Source: a virus
Length of the DNA: 51,659 bases
IMG/VR virus record: IMGVR_UViG_3300046492_000146
Span: 1-51,659 of that record
Direction: 5' to 3' (one strand)
Positions 1 to 51,659 of this stretch are shown here, piece by piece. Each line of letters opens with the position of its first letter. Position 1 is the stretch's first letter. The notes under the pieces were generated by a model, which was not told where the DNA came from, searched no databases, and worked only from the letters and a program-made list of their open reading frames with translations. The translations under genes were made by a program, and so were the position numbers.

Positions 1-127
1 TATGAGCGACTCGACCACGATATTCTCTCCTTCGTTGGAATATTATTTCCGTTTAGGGCGCGGGCCGGCGGATCAATTTTCTGCCAATTGCCTAAATGTG
101 CTTCCAAACCTGCCGTGACTTAATCAT
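1..127. repeat. 127-bp terminal overlap, left copy
   Basis: The first 127 bases are identical to the last 127 bases of the window (51533-51659). The length equals a common maximum assembler k-mer, so this is most simply the overlap left when a circular contig is written linearly. The unit length is then 51,532 bp. A real short direct terminal repeat cannot be excluded from sequence alone. Confidence 0.95.
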
Positions 128-553
128 CGACATGAGGCTTTGTGAGACGCCGTAGACCTTAGCAAGCTCAACTGTCGAGCGCCGATCAGCGCGGATGTCC
201 AAAACCTGCTCCTGCGTAAGCTTTGCGGCCGGGTTGCGCTCGCCTGGGAGAGATGAACGCCCATGCCTTCCGCGCTCAACCATATCTTTGTTGTTGTCGG
301 CTCTCGTGCCGGGGATAAGATGATTGAGATTGCAGCAGCGAGGATTGTCACATGTGTGACGGAGGATTAGATCTCCTGGGTCGCCCCGCTCTAGGATGTA
401 CCTCATCCTGTGCGTTCTGACCGTCTTGCCAGCGTTTATTATACCGTAGCCCTTAGGATTTGTCAGGCCGGTCCATTCTTCACACCCGGTTGTCGGGTTG
501 GTGACGACCTTCTCAAGAATACGCTCAAGCGTGTCTCTGCGCTTTACACCCAT
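92..553 (-). CDS. HNH homing-type endonuclease with C-terminal helix-turn-helix
   Basis: A 153-residue protein of the HNH_3 type. The central part has the usual pattern of a conserved histidine (TVRTHRMRY, about residues 44-52), then the RHTCDNPRCCNLNHL motif, in which the Asn/His pair and cysteines form the metal-binding beta-beta-alpha fold. The C-terminus (RNPAAKLTQEQVLDIR, then VYGVSQSLMSMIKSRQVW) is the short DNA-binding helix-turn-helix that often follows phage HNH domains and resembles the tail of the HNH protein at 24071-24670. It is the last gene before the circle junction on the minus strand, and its stop falls beside the terminal overlap. Such genes are usually free-standing mobile nucleases. 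The nuclease assignment is firm; the target is unknown. Confidence 0.85.
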   Translation of the reverse strand: MGVKRRDTLERILEKVVTNPTTGCEEWTGLTNPKGYGIINAGKTVRTHRMRYILERGDPGDLILRHTCDNPRCCNLNHLIPGTRADNNKDMVERGRHGRSSLPGERNPAAKLTQEQVLDIRADRRSTVELAKVYGVSQSLMSMIKSRQVWKHI

Positions 554-556
554 AAT

Positions 557-706
557 TTAGCCTCTTGGAAGTGCAAGCCAACAATCGGTGCATGGCGGCT
601 GATACCGCGGTGCTGCACAGGATGAGAGATAAGCCGCAAGGCCAATCGCACCGATCACGATGGCGAGCCAGATTATGCCGCGGCCGTAGCGCTGCCAGAA
701 GGTCAT
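557..706 (-). CDS. small predicted lipoprotein (49 aa)
   Basis: A short frame whose ATG overlaps the stop of the upstream ubiquitin-like gene as ATGA, and which ends 3 bases before the HNH gene. The protein begins MTFWQRYGRG (charged n-region), then a 17-residue hydrophobic stretch IIWLAIVIGAIGLAAYL, then a lipobox-like LSSC at residues 27-30. The mature part would be only about 20 residues, proline- and cysteine-rich (CAAPRYQPPCTDCW). Tiny phage lipoproteins can be outer spanins or superinfection-exclusion factors. A separate spanin pair exists at 23.4-24.0 kb, so exclusion or an unknown envelope role is more likely. That function is inference; the signal and coupling are visible. Confidence 0.65.
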   Translation of the reverse strand: MTFWQRYGRGIIWLAIVIGAIGLAAYLSSCAAPRYQPPCTDCWLALPRG

Positions 707-1122
707 GCGCTGCCCGTGGCGACGCAATCGAAGATCATGCCGTCTTCGAGCTTGACCATCTTGCCCGGGTACATAATGCCAGATCGCTGCACATCATCGT
801 GCCGCAGACCTTCGTACGTGACGCTCGCATATGCGGGCTGCTTGGCGAGATCGCAAATCTGTTCGTGGCTGACCAGTCTGCCGTCAAGTTCGTGCTCGAC
901 GCCGTTGACCTTGATCTTCTTGGGCTCATAGGGAAAGCCAGTCACCGCACCGACTGCAACCTTTGCGTCCCTGCAGGCCTCGGCCTCTTCCGGAGAATGA
1001 TGATCGTGGTCGCAGCCAGGGTAGAACCCGCCGCCCTCGTCACTGCTCGCGCAAAGATGCCAGATCCCGGCAGGCTTGCCGTCGTCCGTCCTCTTCTGAA
1101 GAGCCTGAACAAACCAAGCCAT
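703..1122 (-). CDS. protein with C-terminal ubiquitin-like (multiubiquitin-type) domain
   Basis: A 139-residue protein in two parts. Residues 1-60 are a hydrophilic region with a His/Cys cluster (YPGCDHDHHSPEEAEAC). Residues 67-139 resemble the bacterial multiubiquitin (beta-grasp) domain: KKIKVNGVEHELDG, then an SHEQICDLA helix, a VTYEG strand, GIMYPGKMVKLEDGMIF and a C-terminal ATGSA. The spacing of NGV..., SYEE-like helix, VTY, and PGxxVxxxDGMxF matches my memory of this family, which in bacteria is linked to E1/E2/JAB-type systems. No such enzymes are in this window. The last residues are GSA rather than GG, so conjugation is not implied. The start has a clear AGGAG site. Function is unknown. 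Confidence 0.7.
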   Translation of the reverse strand: MAWFVQALQKRTDDGKPAGIWHLCASSDEGGGFYPGCDHDHHSPEEAEACRDAKVAVGAVTGFPYEPKKIKVNGVEHELDGRLVSHEQICDLAKQPAYASVTYEGLRHDDVQRSGIMYPGKMVKLEDGMIFDCVATGSA

Positions 1123-1131
1123 GTCAGTCTC

Positions 1132-1230
1132 CTAGAATATGCAGGGGTCGTCACACACCAGCTTGGCGCCGGGTTTCAGGCGTATTCTGCCTATGCGGCA
1201 GTGCCAGTGGGAGGTGAGGAGGAGATGCAT
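1132..1230 (-). CDS. micro-ORF, 32 aa, unknown
   Basis: A 32-codon frame (MHLLLTSHWHCRIGRIRL...) with a GGAG site 6-8 bases before ATG. It stops 10 bases upstream of the ubiquitin-like gene, whose ribosome-binding site overlaps the micro-ORF stop (CTAGGAGA). The coupling suggests a real small gene or leader peptide. No motif is recognised, so this is a tentative call. Confidence 0.4.
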   Translation of the reverse strand: MHLLLTSHWHCRIGRIRLKPGAKLVCDDPCIF

Positions 1231-1247
1231 GATTGTCTCCAAATGAA

Positions 1248-1281
1248 AGCCCACCGCCAGGGATTATTCTGGAGGTGGGCT
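1248..1281 (-). terminator. strong hairpin, possible minus-strand terminator
   Basis: An 8-bp perfect stem AGCCCACC/GGTGGGCT extends inward by four more pairs after one mismatch, around an 8-base loop. On the minus strand the stem is followed by TTCATTT. It lies between the gene ending at 1368 and the micro-ORF starting at 1230, so it may reduce transcription into the ubiquitin-like gene region or act as an RNA processing element. Confidence 0.5.
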
Positions 1282-1351
1282 GATCTTCGCGTTGGCGTGA
1301 GCCTCAGCGCAGACGTGACAACTGAAATGGTATACCGCCACTGTGAGCGAC

Positions 1352-1366
1352 GGGCTATGGGATGGT
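1352..1366 (-). repeat. 15-bp intergenic repeat, copy 1
   Basis: The minus-strand sequence ACCATCCCATAGCCC begins one base after the stop codon of the gene at 1368-1637. The same 15 bases occur at 1752-1766 and 2100-2114. Confidence 0.8.
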
Positions 1367-1367
1367 G

Positions 1368-1637
1368 TCAGTTGTTCAGGGCCGCGCGGTACTCGGCTTT
1401 ACCGAGGTCCAGCATGGCGGTATTGCTGCTGAAGGCCTGGCCAGACCAGTAAGGCACATTTGGCCAATAGCGGCGATACGGCTCGACGTAGTGGTCGACA
1501 AACACGGTCTTGGTGACGGCGACGCCGTTGATCTCCTTCACGCGAGCCTTGATGCGCTCCCACTGCTTTTCATCCGGCGCGGCTTCCATGCCTTCGGTGA
1601 AGCCTTCAAACCAGGCTTTGAACTCTGCGAGCGTCAT
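1368..1637 (-). CDS. hypothetical phage protein (89 aa)
   Basis: A small soluble acidic/basic mixed protein, starting MTLAEFKAWFEGFTEGME and containing QWERIKARVKEING. A GGAGATCAGC ribosome-binding site precedes the ATG. The first 50 residues look like a compact helical domain seen in other phages of alphaproteobacteria, but I know no function. It is flanked on both sides by intergenic stretches holding the 15-bp repeat. Confidence 0.7.
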   Translation of the reverse strand: MTLAEFKAWFEGFTEGMEAAPDEKQWERIKARVKEINGVAVTKTVFVDHYVEPYRRYWPNVPYWSGQAFSSNTAMLDLGKAEYRAALNN

Positions 1638-1751
1638 GCTGATCTCCTGAAACGTCTGGAACTGGCGGGCCGCTACGTGCTGTTTACTCCAGCGCCCTCA
1701 TGAAAGGTTCGACGGCTGGATACCCCTCACCAAATTCAGTTCTGGCCAGTC

Positions 1752-1766
1752 GGGCTATGGGATGGT
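1752..1766 (-). repeat. 15-bp intergenic repeat, copy 2
   Basis: The same ACCATCCCATAGCCC motif follows directly after the stop codon of the gene at 1767-2087. Confidence 0.8.
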
Positions 1767-2087
1767 TCAGAGCCGCGCTATACGCGTGTATCCGGCTTCG
1801 AACGGCTCTGCCGGCGAATAGCTCTTGTACCCGTCATCGTAGACAACGTAGTAGCCGCCAACTTCGGGCTTATGGCGAACGATGAAATCATCATGCCCGA
1901 CCAGAATAGGCGAAAACTTCTCCTCCGGCACAATGTACCAATCGCCGCCGGCATTGAGTCGCTCTTGATCGGCTGGAGCCTGCCGGATCTCCTTGATCTT
2001 CAGGGCCCACGCTCTCTTATGAGACTGGTAACGCGGCATTTCCGCTGAGACACGCGGCCCAGCTCTATCGTGCAAGTCTTCGCTCAT
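1767..2087 (-). CDS. hypothetical phage protein (106 aa)
   Basis: Starts at the ATG with a CGGAG site 7 bases upstream; an internal Met at residue 17 (MPRYQSHKRAW) is a less favoured alternative. The C-terminal half is aromatic-rich: VGGYYVVYDDGYKSYSPAEPFEAGYTRI. This ending recurs in small phage proteins of unknown role in rhizobia-type hosts (from memory). No catalytic motif is visible. Confidence 0.7.
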   Translation of the reverse strand: MSEDLHDRAGPRVSAEMPRYQSHKRAWALKIKEIRQAPADQERLNAGGDWYIVPEEKFSPILVGHDDFIVRHKPEVGGYYVVYDDGYKSYSPAEPFEAGYTRIARL

Positions 2088-2257
2088 CTCGATCTCCGAG
2101 GGCTATGGGATGGTGGTGATGGGTACGGGCGCACCATAATCGGCCCCGAAGGGTAGCGGCCTACGTGGATTTCCACCGCTGTTTAACCAATTCACCAAGA
2201 CCTGAAGGCGTCCTGCCTTGGTTCGACCGCCATTGCCGCCGCCCGATCTGCGTTGCC
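2088..2257. other. intergenic stretch, weak micro-ORF only
   Basis: This gap contains repeat copy 3 and a GTG-initiated 30-codon frame (2084-2176, minus) that ends overlapping the next gene's ATG. It has a palindrome GTGGAAATCCAC at its start. I do not regard the frame as a supported gene. Confidence 0.4.
2100..2114 (-). repeat. 15-bp intergenic repeat, copy 3
   Basis: The third copy of ACCATCCCATAGCCC lies 13 bases upstream of the ATG at 2087 and just before its ribosome-binding site. Confidence 0.8.
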
Positions 2258-2911
2258 TCATCTGGAGGCGAAAATCTCAGTATGTGATTTACCAACACAA
2301 TTAACTGATTTGGTATGCGTTGGCAACTGCTTGCGATTGCCCAAGGCCGTTAATCCCCTGCGCAACCAGAGGATCTGCTGAGGTCCCATGCTTCGAAGGT
2401 GTTCGTAATCCATCACTGCCAAGTTATGAACGAGGGCGCGAACCTGCGGGCCGTCATCTAGGCGCAAGAGGATGCCGATCGCCTCCATCATCGCGTTGCT
2501 GGCGTTGCGGGCGCGCGTGGTGACGCTCTCCGACTGCTCGCCATCATGGCCCTTGACGCTGAAGAGCGATTGCGCCCTGGCGCTCGGGAACGGGATGCCG
2601 GTGAGACGGTGATAGCGGCTGATGATCTCGGCGTATTCATCGCCGGCCTTGCGCTGGTCTTCGGTGATCCTGCCGTCGAGGAACATACGGCCGAGGGTAT
2701 AGCCTGCGAATGGGCTCTTGACCGTCTCGTCAGTCACCTTGTCGCTCCATCCGTCGATGCGCCGCCTTGCCTCGATGGCCACGCTCATCGCCTCCCGCGC
2801 CGTCTCACTGCGCTTGATGTCCCCGCTCGGATAACGCTCGCCTTCCTTCCGGGGACGGCCGGCGCCGTTGTTGGTCCGCTTTACCTTCAGCTTAGTGGAT
2901 TTGCCGCCCAT
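2258..2911 (-). CDS. hypothetical phage protein (217 aa)
   Basis: A basic N-terminus (MGGKSTKLKVKRTNNGAGRP) is followed by a helical body with no recognised domain. It has an internal segment GIPFPSARAQSLFSVKGHDG and a C-terminal QQILWLRRGLTALGN. The basic head could contact nucleic acid, but that is inference. It lies downstream of the DnaA-like gene with a 24-base gap and is probably co-transcribed with it. Confidence 0.7.
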   Translation of the reverse strand: MGGKSTKLKVKRTNNGAGRPRKEGERYPSGDIKRSETAREAMSVAIEARRRIDGWSDKVTDETVKSPFAGYTLGRMFLDGRITEDQRKAGDEYAEIISRYHRLTGIPFPSARAQSLFSVKGHDGEQSESVTTRARNASNAMMEAIGILLRLDDGPQVRALVHNLAVMDYEHLRSMGPQQILWLRRGLTALGNRKQLPTHTKSVNCVGKSHTEIFASR

Positions 2912-2935
2912 GGTGCTTGGTCCTCGCTATGAATT

Positions 2936-3466
2936 TCAGAAGTTTTCGCTCTTCAGGTAAAGGCTATCGCCGGCATCCTTCATGGCCCTGATCTTATGGA
3001 TTGCGTGAAGGACGGTCGTGTGATCGCGGTCGCCGAATATGGAGCCGATGACCGGGGTTGAAAGATCCGGCCGCTGCTTGGCAACTTCGAACATGGCCAC
3101 CTGCCGCGCCCTGACGACCTTGCGATTGCGAGCTGGTCCCTGCACTTCCCGGAAATTCACACCGGGGAACATCTCAAGGACTTCCATGATGATTTCCTTG
3201 GCCGATCTTTTGTCCATCGGCATCGAAACGATGTACTCACGCAGGAGCTTGGCTATAAGCGAACGCCATGCGAGCACGTGTTCGTCGAAGTGAACATCCC
3301 TGCTTCTCCATTCGGGCTCTGCCGGTGGAGGCGGCGGCGGAAGGTCTTCGACAATATGGATGACCGGCTTTGTGCTGATCTCTACCTTCTTGACGCCGAA
3401 AAGCCGCTCTCTTGCCGCCTTCCAGCTATCGTGCTGCTCCTGCAATGTGCCGATATGCATGTTCAT
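2936..3466 (-). CDS. DnaA domain-IV-like DNA-binding protein
   Basis: Start chosen at the ATG overlapping the stop of the upstream HNH gene (ATGA), giving 176 residues; the frame is open further upstream. The N-terminal third is variable with a proline run (PPPPPPAEP). The C-terminal part matches the DnaA C-terminal helix-turn-helix: SAKEIIMEVLEMFPGVNFREVQG, then ARQVAMFEVAK, then GDRDHTTVLHAIHKI. This is the signature that reads TTATCCACA-type boxes in DnaA. The AAA+ ATPase domain is absent, so it cannot be a full initiator. It may compete with or recruit host DnaA, or act as a regulator. Two DnaA-box-like 9-mers occur at 18443-18462. Confidence 0.85.
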   Translation of the reverse strand: MNMHIGTLQEQHDSWKAARERLFGVKKVEISTKPVIHIVEDLPPPPPPAEPEWRSRDVHFDEHVLAWRSLIAKLLREYIVSMPMDKRSAKEIIMEVLEMFPGVNFREVQGPARNRKVVRARQVAMFEVAKQRPDLSTPVIGSIFGDRDHTTVLHAIHKIRAMKDAGDSLYLKSENF

Positions 3467-3930
3467 GCTGCGACCTCTTCGAGTTTGGCCTTTCCACACC
3501 GCTTTCCTCGGCTGTGCGTGCCGTGGATCAACCTGTCCGCTTGGTTCTCGGCTGGCGTCTTCCATTCCAGATGACCGGGTGCGATGCAGGCGTCGTGGCC
3601 CTTACCGCAATTGTGCGCGGCCTCATGCTCAGGAGTGGGTGGAGCGCCGTGCGCGAGTTCGCAGATGTATCGGGAGACAACGACGACTTTGCCATCAATC
3701 CACAGATTTCCGTAGCCGCTACCTTTATTCGCATACGGCCAAGTCAAGCATTCGCCGCCCGTATGGGTCATGGCTACTTCGTTGATGAAGCGCAGTGGCT
3801 CGCCGTTCGGCGTCCTTCCTCCAAACGGGTCGCCGTGCCTACAAAGGCGCGCGTAATGCAATTTGCAGTAGCCTTGGCCTTTATGAGGCTTGCCGCAATC
3901 TGGAATCGAGCATAAACGGGGGTTAGCCAT
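3463..3930 (-). CDS. HNH endonuclease, apparently truncated paralogue of the one at 24071
   Basis: A 155-residue protein, start chosen at MANPRLCSIPDC with a GGAGG site. The N-terminal zinc-ribbon-like CSIPDCGKPHKGQGYCKLHY is followed by a typical phage HNH core (VSRYICELAHG, then HNCGKGHDACIAPGHLEWKTP). It is strongly similar over its whole length to the product of 24071-24670, but stops at AKLEEVAA where the other continues into a helix-turn-helix. The C-terminal DNA-binding segment is therefore missing. The gene overlaps the DnaA-like gene by 4 bases. Confidence 0.85.
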   Translation of the reverse strand: MANPRLCSIPDCGKPHKGQGYCKLHYARLCRHGDPFGGRTPNGEPLRFINEVAMTHTGGECLTWPYANKGSGYGNLWIDGKVVVVSRYICELAHGAPPTPEHEAAHNCGKGHDACIAPGHLEWKTPAENQADRLIHGTHSRGKRCGKAKLEEVAA

Positions 3931-3997
3931 GTGGAGCCTCCAGTGCTTCCGTGTGGTTAGAGATTGGAGGGCGTTCGCGCGCTCACCAATCTCGATG

Positions 3998-4026
3998 ATT
4001 ATATAATGATTTGAACTACTTGTCAC
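3998..4026 (-). promoter_or_regulatory. sigma70-type promoter for the HNH/DnaA-like genes
   Basis: On the minus strand, GTGACA (-35, 4021-4026) is separated by exactly 17 bases from TATAAT (-10, 3998-4003). The predicted start at about 3991 is 60 bases upstream of the HNH ATG at 3930. The -10 lies in an AT-rich palindrome. It is a new promoter inside the long leftward operon. Confidence 0.65.
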
Positions 4027-4038
4027 CATTTGTCTCAG

Positions 4039-4485
4039 CTATTCCGCAGCCTCCTGTAGCCCAAGCCACGCGCGACGGATTGCCAAGGCATCTGAAAGCG
4101 CGTTGTGTGGCGTTTCGCTTTGATAATTGTCGATCAGCACCAGTTCGGCGCGGCAGGCAAAGCCGATGCTCTGGCTGTGGTCTTCGCCAGCGAACATGTT
4201 GAAGAAGTGAACGAGGTCCGTGTACCAGTCGGCGCAGATAATCGGGTCATTGAACGTTTGGATGTATTGCAGGAAGGACGCTCGGAACCGATCGGGGCTG
4301 ATGGCCTTCTTGCCGACGACAGGGATGACGTTATCCCAAACCCACCGGTCCCAGACATAGCGCTGTCCCTCTGGTAGGTTGACCACCTCGTACCAAGGAT
4401 GGATGTTCTCATCTTCGGGAACGAGGGCCATCGAGACGAGATCGCCGCCGAAGCCGTTGAACTCACAGTCTACGAATATTCTCAC
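4039..4485 (-). CDS. DEDD-type 3'-5' exonuclease (Rv2179c/RNase T-like)
   Basis: 148 residues. The DEDD metal ligands are visible: Asp and Glu in IFVDCEFNGFGG near the N-terminus, Asp in the middle (IICADWYTDLVHF), and His/Asp at the end (PHNALSDALAIRRAW). This spacing is that of the short 3'-5' exoribonuclease family related to Rv2179c. It overlaps the upstream gene by 4 bases. In a phage it may trim RNA or single-stranded DNA; the substrate is not evident. Confidence 0.8.
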   Translation of the reverse strand: MRIFVDCEFNGFGGDLVSMALVPEDENIHPWYEVVNLPEGQRYVWDRWVWDNVIPVVGKKAISPDRFRASFLQYIQTFNDPIICADWYTDLVHFFNMFAGEDHSQSIGFACRAELVLIDNYQSETPHNALSDALAIRRAWLGLQEAAE

Positions 4486-5126
4486 TCTGCGGCCTCCTTG
4501 CTGTCGTCCTGTGATGATGCGCTAGCGATGGATGACGCGATCTTGCGGCGCAGCGCGTGTTGCTCTTCAGTGATTGACGGGGAGTCTCGTATTGCTTGGA
4601 TCTGAGCCCAGTATTCCAGCTGCTCCGGCGTCATGTCGGCGGGGATCGGGCTGAAGCGCTCGCCTGCCTTGGATTCGGCGTGTGCGGCCTTGAACTGGGC
4701 GTGAAGCTGGCGAATGCGCTCCATCTGCTCTTCGCTGGTCTTCTCACGAGGCTTGGCGGCCTCAGCAAGCGTTGCCTCCTTCTCGCGGAGCCGGACCAGA
4801 TCGTCGCGGACGGCCTTCGTCTCAAGGCGCGCGATCGCCGCAAGCATGGCAGGGACCGGCATGAACTCCGGCTTCACGTCTGGGTATTCGCCACGCTTCA
4901 GTTTTGTGACTGCGATTGCCAGGCCATAGCCAGGAACGCCGCCGAGGGCGATCGTGTATTCCCGCACGAATTCGGCCGGCGCGATCCCCTTGGGAACCAT
5001 CATGCCGCCAGACTTGAGCTTATCGAGGCATTCGGCGATGAAGTCAGGACGGGCCGGCGCCAGCTTGTCAGTGAGCGCGCCAATTTCCTGTTTCAAGGTC
5101 GAGAGTGTTGCCGGTAAATTCGTCAT
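4482..5126 (-). CDS. hypothetical protein, replication region (214 aa)
   Basis: A helical protein with a long charged central segment (ARLETKAVRDDLVRLREKEATLAEAAKPREKTSEEQ, about residues 98-132) likely to be coiled coil. It overlaps the replication-type gene upstream by 59 bases and the exonuclease gene downstream by 4. Position suggests a replication accessory such as a helicase-loader partner, but no Walker motif or DnaC/P-like signature is visible. Function unassigned. Confidence 0.7.
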   Translation of the reverse strand: MTNLPATLSTLKQEIGALTDKLAPARPDFIAECLDKLKSGGMMVPKGIAPAEFVREYTIALGGVPGYGLAIAVTKLKRGEYPDVKPEFMPVPAMLAAIARLETKAVRDDLVRLREKEATLAEAAKPREKTSEEQMERIRQLHAQFKAAHAESKAGERFSPIPADMTPEQLEYWAQIQAIRDSPSITEEQHALRRKIASSIASASSQDDSKEAAE

Positions 5127-5436
5127 CTCGTTTCCGTCCTAGTGCCTTGTCCAATTCTCGCTGCACGTCGTCCTGATGCTGCATGAACTCGCTTTTCGGC
5201 TTTCGCTGTGCCGCCGGTGCCTGGACCTCGTCCTCCCACCGTTCGCCGTTCAGCCAGGTCGCGGCGTGTGGCCTGAACTCCAGCGGGCGGCTTTCGAGGA
5301 ATGGGATCTGGCGTTTCAGTCCCATAATGATGACGGCCGGCAATTCGAGCTTGACGGCTCTTTCCCACGCCTTGCGGGCGTCCTTCTTGGAAACCTTGCG
5401 CGGATATTCGCGCCAGAAATCATCGAATGAGTTCAT
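5068..5436 (-). CDS. replication protein O-like C-terminal domain protein
   Basis: 122 residues beginning FDDFWREYPRKVSKKDARKAWERAV, with RPHAATWLNGERWEDE further on. This FWxxYPxK...K...AxxAW...PHAATWLNGxRW pattern is the C-terminal domain common to many phage replication initiators and primosome components. Here it stands alone, without the N-terminal winged-helix DNA-binding domain. A separate winged-helix protein is encoded at 10926-11321, so the two may divide the usual functions. That split is inference. Confidence 0.75.
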   Translation of the reverse strand: MNSFDDFWREYPRKVSKKDARKAWERAVKLELPAVIIMGLKRQIPFLESRPLEFRPHAATWLNGERWEDEVQAPAAQRKPKSEFMQHQDDVQRELDKALGRKRDDEFTGNTLDLETGNWRAH

Positions 5437-5858
5437 TGCTTGAACGCTCCGTATTCGAAATCTTCGATCTGATTGAGATATTGAAAGCCAGGGAGCCTCA
5501 CCTGGTCATAAGCCGTGTAAAGCTCCGCAACATCTGATGGCTTGACGACCTGCTCGACGAAATCTGTGAGGTTCTTCGTCATGATGGCGACGGCGTCAGA
5601 CGGTGACATGTCGAACCACTCGCCAGTCACCCGAAACCCATCACAGTTGCGGTGGAATTCCTTCTCTACCGCCCTCGCCTGTTCCCTAGTCGGAAACCCG
5701 AATTGGCAAACCAGAACTATTCTGGGGACACGTTCAGCCTGCACTTGCTTAAGGCGTCGGTGCGGGTCTCCCGAAATCCCTATCTTTGATGGCCCGGTGA
5801 TATGGTAATCGCTCGAAAGGTGACCCATGATGTAGACAAATTGCTCAGGCTTGATCAT
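5433..5858 (-). CDS. GIY-YIG nuclease family protein
   Basis: 141 residues. QFVYIMG and PSKIGISGDPHRRLKQVQ are the GIY and YIG-equivalent segments with the catalytic Arg in the following helix. REQARAVEKEFHRNCDGFRVTGEWFDM provides the conserved Glu and aromatic motif, as in the T5orf172/Mug113 type. It sits between RusA and the O-like gene with 4-base overlaps on both sides, so it belongs to the early operon rather than being an obvious recent insertion. Role could be homing or DNA processing. Confidence 0.85.
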   Translation of the reverse strand: MIKPEQFVYIMGHLSSDYHITGPSKIGISGDPHRRLKQVQAERVPRIVLVCQFGFPTREQARAVEKEFHRNCDGFRVTGEWFDMSPSDAVAIMTKNLTDFVEQVVKPSDVAELYTAYDQVRLPGFQYLNQIEDFEYGAFKQ

Positions 5859-6217
5859 GCTGCAGATCCTTCGAAGTCATTGATAAGCACCACGCAGGGC
5901 GCGCCGGCCGCTACCCACTGAACCGTGATGCGGCGGACGTATTTATTCGAATCGTCTTTGATGACCCCGCCCTTGACGAGCACATCGCAAATTCCCTTCA
6001 AGGTATTATCCGCATCGCGAGCGCGCTTGTCGGGCGCCACCAGGCCGATCGATATCGAGACCTCACCGGCAAACTTCTGCGGCTTCTGGGCCTTGATCAT
6101 CCAGAGGGCTTCGTTGGTCCACTCACGGTAACGAGCGGATGCGCGGCGGCCGATCTTCGGGATGTTCTCGAAGCAGGCGGAGACGGGCAAGGGAAACGGG
6201 AGTTCCAGTCTGGTCAT
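5855..6217 (-). CDS. rusA: RusA-family Holliday junction resolvase
   Basis: 120 residues. The fingerprint RARDADNTLKGICDVLVKGGVIKDDSNKYV carries the conserved aspartates that bind magnesium at the dimer active site. The N-terminal strand segment (VSISIGLVAPDK) is typical. The enzyme cleaves four-way junctions during phage recombination and packaging. Its partner is likely the Rad52-like annealing protein of the rightward operon. Confidence 0.9.
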   Translation of the reverse strand: MTRLELPFPLPVSACFENIPKIGRRASARYREWTNEALWMIKAQKPQKFAGEVSISIGLVAPDKRARDADNTLKGICDVLVKGGVIKDDSNKYVRRITVQWVAAGAPCVVLINDFEGSAA

Positions 6218-6471
6218 CAGCGCGCCTCCCGGCCGGCATAGGCGATCGGCTCCCGCCGGCAGGACATGGTCATCACGCGCCGCCGCTTGAGCGCTATCCT
6301 GTGCTCATCCTTCAGGCGTAGGTGGTCTCGGTATTCCTGCAGAGACGTGTCGCCCTTCTCGGCGCTTCTGAGGGCGTGGACAGCGCGCTCCACCTGGGGA
6401 ACTGGAAGCTTGAGGATCTCTGATATTTGGTGGTAGTCTTTCCCGGATCTGAAGAGTTCGAGAGCGTTCAT
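6217..6471 (-). CDS. hypothetical small protein with helix-turn-helix character (84 aa)
   Basis: Start chosen at MNALELF, whose ATG overlaps the stop of the preceding 38-aa gene (ATGA). The N-terminal DYHQISEILKLPVPQVERAVHALRS reads like a two-helix DNA-binding or sigma-like segment. The C-terminus is very basic (RIALKRRRVMTMSCRRE). No family name can be given. Confidence 0.65.
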   Translation of the reverse strand: MNALELFRSGKDYHQISEILKLPVPQVERAVHALRSAEKGDTSLQEYRDHLRLKDEHRIALKRRRVMTMSCRREPIAYAGREAR

Positions 6472-6584
6472 TCCTCGCCGTCCTTCAGCTCTGGGCAAAT
6501 CCATTCGGCCCATGAGGCGCCCTTGTTCCTAAGCCACGCCGCGATTTTCATCCGACGAGACAAGCTCAGCCATCTGACTTTCAT
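6468..6584 (-). CDS. 38-aa hypothetical protein
   Basis: A short frame linked at both ends by ATGA overlaps: its ATG overlaps the HNH stop and its TGA overlaps the ATG of the next gene. It has a GGGAG site. The sequence MKVRWLSLSRRMKIAAWLRN...GASWAEWICPELKDGEE is basic then Trp-rich. The chained start/stop pattern is the main support. Confidence 0.7.
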   Translation of the reverse strand: MKVRWLSLSRRMKIAAWLRNKGASWAEWICPELKDGEE

Positions 6585-7066
6585 GCCGCTCTCCCATGGT
6601 TGGGGTGGAAGCCGTGTGCGCGCTCAGCATCTTTCCTCGCGGCGGCGGCGTGGCCAATGTCAGAGAAATTTCCGAGATGGATCCGCTTCCCGAAAACTTT
6701 GATGGAAGCTTCCCATGTGCCGGTCTTCCCTCGCCACACGACACCAACCACACCAGATGTGTTTCTGGAATTCATCTTGGAGTTCATCTGGTTTTCTCGG
6801 CTGGACACGTCCCGCAAGTTTTCAATGCGGTTGTCGTCCCGAACGCCATTGATGTGATCGATGAAGCCTTTCGGCCAAGATCCGGTCTGAAGCAGCCACG
6901 CAACACGGTGCGCTTGATATTTCTTGCCCTCGAAAATCAACTCGAGATATCGTGTCGACACGTTCCTAGAACCTACTTCATGCTCGCCACCGCGCTTATG
7001 CTTCTTGAAGAGAAGCCCTGTCGCGGGGTCATACCGATATTGGGAGGAGAGTTGATCCGTCATCAT
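6581..7066 (-). CDS. HNH endonuclease with AP2-like DNA-binding domain
   Basis: 161 residues. The first part has HRVAWLLQTGSWPKGFIDHINGVRDDNRIENL, the HNH_3 core with its DHING and N-rich helix. The C-terminal part (GVVGVVWRGKTGTWEASIKVFGKRIHLGNF) is an AP2/ERF-like beta sheet used to bind DNA. The same architecture occurs at 15147-15737. These are classic free-standing homing endonucleases. Confidence 0.9.
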   Translation of the reverse strand: MMTDQLSSQYRYDPATGLLFKKHKRGGEHEVGSRNVSTRYLELIFEGKKYQAHRVAWLLQTGSWPKGFIDHINGVRDDNRIENLRDVSSRENQMNSKMNSRNTSGVVGVVWRGKTGTWEASIKVFGKRIHLGNFSDIGHAAAARKDAERAHGFHPNHGRAA

Positions 7067-7075
7067 TCATCCTCC

Positions 7076-7456
7076 TTAAGCTCGGGTGCTATTCGATAGG
7101 CCCAGCGCCGCGAAGACCGCAGTAACCACCGTGCGAATGAGATGCGTATCCTCGCCACCAAGGAGAGCGGTGGCTCGTTCGATTGCTGCATCATTGGTCC
7201 GCATCTCCTCTCGTGCGTATTTCAAGCCGCTCACCGCCTCGACACGGAACAGCTCCTCGGGACTGATAGAAATTCTCGGGTCCGCATACCAAGCGTCCTT
7301 GGTGCGGGTATAAGACCACCGGAGTTCCCGAGCTGCATGTCTGATGCGCTCTTGGACGCTGCCGAGGCTGGGCGGCGCGATTTCCGCCTTCAATGTTTTT
7401 TGGCAAAAGAACTCAACGGTAGACATTTCTGATTTCTCCGAAGCCTTTTTGGGCAT
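7076..7456 (-). CDS. hypothetical protein, possible DNA-binding (126 aa)
   Basis: AGGAG precedes the ATG. The body SVQERIRHAARELRWSYTRTKDAWYADPRISISPEELFRVEAVSG appears to be a helical domain whose RIRHAARxLxWxYxRxKDxWYAD pattern recurs in phages of this host group. That suggests a small DNA-binding regulator, but I know no characterised homologue. It is the last gene of the 7.08-7.46 kb stretch before a plus-strand gene interrupts. Confidence 0.65.
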   Translation of the reverse strand: MPKKASEKSEMSTVEFFCQKTLKAEIAPPSLGSVQERIRHAARELRWSYTRTKDAWYADPRISISPEELFRVEAVSGLKYAREEMRTNDAAIERATALLGGEDTHLIRTVVTAVFAALGLSNSTRA

Positions 7457-7506
7457 TTCCGAAAACTCCTGTGCGATTGATCTCCTTGTTCAAAGGGAGT
7501 TGCTCA

Positions 7507-7776
7507 ATGCACAGCACTCAAAACAAAGACGACGATGCCAAAATGCTTGCCGGCGTTCCGGCATCGTCGTTGCCCAAGCGTCCGCCGCTGGGTTCAGTAA
7601 TTCAGATCAGAGCCTACCGCCGCCCGATTGGCTCTGAGGAAGCCAGCTCGCCCGATGACGATGTTCCTGTTTCCATCGGCGAGCTGGCAGTTAAAATCGT
7701 GGCGCGTTTTTCGCTGCCAAGAATGCAAATGATGCTGGCGTCATCGCGGGAGGTCGACGACGCCAGCGCCCGCTAG
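7507..7776 (+). CDS. hypothetical protein on the opposite strand (89 aa)
   Basis: Start taken at MHSTQNKDDDAKML with a good GGGAG site 7 bases upstream. It fills a 317-base gap in the otherwise continuous minus-strand operon and ends overlapping the convergent gene at 7773-7964 by 4 bases. The protein is hydrophilic then forms a predicted helix PVSIGELAVKIVARFSLPRMQMMLASS. No motif is recognised. It could be a moron or an antitoxin-like factor. Reality is supported by the gap and the ribosome-binding site only. Confidence 0.55.
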   Translation: MHSTQNKDDDAKMLAGVPASSLPKRPPLGSVIQIRAYRRPIGSEEASSPDDDVPVSIGELAVKIVARFSLPRMQMMLASSREVDDASAR

Positions 7777-7964
7777 CCATCAATCAGGAGGGGTGAGAGG
7801 CTGCCGGGGTGGGAAAATTCACGTTCGAGACGAGAGGCGAGGAAATCTTCAACCTCTCCTTCGTGGTCGACGGACGGATAGTTGAGTTCGAGATTGCGCT
7901 TGAGGAGCTTGCCGAGGGCCGATGCGAAGGCCAGAGCGGCGACGGAGGCGAAAATGTAGGTCAC
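7773..7964 (-). CDS. small membrane-anchored protein (63 aa)
   Basis: The N-terminal hydrophobic segment MTYIFASVAALAFASALGKL is followed by a charged tail. It resembles a type I/II single-pass protein. Its ATG overlaps the upstream stop. No function can be assigned. Confidence 0.6.
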   Translation of the reverse strand: MTYIFASVAALAFASALGKLLKRNLELNYPSVDHEGEVEDFLASRLEREFSHPGSLSPLLIDG

Positions 7965-8158
7965 AGTGAGTCCCTCTCTTCGATTTCATTCATTCGCCTT
8001 TGAAAGTCGCGGAGGACGGCGGGAATGTCAGCGTTGGCGATGAAGACAACGTCAGTGCGTCCGCCGGTGCCGGTGATCGCCCACTCAGGCGACGGGCAGT
8101 CTTGGGAGATGGTGATGCCGTCAGGGGTGGGCTCGATCTTGAGAGAGGTGTCAGTCAT
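7961..8158 (-). CDS. hypothetical protein (65 aa)
   Basis: Start chosen at MTDTSLKIEPTPDG because AAGGAG lies 6 bases upstream; the frame is open further. The sequence EWAITGTGGRTDVVFIANADIPAVLRDFQRRMNEIEERD looks like a small alpha/beta protein. It overlaps its neighbours by 4 and 8 bases. Confidence 0.6.
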   Translation of the reverse strand: MTDTSLKIEPTPDGITISQDCPSPEWAITGTGGRTDVVFIANADIPAVLRDFQRRMNEIEERDSL

Positions 8159-8405
8159 GGTAGGCTCCTTCGGAGTTGGCGATCTCATCTGCAATGCTCC
8201 GGCACGTTTCCTGAACGGCGGTGTATTCCATGTCCTGAAAAGCCGGAGAGTGCCTTTCAGCGATTGCAATGCACCGCTCACGCTCCGCCAAAATGGCGAG
8301 GGAGACGTGCTTCAGAAAATTCGGCTTGCCGGCCATGCTGTCGTGGAGAGATGCCGTGTATGCTTCCTCGGCTTTCTGCATTACGTCTTCGGGGATGGTG
8401 GTCAT
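8151..8405 (-). CDS. hypothetical protein (84 aa), ILAERERC type
   Basis: Begins MTTIPEDVMQKAEEAY and contains VSLAILAERERCIAIAER. This IPEDVMQxA...AxxLAERERC arrangement is very common among small phage and prophage proteins. The first part is shared with the product of 12807-13163 (SEIPEEVMQIAAAIGHA). No function is known. Confidence 0.7.
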   Translation of the reverse strand: MTTIPEDVMQKAEEAYTASLHDSMAGKPNFLKHVSLAILAERERCIAIAERHSPAFQDMEYTAVQETCRSIADEIANSEGAYHD

Positions 8406-8653
8406 GCTGCCCTCTCCTGCTCGTCTAGGGTGGTGTTGGGAGTGGTGAGGTCACGGCGGACGAGGATGATTTCGACCAAAGGGTATGGAGGCCGACCGGA
8501 CCGACGAGCTTGGCATACCCCGTTGACCGGGTCGTTTCCTGCGACGGTCGCCGGACATGCGGGGCATACCGGATGAGTTTCATCGTCTATGCATGGGCAG
8601 TATTCCGGTCTCTCAGACCATGGGAGCGATGGGATAGTGCGGATCTTGCTCAT
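8402..8653 (-). CDS. hypothetical cysteine-rich protein (83 aa)
   Basis: Contains CPCIDDETHPVCPACPATVAGNDPVNGVC, a cluster of cysteines that could hold zinc, then a basic and hydrophobic tail (PPYPLVEIILVRRD). It overlaps both neighbours by 4 bases. Unassigned. Confidence 0.6.
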   Translation of the reverse strand: MSKIRTIPSLPWSERPEYCPCIDDETHPVCPACPATVAGNDPVNGVCQARRSGRPPYPLVEIILVRRDLTTPNTTLDEQERAA

Positions 8654-8856
8654 GCCGCGTCCCCCTCACGCTTCTGCTTGGGTTGGTAGGTGGTCATGCT
8701 GCTTGCACCTGCACAAAAAAGGTTTTGCTTTGGATGACACTGGTTTCTCGTGTAGCTCCACCGTCCGCAGTGCGGGCAAGCCTTGCCGACCGTCCGGTCA
8801 AGCGGCATTCCGGCGCGGATGTAGGACCGCAGGGCGTCGTTTGCTCCGTCGCTCAT
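8650..8856 (-). CDS. small zinc-ribbon-like protein (68 aa)
   Basis: Contains CPHCGRWSYTRNQCHPKQNLFC, which can form a zinc knuckle. The N-terminal part (DGANDALRSYIRAGMPLDRTVG) resembles a short helical recognition segment. Its ATG overlaps the upstream stop as ATGA. Possibly nucleic-acid binding. Confidence 0.6.
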   Translation of the reverse strand: MSDGANDALRSYIRAGMPLDRTVGKACPHCGRWSYTRNQCHPKQNLFCAGASSMTTYQPKQKREGDAA

Positions 8857-9026
8857 GCTGCACCTCGGTTCATTCGGTCACGCTCGTAGTGCATGGCCGA
8901 AATGTTTTGGAAGAAGGTCGCTACGTGCCAGTTACCGCAGTCAAAATATTCTCTGGCGATGCGATGAGCAGATGCGCCCTTCTCTTGCTCGGTAACGACC
9001 GTCTCGGCTGTGTGTCTGTCGCTCAT
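8853..9026 (-). CDS. hypothetical protein (57 aa)
   Basis: A short frame chained on both sides by ATGA overlaps. The protein MSDRHTAETVVTEQEKGASA...ENFDCGNW-like body reads HRIAREYFDCGNWHVATFFQ and ends with YERDRMNRGAA. No motif is recognised. Coupling strongly supports translation. Confidence 0.65.
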   Translation of the reverse strand: MSDRHTAETVVTEQEKGASAHRIAREYFDCGNWHVATFFQNISAMHYERDRMNRGAA

Positions 9027-9073
9027 CCCGCAACCTCTTTTGCCGTAGTGCTGTATTCGATGGGGAGGGTCAT
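9023..9073 (-). CDS. 16-codon coupled micro-ORF
   Basis: MTLPIEYSTTAKEVAG. The ATG overlaps the stop of the HNH gene and the TGA overlaps the ATG of the 57-aa gene. It may be only a relay that carries ribosomes between two larger genes. Tentative. Confidence 0.35.
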   Translation of the reverse strand: MTLPIEYSTTAKEVAG

Positions 9074-9843
9074 TGAAGCCTCCCGGTCGTGCGATCGGTC
9101 AGTTGCGCAAGGATGGCGTCGGAAACACCGTCGTCATCGACAACCCATTCATCGGGAGCAGCGGGCTTGCGAAAGTCGGTCTGGTCCCAATTGCCTTTGC
9201 CCTGATTGCATTCATCGCAAAGGATCTGCAGGTTTGAGGGCTCAAGGCGGAGATGCCAGAATTTCGAAAGCGGCTTGATGTGATCGACGCAGAGGCGAAC
9301 GGGGTTGCCGGCGGCGTCCGCCATGCCTGGAACTGCGCCGCAGCACTGGCAGGCCCTGCCGTGCTCTTTCAGCGCCACCATGCGAACAGTGCGCCACTCC
9401 CACGACTTGTAGAATTCATCCTTCGTCGAGACGGTCGGCGCCTTCGAACCCGGGTAGAGGGTTACAGGGCGCTTGAGGCTGGTAGGTGTGTTGCGCTGCC
9501 GCCTTGGCGTTCTGGACGAGAACCCATCAGGGATGGGCGGCAAACGCTCGTAAATCTTTTCGTCCGCCGCTGCGAGCATCATGTCACGCTCGTAGATCGT
9601 CTTGCTTTTGAGAAAATCTCTCAGCTGGATCACCGCGATTTCAAACGTTTCGCTGATTTCTGGAATTCCAGTGACCTGCTTTGCAGCGGTCAAAAACCTT
9701 TCTACTGTGACGAGGTTCATATCGATCATGTGGAGGCGCTGAAGAGCCATTCCGATGACCTGAAGCGTTGCCTTATGAACTGGTGGGTCCATCCAAATCC
9801 CAAGGTAATACCTTGGCTTCGATCGTCTGGATTTCTTGCTCAT
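9070..9843 (-). CDS. HNH endonuclease (257 aa, McrA type)
   Basis: The C-terminal half has the classical zinc-supported HNH fold: CQCCGAVPG, then VRLCVDHIKPLSKFWHLRLEPSNLQILCDECNQGKGN. The DH pair, Asn and final His-equivalent position are intact. The N-terminal 130 residues are helical and unique. It follows the Cro-like gene with a 4-base overlap, so it is the first long gene transcribed from the leftward promoter. Position next to the switch and size differ from the small homing types. Confidence 0.85.
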   Translation of the reverse strand: MSKKSRRSKPRYYLGIWMDPPVHKATLQVIGMALQRLHMIDMNLVTVERFLTAAKQVTGIPEISETFEIAVIQLRDFLKSKTIYERDMMLAAADEKIYERLPPIPDGFSSRTPRRQRNTPTSLKRPVTLYPGSKAPTVSTKDEFYKSWEWRTVRMVALKEHGRACQCCGAVPGMADAAGNPVRLCVDHIKPLSKFWHLRLEPSNLQILCDECNQGKGNWDQTDFRKPAAPDEWVVDDDGVSDAILAQLTDRTTGRLQ

Positions 9844-10043
9844 GCCGCGCTCTCCCGAGCTGGCCGGAAAGCATCCGGCACCAATTCCTCTCGGGAGATC
9901 CCGGTAAACTCCGAAACCTCAGGCAGGTATTCGACCGGGACGTTCTTCCATTGGGAGATCGTCGATGGCTGCAAGTCTAGAAGCTCAGCGAGCCTAGCCT
10001 GCATACCGCGATTTGCTTTGAAGAATTCGTTGAGCTTTTCCAT
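9840..10043 (-). CDS. Cro/YdaS-like repressor
   Basis: Start chosen at MEKLNEFFKANRG (67 residues), because the upstream ATG at 10052 lies inside the predicted -10 element. The helix-turn-helix is MQARLAELLDLQPSTISQWKNVP, followed by TGISREELVPDAFRP, the layout of Cro/YdaS-type proteins. It is divergent from a CI-like gene across an operator region. It should bind the TTGACTGAA sites and start the leftward lytic operon. The predicted mRNA start is the A of this ATG, so translation may be leaderless. Confidence 0.8.
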   Translation of the reverse strand: MEKLNEFFKANRGMQARLAELLDLQPSTISQWKNVPVEYLPEVSEFTGISREELVPDAFRPARESAA

Positions 10044-10049
10044 AGCGAC

Positions 10050-10078
10050 CATATTCAGTCAAAATGAAATTCAGTCAA
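10050..10078 (-). promoter_or_regulatory. leftward early promoter
   Basis: Minus strand: -35 TTGACT (10073-10078), 17-base spacer, -10 AATATG (10050-10055), then 6 bases to the ATG at 10043. The -35 lies in an operator half-site and a second half-site covers the end of the spacer and the -10. Confidence 0.65.
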
Positions 10079-10096
10079 GCAAAAACTTTCAGTCAG
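10054..10096. promoter_or_regulatory. operator cluster between the CI-like and Cro-like genes
   Basis: Three direct copies of TTCAGTCA(A/G) occur at 10054-10062, 10070-10078 and 10088-10096, with start-to-start spacing of 16 and 18 bases. Read on the minus strand they are TTGACTGAA half-sites. The same half-sites occur at 11348-11387. They are the best candidates for repressor binding. Confidence 0.75.
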
Positions 10097-10137
10097 GCGC
10101 TATGGAATGCATTTTTCTCATGAGCGAAAATTGAGGC

Positions 10138-10467
10138 ATGGGAACTCGCAAGAAAACAGAGCGAAATACGAACGGTCCCCGCCACTACATCAGGCAGTGG
10201 AGGAAGTACCGCGGGCTCACACAGGAGCAGCTCGCCGGGAGGCTTGGCGTCGTCACGTCAAGCGTTTCGCAGCTTGAGACGGGGAAGCAGGGATACAGCC
10301 AGCCAGTCCTTGAGGAGCTTGCCGTCGCGCTGAACTGCAGTGTTACCGATTTGCTTGGCGTCGACCCGACGAAGGAAGGCGAGGTCGTCGATCTGATGCG
10401 CCTGATCAACGATCGGAATCGTGACCAGGCTATCCGGGTTCTGCGAGCTTTGACGGGGACCGATTAG
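10138..10467 (+). CDS. XRE-family CI-like repressor (109 aa)
   Basis: A classical HTH_3 domain at about residues 16-70: IRQWRKYRGLTQEQLAGRLGVVTSSVSQLETGKQGYSQPVLEELAVALNCSVTDLL. The short C-terminal helix is VVDLMRLINDRNRDQAIRVLRALTG. There is no peptidase (LexA/S24) domain, so induction is unlikely to be by RecA-driven self-cleavage. It is divergent from the Cro-like gene and is the likely lysogeny repressor acting on the TTGACTGAA operators. GAGG lies just before the ATG. Confidence 0.85.
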   Translation: MGTRKKTERNTNGPRHYIRQWRKYRGLTQEQLAGRLGVVTSSVSQLETGKQGYSQPVLEELAVALNCSVTDLLGVDPTKEGEVVDLMRLINDRNRDQAIRVLRALTGTD

Positions 10468-10676
10468 AGGATCTTCGAAACCAGAACGAACTCGAGATTT
10501 TTATCAACCGTGACGCGCCACTGGCCGCCGGCAAGCTTCCGCATGGTTTCCGATAGCTGCCCAGCTTCTTTGAGGCAGACTTCCTGAGTTGAGGATTGAG
10601 CCGCCGCTGGCCGGATGATGGCTGTTGCTGCAACCCCCGTTGTAAGTGTTCTTATTATTTCCCGTCTTGTTTGCAT
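10464..10676 (-). CDS. exported small protein with Tat-like signal (70 aa)
   Basis: Start chosen at MQTRREIIRTL with a GGAGAG site; the frame is open 10 codons further. The signal TRREIIRTLTTGVAATAIIRPAAA has a twin arginine, a moderately hydrophobic core and an AxA-like cleavage site before QSSTQ. The mature part is about 45 residues: EVCLKEAGQLSETMRKLAGG...WRVTVDKNLEFVLVSKIL. It lies convergent to the repressor, overlapping its end by 4 bases, where lysogenic-conversion genes are often found. An envelope role such as superinfection exclusion is a guess. Confidence 0.65.
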   Translation of the reverse strand: MQTRREIIRTLTTGVAATAIIRPAAAQSSTQEVCLKEAGQLSETMRKLAGGQWRVTVDKNLEFVLVSKIL

Positions 10677-10925
10677 TTGGCGCGCTCTCCGCGATTTTCT
10701 CATCATAAGCTGAGGCTTTTTAGCAATTTATCAACTTCGAATGTGCGGTATCAGACGCTTCTGCGCCGGGTGGTTAACAGATCGTCACATGATCGCGGCG
10801 ATTTCTTGCCTTGGATTCCATGCTTTCGAAACACTGTCCCACCCTTCCATTTACTACCCTCAGAGCAAGAATAGAGAAATCTAAGTACCCTTATTAGGTT
10901 AAGCGTTATTAGATTTGGTTTCATT
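10677..10925. other. non-coding, AT-rich stretch
   Basis: No supported gene. The part 10870-10925 is distinctly AT-rich with two TTATTAG heptamers. Directly beyond it two copies of ATGAAACTCGTCG (10928-10940 and 10952-10964) lie at the 3' end of the winged-helix gene. It could be an origin or a regulatory region. Confidence 0.4.
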
Positions 10926-11321
10926 CTATGAAACTCGTCGGATTTCACCGAATGAAACTCGTCGCTTGCGGCCACCCGTTTTTTTGCGCTTCGGCTTCTC
11001 GGCTTTGAACGCCTGATCGTCGGCATCCATCGGCATACGAAACGAATAGGTGTCGAGCGTCTGGCGCCCGATCTTCTTCTTGCCAATCAGGATCAAACGG
11101 GACTGGTCGAGCTTGCTGATCGTCTTCTCGACGGTCGCCAAGCTGGCCGGCGTATCCTTCGCGATCCTCTTTACCGAGTACCACATGCATTCGTGCTCGG
11201 GATTGATCTTGCTGGCGATGAAATACGCGACCCTGAACTCCGCGTGGGTGAAATCACGTCGGGCGTGGACGTAATCTGTCCACTTCGCGCGGTCGATATA
11301 AAAGCTGTCATAGTTATCCAT
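10926..11321 (-). CDS. winged-helix replication/regulatory protein (131 aa)
   Basis: Residues about 24-95 read as an HTH_36-like winged helix: FTHAEFRVAYFIASKINPEH, then MWYSVKRIAKDTPASLATVEKTISKLDQSRLILIGKKKIGRQTLDTYSF. The tail is highly basic (KPKRKKTGGRKRR). Such domains form the N-terminus of phage replication initiators (O/DnaD type). The matching C-terminal domain is encoded separately at 5068-5436. Its own promoter (11328-11356) contains an operator half-site, and the predicted mRNA begins at the ATG. Confidence 0.8.
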   Translation of the reverse strand: MDNYDSFYIDRAKWTDYVHARRDFTHAEFRVAYFIASKINPEHECMWYSVKRIAKDTPASLATVEKTISKLDQSRLILIGKKKIGRQTLDTYSFRMPMDADDQAFKAEKPKRKKTGGRKRRVSFGEIRRVS

Positions 11322-11327
11322 CCCTCA

Positions 11328-11356
11328 TGCATACGCTTGGAACAAATTTCAGTCAA
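11328..11356 (-). promoter_or_regulatory. operator-controlled promoter of the winged-helix gene
   Basis: Minus strand: -35 TTGACT (11351-11356), 17-base spacer, -10 TATGCA (11328-11333), 6 bases, then the ATG at 11321. The geometry is identical to that at the Cro-like gene. The intervening TGAGGG is too close to act as a normal ribosome-binding site. Confidence 0.7.
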
Positions 11357-11387
11357 AGCGAATTTTCGTCTTGACTGAATTTCAGTC
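11348..11387. promoter_or_regulatory. second operator region
   Basis: A half-site TTCAGTCAA lies at 11348-11356, and a perfect 15-base palindrome GACTGAATTTCAGTC lies at 11373-11387. They sit in the divergent promoter region and overlap the -35 elements of both promoters. Confidence 0.75.
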
Positions 11388-11399
11388 GCTCGCTATGTT
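11371..11399 (+). promoter_or_regulatory. rightward operon promoter
   Basis: Plus strand: -35 TTGACT (11371-11376), 17-base spacer, -10 TATGTT (11394-11399). The palindromic operator covers the -35 and spacer. The leader to the first ATG is about 55 bases and holds a GAGGG site. Confidence 0.7.
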
Positions 11400-11459
11400 T
11401 GTCTCATCGAAACCCAGACCCGCCACTGCGGATCATCTGGAAACCGAGGGAACACGGAT

Positions 11460-11747
11460 ATGAACGGCAGCATCGGAACACTCGGAGACATCTTCTCGTT
11501 CGCCCGGAAGCCCATCGTGCCGACATATTCGGAGATGCATTGGGTAGAATTCTACCGTGAGAACGCCAATCGCGGCGGGTATGACACGGTAATTTTCGAC
11601 CGCTTGATCATGGACGAAAATGACCCTCGGGTCGTTATGGAAGCCACTGCTCGGTCCTACGCCTCCCGCGCTGGTTACGACGCTTTCCGCCTGGTGCGCG
11701 GCGACTTCACGCGGTTCCATTACGTAAGCCAGCACGTCGCCACCTGA
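11460..11747 (+). CDS. hypothetical early protein (95 aa)
   Basis: First gene of the rightward operon. The sequence has EMHWVEFYRENANRGGYDTVIFDRLIMDENDPRVVMEATARSYASRAGYDAF, a compact alpha/beta pattern without a recognised family. As the first gene after an operator-controlled promoter it could be a host-takeover protein; this is inference from position. Confidence 0.65.
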   Translation: MNGSIGTLGDIFSFARKPIVPTYSEMHWVEFYRENANRGGYDTVIFDRLIMDENDPRVVMEATARSYASRAGYDAFRLVRGDFTRFHYVSQHVAT

Positions 11748-11794
11748 CCTCCGGGGCCATTCAAGCAGATCACACCAACGCAAGGGATGAGACG

Positions 11795-12028
11795 ATGAGA
11801 CGGCCGAACCCAGAAAAGCTTCAGGCGCAGTGCGAAGCGTTCAACGCCAAGTACCCTGTCGGTCATCCGGTAACTGTCCGGCGCGACAACGGCGAAGGTC
11901 TATCGACCGTCACCCGCTCAAAAGCAGAAGTCCTCTCGGGGCACTCTGCCGTCATTTGGCTTGAGGGGATTTCAGGTTGCTACCTGCTCGATCGCGTCAC
12001 TCCGATAACCGAAAAGGCAGGTGCGTGA
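11795..12028 (+). CDS. hypothetical protein (77 aa)
   Basis: MRRPNPEKLQAQCEAFNAKYPVGHPVTVRRDNGEG... and ending AVIWLEGISGCYLLDRVTPI. The PVGxxVxVxxDNGE and GHxAVIWLxGxSGCYLLxRVxP segments form a small beta-barrel-like family common in phages, with no known role. Its stop overlaps the next ATG (TGATG). Confidence 0.7.
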   Translation: MRRPNPEKLQAQCEAFNAKYPVGHPVTVRRDNGEGLSTVTRSKAEVLSGHSAVIWLEGISGCYLLDRVTPITEKAGA

Positions 12029-12327
12029 TGTCCGCCCCCTCTCACATCATCGAAGTTCTCAATCCGGGTGGCAGTTCCGAATGGTTCTGCGGCTGGGATA
12101 CTCACGGCTCTCCTGAGCTGTCTTTCGATCGCGACGACGCTTCGAAATATGACCTGATGTTCCATCGGGACGAGTGCATGGACGACTACGAGCGGCTTTG
12201 CAACCTCGGCTTTGATGCATCGATCGAGACGAACGGCTTTGTCCGGCGCGATTACAGCGAGGTAGCTCGGCTTGAGAGCTGGGCATCTCAGATCGCCGTC
12301 GGCGCCAATCTTCTGGCTGCGGAGTAA
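12028..12327 (+). CDS. hypothetical protein (99 aa)
   Basis: Start chosen at the ATG overlapping the upstream stop. It contains WFCGWDTHGSPELSFDRDDASKYDLMFHRDECMDDYERLCNLGF, acidic and aromatic-rich. The acidic surface would suit an inhibitor or DNA mimic, but nothing specific is recognised. Confidence 0.65.
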   Translation: MSAPSHIIEVLNPGGSSEWFCGWDTHGSPELSFDRDDASKYDLMFHRDECMDDYERLCNLGFDASIETNGFVRRDYSEVARLESWASQIAVGANLLAAE

Positions 12328-12332
12328 CGAGC

Positions 12333-12590
12333 ATGGTTGACCGAATTGGACCTTACGTCGTTCTCCAGAACAGCAAACTTGAGCCGAAAGCGGCGGCCGG
12401 AACTGTCGTGTTCCGCCCCAATGGTTGGGATTATGGCTCTGCCAACGACGACACGCGGGTGACCGGTGTCGAGCACATCTCTGTCACGCTGGACGCTGAC
12501 GGCGACTACCCCTTTTTCACAATCCCGATGCGCGATCTTCGAATGGCTGAGCCTTCGGAAATCGAACCCACCAAGGCAGGTGCAGCATGA
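12333..12590 (+). CDS. hypothetical protein (85 aa)
   Basis: MVDRIGPYVVLQNSKLEPKA...GTVVFRPNGWDYGSANDDTRVTGVEHISVTLDADGDYPFFTIP. It reads as a small all-beta protein, with N-terminal strands and a PFFTIPMRDL end. It overlaps the next gene by 4 bases. Confidence 0.65.
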   Translation: MVDRIGPYVVLQNSKLEPKAAAGTVVFRPNGWDYGSANDDTRVTGVEHISVTLDADGDYPFFTIPMRDLRMAEPSEIEPTKAGAA

Positions 12591-12802
12591 TCACCGAACG
12601 CAAGGCCGAATTGGCCTCCCAGCACCAGGCCAGCGCCGCCGAAGAGGCTGGAAGCGTCCGCTACGGTCTGACGCGCCATCCGGCGATCGTCGTCGCCATC
12701 GCGGATCGGACGATCGAGCATCAAACATGGGCGGAGCGTTACGCCGCTTATTCCAGGGAGCAGCTCGGCATTTCTGACACTGAGGATCAACTCTATGCGT
12801 GA
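12587..12802 (+). CDS. hypothetical protein (71 aa)
   Basis: A short, mostly helical acidic protein (MITERKAELASQHQASAAEEAG...QTWAERYAAYSREQLGI). It is coupled to its neighbours by 4- and 8-base overlaps. Unassigned. Confidence 0.6.
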   Translation: MITERKAELASQHQASAAEEAGSVRYGLTRHPAIVVAIADRTIEHQTWAERYAAYSREQLGISDTEDQLYA

Positions 12803-12806
12803 GAAA

Positions 12807-13163
12807 ATGAGCGAGATCCCCGAAGAAGTCATGCAGATCGCCGCTGCGATTGGCCACGCCGAATATCTTCGGTCCTTGCCGTTCGAGGCTAGGGCTCTGC
12901 TGACAGAGAGCATTGCTGCAGCGCTTATGGAAGGTCGCGCCGAACTACGCAGGCTGCGAGAAGAGAACCACAGCCTTCGCCCCCTTCTCTATTTCGCCGA
13001 CAGCTACGTCATCGACGCCATTGTGGAGGCTAAGTCGAGAGCGGAAATGAACGCTCCGTTTCCTCTTCGAGCTAGTCGTTACGAGACGGCCCTCGCTGGG
13101 GTTACGAAGCTTCACGATGATATAACCGCCGCCCTTTCAGCAACTGAGAGGAAAAAGCCATGA
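12807..13163 (+). CDS. hypothetical protein with IPEEVMQ N-terminus (118 aa)
   Basis: Start taken at MSEIPEEVMQIAAAIGHAEY; an ATG four codons upstream (12795) is possible. Residues 40-60 (ALMEGRAELRRLREENHSL) look like a short coiled coil. The N-terminus resembles the product of 8151-8405. Function unknown. Confidence 0.65.
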   Translation: MSEIPEEVMQIAAAIGHAEYLRSLPFEARALLTESIAAALMEGRAELRRLREENHSLRPLLYFADSYVIDAIVEAKSRAEMNAPFPLRASRYETALAGVTKLHDDITAALSATERKKP

Positions 13164-13450
13164 ACACCACCCTGATCAAAATCGCGGCCGCTGATATCGA
13201 GAAGAACCAGAAGGCTTTGGAATGGCTCGACAAGTACGGCGGCGGCTTGTTTGACCGTGACAGCGGCAGCTTCAAGATCGCCTTTACCCTCTATTCAGCT
13301 TCTGCGTGCCCCGGCGCGACGGAAGCAACGGAGATGCTTTCATCCTACGCCGCTTCGATGATCGAAGACATCATGAAAACGACGGAGAAGGGCTGCGCCA
13401 ACACGATTGAGATCAGGCGCGAGCAAATCAAGCTGGAGATAGGCGAATGA
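13160..13450 (+). CDS. hypothetical protein (96 aa)
   Basis: MNTTLIKIAAADIEKNQKALEW...GGLFDRDSGSFKIAFTLYSASACPGATEATEMLSSYAASMIEDIMK. Alpha/beta, no recognised family. Coupled by 4-base overlaps. Confidence 0.6.
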   Translation: MNTTLIKIAAADIEKNQKALEWLDKYGGGLFDRDSGSFKIAFTLYSASACPGATEATEMLSSYAASMIEDIMKTTEKGCANTIEIRREQIKLEIGE

Positions 13451-13665
13451 CCGACATTCAGGGCCGCCTAGCTGAGATCAATAAGCGTGTTTCTCCTATC
13501 TTCGAAGAGCACGTCCGCCTTACCGACGCTGTCAACAAGGCGATCACCCTCATTTTCGCCATGGCCGCCATCGGCATACTCACCGTCATCGCTATCGCGC
13601 CGACTGAGCAGAGCCTCAAGGAACGCGCGCTCATCAATCAGGAGAGCAGCTATGTCGCCCACTGA
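13447..13665 (+). CDS. small single-pass membrane protein (72 aa)
   Basis: The helical N-terminus QGRLAEINKRVSPIFEEHVRL precedes one transmembrane segment (AITLIFAMAAIGILTVIAIA, about residues 32-51) and a short tail. It could be an early membrane factor. Overlaps the next gene by 14 bases. Confidence 0.6.
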   Translation: MTDIQGRLAEINKRVSPIFEEHVRLTDAVNKAITLIFAMAAIGILTVIAIAPTEQSLKERALINQESSYVAH

Positions 13666-13867
13666 ATATAGAGCATACGCCGACACAGCGTTCGAAGACG
13701 CTCAGGAGTACCGAGACATGGCGGAGATCGCCACGGACCCGGCAAAGCAGGCTCGTTACCTGAAATGGGCCGACAATCGCGAGAGCGATGGCTGCTTCTA
13801 CCTCGATCGCGCGGTGATGGCAGAAGAACACGATATCCGTATCGCTATGAACCATAAGGCAGCTTGA
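13652..13867 (+). CDS. hypothetical protein (71 aa)
   Basis: Start chosen at MSPTEYRAYADTAFEDAQEY because of the AGGAG site 7 bases upstream; the frame extends much further 5' but those codons overlap the membrane gene. It is helical and acidic, with DPAKQARYLKWADNRESDG. No family known. Confidence 0.65.
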   Translation: MSPTEYRAYADTAFEDAQEYRDMAEIATDPAKQARYLKWADNRESDGCFYLDRAVMAEEHDIRIAMNHKAA

Positions 13868-13868
13868 G

Positions 13869-14726
13869 ATGACCGAGAAAACAGCACTCTGGGACAAGCT
13901 TGGGAAAACCGACCCGGCCCACACGAAGGGCTTCACGCGAGGCGGCGGCTTCAAGGGAACGGCGATCAAGCCGATGTGGTCCTACCGCCGCATGACCGAG
14001 GAGTTCGGCCCTGTAGGGCAAGGATGGGGCATCTATGCGCCTTCCTTCGAGGTTGTCCCTGGCACTGATGGTGAAACCCTCGTCTTCTGCACCGTGTCGA
14101 TCTGGTACGAGAAGCCCGATCAGATTTCTTGGGGCGTCGGCGGCGATAAGGTCGTGGCGAAATTCTCCTCCGGCATGAAGAGCGACGATGAGGCCTTCAA
14201 GAAGGCGTTTACCGACGCAATCACCAACGCCCTGAAGATGATTGGCGTCGGCGCCGACGTTCACATGGGCATGTTCGACGATTCCAAATACGTCAACGCC
14301 GTTGGGCAGGAATTCGCTCAGGAGAAAGAGCAATCCACCAAATCATCCGCACAGCTCAAGCGAGACGGTGCTTGGGAAAAGATCATGGCCGATCTTGAGG
14401 CTGATCTTGTCGATGTGAATAGCGGCGCCGCTCTCGACAACTTGCGCAAGAGCTACCTGGATCAAGCGGAACGTGATGGGTGGACCGCTGCATGGCGCGC
14501 GGCACTCCTCGACAGGCTGGAGGGCTGTGAAGCCGATATCCGGCGCGAAAACCTCTGGACGGAGATGACCAGCATTTCGACGCTCGGCGGCTTGCAAAGC
14601 TTCTGGGAAGAAAACCTGCCGACGATCAAGGGGCTGGGCTCAAAAGCCGCCGCCGACTTCACCAAGAAGAAGGACGAGATGAAGACCACTCTCCTCGCCC
14701 GAACTTCGAACTTGGCTGCAGGGTGA
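13869..14726 (+). CDS. Rad52-like single-strand annealing protein (285 aa)
   Basis: The first 140 residues match the Rad52/Sak-type phage annealing fold as I know it: LWDKLGKTDPAHTKGFTR, GTAIKPMWSYRRMTEEFGPVGQGWGIY, then VSIWYEKPDQI and a FKKAFTDAITNALKMIGVGADVHMGMFDD helix region. The C-terminal 130 residues are variable and charged. It should anneal complementary single strands in phage recombination, with RusA resolving junctions. No single-strand binding protein or exonuclease of the Red type is adjacent. Confidence 0.75.
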   Translation: MTEKTALWDKLGKTDPAHTKGFTRGGGFKGTAIKPMWSYRRMTEEFGPVGQGWGIYAPSFEVVPGTDGETLVFCTVSIWYEKPDQISWGVGGDKVVAKFSSGMKSDDEAFKKAFTDAITNALKMIGVGADVHMGMFDDSKYVNAVGQEFAQEKEQSTKSSAQLKRDGAWEKIMADLEADLVDVNSGAALDNLRKSYLDQAERDGWTAAWRAALLDRLEGCEADIRRENLWTEMTSISTLGGLQSFWEENLPTIKGLGSKAAADFTKKKDEMKTTLLARTSNLAAG

Positions 14727-14730
14727 CGAC

Positions 14731-15150
14731 ATGGCGAAGAAATCGAGCGAATCCCCTCCCATATACTGTGTCCGATACGGCTCAAACCTTGTGGGCGAGA
14801 TGGCCGCCGACCGTGAGCGCATAGCCGAACTCAAGGAAGGCGAGCGCATCCGGGTTGATGTTCGTACCGGCAGAATTCCGAGCAGGCTGCGCTTCTATTG
14901 GGCCTTCCTGCATCAAGTCGTTTCCGCGACCGAGTGTTGCCCCACGGCTGAATCGCTCCACGAGACAATTAAGCTTTGCACCGGCTTCACTACCCCAGTC
15001 CTGGTGAAGAATATGACTGTGATGGTGCCGCGCAGTATTTCGTTCTCCAGCATGAGCGAGGAAGATTTCTCGAAGTTTCTCGACGCAGCCATTAGGTTCA
15101 TCGCTGAGAACTATGGGGTTTCCCCAGAAGATGCGGGGATGGCGGCATGA
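14731..15150 (+). CDS. hypothetical recombination-region protein (139 aa)
   Basis: Contains YCVRYGSNLVGEMAADRERIAELKEGERIRVDVRTGRIPSRLRFYWAFLHQV, then a helix-rich second half. The placement next to the annealing protein and the RxxxxRFYWAFL motif recall DUF1367/NinB-type phage proteins, but the match is not certain. Overlaps the HNH gene by 4 bases. Confidence 0.6.
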   Translation: MAKKSSESPPIYCVRYGSNLVGEMAADRERIAELKEGERIRVDVRTGRIPSRLRFYWAFLHQVVSATECCPTAESLHETIKLCTGFTTPVLVKNMTVMVPRSISFSSMSEEDFSKFLDAAIRFIAENYGVSPEDAGMAA

Positions 15151-15737
15151 GCAGACGTAAGCTCCCTACACTAGAACGCCTGCATTCCATTCTCATTTAC
15201 GACGAGGAGACTGGCAAGCTCTTTTGGAAAAAGAGAGTGGTTGAAGATTTCCATGACGGCTACCACTCCGCATCCGGTTCAATGAATTCCTGGAACGCGA
15301 AAAACGCCGGCCAAGAGGCTTTTACTGCCAAGACTGCTTATGGGTATCGGATCGGAGCGATCGACAAGAAGCTTTATCTAGCCCACCGGGTAATCTGGAA
15401 AATGGCCTATGGGACAGAACCTGAGACCTTGGATCATATAAGCGGAGATCCTGAGTTCAACCGCCTCGATAATCTTCGCGAGGTGACTCACCAAGAGAAC
15501 GCGCAAAACATGCGCCTTAATACAAGAAGTTCGACGGGCGTTTCTGGCGTTGGCTGGCATAAGCAGGCAGGTAAATGGCGCGCTTACATCACTGTAGATC
15601 GAAAACAATTACCATTGGGGCTGTTCTCGACCATGGAAGAGGCTGTCGTTGTGCGCAAGGCAGCGGAAGCTTCTTTTGGGTTTCATGAAAATCATGGGCG
15701 CCCTTCTCAAGAACTGACGAAGGAGAAGGCAGCATGA
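15147..15737 (+). CDS. HNH endonuclease with AP2-like domain (196 aa)
   Basis: LAHRVIWKMAYGTEPETLDHISGDPEFNRLDNLREVTHQENAQNM is the HNH_3 core, and GVSGVGWHKQAGKWRAYITVDRKQLPLGLF is the AP2-like DNA-binding sheet. It has the same layout as 6581-7066 but lies in the opposite operon. An unusually long insert (about residues 30-65) precedes the core. Tight overlaps show it has been accommodated into the operon. Confidence 0.9.
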   Translation: MSRRKLPTLERLHSILIYDEETGKLFWKKRVVEDFHDGYHSASGSMNSWNAKNAGQEAFTAKTAYGYRIGAIDKKLYLAHRVIWKMAYGTEPETLDHISGDPEFNRLDNLREVTHQENAQNMRLNTRSSTGVSGVGWHKQAGKWRAYITVDRKQLPLGLFSTMEEAVVVRKAAEASFGFHENHGRPSQELTKEKAA

Positions 15738-15925
15738 CCGACACTCTCCGCAAGCACATGATCCGGTATCCTGCAGCGCGCCCGAGCACAATCCAATATC
15801 TCGTCAAGCGCGAGGAGATGACGGAACGTCTTCGCCAGGAACTCACCAGATCTTACCAGAGGGAAGCGGAAAATAGGATGCAGAAGCGTCGTTGGTCGCT
15901 TCTCGCATGGCTGATGGGGCGGTGA
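15734..15925 (+). CDS. hypothetical protein (63 aa)
   Basis: A basic helical protein (REEMTERLRQELTRSYQREAENRMQKRRWSLLAWLMG). The C-terminus may be amphipathic and touch the membrane. Its stop overlaps the next ATG (TGATG). Confidence 0.6.
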   Translation: MTDTLRKHMIRYPAARPSTIQYLVKREEMTERLRQELTRSYQREAENRMQKRRWSLLAWLMGR

Positions 15926-16338
15926 TGGCAAACAGACGCGAATTCACCAAGCCAGTCTACGCCGAAATCGTACAGCGCGCGATGCACCCGAAGCTAGGGC
16001 TGTGCTGCGAGGGATGCGGTCTCGTCCTCGGCAAAAAGCCGTATCACGTAGACCACACCATTGCCGACGCTCTGCAGATCGACAAGAGCCGCAAGCTGAC
16101 GGCAGACGACGGAAAGCTCCTTGGCGTCGAGTGCTGCCATAAGCCAAAATCGGTAGTGGACGTCGGCGTCATTGCCAAGGCGAAGCGCGTCGAGGCGAAC
16201 TATCACGGGTTTGCCGCTCCCAAGAAGAAGATCAGATCCGCCGGCTTCCCGGTATCGCAGAAATCCGCGGCTCGGCAGACGAAGATCCCGCTTCCGCCGA
16301 GGGCGCTGTTCAAGCCGGCAGATGAGAGGAATGCTTGA
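15925..16338 (+). CDS. HNH endonuclease (137 aa)
   Basis: Start chosen at MANRREFTKPVYAEIVQRAM, whose ATG overlaps the upstream stop. The zinc/HNH signature is CCEGCGLVLGKKPYHVDHTIADAL, then LLGVECCHKPKSVVDVGVIAKAKR. This type often substitutes for Holliday junction or VSR-like activities in phage operons. Its last base is the first base of the TnpB ATG. Confidence 0.8.
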   Translation: MANRREFTKPVYAEIVQRAMHPKLGLCCEGCGLVLGKKPYHVDHTIADALQIDKSRKLTADDGKLLGVECCHKPKSVVDVGVIAKAKRVEANYHGFAAPKKKIRSAGFPVSQKSAARQTKIPLPPRALFKPADERNA

Positions 16339-17537
16339 TGAAAATCTACCGCAGTTACAAATGTAAGATGGCTCCCGATCCGGCTCAGTCCGAAACGTTC
16401 TCACGTAATGTCGGAGTCTGCAGATTGGTTTACAATCTAGCGCTTGAGCAGCGTCGGGACCATCATCGGCAATTCCGAGCCTATAAGGGCGTCGGCATCT
16501 CTTTCCTCTCACAGAGCCGAGAACTGACACAGTTGCGTGCAGAATTCGACTGGATGCGGGAAGCGATCCATTGCTGTCAGCAACAGGCTTTGCGCGACCT
16601 TGACCGGGCGTTTCAGAATTTCTTCAAAGGTCTAGCGGCATATCCAACGCCTCGCAAAAAGGGGATCAACGATAGCATCTGTTTCCAAGGGCGGGACATA
16701 GCTATCCGCCGACTTAATAAGTCGTGGGGGACTGTGCGTCTCCCAAAGGTCGGTGATGTGCGGTTCCGGTGGACGCGTGACATTGTCGGCTCCATCCGGA
16801 ATGCAACGGTCTGCCTTGACCCTCTCGGGTGGCACATCAGCTTCTCGTCGGAAGTTGAGATTGCTACAGTTGAGAGCACGCTTCCAGCCGTCGGCATTGA
16901 CAGAGGCGTTGTTAAAGCCCTGGCATATTCCGACGGCACGTTCGGCACATTCCCCACGGAACGCCTGAAACATATAGACCGTATCGCCCGCAAGCACGCC
17001 CGCGCGCTATCTCTTAAGAAGATCGGGTCGCGCCGTCGAACCGCAGCGAAACGACGACTTGCTGCCATCAAGGCTAAGGCGGCTCGGGTGCGGAAGCACT
17101 TCAATCATGTAGAGACAGCGCGGTTGGCCAGATCCTTCGGCATTGTCTGCATAGAAGAGTTGAAGACGAAAAACCTGACCGGCTCGGCCAAGGGGACAAT
17201 TGCTGACCCCGGCGTCAAAGTGCGGCAGAAGGCTGGACTGAACCGCGCGATCCTCGAAATCGGGTGGTATCAGTTTGAGCAGTTCCTCACTTACAAGGTG
17301 AATTCCGCCGGAGGAGAGGTCAGGAAAGTTAACCCTGCATATACCAGCGCCACATGCTCTTGCTGTGGCGTCATCGAGAAAACCAACCGCAAGAGCCAAG
17401 CGGTTTACGAATGCGCGGACTGCGGGTCGGTGATTAACGCCGACACCAATGCAGCGATCAACATTCTACAGGCCGGAACGCGGCCATCGTGGAATCGGGT
17501 AGCCGATCCGCGTCAATCTCAACTGGAGGCGGCATGA
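16338..17537 (+). CDS. tnpB: TnpB-family RNA-guided nuclease (IS200/IS605 OrfB), operon-embedded
   Basis: 399 residues starting at ATG (TGATG overlap with the HNH stop). The N-terminal OrfB_IS605 helix-turn-helix is MKIYRSYKCKMAPDPAQSETFSRNVGVCRLVYNLALEQR. The RuvC catalytic residues are all present: Asp188 (VGIDRGV), Glu273 (CIEELKTKNL) and Asp369 (NADTNAAINIL). The zinc finger CSCCG (340-344) and CADCG (359-363) is intact. No TnpA gene lies beside it. Neighbours overlap on both sides (1 and 4 bases), leaving no room for ordinary transposon ends outside the frame. The protein family is a guide-RNA nuclease whose RNA normally arises from its 3' end. Domestication is inference. Confidence 0.9.
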   Translation: MKIYRSYKCKMAPDPAQSETFSRNVGVCRLVYNLALEQRRDHHRQFRAYKGVGISFLSQSRELTQLRAEFDWMREAIHCCQQQALRDLDRAFQNFFKGLAAYPTPRKKGINDSICFQGRDIAIRRLNKSWGTVRLPKVGDVRFRWTRDIVGSIRNATVCLDPLGWHISFSSEVEIATVESTLPAVGIDRGVVKALAYSDGTFGTFPTERLKHIDRIARKHARALSLKKIGSRRRTAAKRRLAAIKAKAARVRKHFNHVETARLARSFGIVCIEELKTKNLTGSAKGTIADPGVKVRQKAGLNRAILEIGWYQFEQFLTYKVNSAGGEVRKVNPAYTSATCSCCGVIEKTNRKSQAVYECADCGSVINADTNAAINILQAGTRPSWNRVADPRQSQLEAA

Positions 17538-18268
17538 TCATGTCAGTCAGTCAGGAAATCCCGGCCACCCACGGCAGGGAAGACGTTAAAGAGACGGAAT
17601 TGCCGGCTGTGAAGGTGAAGGCGCTGCAATGGCGCAAGTATGGCAACCAGCATGGTACGGGATGGCAGGGCATAGGAGCAATCGGATACCTACAGTATAT
17701 CGTTGATCGCGGCCCAGATGGCGAAGAAGGATGGTTTTGGGGAGACAGAGGCTTCGATACAGAAGATCAGGCCAAAGCCGCCGCACAAGCCGATTACGAG
17801 CAGTGCATCCTTTCCGCCCTCACCCTCAAGGACGATCCCGGCAACGGAGGGGATGGAGAAGCCGAGCGCACATGGTCCGAGCCGCCCCTGACATGCCCGC
17901 ATATCGATAGGGCTGTAGCTAGCGGCACTCTTCCCGATGACGTTATCTCCGAACTGGATGAAATCCGCGATATCAACTCGCAGCTTCGATACGGGACATG
18001 GTATCTCAGAGCCGAATTGGACGCGAAAGAAACGGAAGCCCTTGGATATCTCAGGGCGGTCGGCACGCTTCAGGACAGGTTAGCGGAGACCCGAGCTACT
18101 GCGCTTGAGGAGGCTGCTAACCTGATCCAAGCCACTGCGGACGAGCATTCGACGAAAGGCCGAGATCTGCGAGGCGGCTATAGCGACCGGCGGTTCTATG
18201 CGGTCATGGGCGCCAGGCTTAACGAGAGTGCCGCCGCCATCCGCGCGCTTATCCCAAGGGAGGGGTAG
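17534..18268 (+). CDS. hypothetical protein (244 aa)
   Basis: Start chosen at the ATG overlapping the TnpB stop (ATGA); MSVSQEIPATHG two codons later is an alternative. The N-terminal part (VKALQWRKYG, GAIGYLQYIVDRGPDGEEGWFWG, FDTEDQAKAAAQADYEQCIL) is a modular domain frequent in rhizobial phage proteins. The second half is helical (ATALEEAANLIQATADEHS). A TnpB guide RNA, if made, would overlap the 5' part of this gene. Confidence 0.65.
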   Translation: MIMSVSQEIPATHGREDVKETELPAVKVKALQWRKYGNQHGTGWQGIGAIGYLQYIVDRGPDGEEGWFWGDRGFDTEDQAKAAAQADYEQCILSALTLKDDPGNGGDGEAERTWSEPPLTCPHIDRAVASGTLPDDVISELDEIRDINSQLRYGTWYLRAELDAKETEALGYLRAVGTLQDRLAETRATALEEAANLIQATADEHSTKGRDLRGGYSDRRFYAVMGARLNESAAAIRALIPREG

Positions 18269-18271
18269 GAG

Positions 18272-18472
18272 ATGACGACCCTTCCATATTTGTATCGCTG
18301 GGATCGCCAAGGCCGCAAAGGCCAGCCGTGCGAATGCCTCATCCGCGCCAAGGCCATGAATAGCTGTCTCGTCCGCTTTGCCGACGGCTACACGATGGTG
18401 ACCAGTCGGAATGCGTTGCGGCGCGCGCCTGTAGACGCAGCCTGTGGACAACCGGTGGATAAACCACGATGA
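18272..18472 (+). CDS. hypothetical protein (66 aa)
   Basis: MTTLPYLYRWDRQGRKGQPCECLIRAKAMNSCLVRFADGYTMVTSRNALRR. It is short, basic and Cys-containing, an SH3-like beta pattern common in phages. Its last codons contain two DnaA-box-like sequences. Overlaps the excisionase-like gene by 4 bases. Confidence 0.65.
   Translation: MTTLPYLYRWDRQGRKGQPCECLIRAKAMNSCLVRFADGYTMVTSRNALRRAPVDAACGQPVDKPR
18443..18462 (-). promoter_or_regulatory. tandem DnaA-box-like sites
   Basis: Read on the minus strand, TTATCCACC (18454-18462) and TTGTCCACA (18443-18451) each differ from the DnaA box TTATCCACA by one base. They share orientation and are 11 bases apart, one helical turn. They lie at the end of a gene and just before the excisionase-like ATG. 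Confidence 0.5.
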
Positions 18473-18843
18473 CGATTCTCGATGAAGCAATCTCGCCAGC
18501 CGTCGCCGTTGCCAAGCTTCAAGCGGCCGGCATACAAATCTCGGAACGGACCTTGCGGGAGCGGGCGCGGGCCCTTGGCGCTTGCCGTGTGCTCGGTAAG
18601 GCGATGTTCCTTCTTCCTTCCGATATCGACATCATCATCAATGCTGCCCGACTGGAGCCGAGACAATGCCCAACCTCTACAAAAGGGACGGAAGCGACGT
18701 CTGGCAGTATGACTTCACTGTGGACGGAGAACGATACAGATGCTCTTCTAAGACGCGTGACAAGCGGCTCGCGGAAGACATCGCGATCAAACACGAAGAC
18801 AGGGTCCGTCGTGCTGCTGTCCACGGCGAAGAAGCGGTCCTAA
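18469..18843 (+). CDS. excisionase-like helix-turn-helix protein overlapping the integrase
   Basis: The first 60 residues read as a MerR/AlpA-like recognition domain: SPAVAVAKLQAAGIQISERTLRERARALGACRVLGKAMFLLPSDIDII. This is the form of small recombination directionality factors placed upstream of int. The frame continues for 178 bases into the integrase gene in another frame (Ser/Thr/Lys-rich tail), which is unusually long. The N-terminal domain is convincing; the tail may not be functional. Confidence 0.65.
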   Translation: MTILDEAISPAVAVAKLQAAGIQISERTLRERARALGACRVLGKAMFLLPSDIDIIINAARLEPRQCPTSTKGTEATSGSMTSLWTENDTDALLRRVTSGSRKTSRSNTKTGSVVLLSTAKKRS

Positions 18844-19631
18844 CCTTTCCCGAAGCTGTCGCGGAATATCTGAACGACGGCAAGGACGGCAGATTCCTCG
18901 CGGAACTCATCAAATATTTCCGCAAATGGAAAATGAAGGACATCACCGGGCCCGAGATCCGCAAGGCCGCCAAGATCATCTACCCAGATGCTTCGCCTGC
19001 GACATGGAACCGCCAGGTTATCACGCCGACGCGTGCTGTGATCAACCATGTTGCCGAGGCAAAGCGGTGGCCGAAGATATCGGTCAAGCGGTTCAAGGAA
19101 GAACGGAAATCGCGGCCGGCCGGCGACAAGGTGTGGCTGGAGACATTCTGCAAGACCGCGAAGAAGCTGGATATGCCCGAAACGGCCGCTATTGCCCGCT
19201 TCATGTTCGAGACAGCCACGCGCGTTTCCGAGGCTTGCCGCATGACATGGGATGACGTCAGCCTTCAGGAGCGTGTGGCCTATCTGGAGAAGACCAAGAC
19301 CGTCCCGCGCAAAGTGTTCCTGACACGCGCCATGGTCGTCGACCTCGCCAACATCCGCAGCCTGTATCCCGTCCTCGTCTTCGGAGCCGCCAACCGATCG
19401 ACGGTCAAGAAGCGCTTCGACAAGGTCATCACGGCCGCCGGCATGAAGCGGCTGACCAGCCACGAAATCGGCAGGCATGGCTTCGCTACGGAGATGATCG
19501 TCCGCAATGGCGTCGACATCGCGACGACGGCGGATCACGGCGGTTGGAAGTCACGCCGGCTGCTGATGGAAAGCTATGTGGAGGGGGATGCGGATCGGGA
19601 AGTTATCGACCGCGTTTTTGGCAAGAAATGA
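18666..19631 (+). CDS. int: tyrosine recombinase integrase (321 aa)
   Basis: The N-terminal arm-binding region (LYKRDGSDVWQYDFTVDGERYRCSSKTRDKRLAED) is typical of phage integrases that use an SH3-like/beta-sheet arm domain. The core-binding helices follow. Catalytic residues: Arg186 (ATRVSEACRMTW), Lys-rich beta hairpin YLEKTKTVPRKVFL, His266/Arg270 (SHEIGRHGFAT), His291 (ADHGGWKS) and nucleophile Tyr304 (LLMESYV). It should recombine the attP carrying a tRNA-Ser half located about 100 bases downstream. Confidence 0.93.
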   Translation: MPNLYKRDGSDVWQYDFTVDGERYRCSSKTRDKRLAEDIAIKHEDRVRRAAVHGEEAVLTFPEAVAEYLNDGKDGRFLAELIKYFRKWKMKDITGPEIRKAAKIIYPDASPATWNRQVITPTRAVINHVAEAKRWPKISVKRFKEERKSRPAGDKVWLETFCKTAKKLDMPETAAIARFMFETATRVSEACRMTWDDVSLQERVAYLEKTKTVPRKVFLTRAMVVDLANIRSLYPVLVFGAANRSTVKKRFDKVITAAGMKRLTSHEIGRHGFATEMIVRNGVDIATTADHGGWKSRRLLMESYVEGDADREVIDRVFGKK

Positions 19632-19733
19632 GACCGTTTGACACGCTGGAGTCACAGTCTGGTGCCGAAAAGATTTACATTGACAGGAAAAACGAGTATT
19701 ATCAAATGGTTGATGTGGTTCCGGAAGAACTTA

Positions 19734-19781
19734 TATACTCCCTTAGCAGGGGAGCGCCTTCGACCACTCGGCCACCTCTCC
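19734..19781 (-). other. attP: attP core: 5' half of tRNA-Ser(GCU)
   Basis: On the minus strand, 48 bases read as a tRNA-Ser from G1: acceptor strand GGAGAGG, U8, D arm (GCCGAGTGGTCGAAGGC) and a complete anticodon arm CTCCC-CTGCTAA-GGGAG, with anticodon GCT at 19745-19747, then TATA. After this the sequence diverges: no variable arm, T arm or 3' acceptor strand is present. It is therefore a half gene matching the host tRNA up to and just beyond the anticodon stem. That is a known class of integration site, at the anticodon arm. Confidence 0.88.
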
Positions 19782-19790
19782 GGTGCGGCC

Positions 19791-19819
19791 CTGATAGGCG
19801 GAATCACCTTGGTGATCAA
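19791..19819 (-). promoter_or_regulatory. phage-borne promoter for the reconstituted tRNA-Ser
   Basis: On the minus strand TTGATC (-35, 19814-19819), 17-base spacer, TATCAG (-10, 19791-19796). The predicted start near 19784 is about 3 bases before G1 of the tRNA. The -35 and spacer overlap an inverted repeat ATCACC/GGTGAT. Confidence 0.65.
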
Positions 19820-19942
19820 GAGGTTTTTCGATCTTTTCGACAAAATGGCGTTTCCGCTATCTTGCAGGTTCACGCGGCTGAAAACGGAACGTCGCGGGAA
19901 CACGTTGTCACAAACGGCACAAATTTGGCACAGCAGGTTCTA

Positions 19943-20176
19943 ATGATGTTCTGCAAGACAAGGATTGTCCACTTCGTAGGCTTTCGTGGTGAGGAGTACT
20001 GGTCAGCCGTCAAGACGTTCGGCCAACCGCATTACATTCATCGGGGATGGGATCTGCGGGCTCAGCGTGAAATTGCTGATGGCGATCTTGTGGTGTTCGC
20101 CTTCGGGCCGAGCGATCAGGAGCCGCGCGTCAAGAGCTATGACGACATTCGAGAGACGGTCTATAAGGAGCACTGA
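19943..20176 (+). CDS. hypothetical protein (77 aa)
   Basis: Start chosen at MMFCKTRIVHFVGFRGEEYW; the frame is open through the attP region but those codons cover the tRNA half and are not coding. The product has FGQPHYIHRGWDLRAQREIADGDLVVFAFGPSDQEPRVKSYDDI, a pattern often seen in small proteins near phage integrases. No function known. Confidence 0.65.
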   Translation: MMFCKTRIVHFVGFRGEEYWSAVKTFGQPHYIHRGWDLRAQREIADGDLVVFAFGPSDQEPRVKSYDDIRETVYKEH

Positions 20177-20190
20177 GGATGGAGAAACCA

Positions 20191-20490
20191 ATGAGCATGA
20201 TCGAGCGCGTGGCGAAGGCATTGAGCCAACAGCTCGACAAGGACGGCTATTATGTTGACGCAGCGCGTGCAGCGATCGAGGCCATGCACGAGCCCTCGCC
20301 AGAAATGGAGAAAGGCTTGCAGGCGTATTTCAGGTATCTCACGGCGTATGATGAGCCGAGTTGCGAAACGGCCTACCGTGTTATGATCGAAGCTGCGCTC
20401 AACGAAGAAGCGCCAAGCACCCCGCATCAGATATCGATCGCGACATCCATCGTTGAAATGACGAATGCCGCCCTCAAGGAACAGGACTAG
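20191..20490 (+). CDS. hypothetical protein (99 aa)
   Basis: Start taken at MSMIERVAKALSQQLDKDG; an ATG at 20179 is also possible. MxERVAKAL...AARAAIEAMHEP is a common N-terminus in small proteins of rhizobial phages and prophages. Last gene of the rightward operon, overlapping the convergent minus-strand gene by 4 bases. Confidence 0.7.
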   Translation: MSMIERVAKALSQQLDKDGYYVDAARAAIEAMHEPSPEMEKGLQAYFRYLTAYDEPSCETAYRVMIEAALNEEAPSTPHQISIATSIVEMTNAALKEQD

Positions 20491-20960
20491 GGCCGCATAA
20501 TCGGCGTCCGCCACAGCGTCTTATTCGCCCGCGTCTGCGCGTCATCGAGCTTACTGCTCAGCACCTCAACGCGCGTAGCGACCTTGTTGATGCTGTCGAT
20601 CGCCGTATCAAGCTTGCCGCCGAGCGATTCCACCACGCGATCAATCCTGGCGTTTGAAGCCTCGATACCCTTCTTGTTCTCCGCCACACCTTCAATAGCT
20701 CGAGTTGTCTGAAAGGTCAGCGGCGCGATATCGGCGACGGCTTTGTTCAGATCAATATCGGCCTTTATGCCGCGATCGGTTTCTGACTTGAGCTTATCCT
20801 GGATGTCCTGGATATCTCGCTTCGTATCGTTCCATGATATCGCGGCGACGGCGATATTGGCAGCCGTGGCAAAGCTGAGGCCGCCGACGACGACGAGTGT
20901 ATTGAAGTTCCACTCGAACCTTTTGCTTCTCTCTGGCAATTGCATGTAATCTCCGTCCAT
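20487..20960 (-). CDS. membrane-anchored coiled-coil protein (157 aa)
   Basis: One transmembrane segment near the N-terminus (LVVVGGLSFATAANIAVAAISW, about residues 22-43) is followed by a long helical heptad region (KRDIQDIQDKLKSETDRGI... RIDRVVESLGGKLDTAIDSINKVATRVEVLSSKLDD). It is the last gene of the leftward late operon, after the SGNH tail protein. Proteins of this shape are often placed with lysis genes; here it might assist lysis, but a spanin pair is separate. Confidence 0.7.
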   Translation of the reverse strand: MDGDYMQLPERSKRFEWNFNTLVVVGGLSFATAANIAVAAISWNDTKRDIQDIQDKLKSETDRGIKADIDLNKAVADIAPLTFQTTRAIEGVAENKKGIEASNARIDRVVESLGGKLDTAIDSINKVATRVEVLSSKLDDAQTRANKTLWRTPIMRP

Positions 20961-21110
20961 TTCCTGCGCGCCCTGCCCTATGCCCTGTCATGCTTTTTAA
21001 CCGATAGGAAAGGTTGGTCTGGCACCGTGTGTCCAGCCGTCGCGATCCAGTGAAATCGTGAAGGTCAGGCCGGGACACCTGTTGACGCAGGTTGTTCCGG
21101 CCGCTTGCTT

Positions 21111-23363
21111 TTAAAGACCGGCCGTTGCGCCGACCCATGCTTCGATATTGGTCAGATCGGCACCGGTCAGCGCCGTGCGAGCGATGACGAGGCCCGAATA
21201 AGCATCCGGCGGGAAAACCGTAGCTGGAGTGCCGGGGGTCGTCGCTCCAGATGATGTGCCGACATAGAAATCGTTAAAGTTCCAGTTGCCATCGCCTGCG
21301 AGTGTGGCAGATGCCACTTGGACACCATCTACGCGGAAGATTACAGACGTTCCATTCTTGATTGTTGTGAAAACGTGGTAATTGCTTGTTTCAACGGCAG
21401 TTTGGAACGCAGTAACGGCGGCTCGGCTGTTCACCTCGATAACAGAGGGACCACGGTTTGCTGTAGTTGCTCTGAATGAGAAGCTGGCCAGCGTGGACGA
21501 GCCGGCCGTACCCCAGAAACTAAGCCTGCTCGTGACGCCTGCAAGCATCTTGCCGGCTTCGACGATTGTAAACGATGAAGTAGCCGTGTTGCCATCGGGA
21601 ATGTCGAGTAGGCCAGCAAAGCCGTTGCCCTTCAGGTAGGCGCCAGCAGGGAAGTCGATCACGCGTTTGTTGCCAGTTTGGCCGCCATTCGTGATGATGG
21701 TCGGTGCGCCGCCGATCCCAAGAACGTTGCTCGAATACTTCTCGCCCATCTGCGTCAGCGCGCCAGCGGTATCAAGAACCTTTGACGTGTCGTTGGTGTC
21801 CCAGGCAAAACCGAGGCTAGCCCCAAGATCGAGAGGCTGGAACGTCGCCGCTGTCGATTGCGTGATGGTCGAAGCGGTACCAGCGCCGCCGCTGTTTGAG
21901 GGGGTGACGCGCACATCATAGCTCGTGCTGGCGGTTAGGCCGGTAATCGTGCCGGTCAGCGCCGAGGAACCAGTCACGAACTGCGTCCATGTGCTATCAA
22001 TTGTCCGCTTGTACTCGACGAGATAGGTGATCGGGTTGGATCCGACAGACGGCGCAGTGAAGGAGAAGGCCAGCGTGGCGCTGCCGGCGCCTGTGAAGGC
22101 CAGACTGCCGACGGCGCCAGGAAGAACCGGCGTCGTGTTGAGGTTGAGTGCCGCAGCAATTGCAGCGGCCTTTGCGGAGGTGAAGTGTGTTCCGTCCAGA
22201 ACTGGGGGGAACGGCCCGCCGTGCACGTTGCTGTTCCTCGCTGACATTTCAGCGTCGGCAACGTCAAGGACGGCGTCGACATTTGCCGGTATGGCCCGTA
22301 TCGACGTGTTTAGCGGCGTCAGGTCTGCCATATTCCCATCCGTCTTCGGCGTCTGATCCGCGACGGACGTATAGTTCCCGCTCGCGCTGTCGGTGCGGGC
22401 AGTAATGGTGGTTTGAAAGATGTTGGCTGAGCCGAAGAGCCCGTAGATGGTTTGCTGATCGGCTAGGATCTGAGCAGCCGTGCGCCCAAGCCGAAGGTCG
22501 TTGACACCATGCTCACAGATCACATCGGAATGGGGGATAAGCGCGAGCAGCGCGGTGATGCTGCCTGTAGATCCCGCAAATTGCTGAGCCCCTTGACCCT
22601 TTTTCGCGATCTTGAGGTACGGCATGCCAGTGGCGTCAAGCAAACGCCCAGCCCAGCCGCTGCCGCCTTTCGCGCCTACACTCGAAATATCGCCCTGCGC
22701 GAATATAAGACTGTCGCCGACGAGGATATAACTCTTTGCTGGAGCACCAGACTGACCTTTGGCAATTGTACCGACGATCGCGACTGATCCGAAGGAGTTA
22801 ACGCCAGTACCCGGAGAAATCGTTCCAGAGTTGCCGACGTCTGTCGTGCCTGTGCCGCCGTCCTCGAGGCCAAGAACGTCATGAGCAGCCGGCATTTCGA
22901 TCAGCGGGAAGTTCGTCACTGCCGCGTTCAGGTTTACGGTGCGCTCGGCAAACTTCGCGCCGGCAGCTATCACAAGGGGCAACCCTGTGACCGATGAAAG
23001 AACGACATCGGATTTGAACGACCCGGTGTCTATGAGTTTTGAACCGGCTCCAGACCAAAGCACCTGATGAAAGACACCATCGGGATATTCGATATACCGC
23101 TTGATGGTTCGGGCTGATGCGGCCGTGGGCTGGAGTGTGCCGTCCGAAATATACCAAGAACTATCGACGCACTGGAGGTCAGTGACTGCTGCGAGAGGGT
23201 GGGCGTAATGGACGCGGCGAAAAGTTGCGTTCTGCTGGATGCTTCCAACGGCGGTCGCGACTTGGAAGCGGCTGCCAACGATTCCGACAGTTTCACCGAT
23301 CGTTGGTTGACCCCCGCCGTTTTGGCCGGTGAGCGACAGGGAGAGTCCAAGCATGAGGCTCAT
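21111..23363 (-). CDS. tail protein with SGNH hydrolase, fibronectin III and LamG-like domains (750 aa)
   Basis: Residues 1-200 are a virion-attachment or beta region. A GDSL/SGNH esterase follows with block I GDSL (216-219), block III GxND (286-289) and block V DGTH with Asp390/His393, so the catalytic set is complete. About 415-500 is a fibronectin type III repeat (TYLVEYKRTIDSTWTQF, GLTASTSYDVRV). The rest is a jelly-roll concanavalin/LamG-like domain. Such tail proteins deacetylate surface polysaccharide. It overlaps the outer-spanin stop by 4 bases. Confidence 0.85.
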   Translation of the reverse strand: MSLMLGLSLSLTGQNGGGQPTIGETVGIVGSRFQVATAVGSIQQNATFRRVHYAHPLAAVTDLQCVDSSWYISDGTLQPTAASARTIKRYIEYPDGVFHQVLWSGAGSKLIDTGSFKSDVVLSSVTGLPLVIAAGAKFAERTVNLNAAVTNFPLIEMPAAHDVLGLEDGGTGTTDVGNSGTISPGTGVNSFGSVAIVGTIAKGQSGAPAKSYILVGDSLIFAQGDISSVGAKGGSGWAGRLLDATGMPYLKIAKKGQGAQQFAGSTGSITALLALIPHSDVICEHGVNDLRLGRTAAQILADQQTIYGLFGSANIFQTTITARTDSASGNYTSVADQTPKTDGNMADLTPLNTSIRAIPANVDAVLDVADAEMSARNSNVHGGPFPPVLDGTHFTSAKAAAIAAALNLNTTPVLPGAVGSLAFTGAGSATLAFSFTAPSVGSNPITYLVEYKRTIDSTWTQFVTGSSALTGTITGLTASTSYDVRVTPSNSGGAGTASTITQSTAATFQPLDLGASLGFAWDTNDTSKVLDTAGALTQMGEKYSSNVLGIGGAPTIITNGGQTGNKRVIDFPAGAYLKGNGFAGLLDIPDGNTATSSFTIVEAGKMLAGVTSRLSFWGTAGSSTLASFSFRATTANRGPSVIEVNSRAAVTAFQTAVETSNYHVFTTIKNGTSVIFRVDGVQVASATLAGDGNWNFNDFYVGTSSGATTPGTPATVFPPDAYSGLVIARTALTGADLTNIEAWVGATAGL

Positions 23364-23686
23364 GGCGTTTTCCCGTATTTGGATTTCACATCGTCGTAGA
23401 ACTGACCACAGCGGCCTACGCGAGCGTTCGCCTTGTCGAGCTGCCCACGCTCACGGATGAGCACCGAACGAATCTCTGCGCCAACGTCGAGGGCAGCGTG
23501 TGGCGTAAGGACACGGCAGTCCTGCGGATAGTCAGGCAGAATGACGGAAGCCTTGATCACTCCCTGCGTCGTCGCGGCCTTGTTCAGCCGTTCGGTGGTG
23601 GAGCAGCCGCTAATGACGATTGACAAAATCGACATCGTCGCGATCGGCAACGCACTGGCGGTTCTTCTGCGACAGGATGAGTTCAT
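23360..23686 (-). CDS. outer spanin lipoprotein (Rz1-like, 108 aa)
   Basis: The start at MNSSCRRRTASALP gives an n-region RRR, a hydrophobic run and lipobox ISGC before STTERL. A later ATG (23635) would leave a signal of only 10 residues without charge. The gene begins within the inner-spanin frame and overlaps it by 77 bases in another frame, the nested arrangement of Rz/Rz1 pairs. The mature part is unusually long for Rz1 (about 80 residues) and ends in FYDDVKSKYGKTP. Confidence 0.75.
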   Translation of the reverse strand: MNSSCRRRTASALPIATMSILSIVISGCSTTERLNKAATTQGVIKASVILPDYPQDCRVLTPHAALDVGAEIRSVLIRERGQLDKANARVGRCGQFYDDVKSKYGKTP

Positions 23687-23972
23687 AGCCACGTATTTCG
23701 GCCTCGCGGGTGATTTCGGATTTGGCATTTTCGGATTCGGCGGCCTCGAGGCGCTTGCGGTGCTCTTCGGTAGCCTGGGCGGCTGCGTTGCGCTGGCGCT
23801 CCATCTCGGCGGCTTTTGCTTCGGCTGCTGTCTTTTCGGCAATGAGCACGTAGCCGGCGCGGGCTTCACGGGCTGCTGAGGGGTAGCCGATCGAAATTGC
23901 GTAGAGGTGGTAAATTACGACGCCGGCAACGATTCCCAGTGCAATCTTCACCCAGTCAAGGATGCCGAACAT
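23610..23972 (-). CDS. inner spanin (Rz-like, 120 aa)
   Basis: The N-terminal transmembrane segment (WVKIALGIVAGVVIYHLYAISIG) is followed by a long coiled coil with alanine/glutamate heptads (IAEKTAAEAKAAEMERQRNAAAQATEEHRKRLEAAE) and a Cys near the end. This is the standard inner-membrane spanin partner, which with the outer lipoprotein fuses inner and outer membranes at lysis. Confidence 0.85.
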   Translation of the reverse strand: MFGILDWVKIALGIVAGVVIYHLYAISIGYPSAAREARAGYVLIAEKTAAEAKAAEMERQRNAAAQATEEHRKRLEAAESENAKSEITREAEIRGYELILSQKNRQCVADRDDVDFVNRH

Positions 23973-23973
23973 A

Positions 23974-24002
23974 TTGTGATTCCTAGCTTTTTAGGGTATA
24001 AA
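23974..24002 (+). promoter_or_regulatory. promoter of the inverted HNH gene
   Basis: Plus strand TTGTGA (-35, 23974-23979), 17-base spacer, TATAAA (-10, 23997-24002). It reads away from the spanins into the HNH gene. Its -35 begins two bases beyond the inner-spanin start codon. Confidence 0.65.
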
Positions 24003-24006
24003 TAGC

Positions 24007-24041
24007 GAACCCGCCGAGCGTTCCAGCGCTGCGACGGGTTC
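24007..24041 (+). other. leader hairpin upstream of the HNH gene
   Basis: Perfect 7-bp arms GAACCCG/CGGGTTC enclose a second small stem AGCG/CGCT around TTCCAG. It lies in the 5' leader between the predicted start near 24009 and the AGGAGG site. Without a T-run it is more likely an RNA control or boundary element than a terminator. Confidence 0.55.
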
Positions 24042-24070
24042 TAACCAAGCCAACCTTACAGGAGGTCGAA

Positions 24071-24670
24071 ATGGCTAATTCCCGTGTATGCTCTATTCCC
24101 AACTGCGGCAAGCCTCACGATAGCAAAGGCTACTGCTGCACGCATTACCAGCGCCTCATGCGGCATGGTGACCCACTTGGCGGCCGAGTGCCCTATGGTG
24201 AGCCTATGCGCTGGATTCATGAAGTTGCACTGCTCCATACTGCCGAAGGGTGCCTTCCATGGCCTTTCGGAAAGAGCGCGAATGGTTACGGGGTAGTCAA
24301 GGTCGGCGGCGAGACGGTTCTAGTCCACCGCTACGTCTGTGAACTCGCTCACGGGGCCGCTCCAACGCCGGGGCATGAAGCGGCTCATTCGTGCGGCAAG
24401 GGCCACGAAGGCTGCACCGCGCCCGGACATCTTGAATGGAAGACGCCCACACAGAACCAAGCAGATAGGCTAGAACACGGAACGCACAGCCGAGGTGAGC
24501 GTAGCGCCAGGGCCAAGCTGACCGAGGATGACGTGCGCATAATCATTTCACTGAAAGGTGCCGAGACTCGTGTATCCCTTGCCGCGAGGTTCGGTGTATC
24601 GCAGCAAGCCATCTACCGAATCCAAATCGGTCGCACTTGGGCGTGGCTAACTGGCGCCAACATGCTCTAG
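24071..24670 (+). CDS. HNH endonuclease with C-terminal helix-turn-helix, inverted in the lysis cassette
   Basis: 199 residues with a strong AGGAGG site. The N-terminal zinc-ribbon-like CSIPNCGKPHDSKGYCCTHY and HNH core (VHRYVCELAHG, HSCGKGHEGCTAPGHLEWKTP) closely match the product of 3463-3930. Here the protein continues with a helix-turn-helix (RAKLTEDDVRIIISLKGAETRVSLAARFGVSQQAIYRIQ). It is on the plus strand between endolysin and spanin, both minus, with its own promoter. This looks like a recently inserted, autonomous homing gene. Confidence 0.9.
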   Translation: MANSRVCSIPNCGKPHDSKGYCCTHYQRLMRHGDPLGGRVPYGEPMRWIHEVALLHTAEGCLPWPFGKSANGYGVVKVGGETVLVHRYVCELAHGAAPTPGHEAAHSCGKGHEGCTAPGHLEWKTPTQNQADRLEHGTHSRGERSARAKLTEDDVRIIISLKGAETRVSLAARFGVSQQAIYRIQIGRTWAWLTGANML

Positions 24671-24681
24671 GGGTAGGTGTA

Positions 24682-25176
24682 TCATGCACCTCGCAGACAG
24701 ATATTGCGCTCGATGACACGGCGCTTGGCGAGCCCTGCCAGCACTACCTTCTTTCCGCCGATGGTTCCCTTGTTCCACGCCAGCATGGCATCGCAGGCAG
24801 CTTTGATATTGCCTGTCCTGAGATATCGCGCCGCGCTTGAGCCGCAGAAACCGCCAATTCCAATGTTGTAGGAGAAACTGTCGAACGCCCCGCGCGTCTC
24901 GACCGGCAAGCTATTCCAGTTGGAAACGCAGGCACCGTTACCCTGGTCGTAGTGCGCCATGCGCTTCACCAGCAGATCATGGCACTCCTGCTTGGAGAAC
25001 GTGCGGCCCTGCATGGACTTCGCGTTCTCGGTCTCCCCGTAGCAATAGGTGAGCACGTTGACGGCATCGCGATAGACGTAGCCGACATAGCCCTCCTGCG
25101 GAGCTGCGATGGTCACAGCGAGGGATATCGCCGCAGCAGCCGCTGCCGCTCCGCCCTTCTTCATTCTATTTTCCAT
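24682..25176 (-). CDS. endolysin, GH24 lysozyme with N-terminal export/SAR-like segment
   Basis: 164 residues. The GH24 catalytic pattern Glu-8-Asp-5-Thr is visible as Glu28, Asp37 and Thr43 (QEGYVGYVYRDAVNVLTYCYG). The N-terminus KKGGAAAAAAAISLAVTIAAP is a weakly hydrophobic Ala/Gly-rich segment, as in signal-anchor-release endolysins. A cysteine pattern (CYGE, CHDLL, GACVS, GFCG) would fit disulfide control in the periplasm. A second ATG at residue 5 (25164) may be the true start, since the first overlaps the holin by 11 bases. Confidence 0.9.
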   Translation of the reverse strand: MENRMKKGGAAAAAAAISLAVTIAAPQEGYVGYVYRDAVNVLTYCYGETENAKSMQGRTFSKQECHDLLVKRMAHYDQGNGACVSNWNSLPVETRGAFDSFSYNIGIGGFCGSSAARYLRTGNIKAACDAMLAWNKGTIGGKKVVLAGLAKRRVIERNICLRGA

Positions 25177-25363
25177 TGGAAAGCCTCTGGTCGATTACCC
25201 GAGCCGGGACGGAAAGGAGGAGGAGGACGATCGACAGCCACGGGGGAATGTAGCCATCGAGATACGGGACGATATACGGGGCCAGTTCGAAGGCCCCCGC
25301 GAAATAGACGCACCAAAGCGACAGGGAGCGCGCGAGAACGCGCCGCCAATTTTGGACGAGCAT
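25166..25363 (-). CDS. putative holin (65 aa)
   Basis: Two hydrophobic segments (SLWCVYFAGAFELAPYIVPYL and PPWLSIVLLLLSVPARVI) are separated by DGYI, with a basic N-terminus and a polar C-terminus. The size, topology and placement directly upstream of the endolysin match small phage holins, often annotated as holins in rhizobial phages. Function is inferred from context. Confidence 0.7.
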   Translation of the reverse strand: MLVQNWRRVLARSLSLWCVYFAGAFELAPYIVPYLDGYIPPWLSIVLLLLSVPARVIDQRLSNGK

Positions 25364-25412
25364 GGGAGGCTCCAGATTGTGGATGGTGGCTTTATGCCCG
25401 CTTGAGGACGAT

Positions 25413-26747
25413 TTACGCGAAGAGCGCCTTCAGCTTCGCCGCCATGTCCTTGACGCTGGCAGCGACGGAGGCATCCGCCTCAACGGTTTCGCAGGCCGCA
25501 ACAAGGTCACTTTCAGGCGTTGGTGGTGGGATATAGTCCCCGGTGTAGGACATCAGCGTTGCGGCATAATTCAGATAGGTCGTATATGACCCCTTGAAGC
25601 ACAATACTTCTGGAGCAGCGCCGGCGTAACCATGCGGACTGAATGGGCGAACGTATTTCCCCCCGTCCGAAACCGGAGCATCGATGACGCTTTCGAAAGC
25701 CCATGTCACGCCATTGTCGGCTGTCTCCCATCGCTCCAGATGCCAGCCGGCCGCGTCCTGCCGCGAGAGATACACATTCGATCTATCGTTGCCATCGAAG
25801 CAGATGCCCCCGGAATAATACCGGCTGGGAGGATCAGACATGACGAGAGGACCGCCAGCAGAGCAGATTTCCGATGAAACGAAAGACGTTCCATTCCAGC
25901 GCGCAAAGCGATATTTATGCTCTGCGTAAAGATTGCCGGGATAGGTGGACATGAGCACGACAGGCGCGTTGGATGCGTCCCTGTCAACCTGCCATATCCA
26001 AGTATTGCCGACAGGCGCCCCGGATTGGACGAGCGTTGCCTGCGCTGGGCCGAACGGTACAGATGTGATCTGAACACCAGCCGCATTCTCATAGCGCGCC
26101 ACGCCTCCAACGATCGTAAATCGGGCGTAGTAGACATCGGAGACGATTTCTGCTGGGTGACCAGTCGTAAAAATCAGATCGACCGTATCAACGCCGTTGC
26201 ACATGGCCTTGAGGTACGGCCCCGAGATAGTGGATGCGGCCCAGAGCGCATACCCGGCCCAAGTTACTGTCGCCAAGCCATCGTCATTGCTCATAACAAC
26301 CCATCGCTGCTGGTTGTTCGGCAGGTTCTGTCGGCTGAAAACGATAAAACGGTTGGCGGCAGGAACATATACGGGGCTGGCGTAGGAGTATGTTGATCCT
26401 GAAACGTGAAACGTCTTTGACGGAAGCCCCATCCAGGTAGCCGGGGCAAGCACAGTCAGGTTGCCGTCTGGCCCTGTCCAGCGATGAAGAATGTCGGACG
26501 CCGAATGGTGTGCATAGAAAATTTGAATGCGACCATCGGGCGTTTTGGCGAAAGATGGATTGGCATGATCATCAACGTTAAGCGCTTGGTGTAGGGTGAC
26601 GACGATTTCCACCCCAGTATCATGATTGACCTGTTTGGCCATGATATCGCCGGTCGGGCTTACCCAGCCCGAATAGGTACGGTTCCGAGCGGAGTCGTAG
26701 AGTACGCGCGGTTCAGAGAACCAGCACCATGCGCCAGTTGAGGTCAT
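25413..26747 (-). CDS. BNR-4-type beta-propeller, probable tail-associated polysaccharide-degrading protein
   Basis: Start chosen at MTSTGAWCWFSEPRVLYD with an AAGGAA site; 444 residues. The opening WCWFSEPR, YSGWVSPTGDI, VDDHANPSFAKTPDGRIQIFYAHH pattern is that of the BNR_4 family, relatives of which are propeller-fold polysaccharide lyases. A propeller of repeated blades follows. The end has a Pro-rich linker and a short helical tail (EADASVAASVKDMAAKLKALFA) that could mediate assembly. It probably acts on host exopolysaccharide; this is not proven by the sequence. Confidence 0.75.
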   Translation of the reverse strand: MTSTGAWCWFSEPRVLYDSARNRTYSGWVSPTGDIMAKQVNHDTGVEIVVTLHQALNVDDHANPSFAKTPDGRIQIFYAHHSASDILHRWTGPDGNLTVLAPATWMGLPSKTFHVSGSTYSYASPVYVPAANRFIVFSRQNLPNNQQRWVVMSNDDGLATVTWAGYALWAASTISGPYLKAMCNGVDTVDLIFTTGHPAEIVSDVYYARFTIVGGVARYENAAGVQITSVPFGPAQATLVQSGAPVGNTWIWQVDRDASNAPVVLMSTYPGNLYAEHKYRFARWNGTSFVSSEICSAGGPLVMSDPPSRYYSGGICFDGNDRSNVYLSRQDAAGWHLERWETADNGVTWAFESVIDAPVSDGGKYVRPFSPHGYAGAAPEVLCFKGSYTTYLNYAATLMSYTGDYIPPPTPESDLVAACETVEADASVAASVKDMAAKLKALFA

Positions 26748-26781
26748 TGTCTTTTCCTTCAGGGGTGTGATGGTAAGGCGG

Positions 26782-27522
26782 CTAGCGCCTCTGGAATAGG
26801 AGATCGGCGCCGTACATGCCCTTGGCTGTGCTGACGACGCCTGAATTCTGGTTCTCGATGCGGCGGATAAGGTCAAACCCATTCGCCGCCGCTATGTCGA
26901 CGATCCGTTTTTCTGAAATCGTCCGGTGCGGATAGAAAACGGCGACGTTATCGAAGCCGTGCGGAACAGGGCCGCCGCCATTGTCGAACAATCTCGAGTG
27001 CTGAACGCGATACTGAACTTTACGAGCGAAGGCATTTCGCGCCAGGCAGGCATATCTTACGGTTCGCTTCAGGGCGCTTTCCCAAACGTCTTCTGAATCC
27101 TTGATGCATTGAAGTGTCCCGCTGCTGTGGAACACGGTCATTTCGTCAGGCAGTTCGTCGGTGAACGCGATCGACGGACGCAGCGGCGTTGCGGCCCTCG
27201 CCATAGCCTTCGTCTCGACCACGGTGAACAACCAGTCCGGGTGCCTCCTCTGGAGAACGGAGCACATCTCTCCAACGGCACCCCCAAAATCCACGAAGCT
27301 GCCGCCAGTAGCATCCATGGCGTCAGAAAGAGCCGGGGAAGGAACGAATGTCCCATCCTCCCGGCCAAGAATTCCTCTCGACCTTGCAACGCGGAAATCT
27401 GTCAGGAGCGAATCGGAATAATTGGTCTTGGCGGCGCGGCTGGCAGCATCCCATGACCGGTATATTTTCTCCCGGTTCGCATAGTCCTTAAACGCGTTGC
27501 CGATGACGTCGATAATGCCCAT
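26782..27522 (-). CDS. TIGR04325-like SAM methyltransferase
   Basis: Start chosen at MGIIDVIGNAFKDY, 246 residues; an upstream ATG (27552) is possible. The SAM-binding motif appears as GSFVDFGGAVGEMCSVL (motif I) followed by WLFTVVETKAM and later TVFHSSGTLQCI. The sequence layout KIYRSWDAASRAAKTNYSD... FPHRTISEKRI matches this family, which is usually found in polysaccharide or O-antigen clusters. It lies between tail fibre chaperone-like genes and the propeller lyase, so it may modify surface glycans or a tail protein. Confidence 0.75.
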   Translation of the reverse strand: MGIIDVIGNAFKDYANREKIYRSWDAASRAAKTNYSDSLLTDFRVARSRGILGREDGTFVPSPALSDAMDATGGSFVDFGGAVGEMCSVLQRRHPDWLFTVVETKAMARAATPLRPSIAFTDELPDEMTVFHSSGTLQCIKDSEDVWESALKRTVRYACLARNAFARKVQYRVQHSRLFDNGGGPVPHGFDNVAVFYPHRTISEKRIVDIAAANGFDLIRRIENQNSGVVSTAKGMYGADLLFQRR

Positions 27523-27530
27523 GGAAAACC

Positions 27531-27548
27531 CCCGTAAAAGAATACGGG
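27531..27548 (-). terminator. possible weak terminator
   Basis: A 5-bp stem CCCGT/ACGGG with an 8-base loop is followed on the minus strand by GGTTTT. It ends right before the methyltransferase ATG, after the gene at 27594-27857. Confidence 0.35.
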
Positions 27549-27593
27549 ACATTATGAGCACAACCGCATAGTTGCAAGCCTGTTACTGCCGGG

Positions 27594-27857
27594 TCACAGT
27601 TGCGCCGCTGCGGCGAAGAATTCGTCGATCTGCTCGGGCGTGGAACCCATAGCCTTGAAGCCGGCCTGCATCATCGGCGAATTGCGGACGAATGTCCCGC
27701 TGTATTCATAGGCGATCTGAACCGCGCGCGGCTGTGTCGATATCCATGCATCGACTTGATCGAGCATACCTGCAGCAAGAAGCTGAAGCTTGAACTGACG
27801 GCTGGATACGCTTTCAACAGGAGGAACAACGATGGAGCCGATCTTGATAATGCTCAT
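27594..27857 (-). CDS. tail-fibre-associated hypothetical protein (87 aa)
   Basis: A beta N-terminus (MSIIKIGSIVVPPVESVSS) followed by helices (QFKLQLLAAGMLDQVDAWI, AVQIAYEYSGTFVRNSPMMQAGFKAMGSTPEQIDEFF). Small proteins of this form follow tail fibre genes in other phages and may serve as assembly factors. Overlaps the upstream gene by 4 bases. Confidence 0.65.
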   Translation of the reverse strand: MSIIKIGSIVVPPVESVSSRQFKLQLLAAGMLDQVDAWISTQPRAVQIAYEYSGTFVRNSPMMQAGFKAMGSTPEQIDEFFAAAAQL

Positions 27858-28087
27858 TTGCCTATTCCATCGGTGAGATCGGCTTCGTCCACTACCCAGG
27901 CCATCCGCTCCGCGCGATCGGCTGGGATGTCGGCAACACCGATGATCTTATAAGGGCGCCCAGTTGGGACGTCCTTGGCAGCGATCTGCTCAAGCGTCAA
28001 ATCGCAATCTCCATCGCGCGGCGGGATGATGACGGCAACTCCGCCATCATCGTTCTGATAGATAATCCGTTTGGTTTGGTCGGCCAT
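27854..28087 (-). CDS. tail-fibre-associated hypothetical protein (77 aa)
   Basis: MADQTKRIIYQNDDGGVAVIIPPRD...LTLEQIAAKDVPTGRPYKIIGVADIPADRAERMAWVVDEADL. This acidic small protein has the signature of proteins found immediately after tail fibre genes in other phages. It follows the fibre gene by 4 bases. Function is unknown; a chaperone or connector role is inference. Confidence 0.65.
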   Translation of the reverse strand: MADQTKRIIYQNDDGGVAVIIPPRDGDCDLTLEQIAAKDVPTGRPYKIIGVADIPADRAERMAWVVDEADLTDGIGK

Positions 28088-28091
28088 CTTT

Positions 28092-29444
28092 CTACCTCGT
28101 CACAATCGCTGTTAGATACGTTGGGTCAAGGAACACTCCCGTATTCCCCGCATAGCCAACGCGGAAACCGTTGACGGTCATAGTGGCACTAGATGACGTG
28201 AATGTTCCGTCGTACAAGAACGCCGATCGGCCGTTGCCCGGGGGGGCTGCAAGAGCAACCGCATAGTTTGCATCTGATAGCGCAGTAGTGAAATTAACGG
28301 TGTAATCTCCAGTCCCGTTGTCGGTGATCGAGGAAACATTCTTGGAAGCGCGAATGGCAACAACCCCGGTCCCGTTGAAATTCACCCAAGCCTTAACGTC
28401 AGTGGGATCGGATTTCTGATATTGCGTCACGCGCCAGTTGCCGGAGCCGAGTGATACCGCACGTAGGCTATCACCGGCCGCCGTCAGGATGTTGCCGCCA
28501 GCATTTGGCAGGATCAGCGATGTCGCATTGTGGGTGAGCGTCAGGGCGCCGGAGAAGACGACATTCCTGACAGTGCCGGCGGCGACTGTGCCGAAGCTCG
28601 TGATCGTCGTCGTTCCAGTGATGGTGACATTCTGGCTTGTTGCGGCGCCGATATCGGCCGTCGCTGCGCTGGCGACATTGACAAATGGCTGCGTAAAGGC
28701 AGCCGCAAGCGACGTATTGGAAATCAGGCCGTCCGAATAGAACGCCGTTCCCGAGCAGACGATCGTCGTCGAGTAGCCGTTCGGGACGACAAGCGTCGTT
28801 GTGCCGTTGATCTGTTCCACCCCGTTGGGGTCGATCGTGACATCCGCCCCATCGGCAGTGACCTTGTAGGTCCAGCTAATTCCAAGTGTTGCTGCTGCGG
28901 TCAGTGATACCGTTGCGACGGCGGTGTATCGATGCCACGCATTCCTGTCGCCTGCGACGGCCGTGTAATTGCCGGTTTTGGTGACATAGGTCAGCGGGAT
29001 CACAGAGGCCGCAGATGCGGCGGCAGCAACGGCCGAAGCCGCGGCTGCGTTGGCGGCGTTGACCGCAGTTTGCACGCCCGCCGCGATGCCGAACGAAAGC
29101 GAAGTCACGCCGACGTTGATAGGGTTGTTGGTGTTGAGAGAGTAGACAAACCCGCCGCTGACGGTGCCGTCCGTGATGGCGACCTGCGTCCCCTTGACGA
29201 CATCGTTGGTCCGGTAGAAGTCTTTCGACCGGCGCCATTGACCGGTGTCGCAGATCCATATCCCGTTTTCAGATGCCGTCGTCTGGTTCTTCACCAGCAC
29301 CCGGTTGCCGGTGACAACAGCCACGGCATCGATCGTCTGTTGACCATAAAGAGCGATGTTCGCCGTGGTGGCTGCGCGGCATGGGCCTTTGATGGCGGCG
29401 GCCGACGACAGTCCGTCAACGCGGTCGATGGCGATAGATGTCAT
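28092..29444 (-). CDS. tail fibre protein (450 aa)
   Basis: The N-terminal 95 residues are a virion-binding module (ATTANIALYGQQTIDAVAVVTGNRVLVKNQT, ENGIWICDTGQWRRSKDF). An Ala-rich linker follows (NAANAAAASAVAAAASAAS), then repetitive beta sequence (TADIGAATSQNVTITGTTTITSFGTVAAG) and a C-terminal knob (YAVALAAPPGNGRSAFLYDG... NTGVFLDPTYLTAIVTR). It is the probable host receptor-binding protein. Confidence 0.85.
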   Translation of the reverse strand: MTSIAIDRVDGLSSAAAIKGPCRAATTANIALYGQQTIDAVAVVTGNRVLVKNQTTASENGIWICDTGQWRRSKDFYRTNDVVKGTQVAITDGTVSGGFVYSLNTNNPINVGVTSLSFGIAAGVQTAVNAANAAAASAVAAAASAASVIPLTYVTKTGNYTAVAGDRNAWHRYTAVATVSLTAAATLGISWTYKVTADGADVTIDPNGVEQINGTTTLVVPNGYSTTIVCSGTAFYSDGLISNTSLAAAFTQPFVNVASAATADIGAATSQNVTITGTTTITSFGTVAAGTVRNVVFSGALTLTHNATSLILPNAGGNILTAAGDSLRAVSLGSGNWRVTQYQKSDPTDVKAWVNFNGTGVVAIRASKNVSSITDNGTGDYTVNFTTALSDANYAVALAAPPGNGRSAFLYDGTFTSSSATMTVNGFRVGYAGNTGVFLDPTYLTAIVTR

Positions 29445-29533
29445 GGGAAATCCTCATGCGGAACCGTGCTACCGGGTCGGATGGCTTGCTTTATTCGTGC
29501 TTTTAGTGAAGATGCGGGCGGGCGGCTTAGGAG

Positions 29534-29821
29534 ATGCGATTGACGAAAGACGCTGCCAAATTCCTGCTTTTCATATCCATGATCTTCGGGTCCGCTCTTA
29601 TCGGCGGCCTTGCGATCGATCAGCGCTGGGCGAGAGGCCTTGAATTCCCGCTTGGGCTCGGATGGATTTTACTGGTTCTCATTTCAACCGGCTTCATTAT
29701 CGACGGGAAGGAAGGAGCGAAAGCCCTTCTCTCCCGCACGCTGCTGATGTGGATCCTGGCTGTTATTGGAGCGCTTCTGATAGCGTGGCTGGCAATAGCG
29801 GGCGCTGGCCATAGTCTTTGA
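29534..29821 (+). CDS. three-helix membrane protein on the opposite strand (95 aa)
   Basis: Three hydrophobic segments (FLLFISMIFGSALIGGLA, LGLGWILLVLISTGFII, LLMWILAVIGALLIAWLAIAG). TTAGGAG is too close to the ATG at 29534 but well spaced for a TTG at 29540, so the true start may be two codons later. It fills a 320-base gap between the tail fibre and internal virion gene, reads against both and overlaps the latter by 59 bases. Position and isolation suggest a moron, for example an exclusion membrane protein; no homology is known. Confidence 0.6.
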   Translation: MRLTKDAAKFLLFISMIFGSALIGGLAIDQRWARGLEFPLGLGWILLVLISTGFIIDGKEGAKALLSRTLLMWILAVIGALLIAWLAIAGAGHSL

Positions 29822-32800
29822 GGCGGTTCCGCTGCTGCCGATTGACATAGCCGGGGCTTGCCCAATTCCTCAGAGAGTTGATGAACAAGACATCCAGCGC
29901 CGGCCTGACATAGGCCAGATTGATGAACGGCGTGTTGTTCAGCGCCAGATTGAGGATATCCCCTGCCATCTGCGGCCGCTCTCCCTTTTCCAGCGCCGAT
30001 CGGGCTTTCAATGGCACATTGATGATATCGCTCATGGTTCCGATGAACGGGCCTGAGAACGTCTCAAGCGCGCCGGAGCCGAAGCGGTTCTGCTGGCCAA
30101 AGAGAAAGTCTCCGTAGATCCCGAGCGCCCCGCCCTGCGTCAACGCTGCCGTCAACACCTTTGGGTCAAGCGGATCGCGCGGCGGCCAGTTGCCCTTGAC
30201 CAGATCCTTCATCGTCATTGCCATATAACCGGCGACCGTGAGCCCACCGATCAGCGCGCCGAGATGCGGAGCATTATTCATGATGCGCTCATACTTGGAA
30301 GCGCCGCGCCCGCCGAACAGAGCGCGCCCAAGGATGCGCTGACTGAAGGCGATCGGGAATCCCTTGAACTGCATCACGAAGCGCGCAGCCTCGCCGGCAA
30401 AGGTTCCTGGCCGCGTACCAAGCGTTGATATCCGGCGCGATGCGGCGTCTGTCTCGACGATGGCATAGTTGGTTTCATCGGCCACGAAACGAAGCGCCTG
30501 CAGTTCCAGATCACGGCGGCCCTGCTCAAGGATTTCGGCTTTGCGCTCCGGCGTCTTGGCGGATGCAAGTCGGTTGGCGACCAAAGGCTCCACAGCAGCG
30601 TCAGGAAGGTCACGGATGGCGTCGGGCGTGATATAGGCGTTCCCGCCTGCCTCGCGCCTTGTCGCCTGCCGTAGCGCTTCCCATTGCCTTTCGCCGATGC
30701 CGTGAAGGCCGAGCACATGCGAATAGTTCGCCGGCAGATCCTTGAAGGCAGTCTCGGCGCGCATGCCCATTTCAGCGGCGACCGTGCGCCCGACGACAGA
30801 ACGGCCGACATCGGTCCACCAGTTCAGGCCGTTCCACTTGAAGAACGTCTCCGTCAACTTGCTCATCTTGCCAACCGGCCCGTCATTGGCGAGGCCATGC
30901 GAGAGAACATCGCCAATCAGGCTGTCGAATCCTTCGCCGAAGAGATAGGAGATTTCCGCCTGCTCTGCCTTCGGGCGCCCCTTCAGAATGCCGCTGATCT
31001 GCTTGACCATGCCATTGAAGAAGCCGGAGCCGCGGAACATCGCCGCCTGCGCAGCGCCGACAACGTCCGTCGGCATGGCCGTCAGCACTGCGCCGCCAAG
31101 CTTTGCCATGCTCTGGACTGCTCGAACATCGTTGGCGATCTTCGCAGCATTGACGTTGCCAGGCCGTGAGATGGCGCCAGACATGACATCGAAAGCCCCG
31201 CGCAATGGACCGGCATCGGCGTTCAGCTTCTGGATCTGCTTGACCTTGTCCTGCGGCGAGAGGTTCGGATCATCGCGAAGCTTGCGGCGCTCGCCCTCGA
31301 CGAGGCTGTTGAACATGACTTCCGGGTTCGGCCCGAACATATCCATCTGCGCGGCCATGTTCGCGGCGCGGCGCTGATGAGCCATGATGCCATAGATCGA
31401 ATTGCCATAGCCGAAGGCATCCCTATATGAGATAGCGCTTTCAGCATCCTTGAAATGCAGCACGCGGGTCTTGCCGAGCGACTTCGCCAGATTGGCCGGG
31501 TTGACGCGCCCTGCGGCTGGAATGGAATACTTGCTACCAACAGACAGATTGCTGGTGGCCTTTCTCGCCCCTATTTCACCGCTTTCGACCTTCTTAAAGA
31601 TGGACTCGAAATCGTACTCGGAAGAAAACAACCCCTCCTTCAGCTTCGTGTAGAACGAGATGATCTTCCGAAAAATTCCTGAGACCTTTGCACTTTCGGC
31701 GGCTGAATACTTATTGAAGATATCCGTGCCCGCGCCCCACGACCCGAAAGCTTCTGCGATTGCCTCTTCTGGATTTGACTTGTTGAAGTGACCCATCCAG
31801 TCGTTGGCCTTGGCGGCGCCTTCAAGCGTACCCCATTCATCCTTCGTGAAAACACCGAGCGCCTTCAGCGCGTGGATACTCTCATGCCTCGCCACCTGGG
31901 GGATAAGATCGGCGGCGTTGTCCAGATCAACAGCGATCTTGATAGCGACTCCAAGATTGCTGATTTCCGTTACACCAGCAACCTTCGCTCCGATGCGGTC
32001 AGTGACGTTATGAGCCGCGAATTGCTTCTCATCGATCTTGATTTCAGACGAATGGATGAGCGCATCACGGTTCTTGTTGCGTTGAGGAACGATCCTGTCG
32101 AGAAGCTCATTCAGATTCGCTACCGCATCATCTGGAAGTGCTGAAATAGCTTCGTCGAAGCTTCGGTACAGTTGAGCGTCTTCAGGGGCGACCCGACGGG
32201 CGTGGCCTACTCCCCGCTGGAATGCCGCCTTCTCGTCGCCTTTGAGTTTTGCCGCTGCGGCCTTGGTCGTTTTTTCGTCCGCGCTAGACCAAGCTAGGTT
32301 GAAACCCTCATCGTACTTCTCAATCTCAGCTTGGCTCGGTTCCTCCAGATCGATCCACTCCGCACGATCGGACGCTGGATGATCGAAGAAGCGCTCGCTC
32401 GATGGCGAGTTTACGAAGCTGTAAAGTCGCTGCGTTGCGCGGCTTGCTCTTGTGCTAGCTGGGACGCCTGTGACGATCGTGTCGTAGATCTCGCCAAGGA
32501 TATTGCGGACCTCGTCGGCCGATGCGGCATCCGGGAAGGTGCGGTTGAGATCGAGCAGCGGCGCAATGCCGTCGACCCACGACCCCTTGCCTGCCTGCAT
32601 CATCTTCATGTCGTCATGGACCTGAGCGCCGGCCCAGCCGTCGAGCTTGCCGATCGATGCGCCCAAGCGGTTCAGGTCGGTGCGGCTTGCTTCGACATGC
32701 TTGGCGAAGACATCAGCCAGATATTTCGCATCCTCGTTGCCGGTCACTCCCGGCTTGCCGCCTTCGCGCAACTCGCCCATCTCCCGGAAGACGTCATCGG

Positions 32801-33284
32801 AGAGACGCTTGTCGGAGAGGACATTGACAAGATGCGGCCGATCCTTCTGGATCTCAGCCATCATGCCGCCGACATAGCGGGCCTCATAACCGAGACGGCG
32901 TGCCGATACCGAGTCGCGCGCCCCGGCAATGCCCTGCTGCGAGCCTTCCATGACGGCAAGGATGGAATCCCGCGGCGACAGGCCGGCCTTCTTGAAGGCT
33001 TCGATAGTCTGCTCAAGCCGGTCGCGAGCAAGGATGTTCAATGCGGCATGCTTCTTCTGCAGGGCAGCGGCAATCCTTGTGCGTTCCGCCGTCTGCTCGG
33101 CAATGCTCTTCATGCGATCGGCGACATTGTCGGTGACGCCAGCGGCCTTGAGACGGGCTTTCTCGTCCTGGGCGGCACGGAAGGCGCTCGCAAGGTCACG
33201 CTCGCTCAGTTCGGCGCCGGCAGCCTTGGCGGCATTGGCCGCGGCTGCATAGCAGGAGGAGCGGACGAAGTCGTTATCGGCCAT
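29763..33284 (-). CDS. large internal virion protein with metallopeptidase-like insert (1173 aa)
   Basis: Residues 1-300 and 600-1173 are a helical ejection-type protein typical of T7-like podoviruses (MMAEIQKDRPHLVNVLSDKRLSDD, then AAEMGMRAETAFKDLPANYSHVL, KVLTAALTQGGALG). A segment of about 310-600 reads differently: HESIHALKALG at 467-477 is a HExxH zinc site, followed by NPEEAIAEAFGSW (505-517), which supplies the third acidic ligand. It looks like a zincin domain inserted into the virion protein. The protein probably enters the cell with the DNA. Metallopeptidase activity is inferred. Confidence 0.8.
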   Translation of the reverse strand: MADNDFVRSSCYAAAANAAKAAGAELSERDLASAFRAAQDEKARLKAAGVTDNVADRMKSIAEQTAERTRIAAALQKKHAALNILARDRLEQTIEAFKKAGLSPRDSILAVMEGSQQGIAGARDSVSARRLGYEARYVGGMMAEIQKDRPHLVNVLSDKRLSDDVFREMGELREGGKPGVTGNEDAKYLADVFAKHVEASRTDLNRLGASIGKLDGWAGAQVHDDMKMMQAGKGSWVDGIAPLLDLNRTFPDAASADEVRNILGEIYDTIVTGVPASTRASRATQRLYSFVNSPSSERFFDHPASDRAEWIDLEEPSQAEIEKYDEGFNLAWSSADEKTTKAAAAKLKGDEKAAFQRGVGHARRVAPEDAQLYRSFDEAISALPDDAVANLNELLDRIVPQRNKNRDALIHSSEIKIDEKQFAAHNVTDRIGAKVAGVTEISNLGVAIKIAVDLDNAADLIPQVARHESIHALKALGVFTKDEWGTLEGAAKANDWMGHFNKSNPEEAIAEAFGSWGAGTDIFNKYSAAESAKVSGIFRKIISFYTKLKEGLFSSEYDFESIFKKVESGEIGARKATSNLSVGSKYSIPAAGRVNPANLAKSLGKTRVLHFKDAESAISYRDAFGYGNSIYGIMAHQRRAANMAAQMDMFGPNPEVMFNSLVEGERRKLRDDPNLSPQDKVKQIQKLNADAGPLRGAFDVMSGAISRPGNVNAAKIANDVRAVQSMAKLGGAVLTAMPTDVVGAAQAAMFRGSGFFNGMVKQISGILKGRPKAEQAEISYLFGEGFDSLIGDVLSHGLANDGPVGKMSKLTETFFKWNGLNWWTDVGRSVVGRTVAAEMGMRAETAFKDLPANYSHVLGLHGIGERQWEALRQATRREAGGNAYITPDAIRDLPDAAVEPLVANRLASAKTPERKAEILEQGRRDLELQALRFVADETNYAIVETDAASRRISTLGTRPGTFAGEAARFVMQFKGFPIAFSQRILGRALFGGRGASKYERIMNNAPHLGALIGGLTVAGYMAMTMKDLVKGNWPPRDPLDPKVLTAALTQGGALGIYGDFLFGQQNRFGSGALETFSGPFIGTMSDIINVPLKARSALEKGERPQMAGDILNLALNNTPFINLAYVRPALDVLFINSLRNWASPGYVNRQQRNRLKDYGQRPLLPATLSEALQ

Positions 33285-35032
33285 CAGATTACGCAGCTCG
33301 CAAATGATTTGAGCGCTTCGCCATAGGCGTTCGCCGTTTTAATGGTTTCGTCGGCATCATCGAGCGCAGCCAGGTCGTCTTCAGTCAACCTGCCTTCGGT
33401 GCGAAGCTGCTCGATGTCGGCAAGCTCCGGGAAGTCGCCCGTTTCCGGGTTGACGCGATACTGTTCAGCGAGTGCTTTCGTGCCTTCCGGCTTGCCGACG
33501 CGCTTGACGGCCTCGATGACGGATGGAGAGACAGGCTCAACCGGGGCGCTGGTATCGACGCTTGCCCTCTGCTGACCCGCTGAGAGGCGTTGCGGCATTG
33601 CGGGTTCAGCGATAGCGGCAACGCCATCTTGCGCGTCTGCGGCTCTCTGTGTGGCTGGCTCAGCAAAGCGGTTCTGCCAGTACTGGTCACGCGCCGTCGC
33701 GAAAAGCTGATCGGTCTTCTGCTTCAATTGCGCACGTTCGGCGGCGACCGGCTCCTGAACGGTGCGGCGCTGGGCAAGCTGCTCGTCGATCGCTTCGATT
33801 GCCTGGACCTTGGCGTCGTCGATTGTCGCCAGGTGGTCGCGCAGTTCCTGCCTTGCGGCATCGCGGCGCGTGGTGGCGAGTGCCTTTTCCTTGTCGTTCG
33901 GCGCGGCGGCGATAGCCTCCTCGGCCTTCTGCAGCCGGCTCGCCAATTCGTCGGCCTGGATCATGGCGGCGCGCGTCGGGCCGTAGGTCTTGTTGTCGAG
34001 CGTCTGGCTTTGCAGCCTGCGGATCTCGGCCTCATTGATATCGAAGGTCCGGTTCAAAGTCTCGAGACGCTGATGTGCTTCCGGGTCTGCCTCGCGGGCC
34101 ATGCGGGCGATCACCACCTTCGGCAGATCCTGATCGGCGGCCTTGGCGACGAACTCAGTGCTTGCCGGGGATAGATTGACCTCGCTGTCTCGGATCATGC
34201 CGTCCAAAGCATCGTTCAGCGAGACGCGCGATGCCTGAACATTGTCGAGCGTGGCAAGCTTTGTCTCTGCTTCGGTGCGCAGTTCAGCCGGGGTCGACCG
34301 ACCGAAGCGGCCATGAAGCGCCCCGAAAGCCCCGCCGATAAGCGCGGCCATGGCAATCTGTGAGACGGTCGACTGCCATGAGACATCATCGCCAAGCTGT
34401 CCACGCGGCCCTGCTGTGGCTACGCCGGCAAGCGCCGTGTTTGCAGCCGCATCGAGAGATGCCGTCAAGGCCGTACCGGCAACGCGTCCGAAGCGAGCAA
34501 CGTTAGCCGATTGAACGGCCTCCCCTGCTATGGGGATGTAGTTGATCGGATCGACGGCCTGACCTGCCAGATTGCCGAAGAATGCCGTTACGGGGCGCCG
34601 TTGACCGTAGAAAGCCCTGACCTGCTTGATGTCATCCTGCTCGGCAAGGGCAGCCGCACGCTCCTCAGTCATCCCCTGCTGCCAAGGGATATCTTTGCGG
34701 AACGATGGAGACAGCTTGTATTGGTCTTCCGTGATCGGCGGAGCGCCATCATAGACCGTACCAGCGATACGCCGCACAATCGTCTCGGGCGCAATCGTCC
34801 GGTTGACGGCTGAGAGCGTATCGATGATCGGGTTCCCCGTTTCAGGCGGGGCTGCTTCCGGAACAGACAGACTACGAATGGCCGTCCCGAGGCCAAAGCT
34901 TTCCAGCACCCCACCCTTGGCCTGATCCCAGAATGTCGAGCCAAGCGACATCGGCTGATCGAGCGCCGACGTGACCAGATCGCCATCTGTCATGGCCTGA
35001 CCGGTTGGGTTCTGAATGAAGCTGAATGTCAT
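33284..35032 (-). CDS. internal virion protein (582 aa)
   Basis: Residues 1-230 have amphipathic stretches and a possible membrane-active region (ALTASLDAAANTALAGVATAG, TVSQIAMAALIGGAFGALHGRFG). After that comes a long alpha-helical region rich in charged residues (NEAEIRRLQSQTL, LASRLQKAEEAIAAAPNDKEKALATTRR, TIDDAKVQAIEAIDEQLAQR). Placement between two other ejection proteins supports a core protein role in forming the DNA-translocation channel. Confidence 0.75.
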   Translation of the reverse strand: MTFSFIQNPTGQAMTDGDLVTSALDQPMSLGSTFWDQAKGGVLESFGLGTAIRSLSVPEAAPPETGNPIIDTLSAVNRTIAPETIVRRIAGTVYDGAPPITEDQYKLSPSFRKDIPWQQGMTEERAAALAEQDDIKQVRAFYGQRRPVTAFFGNLAGQAVDPINYIPIAGEAVQSANVARFGRVAGTALTASLDAAANTALAGVATAGPRGQLGDDVSWQSTVSQIAMAALIGGAFGALHGRFGRSTPAELRTEAETKLATLDNVQASRVSLNDALDGMIRDSEVNLSPASTEFVAKAADQDLPKVVIARMAREADPEAHQRLETLNRTFDINEAEIRRLQSQTLDNKTYGPTRAAMIQADELASRLQKAEEAIAAAPNDKEKALATTRRDAARQELRDHLATIDDAKVQAIEAIDEQLAQRRTVQEPVAAERAQLKQKTDQLFATARDQYWQNRFAEPATQRAADAQDGVAAIAEPAMPQRLSAGQQRASVDTSAPVEPVSPSVIEAVKRVGKPEGTKALAEQYRVNPETGDFPELADIEQLRTEGRLTEDDLAALDDADETIKTANAYGEALKSFASCVI

Positions 35033-37968
35033 CAGAACCCGCCCCCGCCGCCATTATCAGTCGATGTAGGTGGAGAGATCACCGAGTCTGGCTCCGTCAC
35101 TGAGTTGCCTTGAAGCCACTGCTGCGCCGCCGGAGCAATGTCCTTCTTGACAGGCTTGCCTTCCAAATAGCGTTTCCCGGTCGGCGAAACCTCGGTATTT
35201 GATTGGCCGCTCAGATAATTCTGGCTGGCCTCGTTCGACTGCGGCTGTGGCCGGTTGGCGCCCATGTCGAGGATCGCCTGAAGCGGCAGGGAAAGCGGCG
35301 TGACGCCATCGGCGCCCGGAACGAACTGGCCGGTATAGGGATCACGCAGCCCGACGCCATCGCCGGTGACCACATAGACCCCGTTTTCAAGGATGTCATC
35401 GACGCGGTTCTGTGTCGTGGTGTCGAGGATCGCCTTGGTGCTCGCCCGAGCCGGATCATAATATTTCGCCTGAGCATCATGCAGTGCTGTGGCGTATGCA
35501 TCCGCCGCGCCGGCGTCGGCAAAAACGCCGAGGTTCTGGCCGGTCTGGTGATAGAGATCGATCGCCTCATCGTCAGTCATGATCTTGCCATCGGGCGAGA
35601 CAGTCGGGACTAGAATTTCCTTGCCATCCTCATTGAACGACATCGAGCGAACTGTGCTGATTGAGCCATCCTCATTCTTGACGACGGGCCTTGCGGCAAG
35701 ATCGATGTTGCCGGGTGTCACCATTCCTTTGAAATTTCCGCTTGGAGCCGGGGAAACGTCGCGCCCGACGATCTTGTCACGCTGCATGTCGAGCGCGGCT
35801 TTGAACGATGTCTTTGCCGCCTCCAGCCCGGTCGTCAGCGTGGCTTCGTCCGTGTCGCTCGGAACCGGCAGGTTTGCATGGACAGACCAAGCGCCGTCAT
35901 ACACCTTCTTGTCGCCGAACAGATCCTTGGATGCGCCGGAAACAGCGGCTTCGAGATCCTGCCCTTGGGAAATGCGGAGTTGAACGGCCTTCTTCATCAG
36001 TTCGCCACCGCGCTGCGCCCGCTCAAGGCTTGATGCATCGCCATAACCGACACCATAGGTGGCATCACCGATCGAGCCCGGAGCCCAAACCTGGGAGTAT
36101 AGCGTGTTGTCGATGTCTGCCGGTTTGACGTCGCCCGACTTTGGAAGCTTCGAAGCATCGCTAAGAGCCGCCTGCATCAGCCGCTTGGCTGCGCCGGTAT
36201 CGCCGCGGGCCGCTGCTTCAACCGCGCCTTCGGTCATGGCCGGCAATCCGGCGTCGACCATCTGCTTGAATACGGCCTGGCGCTGCGTCGGGTCTGCGGT
36301 CGAAAACACCAGCGAGTTGACCGCGCCGAGGCGCTGATCATCAGTGGCATCCGGGTTCTTGAACGCAGCAACGGCCGAGTCCGCAACCTGCTTCGGCAGG
36401 AGCGTCATGTTCTTGATGCCGAGTTGCTGCTGAGCCTGAGCCGTGACATTCATCGCCGCCTGGTAATTGCCGGTCGTGGCCGCATCGCTCCAAGCCCTTG
36501 CGACATTCGGAAACGCCTGCTGGGTATAGGTGGCCGGATCTGCCTTGCGCGCCGCCAGCGTGCTCTCTGCGGCCTTCGACAGCATGTCATAGCGCGCCGT
36601 CTCAATCGCTGCGTCATTGCCGCTTGAGACCGGCTTTGCCTCGCTCACCGCCGACTGAATATCGTCTGCCGACATGGTGCGGAAGTTATAGGCCTGATGG
36701 CTGACATCGAGAGCGGCCGTGAACTTGTCATAGCGTTCATTGCCATCCTGAGCGCCATAGGCGTCCATGAACTCTGTGCGGGACGGAGTTGGCCCGTCAT
36801 AGGTTCCGGTGTTCTGGATAGCGGCTGGCGCGTTCTGCGTGACCGTCTCGATATTGCCGCGCTGCTCAACCGCAATCTCGCGGCGGCGCGTGTCTGCCTG
36901 GTTATAGACGACCTGCTGCTCTTCGGGCGAAAGGTTCTTGAAATAGGCCGGCGTCGTTACCGGGCCAGCTTCGAGCTTGGTATTGAAGCGATTGTCGTCC
37001 AGGCTCTTCAGCCCTTCCCATGTCGAGGACAACGCCTTGCGCACGCCGGCAATGGTGTTCGGGTCTTTGGAGCGAAGGTCAGAGAGCAGATCCCGACCGG
37101 TATTGGCCTTGTAATCGGCCTGGGCAAGCCACCAGCCTGCTTTATCCTGTGAGCCCGGAGAGAAGTCCGGCACACCAGTTGCCGCCTTGGCGCGATCCCA
37201 TGTCCCTTCGACAAACTGATAGCGGCCGGCGGCTGTGGCCGTCCCTCCCTTGCCGACGCGGCGCGGGTGGTCTGCATAATCGGAGAACTTCTCTCCGCCG
37301 TTCATCGTGTTGTAGTCGGGGCTTTCGGTGCTGGCGATGGTATCGAGCAGCGCCGCACCCTCAGGAGGGATACCGGAATCGGCAGCGCTGTGGCGAACAA
37401 ATGCCTTCGGGTCTATGTCTGCCGCGAGTTTCGCCCGGTTGAAGTCGGCATTCTTGATATACTGATCGCGCCGCGCCGCCGCCTCGTTCGGGGTGAGCAA
37501 ACCGCTCTGCTCGCCGGTCGCAATCGCGCCGTCGATGTCGGCGCGGGCCTTTGCCTTGGCTTCCTCGGATGTGTTCGGGTCGACATAGATGCGGCGGTTG
37601 GTCTCCAGCGCGTCGTCAAAGGCGTTCGTCTCTGCCTGCTTGCCAAGCGTGCGGGCCTTGTCGCCGATCGCATCGTTGACGCGCAGTGCATCGGTCTGAG
37701 CGCCGATTTTCCAGCGCTCCCGCATTGCCGGATCACGGATGAGGTCGGCCGCCTTGGTGACGATATCACCGGTCTGCTTTGGCGCGCGCTGCCCGAACGT
37801 CGAATAGTCGCCATCGTTCGAGAAAGCGTTTTCGGTATCGATGAAGCCTTTCGCCTTGGCTGCTTCGGCGCGCGCCAGGTCGACCGTGTTTGTCTTCCGG
37901 CGATAGTCCTGAGCGATTTCGCCTAGAGAGCCGCCAAGATTGACAAGGCCAGCCCCTGCCGCCTGCAT
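35032..37968 (-). CDS. internal virion protein with lambda-R-like muramidase domain (978 aa)
   Basis: Residues about 200-325 match the lambda R (GH104) lytic transglycosylase: LLDTIASTESPDYN with putative catalytic Glu215, GGEKFSDYADHPRR, TAAGRYQFVEGTWDRA, DFSPGSQDKAGWWLA. The rest is long helical sequence. The enzyme would open peptidoglycan during DNA entry. The ATG at 37968 has no ribosome-binding site. The frame stays open upstream to an ACG at 38073 preceded by GGGAGG at 38076-38082, so the true start may be there (see findings). Confidence 0.85.
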   Translation of the reverse strand: MQAAGAGLVNLGGSLGEIAQDYRRKTNTVDLARAEAAKAKGFIDTENAFSNDGDYSTFGQRAPKQTGDIVTKAADLIRDPAMRERWKIGAQTDALRVNDAIGDKARTLGKQAETNAFDDALETNRRIYVDPNTSEEAKAKARADIDGAIATGEQSGLLTPNEAAARRDQYIKNADFNRAKLAADIDPKAFVRHSAADSGIPPEGAALLDTIASTESPDYNTMNGGEKFSDYADHPRRVGKGGTATAAGRYQFVEGTWDRAKAATGVPDFSPGSQDKAGWWLAQADYKANTGRDLLSDLRSKDPNTIAGVRKALSSTWEGLKSLDDNRFNTKLEAGPVTTPAYFKNLSPEEQQVVYNQADTRRREIAVEQRGNIETVTQNAPAAIQNTGTYDGPTPSRTEFMDAYGAQDGNERYDKFTAALDVSHQAYNFRTMSADDIQSAVSEAKPVSSGNDAAIETARYDMLSKAAESTLAARKADPATYTQQAFPNVARAWSDAATTGNYQAAMNVTAQAQQQLGIKNMTLLPKQVADSAVAAFKNPDATDDQRLGAVNSLVFSTADPTQRQAVFKQMVDAGLPAMTEGAVEAAARGDTGAAKRLMQAALSDASKLPKSGDVKPADIDNTLYSQVWAPGSIGDATYGVGYGDASSLERAQRGGELMKKAVQLRISQGQDLEAAVSGASKDLFGDKKVYDGAWSVHANLPVPSDTDEATLTTGLEAAKTSFKAALDMQRDKIVGRDVSPAPSGNFKGMVTPGNIDLAARPVVKNEDGSISTVRSMSFNEDGKEILVPTVSPDGKIMTDDEAIDLYHQTGQNLGVFADAGAADAYATALHDAQAKYYDPARASTKAILDTTTQNRVDDILENGVYVVTGDGVGLRDPYTGQFVPGADGVTPLSLPLQAILDMGANRPQPQSNEASQNYLSGQSNTEVSPTGKRYLEGKPVKKDIAPAAQQWLQGNSVTEPDSVISPPTSTDNGGGGGF

Positions 37969-38082
37969 GCCACGGCCGATCGCCGACGTATCATATTCGG
38001 CAAGCTGACGCCCTGAGCGGCCGGATGGCTGCTGAGACAGCGAGAACTTGGTGGGAAGAATAGCGATTGTCGTAACCCTCCC

Positions 38083-38583
38083 TTATCCGAAGCTCTTTGA
38101 TAGGCCGGAAGCAGCATTGCCAAAGCCGGATGCCAGTTGGCCGAACGATGCATACTTGGCGCCGAGCAATGATGCTTTTGCCGAAGCTCTGCGGCCCTTG
38201 GCGCTATCGAGGAGGCCAGCGGCGCGCTGCTGACCACCATAGATCGATGTGCCTGCGTTCAGTTCGCCTTGGCCTGAGATATCGCTCATAAGGCGGACGA
38301 TGGTTGGCGCATCGGAACCTGCACCGCCGCCAGACGATGCGGCAAGAGCTTGGGCGCGGGAGTTGGCCAGCGTGGCTTCCGACCGGCTCTGCTGCGCCTC
38401 GCGCTGAGACGCCGCCATCTCTTCCTTGGCCTTCATGTCTTCCTGAGTGGCAAGGTAGTTCTGATTCTGCGCTTCCGCCTTGGCGGCATCGCGCGTGCCC
38501 TTGGCCTGGGCGACCGATCCGGCCACGCCAAGGGCTGCACTGCCGGCGCTGAGCAGGCCGCCGATGATTTCAAACCCTGACAT
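38083..38583 (-). CDS. internal virion protein, gp14-like (166 aa)
   Basis: Start chosen at MSGFEIIGGLLSAGSAALGV with GGAGG upstream. An N-terminal Gly/Ala hydrophobic patch is followed by a helical Ala/Gln-rich body (AKEEMAASQREAQQSRSEATLANSRAQALAAS). This is the layout of the T7 gp14-type core protein that sits at the outer membrane during ejection. Confidence 0.75.
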   Translation of the reverse strand: MSGFEIIGGLLSAGSAALGVAGSVAQAKGTRDAAKAEAQNQNYLATQEDMKAKEEMAASQREAQQSRSEATLANSRAQALAASSGGGAGSDAPTIVRLMSDISGQGELNAGTSIYGGQQRAAGLLDSAKGRRASAKASLLGAKYASFGQLASGFGNAASGLSKSFG

Positions 38584-38935
38584 AGCGCCAGACCTCCACG
38601 CCTTCTTCAACGGCAAAGAGCCGGAAACCCAAGATCGTCAAAAGCTTCTCCGATGTCGCGTAGTCAGAATCCCGTGGCGTAAACACTTCGCGCTCGCCGA
38701 GTTGCCACGCCTTTGCAAGGAGCGCCTTTGCCCGATGCATTACCGCCAGGCCGTATTTCGGACGGCTGTTTGCGATCCTGAGCCATAGCCAGCACCGGCC
38801 ACCGCCCCATGCAAGGCCGCCGGAACCAACGATTTCGCCATCATCAATGCCGACATAGGCTATTGCCGGGATGTCGATCTTGACTTGATCCGTCGCTTCG
38901 ATCGTGGTCGGCGAGACTTTAACAACCTGCAGCAT
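38570..38935 (-). CDS. GNAT-like virion-region protein (121 aa)
   Basis: Start chosen at MLQVVKVSPTTIEATDQV, overlapping the tail tube stop. Contains AIAYVGIDDGEIVGSGGLAWGGGRCWLWLRI, KYGLAVMHRAKALLAKAWQLGEREVFT and a final FRLF. This beta-alpha pattern is the GNAT-like fold found in T7 gp13-type assembly proteins, which usually lack obvious acetyltransferase activity. It lies between tail tube and internal core genes. Confidence 0.65.
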   Translation of the reverse strand: MLQVVKVSPTTIEATDQVKIDIPAIAYVGIDDGEIVGSGGLAWGGGRCWLWLRIANSRPKYGLAVMHRAKALLAKAWQLGEREVFTPRDSDYATSEKLLTILGFRLFAVEEGVEVWRYVRV

Positions 38936-41628
38936 CAGACGTTCGTCGTTATCGTGAGAACCAGGCCGAGGAACGTCCCGGTATAGGGGCTGGATAGCTC
39001 CATACAGACCCTGGAATCGGTGTTCCATTCTCCCGCGAAGGTGAAGGTCTCTTCGTCTCGGATAGTGCTGAGCACGATAGCAGGCTGCGTCTCGTTATCC
39101 GTCATCAGCGGCAGGTGATCGAGCCCGCGATAGGGATCGTCGAAGGATGCGCCGACCTTGATACCCGAGCGAACGAAATCCGTGAGGATCATGCCGACGC
39201 TGGCAACGCTCTTCTTCATGAGCATCGCCGTGCCGCCGTCCCCGCCATAAGCAAGCCTGGCCGACTTCCAGCGGGCTCGATATGGAAGGCCAGCCACCCA
39301 ATTGGTCACAGCGTTTGGGACGATGATCTCGCCGCTGCCGTCCACCGTGAACTGCGCAGGCACGCCGGTGGAGGTCTCAAGCGGTGCGCCGTCAGCCCAG
39401 ACAACGACGCTCTCGCCGATCAGGTGTGCGCCAACCGCCAGCGTCATGGAGGCCGGCGTGTTCGTCCCGCTCGCGAAGGCGTCGACGGTCTTGCACAACG
39501 TTGACGGCTTGACCTCGGAATCCCTGGCCATCTTCTCGATATAGCGGACATCACTGCCGTTGATCGTTCGGTTGACAGAGAAATACACCCGGTCCTGAAT
39601 GAGATCCGGCAGCACCGCCACGCTTTCAAACAGGCCGTCCGTGATGATCGGGATGAAGGCCAAAACCTCCTGGGCCGGCTCGTAGACCATGCAGACGCAC
39701 GTTCCATCGAGCAGCACGATCCAAATTCTTGTGTCGGGGCGGCGCTGAACCGAGATCGATTTCACGCCGGAGCCGAACAGATCGGTTGTTAGCTTGCTGA
39801 TCTGCGTTGCCTGATAGTCCGAAACCGTGCCGTCGAAGGTCAATTCCATCAAGGCATTGCCGGCGCGCTCGACAAAAATCCCCCGCGTATCGATCTTGAT
39901 CGGGTCGAGAGCGGCCACGCCTGTTGTCGAGGAATCCCGGATGCCGAAGTTCGTCGGCGTCAGCGGCTCATCAAGTGAGGAAGACTTGACCGTGCAGACC
40001 GCCCCCTCTGTGCCGACAATCAAGCGCTGTAGGGACATCATCCATTTCGTATCGTTCACGCCACCAGTCGAGATCGAGCGCGAGATCGGCCCGCTATCAC
40101 CTTCGGTCTCTTCGTCGTAACTGTCGAAGGCATCCGAAACAGAGCCCCATATCCGGTCTTGGCCCGACCACCAGAGACGCCCGTCAGAGAGAACGACGGC
40201 AGAGGGCCAGGAGTAATTGTCACTCCACTCGCCTTCGCTCCAGTCAAGCGTATACGTGAGTTCTTTGAACGATTTCAGGACTTCGACGCTGACTTGCGTT
40301 TCCGACGTGTAGCCGGTGACACGACAAATTCCAAAGCCACCGCCGCCGTCATAGGCGAGCAAAATATTAGCTGTGCCTGAAGTGTAGTTCCCGGTGGTGA
40401 AGCCCAATCGATACCAGTAGATAGAGTTGTCATCCGTATCGCTATAGGAGACCAGACCATTTACGGTGTACGTCGTAACCTGGACGAACCCAGTGTCAGG
40501 GCCGTCGTAAGACCGCTGCAACATGATCGTCCCCGACCATGTCCCGGAAATCAGGAAGCTAAAATCCCTATCAAAGCCGATGCCGGCGATGCGGATCGCG
40601 TCGGTGTAGCTATCTTCCGATGATAGGTTTTGATTTACCTTTTGCCCGGAATGGGAGAGCTTGAACATGGCGCCGACATGCTGCGAGTTGAAATAGGATG
40701 CGCTCGCCGTCAGTGTCGTGTTGCCGTTCAACGCCGTTGGCTTGAGGCGAATCCCAGCGCGGCCGGTGAGTTGGAACGGTCCATCATCGACCACATACAT
40801 CGCCACGGACCAAGACCGCTGCGAGCGGCGTTCGATCTTACGCTGCTGCAAGCCAGTGCACGCCACAAAGCAGACATCTGCCGATTGCGCGATGCGGATG
40901 TTCGGCAGATCGGCAAGCGTCCACGGCGTCGGGATAACCATGGTTCCCGCCGCTTCGATCTGAATACTGTCGACGATCTTGTTGGTGACGATGTTGGTGC
41001 TGGAAAACTGGATGTAGAACGAGCCGGACGGCGTGAAAGCAAGAGAATGTTCGCCGGTCGCAAGCGAGGTCTCGGAAATATACTCATCGCCACCGGTGGT
41101 GGAACCGCATCGGAACGTCACCGGCCCATTGTCAACGACAATGCGCAGGGCATGTTCAGTGCCTGGAGAGGAAGTGGTGACGAGTTGGCCGCACTTGGCT
41201 ATGGCGTTGACGTTGACGGAATTCAACAGCAGCTTGCCGCCGGTGATCGTCGCCGTGCCGCCGCCAACGCCTGTCGTTGTCCATCCGGTGGACGAAGAGA
41301 AATCACCACTCGTCACGGTGCTGGAGACTGCCGCCCTTGTCACGACTTGGTCATCGACGAAGACGCGCAGAGCAAGGCTGGTGAACTCGAACAAGGCCGC
41401 ATCGGTGGCGCCGAAGATGAATTCCTTGAGCCTGCATTCCGCGCTGCCGGCCGATGGCGTCAGATATTGCAAGCCGGGGCGCATGAAGCCGGGGCCGGTG
41501 GCGCGGCATAAAAGGTTCGTCTGATCTTCCGCAGCAAGGCGCATGCGTTCAAGGTCAACGCGCGGCAAAGCGGTGCGATCTTGCACCCCAATGTTGAACC
41601 CATGGAAGAAAGTATTGGTCTTAGCCAC
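38935..41628 (-). CDS. tail tubular protein B-like (897 aa)
   Basis: N-terminus FFHGFNIGVQDRTALPRVDLERMRLAAEDQTNLLCRATGPGFMRPGLQYL is the conserved start of T7 gp12-like nozzle proteins. A long beta-rich body follows, including a Ser/Thr/Gly-rich region (TSSPGTEHALRI, TTGGDEYISETSLATGEHSL). The size is in the usual range. It caps the short tail and controls DNA release. Confidence 0.88.
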   Translation of the reverse strand: MAKTNTFFHGFNIGVQDRTALPRVDLERMRLAAEDQTNLLCRATGPGFMRPGLQYLTPSAGSAECRLKEFIFGATDAALFEFTSLALRVFVDDQVVTRAAVSSTVTSGDFSSSTGWTTTGVGGGTATITGGKLLLNSVNVNAIAKCGQLVTTSSPGTEHALRIVVDNGPVTFRCGSTTGGDEYISETSLATGEHSLAFTPSGSFYIQFSSTNIVTNKIVDSIQIEAAGTMVIPTPWTLADLPNIRIAQSADVCFVACTGLQQRKIERRSQRSWSVAMYVVDDGPFQLTGRAGIRLKPTALNGNTTLTASASYFNSQHVGAMFKLSHSGQKVNQNLSSEDSYTDAIRIAGIGFDRDFSFLISGTWSGTIMLQRSYDGPDTGFVQVTTYTVNGLVSYSDTDDNSIYWYRLGFTTGNYTSGTANILLAYDGGGGFGICRVTGYTSETQVSVEVLKSFKELTYTLDWSEGEWSDNYSWPSAVVLSDGRLWWSGQDRIWGSVSDAFDSYDEETEGDSGPISRSISTGGVNDTKWMMSLQRLIVGTEGAVCTVKSSSLDEPLTPTNFGIRDSSTTGVAALDPIKIDTRGIFVERAGNALMELTFDGTVSDYQATQISKLTTDLFGSGVKSISVQRRPDTRIWIVLLDGTCVCMVYEPAQEVLAFIPIITDGLFESVAVLPDLIQDRVYFSVNRTINGSDVRYIEKMARDSEVKPSTLCKTVDAFASGTNTPASMTLAVGAHLIGESVVVWADGAPLETSTGVPAQFTVDGSGEIIVPNAVTNWVAGLPYRARWKSARLAYGGDGGTAMLMKKSVASVGMILTDFVRSGIKVGASFDDPYRGLDHLPLMTDNETQPAIVLSTIRDEETFTFAGEWNTDSRVCMELSSPYTGTFLGLVLTITTNV

Positions 41629-42241
41629 GATAGCGGTCTCGCGGGTAGCCGACGTTGCGCGAGCGTGTCCAGCGGCCGGGTGGGCTGTATCTCACCCGCT
41701 CGTCGACCGCGTCCTTGATCTTGGCGTCTCTCAGGCGCTTCTCGTAGAGCGAATAGATATCGTTGCGGTTACCGCGGTCAGCCGAGATGGGCAGGCCGCA
41801 TTCGAACGCCAGATAGGCTTCGATCGCCTTGCTGAAGTGCTGCCGCCATGCCCCGACGTTCCAACCATAGGCATCGTCGTTCGAGACATAGCGGACATAG
41901 ATGGTCTCGAGGCTCACATGCCAGTAGCTTGTCTCGTCCTCATAGGCCATGACGCCTTCGCGGAAGTCGGCCGTTTCGGATATGGCGGCGGTGCGCACCC
42001 AATCGTCCGGCTTTGAAAAGGCATGATCGAACCCGAAAAGCGGCTCGACATCCTCGTCAAAGGAAAGCTGCACGGTGCGGATCGCGAAGTTCCACAAGCC
42101 CTGTTCGAGCATGAAGTTGCCGCAATTCTCCCATGCGCCGTCAAGCGCCCGCTTCTCCGGCCGGTCTTCTGACAATGAAGCCAGATTGGACGGGCCCAGG
42201 AGGCGAAGGGCGCCCCGATAAATTTCTAAACGGTCGGCCAT
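41621..42241 (-). CDS. tail tubular protein A-like (206 aa)
   Basis: Start chosen at MADRLEIYRGALRLLGPSNL with a strong GGGGAAAGA site. ALDGAWENCGNFMLEQGLWNFAI, AFSKPDDWVRTA and ECGLPISADRGN are the hallmarks of T7 gp11-like adaptor proteins. It connects the portal to the nozzle. Overlaps the neighbour tail tube gene by 8 bases. Confidence 0.9.
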   Translation of the reverse strand: MADRLEIYRGALRLLGPSNLASLSEDRPEKRALDGAWENCGNFMLEQGLWNFAIRTVQLSFDEDVEPLFGFDHAFSKPDDWVRTAAISETADFREGVMAYEDETSYWHVSLETIYVRYVSNDDAYGWNVGAWRQHFSKAIEAYLAFECGLPISADRGNRNDIYSLYEKRLRDAKIKDAVDERVRYSPPGRWTRSRNVGYPRDRYRG

Positions 42242-42630
42242 TCTTTCCCCTTCCCCGTCGTTGAGCAGTAGGCATCGATCAGCTCCCGCGAGATGTTTTC
42301 GATGCCATAGGCTTCCATCTCGATGCCGGGAGCTTTTTCGCCGATGTGCTCGCAAAGGAATTGCCAGACATGAACGGCTTCATGGACGATGGTCATGATC
42401 ACCTCCAGCGCCGAGCGCCCCGAGGCAGGGTGAACACAGACGAGGATTATCGCTTCATCGGTCTTGTCGTTCTTCAGCCATTGAGTGTGGCCGCCGGCGT
42501 TTGGTATTTCCGGCCAAGGCGCCAGTCCGTTGACCCGCTTCATCTCACGGTTCCATGATGTCTCGTCGGGGCAGTAGCCGATTGCCACCGGCTGCCACCC
42601 GCTGTTGATCCAGACGACGCCTGTTTTCAC
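42226..42630 (-). CDS. HExxH metallopeptidase-like protein in the tail gene cluster (134 aa)
   Basis: Contains LEVIMTIVHEAVHVWQFLCEHIGEKAPGIEMEAYGIENI, where HEAVH is a zinc-binding motif and the downstream EMEAYGIE supplies the likely third ligand. The first half is beta-rich (MKTGVVWINSGWQPVAIGYCPDETSWNREMKRVNG). Small proteins of this type occur next to tail tube genes in other podoviruses, with no established function. Overlaps the tail tube A gene by 16 bases. Confidence 0.7.
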   Translation of the reverse strand: MKTGVVWINSGWQPVAIGYCPDETSWNREMKRVNGLAPWPEIPNAGGHTQWLKNDKTDEAIILVCVHPASGRSALEVIMTIVHEAVHVWQFLCEHIGEKAPGIEMEAYGIENISRELIDAYCSTTGKGKEWPTV

Positions 42631-43088
42631 GCAGCAATGCCTTGCGCGCGGCCGGCATGAACGATGGCCGACTTGATCGCATCGACCTTCGTCTTGTGGT
42701 TCCGGCTGATTTCAGCCCCGCCGTCCTTCAGGCGAGCCCGCCAGAGCGTTTTCGGGGTGTGGTCGATGACATAGCCGTCGGGAATGCTTGCCTCGATCGT
42801 GGCGCGTTCCTCGTCGGTCATCTTGGCAACCGGCGCTTCGTCTTCCCATTTGCGCAGCACGCGGGTTTCGACGAAGCCGTTGCCCTTGCCGGTGACGCGG
42901 AGCGTGGCGTCGAAGCCTTCGCCGATCACGTCGATCAGGTCATGGATGCGAAGGCGATCGACATGGTGCGCCCAATAACCGGGCCTCGTCACGTCTTCCA
43001 TCGAATGATCAGGGTCGACGACGATATGGTGTTGCGTGCGAACGTACTCGGCAGCGTTGCGCATTTTGGTGGGATGAAGGGTTTTCAT
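42627..43088 (-). CDS. hypothetical structural-region protein (153 aa)
   Basis: Start chosen at MKTLHPTKMRNAAEY with GAGGCAA upstream; MRQIMKT four codons earlier is possible. Contains HHIVVDPDHSMEDVTRPGYWAHHVDRLRIHDLIDVI, then VTGKGNGFVETRVLRKWEDEAP. It might be a head-tail completion or decoration protein. Unassigned. Confidence 0.65.
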   Translation of the reverse strand: MKTLHPTKMRNAAEYVRTQHHIVVDPDHSMEDVTRPGYWAHHVDRLRIHDLIDVIGEGFDATLRVTGKGNGFVETRVLRKWEDEAPVAKMTDEERATIEASIPDGYVIDHTPKTLWRARLKDGGAEISRNHKTKVDAIKSAIVHAGRAQGIAA

Positions 43089-43133
43089 GATTTGCCTCAT
43101 TCATGAGTTTCGGAAGATCCAAGCAGGGTCGAC

Positions 43134-43168
43134 AACGAGCGGCGACGGAAGGAGTGCCGCCGCTCGTT
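43134..43168 (-). terminator. strong 11-bp hairpin after the capsid gene group
   Basis: AACGAGCGGCG pairs perfectly with CGCCGCTCGTT around a 13-base loop. It lies between the structural gene at 43215 and that at 43088. There is no long T-run on the minus strand, so it may partially terminate or stabilise capsid mRNA. Confidence 0.5.
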
Positions 43169-43192
43169 ACTCGACCAGGGTGGAGGCAACAC

Positions 43193-43208
43193 CGCGGTCG
43201 AAACCGCG
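43193..43208 (-). other. tetraloop hairpin just after the 43215 stop
   Basis: CGCGGT-CGAA-ACCGCG forms a 6-bp stem. It is 25 bases upstream (on the minus strand) of the larger hairpin. Two adjacent hairpins suggest a processing or attenuation site. Confidence 0.45.
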
Positions 43209-43214
43209 AGGTCG

Positions 43215-43478
43215 TTAGATGCGGGCGAGAACGACCGTGTAGGGGTTGGCGTCATCGAGAACGCCCTTGACCTTCAGATAGTCGTCTTGGCTCACGATGC
43301 CTTCGACGGTGTTGGAACCGCCGCCGGAGATGATGAGCCCTGTCGAACTCGTGACCACGAGAACAACGTCGCCAGCTTTCAGGCCGGGGATTGAGACATC
43401 CTGCGGGAAGGGTGAACTGAGCCCGCCGAATGTCACTTTCACCAGCGTTATTGACGCTTCTTTGAAGGTGGCCGTCAT
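43215..43478 (-). CDS. small virion-region protein (87 aa)
   Basis: A beta-rich protein (TFKEASITLVKVTFGGLSSPFPQDVSIPGLKAGDVVLVV, SSTGLIISGGGSNTVEG). It directly follows a similar 87-aa gene with a one-base overlap. Possible head decoration or spike protein; not proven. Confidence 0.65.
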   Translation of the reverse strand: MTATFKEASITLVKVTFGGLSSPFPQDVSIPGLKAGDVVLVVTSSTGLIISGGGSNTVEGIVSQDDYLKVKGVLDDANPYTVVLARI

Positions 43479-43741
43479 CAGGTGATAGCCACCGGTGCAG
43501 CGACCGTAGCCGCCTGGCCGGAGACCGATGCGACCTGATAGAGCTTGTACTTCGGGCCGGTGGTGGCGACGACGCCAACGAGGTCGCCCACCTTCATGCC
43601 CTTGGTCACACCATCGGAGAAGTAGCCGGCGCCGACAATGGTAGCGTCGGCATCGGCAGCCGTCGTGTAGCCCCAGCGCCGGGGGCTGTAGCCGCCGATC
43701 TGGGTGTCAAGCAGGACCAAATTGTCAGGAACGTAAGCCAT
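43478..43741 (-). CDS. small virion-region protein (87 aa)
   Basis: MAYVPDNLVLLDTQIGGYSPRRWGYTT... GDLVGVVATTGPKYKLYQVASVSGQAATVAAPVAIT. The start and its position just after the major capsid gene resemble decoration proteins. Beta-rich, no firm family. Confidence 0.65.
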   Translation of the reverse strand: MAYVPDNLVLLDTQIGGYSPRRWGYTTAADADATIVGAGYFSDGVTKGMKVGDLVGVVATTGPKYKLYQVASVSGQAATVAAPVAIT

Positions 43742-43754
43742 TTTTCAGATCTCC

Positions 43755-44597
43755 TTACGTGGCAACGAACGCGGAGCCGTCGTGAGTGATTTTCACGATG
43801 CCGTTGTTCTGGAGGATTTTTGCGCCGTGGTAGACGGTTGCGCGGGACCACGAAGTGTCCTGCTTTTCGTCATATCCAGCAGCAATCTTTTCTTCGCCCA
43901 CGTTGACCGCGTAGCCGATGGCATTGCGGTGATACATGTAGCAAATTTCGGCAGCGGTCCCGAGGCCAGTGACGCGGCTCGATACCAGCCAGTTGATGCC
44001 GGCCCAACGGAACATCTTGCGGGCAGGACCACTGAACGGCTTCTGATCGACATAGTCGCCAGAGGCGAATTCCGTCGTCTGCAGGAGATAGCCGCGGAAC
44101 GCCGGGGAGATGATGGCGAACATGTTGTCTTCGTCTTCGACGTCGACATCGTTGTTGCCAAGGATCGCCTGGGCGCCGGTGACCATGCTCAGGGAACCGG
44201 TCTGAGCCGTCGCCGGGAAGTCGTTGGTCGCATTGGCCAGTTCTGCGAGGAGCGTCAGGTCGATGTCACGGTTGATGACAGCGATCGATGCATTGCGCAT
44301 GACCTGGATCTGGTTGCCCTGCGAGGAAAAGACGTTGAAGCCGGTCAGCTCGTAGGGAGCGTGCTTCTCGACCAGAGTTGCCGTGCTCTGGTTGTTTGTC
44401 GGGTTGCCGTAGGGGATTTGACCGTTCGTGCCGCGGGTGACGGCAGTGTCGCCGCCGGAGCCGGAAACGAGGAATGTCGCCTGGTTGCCCTGGACGACGG
44501 TTTCCTTGGTCGTGGTCATTTTAAGAAGGCTCTGCTTCTGCTCGAAAGCAGGAACGAAGTCCTTCTTGTACTGGATCATTGCAGCTTCGATGCTCAT
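43755..44597 (-). CDS. major capsid protein (280 aa)
   Basis: Located after the scaffold and before tail tubes. Contains VVQGNQATFLVSGSGGDTAVTRG, NASIAVINRDIDLTLLAELANATND, DNMFAIISPAFRGYLLQTTEFASGDYVD and KMFRWAGINWLVSSRVTGLG. The TTKETVVQGNQATF and FAIISPxxxxxLL patterns match podovirus capsid proteins of the HK97 fold. About 280 residues is short but normal for this group. Confidence 0.88.
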   Translation of the reverse strand: MSIEAAMIQYKKDFVPAFEQKQSLLKMTTTKETVVQGNQATFLVSGSGGDTAVTRGTNGQIPYGNPTNNQSTATLVEKHAPYELTGFNVFSSQGNQIQVMRNASIAVINRDIDLTLLAELANATNDFPATAQTGSLSMVTGAQAILGNNDVDVEDEDNMFAIISPAFRGYLLQTTEFASGDYVDQKPFSGPARKMFRWAGINWLVSSRVTGLGTAAEICYMYHRNAIGYAVNVGEEKIAAGYDEKQDTSWSRATVYHGAKILQNNGIVKITHDGSAFVAT

Positions 44598-44669
44598 GAT
44601 CTCTTCCTTTTCAATGGGTGAAGGGAGGGATTGGAGCCGGAGCAGTTCGAGGGTGGCCGAAGGACACGC

Positions 44670-44690
44670 GGGGCCGTTGCCGGGGTGGCC
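44670..44690. repeat. 21-bp repeat, copy 1
   Basis: Core GGGCCGTTGCCGGGGTGG. Identical to 44748-44768. Confidence 0.85.
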
Positions 44691-44747
44691 GCTATCGATC
44701 CGGGGCTTTCACGCTTTGGCGATGTAGAAGGGTTTTGCTTTCGGTCA

Positions 44748-44768
44748 GGGGCCGTTGCCGGGGTGGCC
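44748..44768. repeat. 21-bp repeat, copy 2
   Basis: Same sequence as copy 1. Flanking GTCAGG (44745-44750, overlapping) and CCTGAC (44767-44772) give a stem. Confidence 0.85.
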
Positions 44769-44790
44769 TGACGGTCAGCGGGTCTGAAGC

Positions 44791-45777
44791 TCAGCGCTTG
44801 CCGCGCTTGAGGTCTTTATCGATCAGTTCGAGAAGTTCCTTGTTGAGGCCTTCCTTCTCGTACCGGTCGAAGTCGGTGTCGCGGATCTTCTCGATCTCGG
44901 AACGACGGTTGTTGTGGCGGGTCTCTGCATCCCCCGAAGAGAATGCGACATCGCCGAATGTATTGCGGCCTTGATCGGATGCCCACTGGACGAAGCCAGG
45001 GATATCGCCAAGGCGGCGGCCGTCGGGAAGTCTGGCTTCCGTCCACGCATCGCCGATCTCACCAGCCGAAGCCATGAAGCGCTTAGCGAGGGTGAAGTTG
45101 GCCTTGTATTCGTCACGCGCCCATGCCTCGCGGAGCTTGTCGTCGGCTGCCTCTGCGGCAACGGCGTCCTTCTCAAGCTGGGCGGCCTCGGCCTTTTCCG
45201 ACATGTCGACATACCATTCGGCCGCCATCTCGACGAAAGCCGGCGGCGCGTTCTTGGCATGGGCGAATTCGGTGAAGCTCGACAGGATCGGCTTGTCGGC
45301 ATCGACGAGGCGCTTGGTAACTGGCTCGGGAAGCGCATAGCCTTCCGGGCTGTCCGGAATCCCCTGCTCCTTGCGCCATTCAGACATGGCCTTCTCGTCC
45401 TTCGGATCAGGCATATCGCGCTTGATCTTGCCGGAGCGGATGGTGTTCTGCGCTTCCTGCAACGCCTTGACGACGCCGGTCAGAGAGCCGTAGCGCTTCA
45501 GAAGCGCAAGCTGGTCCTTGTTCTCGCCGGCCGCAAGTTCGCGCCAGTTGTCGGGAAGAGCGGCGGTCTTGTCATCGCCCTTGTCTGCCGCTGCATCAGT
45601 GCCAGCCTTTGCAGCCTCGCCAGCAGCCGCATCGGCCTTTGCGGCATCAGCGGCAGCGTCATTGGTCTTATCGCCACCAGCGGCCTTGTCTGCCGCCGCT
45701 GCGTCGTTGCTCTGCTTGTCGTCTCCGGCCGCAGCATCTGCGGCGACATCCTTGATCTCTGCGATTGCCTCAGTCAT
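44791..45777 (-). CDS. capsid scaffolding protein (328 aa)
   Basis: Start chosen at MTEAIAEIKDVAADAAAG with GAGGCAA 5 bases upstream; a Met five codons earlier overlaps the previous gene. The first 90 residues are Ala/Asp/Lys-rich and probably unstructured. The rest is helical (ALQEAQNTIRSGKIKRDMPDPKDEKAMSEWRKEQGIPDSPEGYALP, EKAEAAQLEKDAVAAEAADDKLREAWARDEYKANF) and ends in a basic tail (LIDKDLKRGKR). These are standard scaffold features: acidic disordered head, helical body, basic capsid-binding tail. Confidence 0.85.
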   Translation of the reverse strand: MTEAIAEIKDVAADAAAGDDKQSNDAAAADKAAGGDKTNDAAADAAKADAAAGEAAKAGTDAAADKGDDKTAALPDNWRELAAGENKDQLALLKRYGSLTGVVKALQEAQNTIRSGKIKRDMPDPKDEKAMSEWRKEQGIPDSPEGYALPEPVTKRLVDADKPILSSFTEFAHAKNAPPAFVEMAAEWYVDMSEKAEAAQLEKDAVAAEAADDKLREAWARDEYKANFTLAKRFMASAGEIGDAWTEARLPDGRRLGDIPGFVQWASDQGRNTFGDVAFSSGDAETRHNNRRSEIEKIRDTDFDRYEKEGLNKELLELIDKDLKRGKR

Positions 45778-45784
45778 GTTTGCC

Positions 45785-46093
45785 TCATTCACTGGCCTTG
45801 CGGCCTGCCTCAGGTTTCTTTGCCGCCATCTTCTCGGCTCTTGACTTGCCCTCGATCAGCTTCAGCGCCTCAGGTTCGCGCATCCTGGCGATCTGGAGGC
45901 CGATATGACGCTCTCCCTCGTTGAAAGCGCTCTCCCGCTCCGTGGCCGAGAAGCTCAGCAGCCCGACATGGCAGGCATTGAAGAGCAGCCACTGCATGGC
46001 CCGCTTCTGCTGTCCGTCGTTCGCCTTGCCTTCGAAGAGCGCCCGGAAGGCGTAGAGCACTTCCTTGTCATAGGCGGCCGGCTTCGGATTCAT
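45785..46093 (-). CDS. Bbp19-like phage protein (102 aa)
   Basis: Contains EVLYAFRALFEGKANDGQQKRAMQWLLFNACHVGLLSFSATERESAFNEGERHIGLQIARM. The FxxLFxGxxxxxQQxRAMxWL and EGERxxGLxIxxM pattern matches small proteins next to scaffolds in BPP-1-like podoviruses as I recall them. C-terminal tail is lysine-rich. Function unknown. Confidence 0.7.
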   Translation of the reverse strand: MNPKPAAYDKEVLYAFRALFEGKANDGQQKRAMQWLLFNACHVGLLSFSATERESAFNEGERHIGLQIARMREPEALKLIEGKSRAEKMAAKKPEAGRKASE

Positions 46094-46368
46094 GCGACAT
46101 GATCCGGGAGGATCAGCCGGCTCGATGCGGCGCTGCCGGTGATGGCCTGCGTGCCATAGTCGACGTTTGCATCAGCCATCTTGCGAAGCTGGAACCGCTC
46201 GCCTCTTGTTTTCGCCTGCCCGATCGCAGCGCCGAGGCAGAAGGCCATGCAGCCGACGATCATGTCGTGCGGCATGGGTGACTGCTGGGTGAACTTCTGG
46301 ATTGCATCGCCGATCGCCAGCATGAGCTTTTCATGCCGTTCGTCGACCTTCACTTTGGAAATGGACAT
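46090..46368 (-). CDS. hypothetical virion-region protein (92 aa)
   Basis: Predicted helical, with MLAIGDAIQKFTQQSPMPHDMIVGCMAFCLGAAIGQAK forming a hydrophobic hairpin, then a polar end. GAGGCAA precedes the ATG. Unassigned. Confidence 0.6.
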   Translation of the reverse strand: MSISKVKVDERHEKLMLAIGDAIQKFTQQSPMPHDMIVGCMAFCLGAAIGQAKTRGERFQLRKMADANVDYGTQAITGSAASSRLILPDHVA

Positions 46369-46391
46369 AGATTGCCTCTCTATGTGGTGGT

Positions 46392-48038
46392 TTAGGCTAC
46401 CGGTATCCCGGCCTTCTGCAGGCTCTGGGCCGCATCGCCGACCTGCTGGGCAACGCCAGCGCCACCGGCAAGCATCGCGGCCGCCTTCTGGAGGTTGTCG
46501 ACCTGCTTCTGCTGGTCATCAGCTTCGGCCGCCTGCTCTTCATCGAGGAACCAGTCAGCAGGGGCCCCTGTGCCCTTGACCGCGTCCTTGGTCATCTTCT
46601 TGAAGTCCATGGTCGAAGGGATGGTCTTGTCGAAGTTCGCAGCACCGGCAAGGATCTGAACGCTCTCCTGGAACGATGCGACGAGCGCCCTGCCCTCAGC
46701 CGTGTTCAGCGGGCTTTCGAAGGTGAACGTCGTCTCGGCGCCGTCCAGTTCATCCGGGATTTCACCGAAATCGATCTGGCGGTTATGGATAGCAAGCTGA
46801 AAGCCGACGTCCAGCAGTGGCAAATTATACTCGCTCTCGATCGGGCCGAAGAACGGCAGTGCAGCGCGGCGGAACTCCGCAATACGCTGGCTGGTCTCGT
46901 ATGCCGTCATTTCCCTGGTATCTGGCAGGAAGAGCTTGTTGAGCAGGAAGGCTTCGGCGATCAGTTCGCGCACGTCCTGCTTCATCTCCATGCCGATCGA
47001 GACGTTTCCGGTTTCGATCGTCTGGAATAGCTTGCGAATGTCGGCATCGTCTTCGACATCGACATAGGTCATGCCGCCGGCATAGAGGTTCACGGCGTCC
47101 CGGAAGATATCTCCCTTGGCCACAGTCGGCGGGTCGACGGCCTTTTCACCCTGCTCGAGGATGATGCGGGCCATGGACTGGATCATGCGGCCATCGGGCA
47201 GCGAGTTGATCGTGGCCGGCGAGAAGCCCTGAACGATGTTCGACAGCGTGCGCCAGCGCGGCACGACGTAGTTGAACACCGGCAGCCCGCCTTCGCCAAG
47301 GATCGTCTCGTGATCCACGTCGATATAGACGGACAGATACGGGAATTTGGCGTAGCGCTTGCGCATGGCCTTGTCCGAGCCATAGAGGTCATCGGTCGGC
47401 AATACGATGTGGCGGATGTTGAACTCGGTCGACGGGTCTTTCGTGAGCGCCGTCTTAACGTCCCGGTGAACCTTGTCCTTGTATTTGCGGCACATGTTGC
47501 GCGCCGTCATCTTCATCTTGCGCTGGAGGTGGTCGACCTTGCCGACCTCGTTCAGCATCCATGCGCAGTCTCTGGGATGCCATGCATTGAACAGCATGTG
47601 GTCTCGATCGGGGCTTTCACCAACGGACAGCACCGCATTGCCGAAGGTCACCCAATCGTGGTCGCCCTCGATCGTAGCGGCGACAAAGTTCGCACGCCTG
47701 TCATAAACCTGCCGGCGATAGAGCCGTGTTGCGCTCTCCAGCCAGCGTGCCACGTTCGGTTGCTCATCGACAGCCTCGACGCCGGTTTTGATGGAGAACC
47801 AGTCACCTTGGCGAAGCATGGCGCCGGGAGCGTTGCCGAGCGTCTCGCGCGCCTGCACCGGGAAGCTTTCCATAAGCTGGTTGGTGAAGTCGTCGCCGAG
47901 TGCCAGTGTGCGCGTGAAGTCGGACCTAAGCGGGTAATAATTCTCGGCTATGTCCTGACAAAGCGAATCCCAGGGCAGCTTCTTTGAGAAGAGCGCCGAG
48001 CCGATGCGGCAGAGTTCCTTTGCCTTGCTATCTTCCAC
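46392..48038 (-). CDS. portal / head-to-tail connector (548 aa)
   Basis: Head-to-tail connecting protein of podoviruses (PF12236 type). Features include YYPLRSDFTRTLALGDDFTNQLMESFPVQARETLGNAPGAML, DHMLFNAWHPRDCAWMLNEVGKVDHLQRKMKMTARN, GEGGLPVFNYVVPRWRTLSNIVQGFSPATINSLPDGRMIQSMARIILEQGEKAVDPP and AEAFLLNKLFLPDTREMTAYETSQRIAEFRRA. It forms the ring through which DNA is packaged. Confidence 0.93.
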   Translation of the reverse strand: MEDSKAKELCRIGSALFSKKLPWDSLCQDIAENYYPLRSDFTRTLALGDDFTNQLMESFPVQARETLGNAPGAMLRQGDWFSIKTGVEAVDEQPNVARWLESATRLYRRQVYDRRANFVAATIEGDHDWVTFGNAVLSVGESPDRDHMLFNAWHPRDCAWMLNEVGKVDHLQRKMKMTARNMCRKYKDKVHRDVKTALTKDPSTEFNIRHIVLPTDDLYGSDKAMRKRYAKFPYLSVYIDVDHETILGEGGLPVFNYVVPRWRTLSNIVQGFSPATINSLPDGRMIQSMARIILEQGEKAVDPPTVAKGDIFRDAVNLYAGGMTYVDVEDDADIRKLFQTIETGNVSIGMEMKQDVRELIAEAFLLNKLFLPDTREMTAYETSQRIAEFRRAALPFFGPIESEYNLPLLDVGFQLAIHNRQIDFGEIPDELDGAETTFTFESPLNTAEGRALVASFQESVQILAGAANFDKTIPSTMDFKKMTKDAVKGTGAPADWFLDEEQAAEADDQQKQVDNLQKAAAMLAGGAGVAQQVGDAAQSLQKAGIPVA

Positions 48039-48041
48039 GGC

Positions 48042-48293
48042 TTAGTTCGCCTGGCCTAAAAGGCTATTCGAGTACGCCTGGGTGCCAGGTTGCCCGCCGC
48101 CAGCGTTCGCTGCTGCGTTACGCCGGCCGGTGAGCACGGTAGAGGCGCGGCCCGAGCGCGCTTGAACTTCCAATGCAGCACGGCGCTGGGCGGCCTTTAC
48201 TGACGGATCTTCCGTATCAGGCAGGCGGCTGACCGGAGTCGGGGTTGGCGCCGGTGCTGGCTTGCTGTCGCCTCCGCCGAATAGTTTGCCCAT
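48042..48293 (-). CDS. hypothetical small protein (83 aa)
   Basis: MGKLFGGGDSKPAPAPTPTPVSRLPDTEDPSVKAAQRRAALEVQARSGRASTVLTG... A proline-rich spacer, then a helix. Proteins starting MG(K/N)LF...GG with an ARSGRxSTxLTG motif are common between large terminase and portal in podoviruses. Role unknown. Confidence 0.7.
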   Translation of the reverse strand: MGKLFGGGDSKPAPAPTPTPVSRLPDTEDPSVKAAQRRAALEVQARSGRASTVLTGRRNAAANAGGGQPGTQAYSNSLLGQAN

Positions 48294-48296
48294 TGG

Positions 48297-49643
48297 CTAT
48301 CTCCTGCCTTTTTGTCGCGAATACCCGAGGTTGACGACGGGGCGACGATTGACGTTTGCGCTGTCTTGCCTCGTCATCGCCGGGAAAAGCGATGCCAGAG
48401 CCCAGATGGCGGCGTCTGCTCTGTCTGGTGATCGACTGCCAAGATACCCGGCCGTCGTCATGGCGCAGAACTGGTCTTCCATCTCCGCGAAGTATCCAAC
48501 GAGGGATACTTTCTGCTGCTCGAACAGTGCGGCGATCGGTTCAGCTCGGGCAATTTTCCCGCGGCTGGCCTTCACTGCCCGGTATGGTACGTTGCCGCCG
48601 GTCTTGCGTTCTGGATTCGAAGCAGCACCACGGATGACCTCTGCCACCATCGCACCACCGAAGTTCTCTTCGGCGACGATGCAGTCTGCATCCCATCTAT
48701 CGTAAGCTGATACGGCAGCCTTCCCCCATTGGGACGGCGCCATGCGGCCTGAAATGTCCTCAAGAATGTAGCCACGACCGTCCTTGCCAAGGCCGCAGAC
48801 GACAATGCCGATTTCGTCCGATCTTATATCTTCGTCGCCGGCCGCTCCTGATGGGTCAACGGCTACGACAATGCGCACCATCTCCGGCACCTTGCCGTCG
48901 ACAATTCGCTGCTGGTCAAGAAGCTCCAGAGACCAGAGGGCGCTTTCAGATGTGTCTGCGAATTGCCCGAGAAGGAAGCGTCTCCGCATCACTTCGGACA
49001 TGTTTTGCAGCTCTTCGAGATACGAAGCCGGAAGATTGGCTTCGTTGTCTTTCGGGTTCATGATCAGTGCCGAGTAGTTCTCAGGGTTGAGGACCGGCGT
49101 TCGGCGATCAGGATCCCGTTTTTCCATGAACAGGCGGTACGTCCAGTGCGCCATGCCTGGGGGGTTGCAGTCGTAATAGGCCTTTAGACGAAGCGGCGTG
49201 TTCTGCGCCAAGCGTGTCATGGCCATGTTGCGCGAGGCCCACGGGATCTGTGAACACTCATTGAGATAGACCGTGGCATATTCCTGCCCGAGGATCTTTT
49301 CAGTGCGCTCCTTGTCATCCAGGCCGCCGAACCAGACTTCCGACCCGTTCGGGAGCTTGTAGAACCAGTCCGTCTTATCAAGGTGGCAATGGCGAGCAGT
49401 GCCGGGGAAGCAGATGTCCATCACCTTCGGCAAGGTGTCGTAGACGATCGACGCCTTGATGTGGTTGAACCGGTAGCGAAGCATCGCGTGCCGGCTCTTA
49501 TGAGCGAACGCCCTCGTCAGCAGCGCCCTGGTAAGGACGAATGTCTTTCCAGATCGAGAACCGCCGTAGAGCATGCAATGCGTTGCCGCAGAGCCGAGAA
49601 CCTCGTTGGCCTTCTCCTGCTTTTGTGTCAGCCTGACGGTCAA
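48297..49643 (-). CDS. terL: terminase large subunit (448 aa)
   Basis: ATPase: Walker A GGSRSGKT, Walker B ATVYLNECSQ, coupling motif YYDCNP. Nuclease: AVDPSGAAGDEDIRSDEIG (first Asp) and later DADCIVAEENFGG, with SPDRADAAIWAL near the end. Overlaps the small subunit by 4 bases. Drives DNA packaging. Motifs are complete. Confidence 0.95.
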   Translation of the reverse strand: MTVRLTQKQEKANEVLGSAATHCMLYGGSRSGKTFVLTRALLTRAFAHKSRHAMLRYRFNHIKASIVYDTLPKVMDICFPGTARHCHLDKTDWFYKLPNGSEVWFGGLDDKERTEKILGQEYATVYLNECSQIPWASRNMAMTRLAQNTPLRLKAYYDCNPPGMAHWTYRLFMEKRDPDRRTPVLNPENYSALIMNPKDNEANLPASYLEELQNMSEVMRRRFLLGQFADTSESALWSLELLDQQRIVDGKVPEMVRIVVAVDPSGAAGDEDIRSDEIGIVVCGLGKDGRGYILEDISGRMAPSQWGKAAVSAYDRWDADCIVAEENFGGAMVAEVIRGAASNPERKTGGNVPYRAVKASRGKIARAEPIAALFEQQKVSLVGYFAEMEDQFCAMTTAGYLGSRSPDRADAAIWALASLFPAMTRQDSANVNRRPVVNLGYSRQKGRR

Positions 49644-50098
49644 AGCAGGTCCGCGTCTTTCGACTGGATGACCACATGGACAGGGCTAACGCCATCGGCG
49701 CCGGTCAATTGCGTCTTGTCGCCATACTTCTTGGGTAGAAGACGCGATGCCACCCATTTGCGAGTGTCGATGCGAAGGGCAGACCGGCGGATCGCCTCGC
49801 CGTTCTCAACCCAGCGAGTGTCTTCGCCGAAGTTCTTCTCCATCCAGTCATTGTGGCCGTCATCAGCGATCTCGACCATCTCGTCAGCGTGGAGTTCGGC
49901 CTGAGCTTCACGGGCGAGCACGTACTGTTCGCGAAAAGTGTCATGCTTGGCGAGCCAACGGCAAACGGTGCCGGCATGAGGCATCCCTTCATCTGCGCAG
50001 ATTGTCCGCAGGCTCTCGCCTTGGGTCAGCCTTTCACAGATTGTGTCTGCCATCTGCTCGCTGTAATCGGATGGGCGGCCGGTAATTGCCGAACTCAT
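49640..50098 (-). CDS. terS: terminase small subunit (152 aa)
   Basis: The N-terminal helix-turn-helix is MADTICERLTQGESLRTICADEGMPHAGTVCRWLAKHDTFREQYVLAREAQAELHADEMVEIADD. This is the standard small terminase DNA-recognition domain followed by oligomerisation helices and a C-terminal segment (KWVASRLLPKKYGDKTQLTG). Directly precedes the large subunit. Confidence 0.92.
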   Translation of the reverse strand: MSSAITGRPSDYSEQMADTICERLTQGESLRTICADEGMPHAGTVCRWLAKHDTFREQYVLAREAQAELHADEMVEIADDGHNDWMEKNFGEDTRWVENGEAIRRSALRIDTRKWVASRLLPKKYGDKTQLTGADGVSPVHVVIQSKDADLL

Positions 50099-50122
50099 AG
50101 CTTGTTGCCTCCAAGCCTACGA

Positions 50123-50335
50123 TCAGCCTTTGACGGCTGTATGCAGATCAGAGACGGCAAGACCGGAGTCTGCCGCATCCTGTTCGATCTCGCTGAGTTC
50201 GGAGGAGAGCTTGACGATCTCCTCGTTCACAGTGTCGAGTTGCGTCTGAAGCTTGTCGGCCTTGGCGCGCTCCGTGGCGATCGCCTTGCGGGCCTCGGCT
50301 GCTTTGGCGACGAGCTTCTTGTGTTCGGCTTTCAT
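50123..50335 (-). CDS. small coiled-coil protein (70 aa)
   Basis: Nearly all heptads: KLVAKAAEARKAIATERAKADKLQTQLDTVNEEIVKLSSELSEIEQD. GGAGGCAAA before ATG. Position upstream of terminase; function unknown. Confidence 0.65.
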   Translation of the reverse strand: MKAEHKKLVAKAAEARKAIATERAKADKLQTQLDTVNEEIVKLSSELSEIEQDAADSGLAVSDLHTAVKG

Positions 50336-50349
50336 GGGTTTGCCTCCCG

Positions 50350-50742
50350 TTATGCCTTGATGACCAGGAAGCCGATGACCAGCGTGCCGTTGACGGCTGC
50401 GGCTGCGGCGATGTTCTGGATGGTGATGACGACAGAGCCGGCGGCCGGGGTGACATCGGCGACGGTCGGGATGCCAGTGGTGGCGGTGCCCTTGCCGACG
50501 TTGACAAGAACGGTATCGGTCGCAGCGATCTTGGAATTGGTCAGCGTGAGGACGTGGGTCGCGGCGGCTGCCGTGGTGAGAGCGCCTGTGGTGATCTTGC
50601 CAGACGTCTTGTTCAGCGTGGCCGTGCCAGTGCCGCCAGTGCCGGTTGCCGTGGCTGTCTTCGTGCCATCATCGGAGACGAGGCCGCCAGAAGACTGGTC
50701 GATGCCGAACTTGCGGCCGTAGAGTGAATGATATGCGGGCAT
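50350..50742 (-). CDS. beta-rich structural protein (130 aa)
   Basis: MPAYHSLYGRKFGIDQSSGGLVSDDGTKTATATGTGGTGTATLNKTSGKITTGALTTAAAATHVLTLTNSKIAATDTVLV... A Gly/Thr/Ala-rich beta protein of the type that forms trimeric or head-fibre spikes. The RKFGIDQSSGGLVS head is conserved in some phage genes upstream of terminase. Likely virion surface; inference. Confidence 0.65.
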   Translation of the reverse strand: MPAYHSLYGRKFGIDQSSGGLVSDDGTKTATATGTGGTGTATLNKTSGKITTGALTTAAAATHVLTLTNSKIAATDTVLVNVGKGTATTGIPTVADVTPAAGSVVITIQNIAAAAAVNGTLVIGFLVIKA

Positions 50743-50785
50743 GGTATTGCTTCCTTATCTTTTGCGGTTGCTTGCGGAAGATGGA

Positions 50786-51052
50786 TCAGTACAAACCGAC
50801 AATGCCGGTCGCTGACGTGCCGGTGATCCGAACGGCGACGATGGAAAACGGGTAGACGGTGCCGGCGAGCAGCGTCAGTGAGACGTCAGTCCCGGTATCG
50901 GCGAACTTGCATGCGACCGTGCCAGCCGCAGCACACATGATGCCGCGCGTCGGCGTGAAGGTGGCGGTGGCATCAGGGGTGATCGCCACTGCTCCAGACG
51001 CTGGGCCGAGCCATGCTGTGGAACTCTTTGAAATCGGGTTCGCGGCTGCCAT
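50786..51052 (-). CDS. spike-base-like small protein (88 aa)
   Basis: FTPTRGIMCAAAGTVACKFADTGTDVSLTLLAGTVYPFSIVAVRITGTSATGIVGLY. The FxPxRGIxxxxxGxV...TLLAGxxYPxxxxxVxxTGTxAxxIvGLY pattern resembles the spike-base domain seen in gene-transfer agents and alphaproteobacterial phages. Probably a head fibre or decoration component. Confidence 0.65.
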   Translation of the reverse strand: MAAANPISKSSTAWLGPASGAVAITPDATATFTPTRGIMCAAAGTVACKFADTGTDVSLTLLAGTVYPFSIVAVRITGTSATGIVGLY

Positions 51053-51064
51053 GTGGCTATCCCT

Positions 51065-51202
51065 TCAGATCTTGACGCCGGCAGACTTCAGCAGAGATTC
51101 AGCGCCGCGGATGACCTTGGCCCATTCCTGCTTTGTCTTCGGCTTGGATTTCTTGGATGGTGCGGGCTTGCTCTTGGTAGGAGCCTTCGCTGGCTTCTTC
51201 AT
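51065..51202 (-). CDS. lysine-rich small protein (45 aa)
   Basis: MKKPAKAPTKSKPAPSKKSK... ends EWAKVIRGAESLLKSAGVKI. It is histone-like in composition: basic disordered head, short C-terminal helix. Could bind DNA or be a packaging-associated peptide. Confidence 0.55.
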   Translation of the reverse strand: MKKPAKAPTKSKPAPSKKSKPKTKQEWAKVIRGAESLLKSAGVKI

Positions 51203-51302
51203 CGCGGCACCTCGTCGAGAGTTTGATCCAGCTTTCTACCCTTGCACCGTCGATGGTCGCTTGCGGCCCGGTGTCCTTCTGAGGGACGAGGGTAAACTTC
51301 AC
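51099..51302 (-). CDS. possible GTG-start protein overlapping the lysine-rich gene (67 aa)
   Basis: MKFTLVPQKDTGPQATIDGARVESWIKLSTRC... The first 35 residues look like real protein and fill the gap 51203-51349, but the rest lies in an alternative frame of the lysine-rich gene. The start is GTG with a weak ribosome-binding site. Either a short overlapping gene or a broken one. Confidence 0.35.
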   Translation of the reverse strand: MKFTLVPQKDTGPQATIDGARVESWIKLSTRCRDEEASEGSYQEQARTIQEIQAEDKAGMGQGHPRR

Positions 51303-51349
51303 GCCGTCGCTGGTGGGGCGGCTTGGAGGAACGGCCGCTTGATTGGAAT

Positions 51350-51550
51350 TCAGAGGTGACCTGTGCCCACGCCGATCAGCGGCAGAGCCCGAGCGATAAG
51401 GATGAGAACGGCGACGAGGATCAGCAAGACTTTTGCGATGCTTTTAAATCTCGGGTCCATCGGAATGAGGTCGATCAGCATGTTGATCACGAAGACCACG
51501 ATGCCGAGGGCGATGATCAGGATGAGAAGTGCTATGAGCGACTCGACCAC
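51350..51550 (-). CDS. two-helix membrane protein (66 aa), possible holin/antiholin
   Basis: Start is GTG with an excellent GAAGGAGAG site; its upstream region crosses the circle junction. Two transmembrane segments (LIALLILIIALGIVVFVINMLI and IAKVLLILVAVLILIARALPLI) are separated by LIPMDPRFKS. This matches a family of small phage/bacterial membrane proteins of the Thivi_2564 type. A holin-like role is possible but the classical holin is elsewhere. Confidence 0.75.
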   Translation of the reverse strand: MVESLIALLILIIALGIVVFVINMLIDLIPMDPRFKSIAKVLLILVAVLILIARALPLIGVGTGHL

Positions 51551-51659
51551 GATATTCTCTCCTTCGTTGGAATATTATTTCCGTTTAGGGCGCGGGCCGG
51601 CGGATCAATTTTCTGCCAATTGCCTAAATGTGCTTCCAAACCTGCCGTGACTTAATCAT
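51533..51659. repeat. 127-bp terminal overlap, right copy
   Basis: Exact copy of bases 1-127. It carries the start of the small membrane protein gene at 51350-51550 and the last codons of the HNH gene that is complete at the left end (92-553). Confidence 0.95.

Follow-up and report, generated by a model that had tools for sequence, protein, structure and literature searches.

The window analysed here, a 51,659-base virus record taken at its full length, is a tailed phage with genes for integrase, endolysin, terminase and head-tail proteins, and close behind its integrase gene lies what an earlier note had read as the 5′ half of tRNA-Ser(GCU) preceded by a promoter. This raises the question of what becomes of a host tRNA gene when the integrating phage brings its beginning, and hence its promoter, rather than its end. 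The note's premise that phages using tRNA genes mostly carry the 3′ part is right, as passages of PMC11476347 report that 77 of 88 S. meliloti elements match a tRNA 3′ end, with the 5′ end also on record (9 of 88). The relevant part of the review PMC8371274, citing Williams 2002, states that rebuilt bacterial tRNA genes retain their promoter with very few exceptions; the tRNA 5′ half is what the pTN3-like integrases of archaea use (PMC8371274; PMC5495485). According to passages of PMC12429752, gene 016 of S. meliloti, a tRNA-Ser(GCU), is the target of several phiLM21-like prophages; a promoter swap is not discussed in those passages or in the passages of PMC11476347. Our literature search for phage-supplied tRNA promoters in bacteria returned none, only the archaeal work (PMC5495485, PMC8371274), Williams 2002 being known to us through PMC8371274.

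Our analysis makes it very probable that a temperate rhizobial phage has its attP at this locus, that the anticodon stem-loop of tRNA-Ser(GCU) is where its integrase recombines, and that the phage carries the 5′ half of that gene together with a tRNA-type sigma-70 promoter. Two features define the locus.

18666 to 19631, plus strand: tyrosine integrase, 321 aa (Pfam PF00589, E 8.9e-18; PHROG integrase)
19734 to 19781, minus strand: 5′ half of tRNA-Ser(GCU), positions 1–48, the attP core (48/48 identity to host)

The core begins 105 bp beyond the end of the integrase gene. Read on the minus strand from 19781 to 19734 it is GGAGAGGTGGCCGAGTGGTCGAAGGCGCTCCCCTGCTAAGGGAGTATA (anticodon GCT), and past that point the resemblance to a tRNA ends. 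Two lysogens, Rhizobium sp. BK313 (L026) and another one (L036), each have an intact tRNA-Ser(GCT) gene predicted by ARAGORN, and the core agrees with both genes at 48/48 positions; an exact 48-base match is far beyond chance. The half therefore runs, as first described, from G1 through the whole anticodon arm before diverging, and it is the same as a rhizobial host gene. The Rfam tRNA model scores the core at 26.6 bits (E 0.0013, starting at 19781 on the minus strand), below its cut-off of 29; ARAGORN calls no complete tRNA in the window and nothing there reaches an Rfam gathering score, as expected since only half a gene is present.

Integrases 71–99% identical to that of the window were found at 17 viral loci and 4 genome loci, and two isolated Rhizobium phages have integrases 81–88% identical to it; a tblastn search of plasmids gave distant integrases only. 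All related loci of sufficient length have the core behind the integrase, at a distance of about 110 bp except in L007, where about 150 bp extra separates the two (about 260 bp in all). The nearest relative by integrase (G005) has its sequence trimmed at the core. Elsewhere in the window, in the phage early region, a 400-aa ORF (16335–17537) resembles by eye a transposon-type TnpB/OrfB-like protein, with a zinc-finger end (CSCCG...CADCG).

The core includes the anticodon stem-loop CTCCC-CTGCTAA-GGGAG, which is presumed to be the region of strand exchange. Core identity stops just 3′ of CTGCTAA in three relatives (G128, G193 and G004), which places the exchange at or before the anticodon loop, and we infer that strands would be exchanged within its 7 bp.

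Since the window is a virus record without a host, its own integration is inferred from relatives. In BK313 the core occurs at 2227203, at the integrase end of a prophage, and again at 2164337, 62.9 kb away. The tRNA half at the integrase end follows CTTGCGTCGATAAATGATTGGCCGTATCAGGGCCGCACC, a promoter of the type found in uninfected relatives; the far end has an intact tRNA-Ser, and upstream of it lie another promoter, CTTGCAATCCTAAGCGCATCACCATAGTTAGGCCGCACC, and phage arm repeats. The direct repeat flanking this prophage is 54 bp long and comprises the nine bases before G1 and tRNA positions 1–45. When the two host flanks are joined at the core, they match an unbroken stretch in two uninfected genomes, G482 (91%, query 3–243 of 245) and G412 (89%, query 3–245 of 245), and the contiguity in uninfected relatives holds over 797 nt. 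The same arrangement is seen in R. lusitanum (L032 intact, L025 integrase end) and in a 52.7-kb IMG prophage, G008 (L036 intact, L030 integrase end), whose intact-end promoter, CTTGATC-16-GTATCAGG, resembles that of the window. Thus prophages with related integrases do sit at tRNA-Ser(GCU), and in all three the host promoter and 5′ half have been swapped for the phage copy, as had been proposed: an intact tRNA-Ser is rebuilt at one junction (L026, L032, L036), and upstream of it lies element DNA that includes the promoter elements. An ARAGORN call at L022 2346–2442, which corresponds to the L025 site, is false, as it spans the orphan 5′ half into phage DNA. A tRNA-Gly(TCC)-like gene with a weak score (35.5 bits, G001:C1:2205667-2205735) also lies inside the BK313 prophage.

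Comparison of these relatives indicates that integration of the window phage would place the host promoter, with an orphan 5′ half, beside the integrase end of the prophage; at the far end, phage promoter, phage 5′ half and host 3′ half would together make up a full tRNA gene. One could suppose instead that this is ordinary 3′-type integration read in the wrong orientation, with the intact tRNA retaining its host promoter. That layout is the commonest one (77/88 S. meliloti elements in the passages of PMC11476347), and it occurs close at hand in Rhizobium phage phiU, which has a related integrase (39%) and similar GGCACA repeats near its site; unlike the window phage, phiU carries, by eye, the 3′ half of the tRNA after its integrase, so that the host promoter is kept. 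In the relatives of the window phage, however, it is the intact gene that has phage arm repeats upstream and the fragment that has host sequence upstream, and uninfected genomes have the two host flanks as one unbroken stretch, which leaves a misread orientation scarcely credible. The window phage carries positions 1–48 where the classic attP carries a 3′ half, and in its relatives the host promoter is displaced.

The case for a carried promoter rests on the segment upstream of G1.

19791 to 19796, minus strand: putative -10 hexamer TATCAG of the carried promoter (layout kept in phages and hosts)
19814 to 19819, minus strand: putative -35 hexamer TTGATC, 17 bp from the -10 (CTTG in 10/10 diverged phages)
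19821 to 19828, minus strand: A-rich tract directly upstream of the -35, a possible UP-like element (conserved)

On the plus strand the letters are GATCAA at 19814–19819 and CTGATA at 19791–19796, giving TTGATC-17-TATCAG on the minus strand; the order upstream of G1 is CTTGATC, 16 bases, CTATCAG and 9 bases. The element that the earlier note had placed about 10 bases upstream is thus present as described, ending 9 bases before G1 of the tRNA half. Its hexamers match the consensus modestly (4/6 at -35 and 4/6 at -10), and a generic promoter scan of the window did not list it; the support comes from comparison rather than from consensus score. In a comparison of ten phages whose promoter regions are less than 80% alike, CTTG at -39 to -36 is present in 10/10 and the 17-bp spacing to the -10 is also invariant. 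Mean pairwise identity in this set is 0.79 for the -35 block, 0.70 for the -10, 0.67 for the A-rich tract and 0.53 for the spacer, vs. 0.33 upstream of -47. Hexamer columns exceed random columns at p = 0.011, a modest value from a statistic that ignores phylogeny. Uninfected Rhizobium tRNA-Ser genes have the same layout of A-tract, CTTG, 17 bp and TATCAG or TAGTTA, and the phage spacer and the displaced host spacer of the same locus match at just 4–7 of 17 positions. The simplest reading of these sequences is that the hexamers are functional and that the bases between them have drifted. The phage promoter would then drive the rebuilt tRNA, its transcript starting a few bases ahead of the gene. 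A second promoter-like sequence, TTTACA-17-TATTAT (10/12), lies on the plus strand just past the integrase gene (19674–19702) and points through the attP core toward downstream genes.

The arms of attP usually hold sites for integration host factor (IHF) or accessory proteins, and candidates of this kind flank the core on both sides.

19907 to 19932, plus strand: putative integrase arm-type sites of the promoter-side arm, GTCACA at 19907, GGCACA at 19916 and GGCACA at 19927 (repeats)
19639 to 19667, plus strand: putative arm-type sites of the integrase-side arm, TGACAC at 19639, GTCACA at 19651 and GTGCCG at 19662 (motif match only)
19700 to 19712, plus strand: IHF-like site TATCAAATGGTTG (WATCAANNNNTTR) (motif match only)

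The promoter-side repeats recur upstream of the intact tRNA in prophages, which identifies that side as phage DNA. The IHF-like site between integrase and core has exact or 1-mismatch matches in most relatives, and GGCACA/GTCACA repeats on both sides together with such a site, all of them motif matches, would fit the usual attP build. This bears on another reading of the conserved GATCAAG...TTTTT, namely that it is mainly an attP site for IHF or an accessory protein and a promoter only secondarily: the element partly resembles the IHF consensus, and GATCAAG could belong to a protein-binding site. Against this, the better IHF match is on the other arm (19700–19712), three loci (L017, L026 and L032) have CTTGCAT or CTTGCAA at this position, which breaks the IHF match while keeping the -35, and host tRNA genes without attP function also have the A-tract-CTTG-17-TATCAG layout. 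We consider a primary role in protein binding very improbable, and retain the promoter reading of the segment.

A different objection is that the upstream segment is a neutral host leftover captured along with the core, the tRNA of lysogens being expressed by read-through or from a weak fortuitous start. Phage–host identity does extend upstream through the -10 hexamer in some hosts, and with type-b hosts it runs through TATCAGGGCCGCACC adjoining the core; the phage promoter of BK313 is moreover 37/39 identical to one beside the tRNA of G459, next to a distantly related integrase, which points to capture or exchange. Yet CTTG, the 17-bp spacing and the A-tract have been kept where the spacer and the more distal sequence have not, and the rebuilt gene is the sole tRNA-Ser(GCT) found in BK313 besides the fragment, so some promoter must work there. 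A neutral leftover is accordingly quite unlikely. Selection would instead keep the phage promoter working because it drives what appears to be the cell's only tRNA-Ser(GCU) gene (a single copy was found in BK313).

Identity that reaches through the -10 suggests that hosts and phages have probably exchanged promoters. The host type in BK313 and R. lusitanum is CTTGCGT..TATCAG, common to uninfected relatives, and their prophages installed another type, CTTGCAA..TAGTTA. The promoter installed in BK313 also resembles that of a second Rhizobium group (L051). Between the two groups (L051 vs. L033) the gene upstream of tRNA-Ser is conserved at about 78% over 608 bp, and the last 140–270 bp, including the promoter, are not alignable; this segment is a possible scar of past promoter replacement. 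More tentatively, phages may shuttle tRNA-Ser(GCU) promoters among rhizobial lineages and elements, some promoters of uninfected hosts being scars of past prophages, a proposal that we hold to be doubtful at present. If true, every lysogenization would replace the promoter of the single tRNA-Ser(GCU) gene by one with an evolutionary history in another rhizobial lineage or element.

At the other junction, the displaced host promoter and orphan 5′ half lie next to the integrase gene and point into the prophage, in antisense orientation to that gene (L025, L030, L033 and L123), which is what the earlier note had anticipated. Antisense transcription into the integrase gene is possible, as no terminator was found between core and integrase. 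A terminator halting the displaced promoter ahead of the integrase gene had been considered and was dropped, none being predicted in the window. Just beyond the core, after the anticodon hairpin (window 19717–19736), the tRNA strand is rich in T across the relatives, which when pooled have 64% T in the first 6 nt past the core on the phage side.

Among the closest parallels is the Thermococcus element pTN3 (PMC5495485, PMC8371274), in which the attP/attB homology (41 bp) is likewise the 5′ half of a tRNA, tRNA-Leu, and the rebuilt tRNA is likewise severed from its original promoter. Its attP, however, is located within the integrase gene, so that integration splits that gene, whereas the integrase of the window family stays whole; and its tRNA is expressed from the integrase promoter (review PMC8371274), whereas the window phage carries a separate tRNA-type promoter. 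With phiLM21-like prophages of S. meliloti the window phage shares the use of tRNA-Ser(GCU), there gene 016 (passages of PMC11476347 and PMC12429752). Another likeness is to the tRNA-dependent lysogeny of mycobacteriophages (PMC10865867), in which the host, once the phage has integrated, likewise cannot do without phage DNA for a tRNA function; those phages bring a complete tRNA gene, and none is rebuilt at the junction. A 5′-half attP with an element-borne promoter is therefore a known but rare kind, of which the window phage is a well-supported new case. An element that rebuilds a tRNA from the 5′ side has to bring the promoter of a gene whose loss the cell may not survive, and this phage family, with several attL/attR pairs and an empty site, is a clean and testable bacterial case. 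It opens the questions of whether levels of a single-copy tRNA are altered in lysogens, whether the prophage is locked in because losing one of its ends is lethal, and whether tRNA promoters pass between species by way of phages.

Examination of more distant integrases shows that the layout extends beyond the window family. In G193 (integrase 46% identical) and G128 (39%), tRNA-Ser(GCU) is likewise rebuilt from the 5′ side, with the intact tRNA and promoter adjoining the integrase gene on the same strand and a second 5′ half elsewhere in the genome. The integrase is on the promoter side in these two and on the far side in the window family, so the 5′-half habit is independent of the side on which the integrase lies. 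Alongside eight further integrases about 37–41% identical (L040, L045, L047, L075–L077, L079 and L080), a tRNA library revealed no convincing tRNA half.

In S. meliloti Ak57, an orphan half of tRNA-Ser(GCU) behind a Sinorhizobium-type promoter lies at 1160837 with an antisense integrase alongside, and an intact tRNA-Ser gene stands behind another promoter at 1214830, 54 kb away. The host promoter and orphan half beside an antisense integrase are as in the window family. Unlike the latter, the Ak57 integrase has 362 aa and is merely 26% identical to that of the window, and no TGTGCC arm repeats were seen beside the promoter. A 369-aa integrase in G459 (L127 416–1525), 69% identical to that of Ak57, immediately precedes an intact tRNA-Ser gene. 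A common 5′-half layout at one tRNA gene is thus found with two integrase types that are distantly related.

In G128, a near-identical phage-type promoter and 5′ half occur twice, 40.7 kb apart (L066 and L071), one copy intact and the other orphan, as though the tRNA gene, with its promoter already of phage origin, had been entered by a second related phage.
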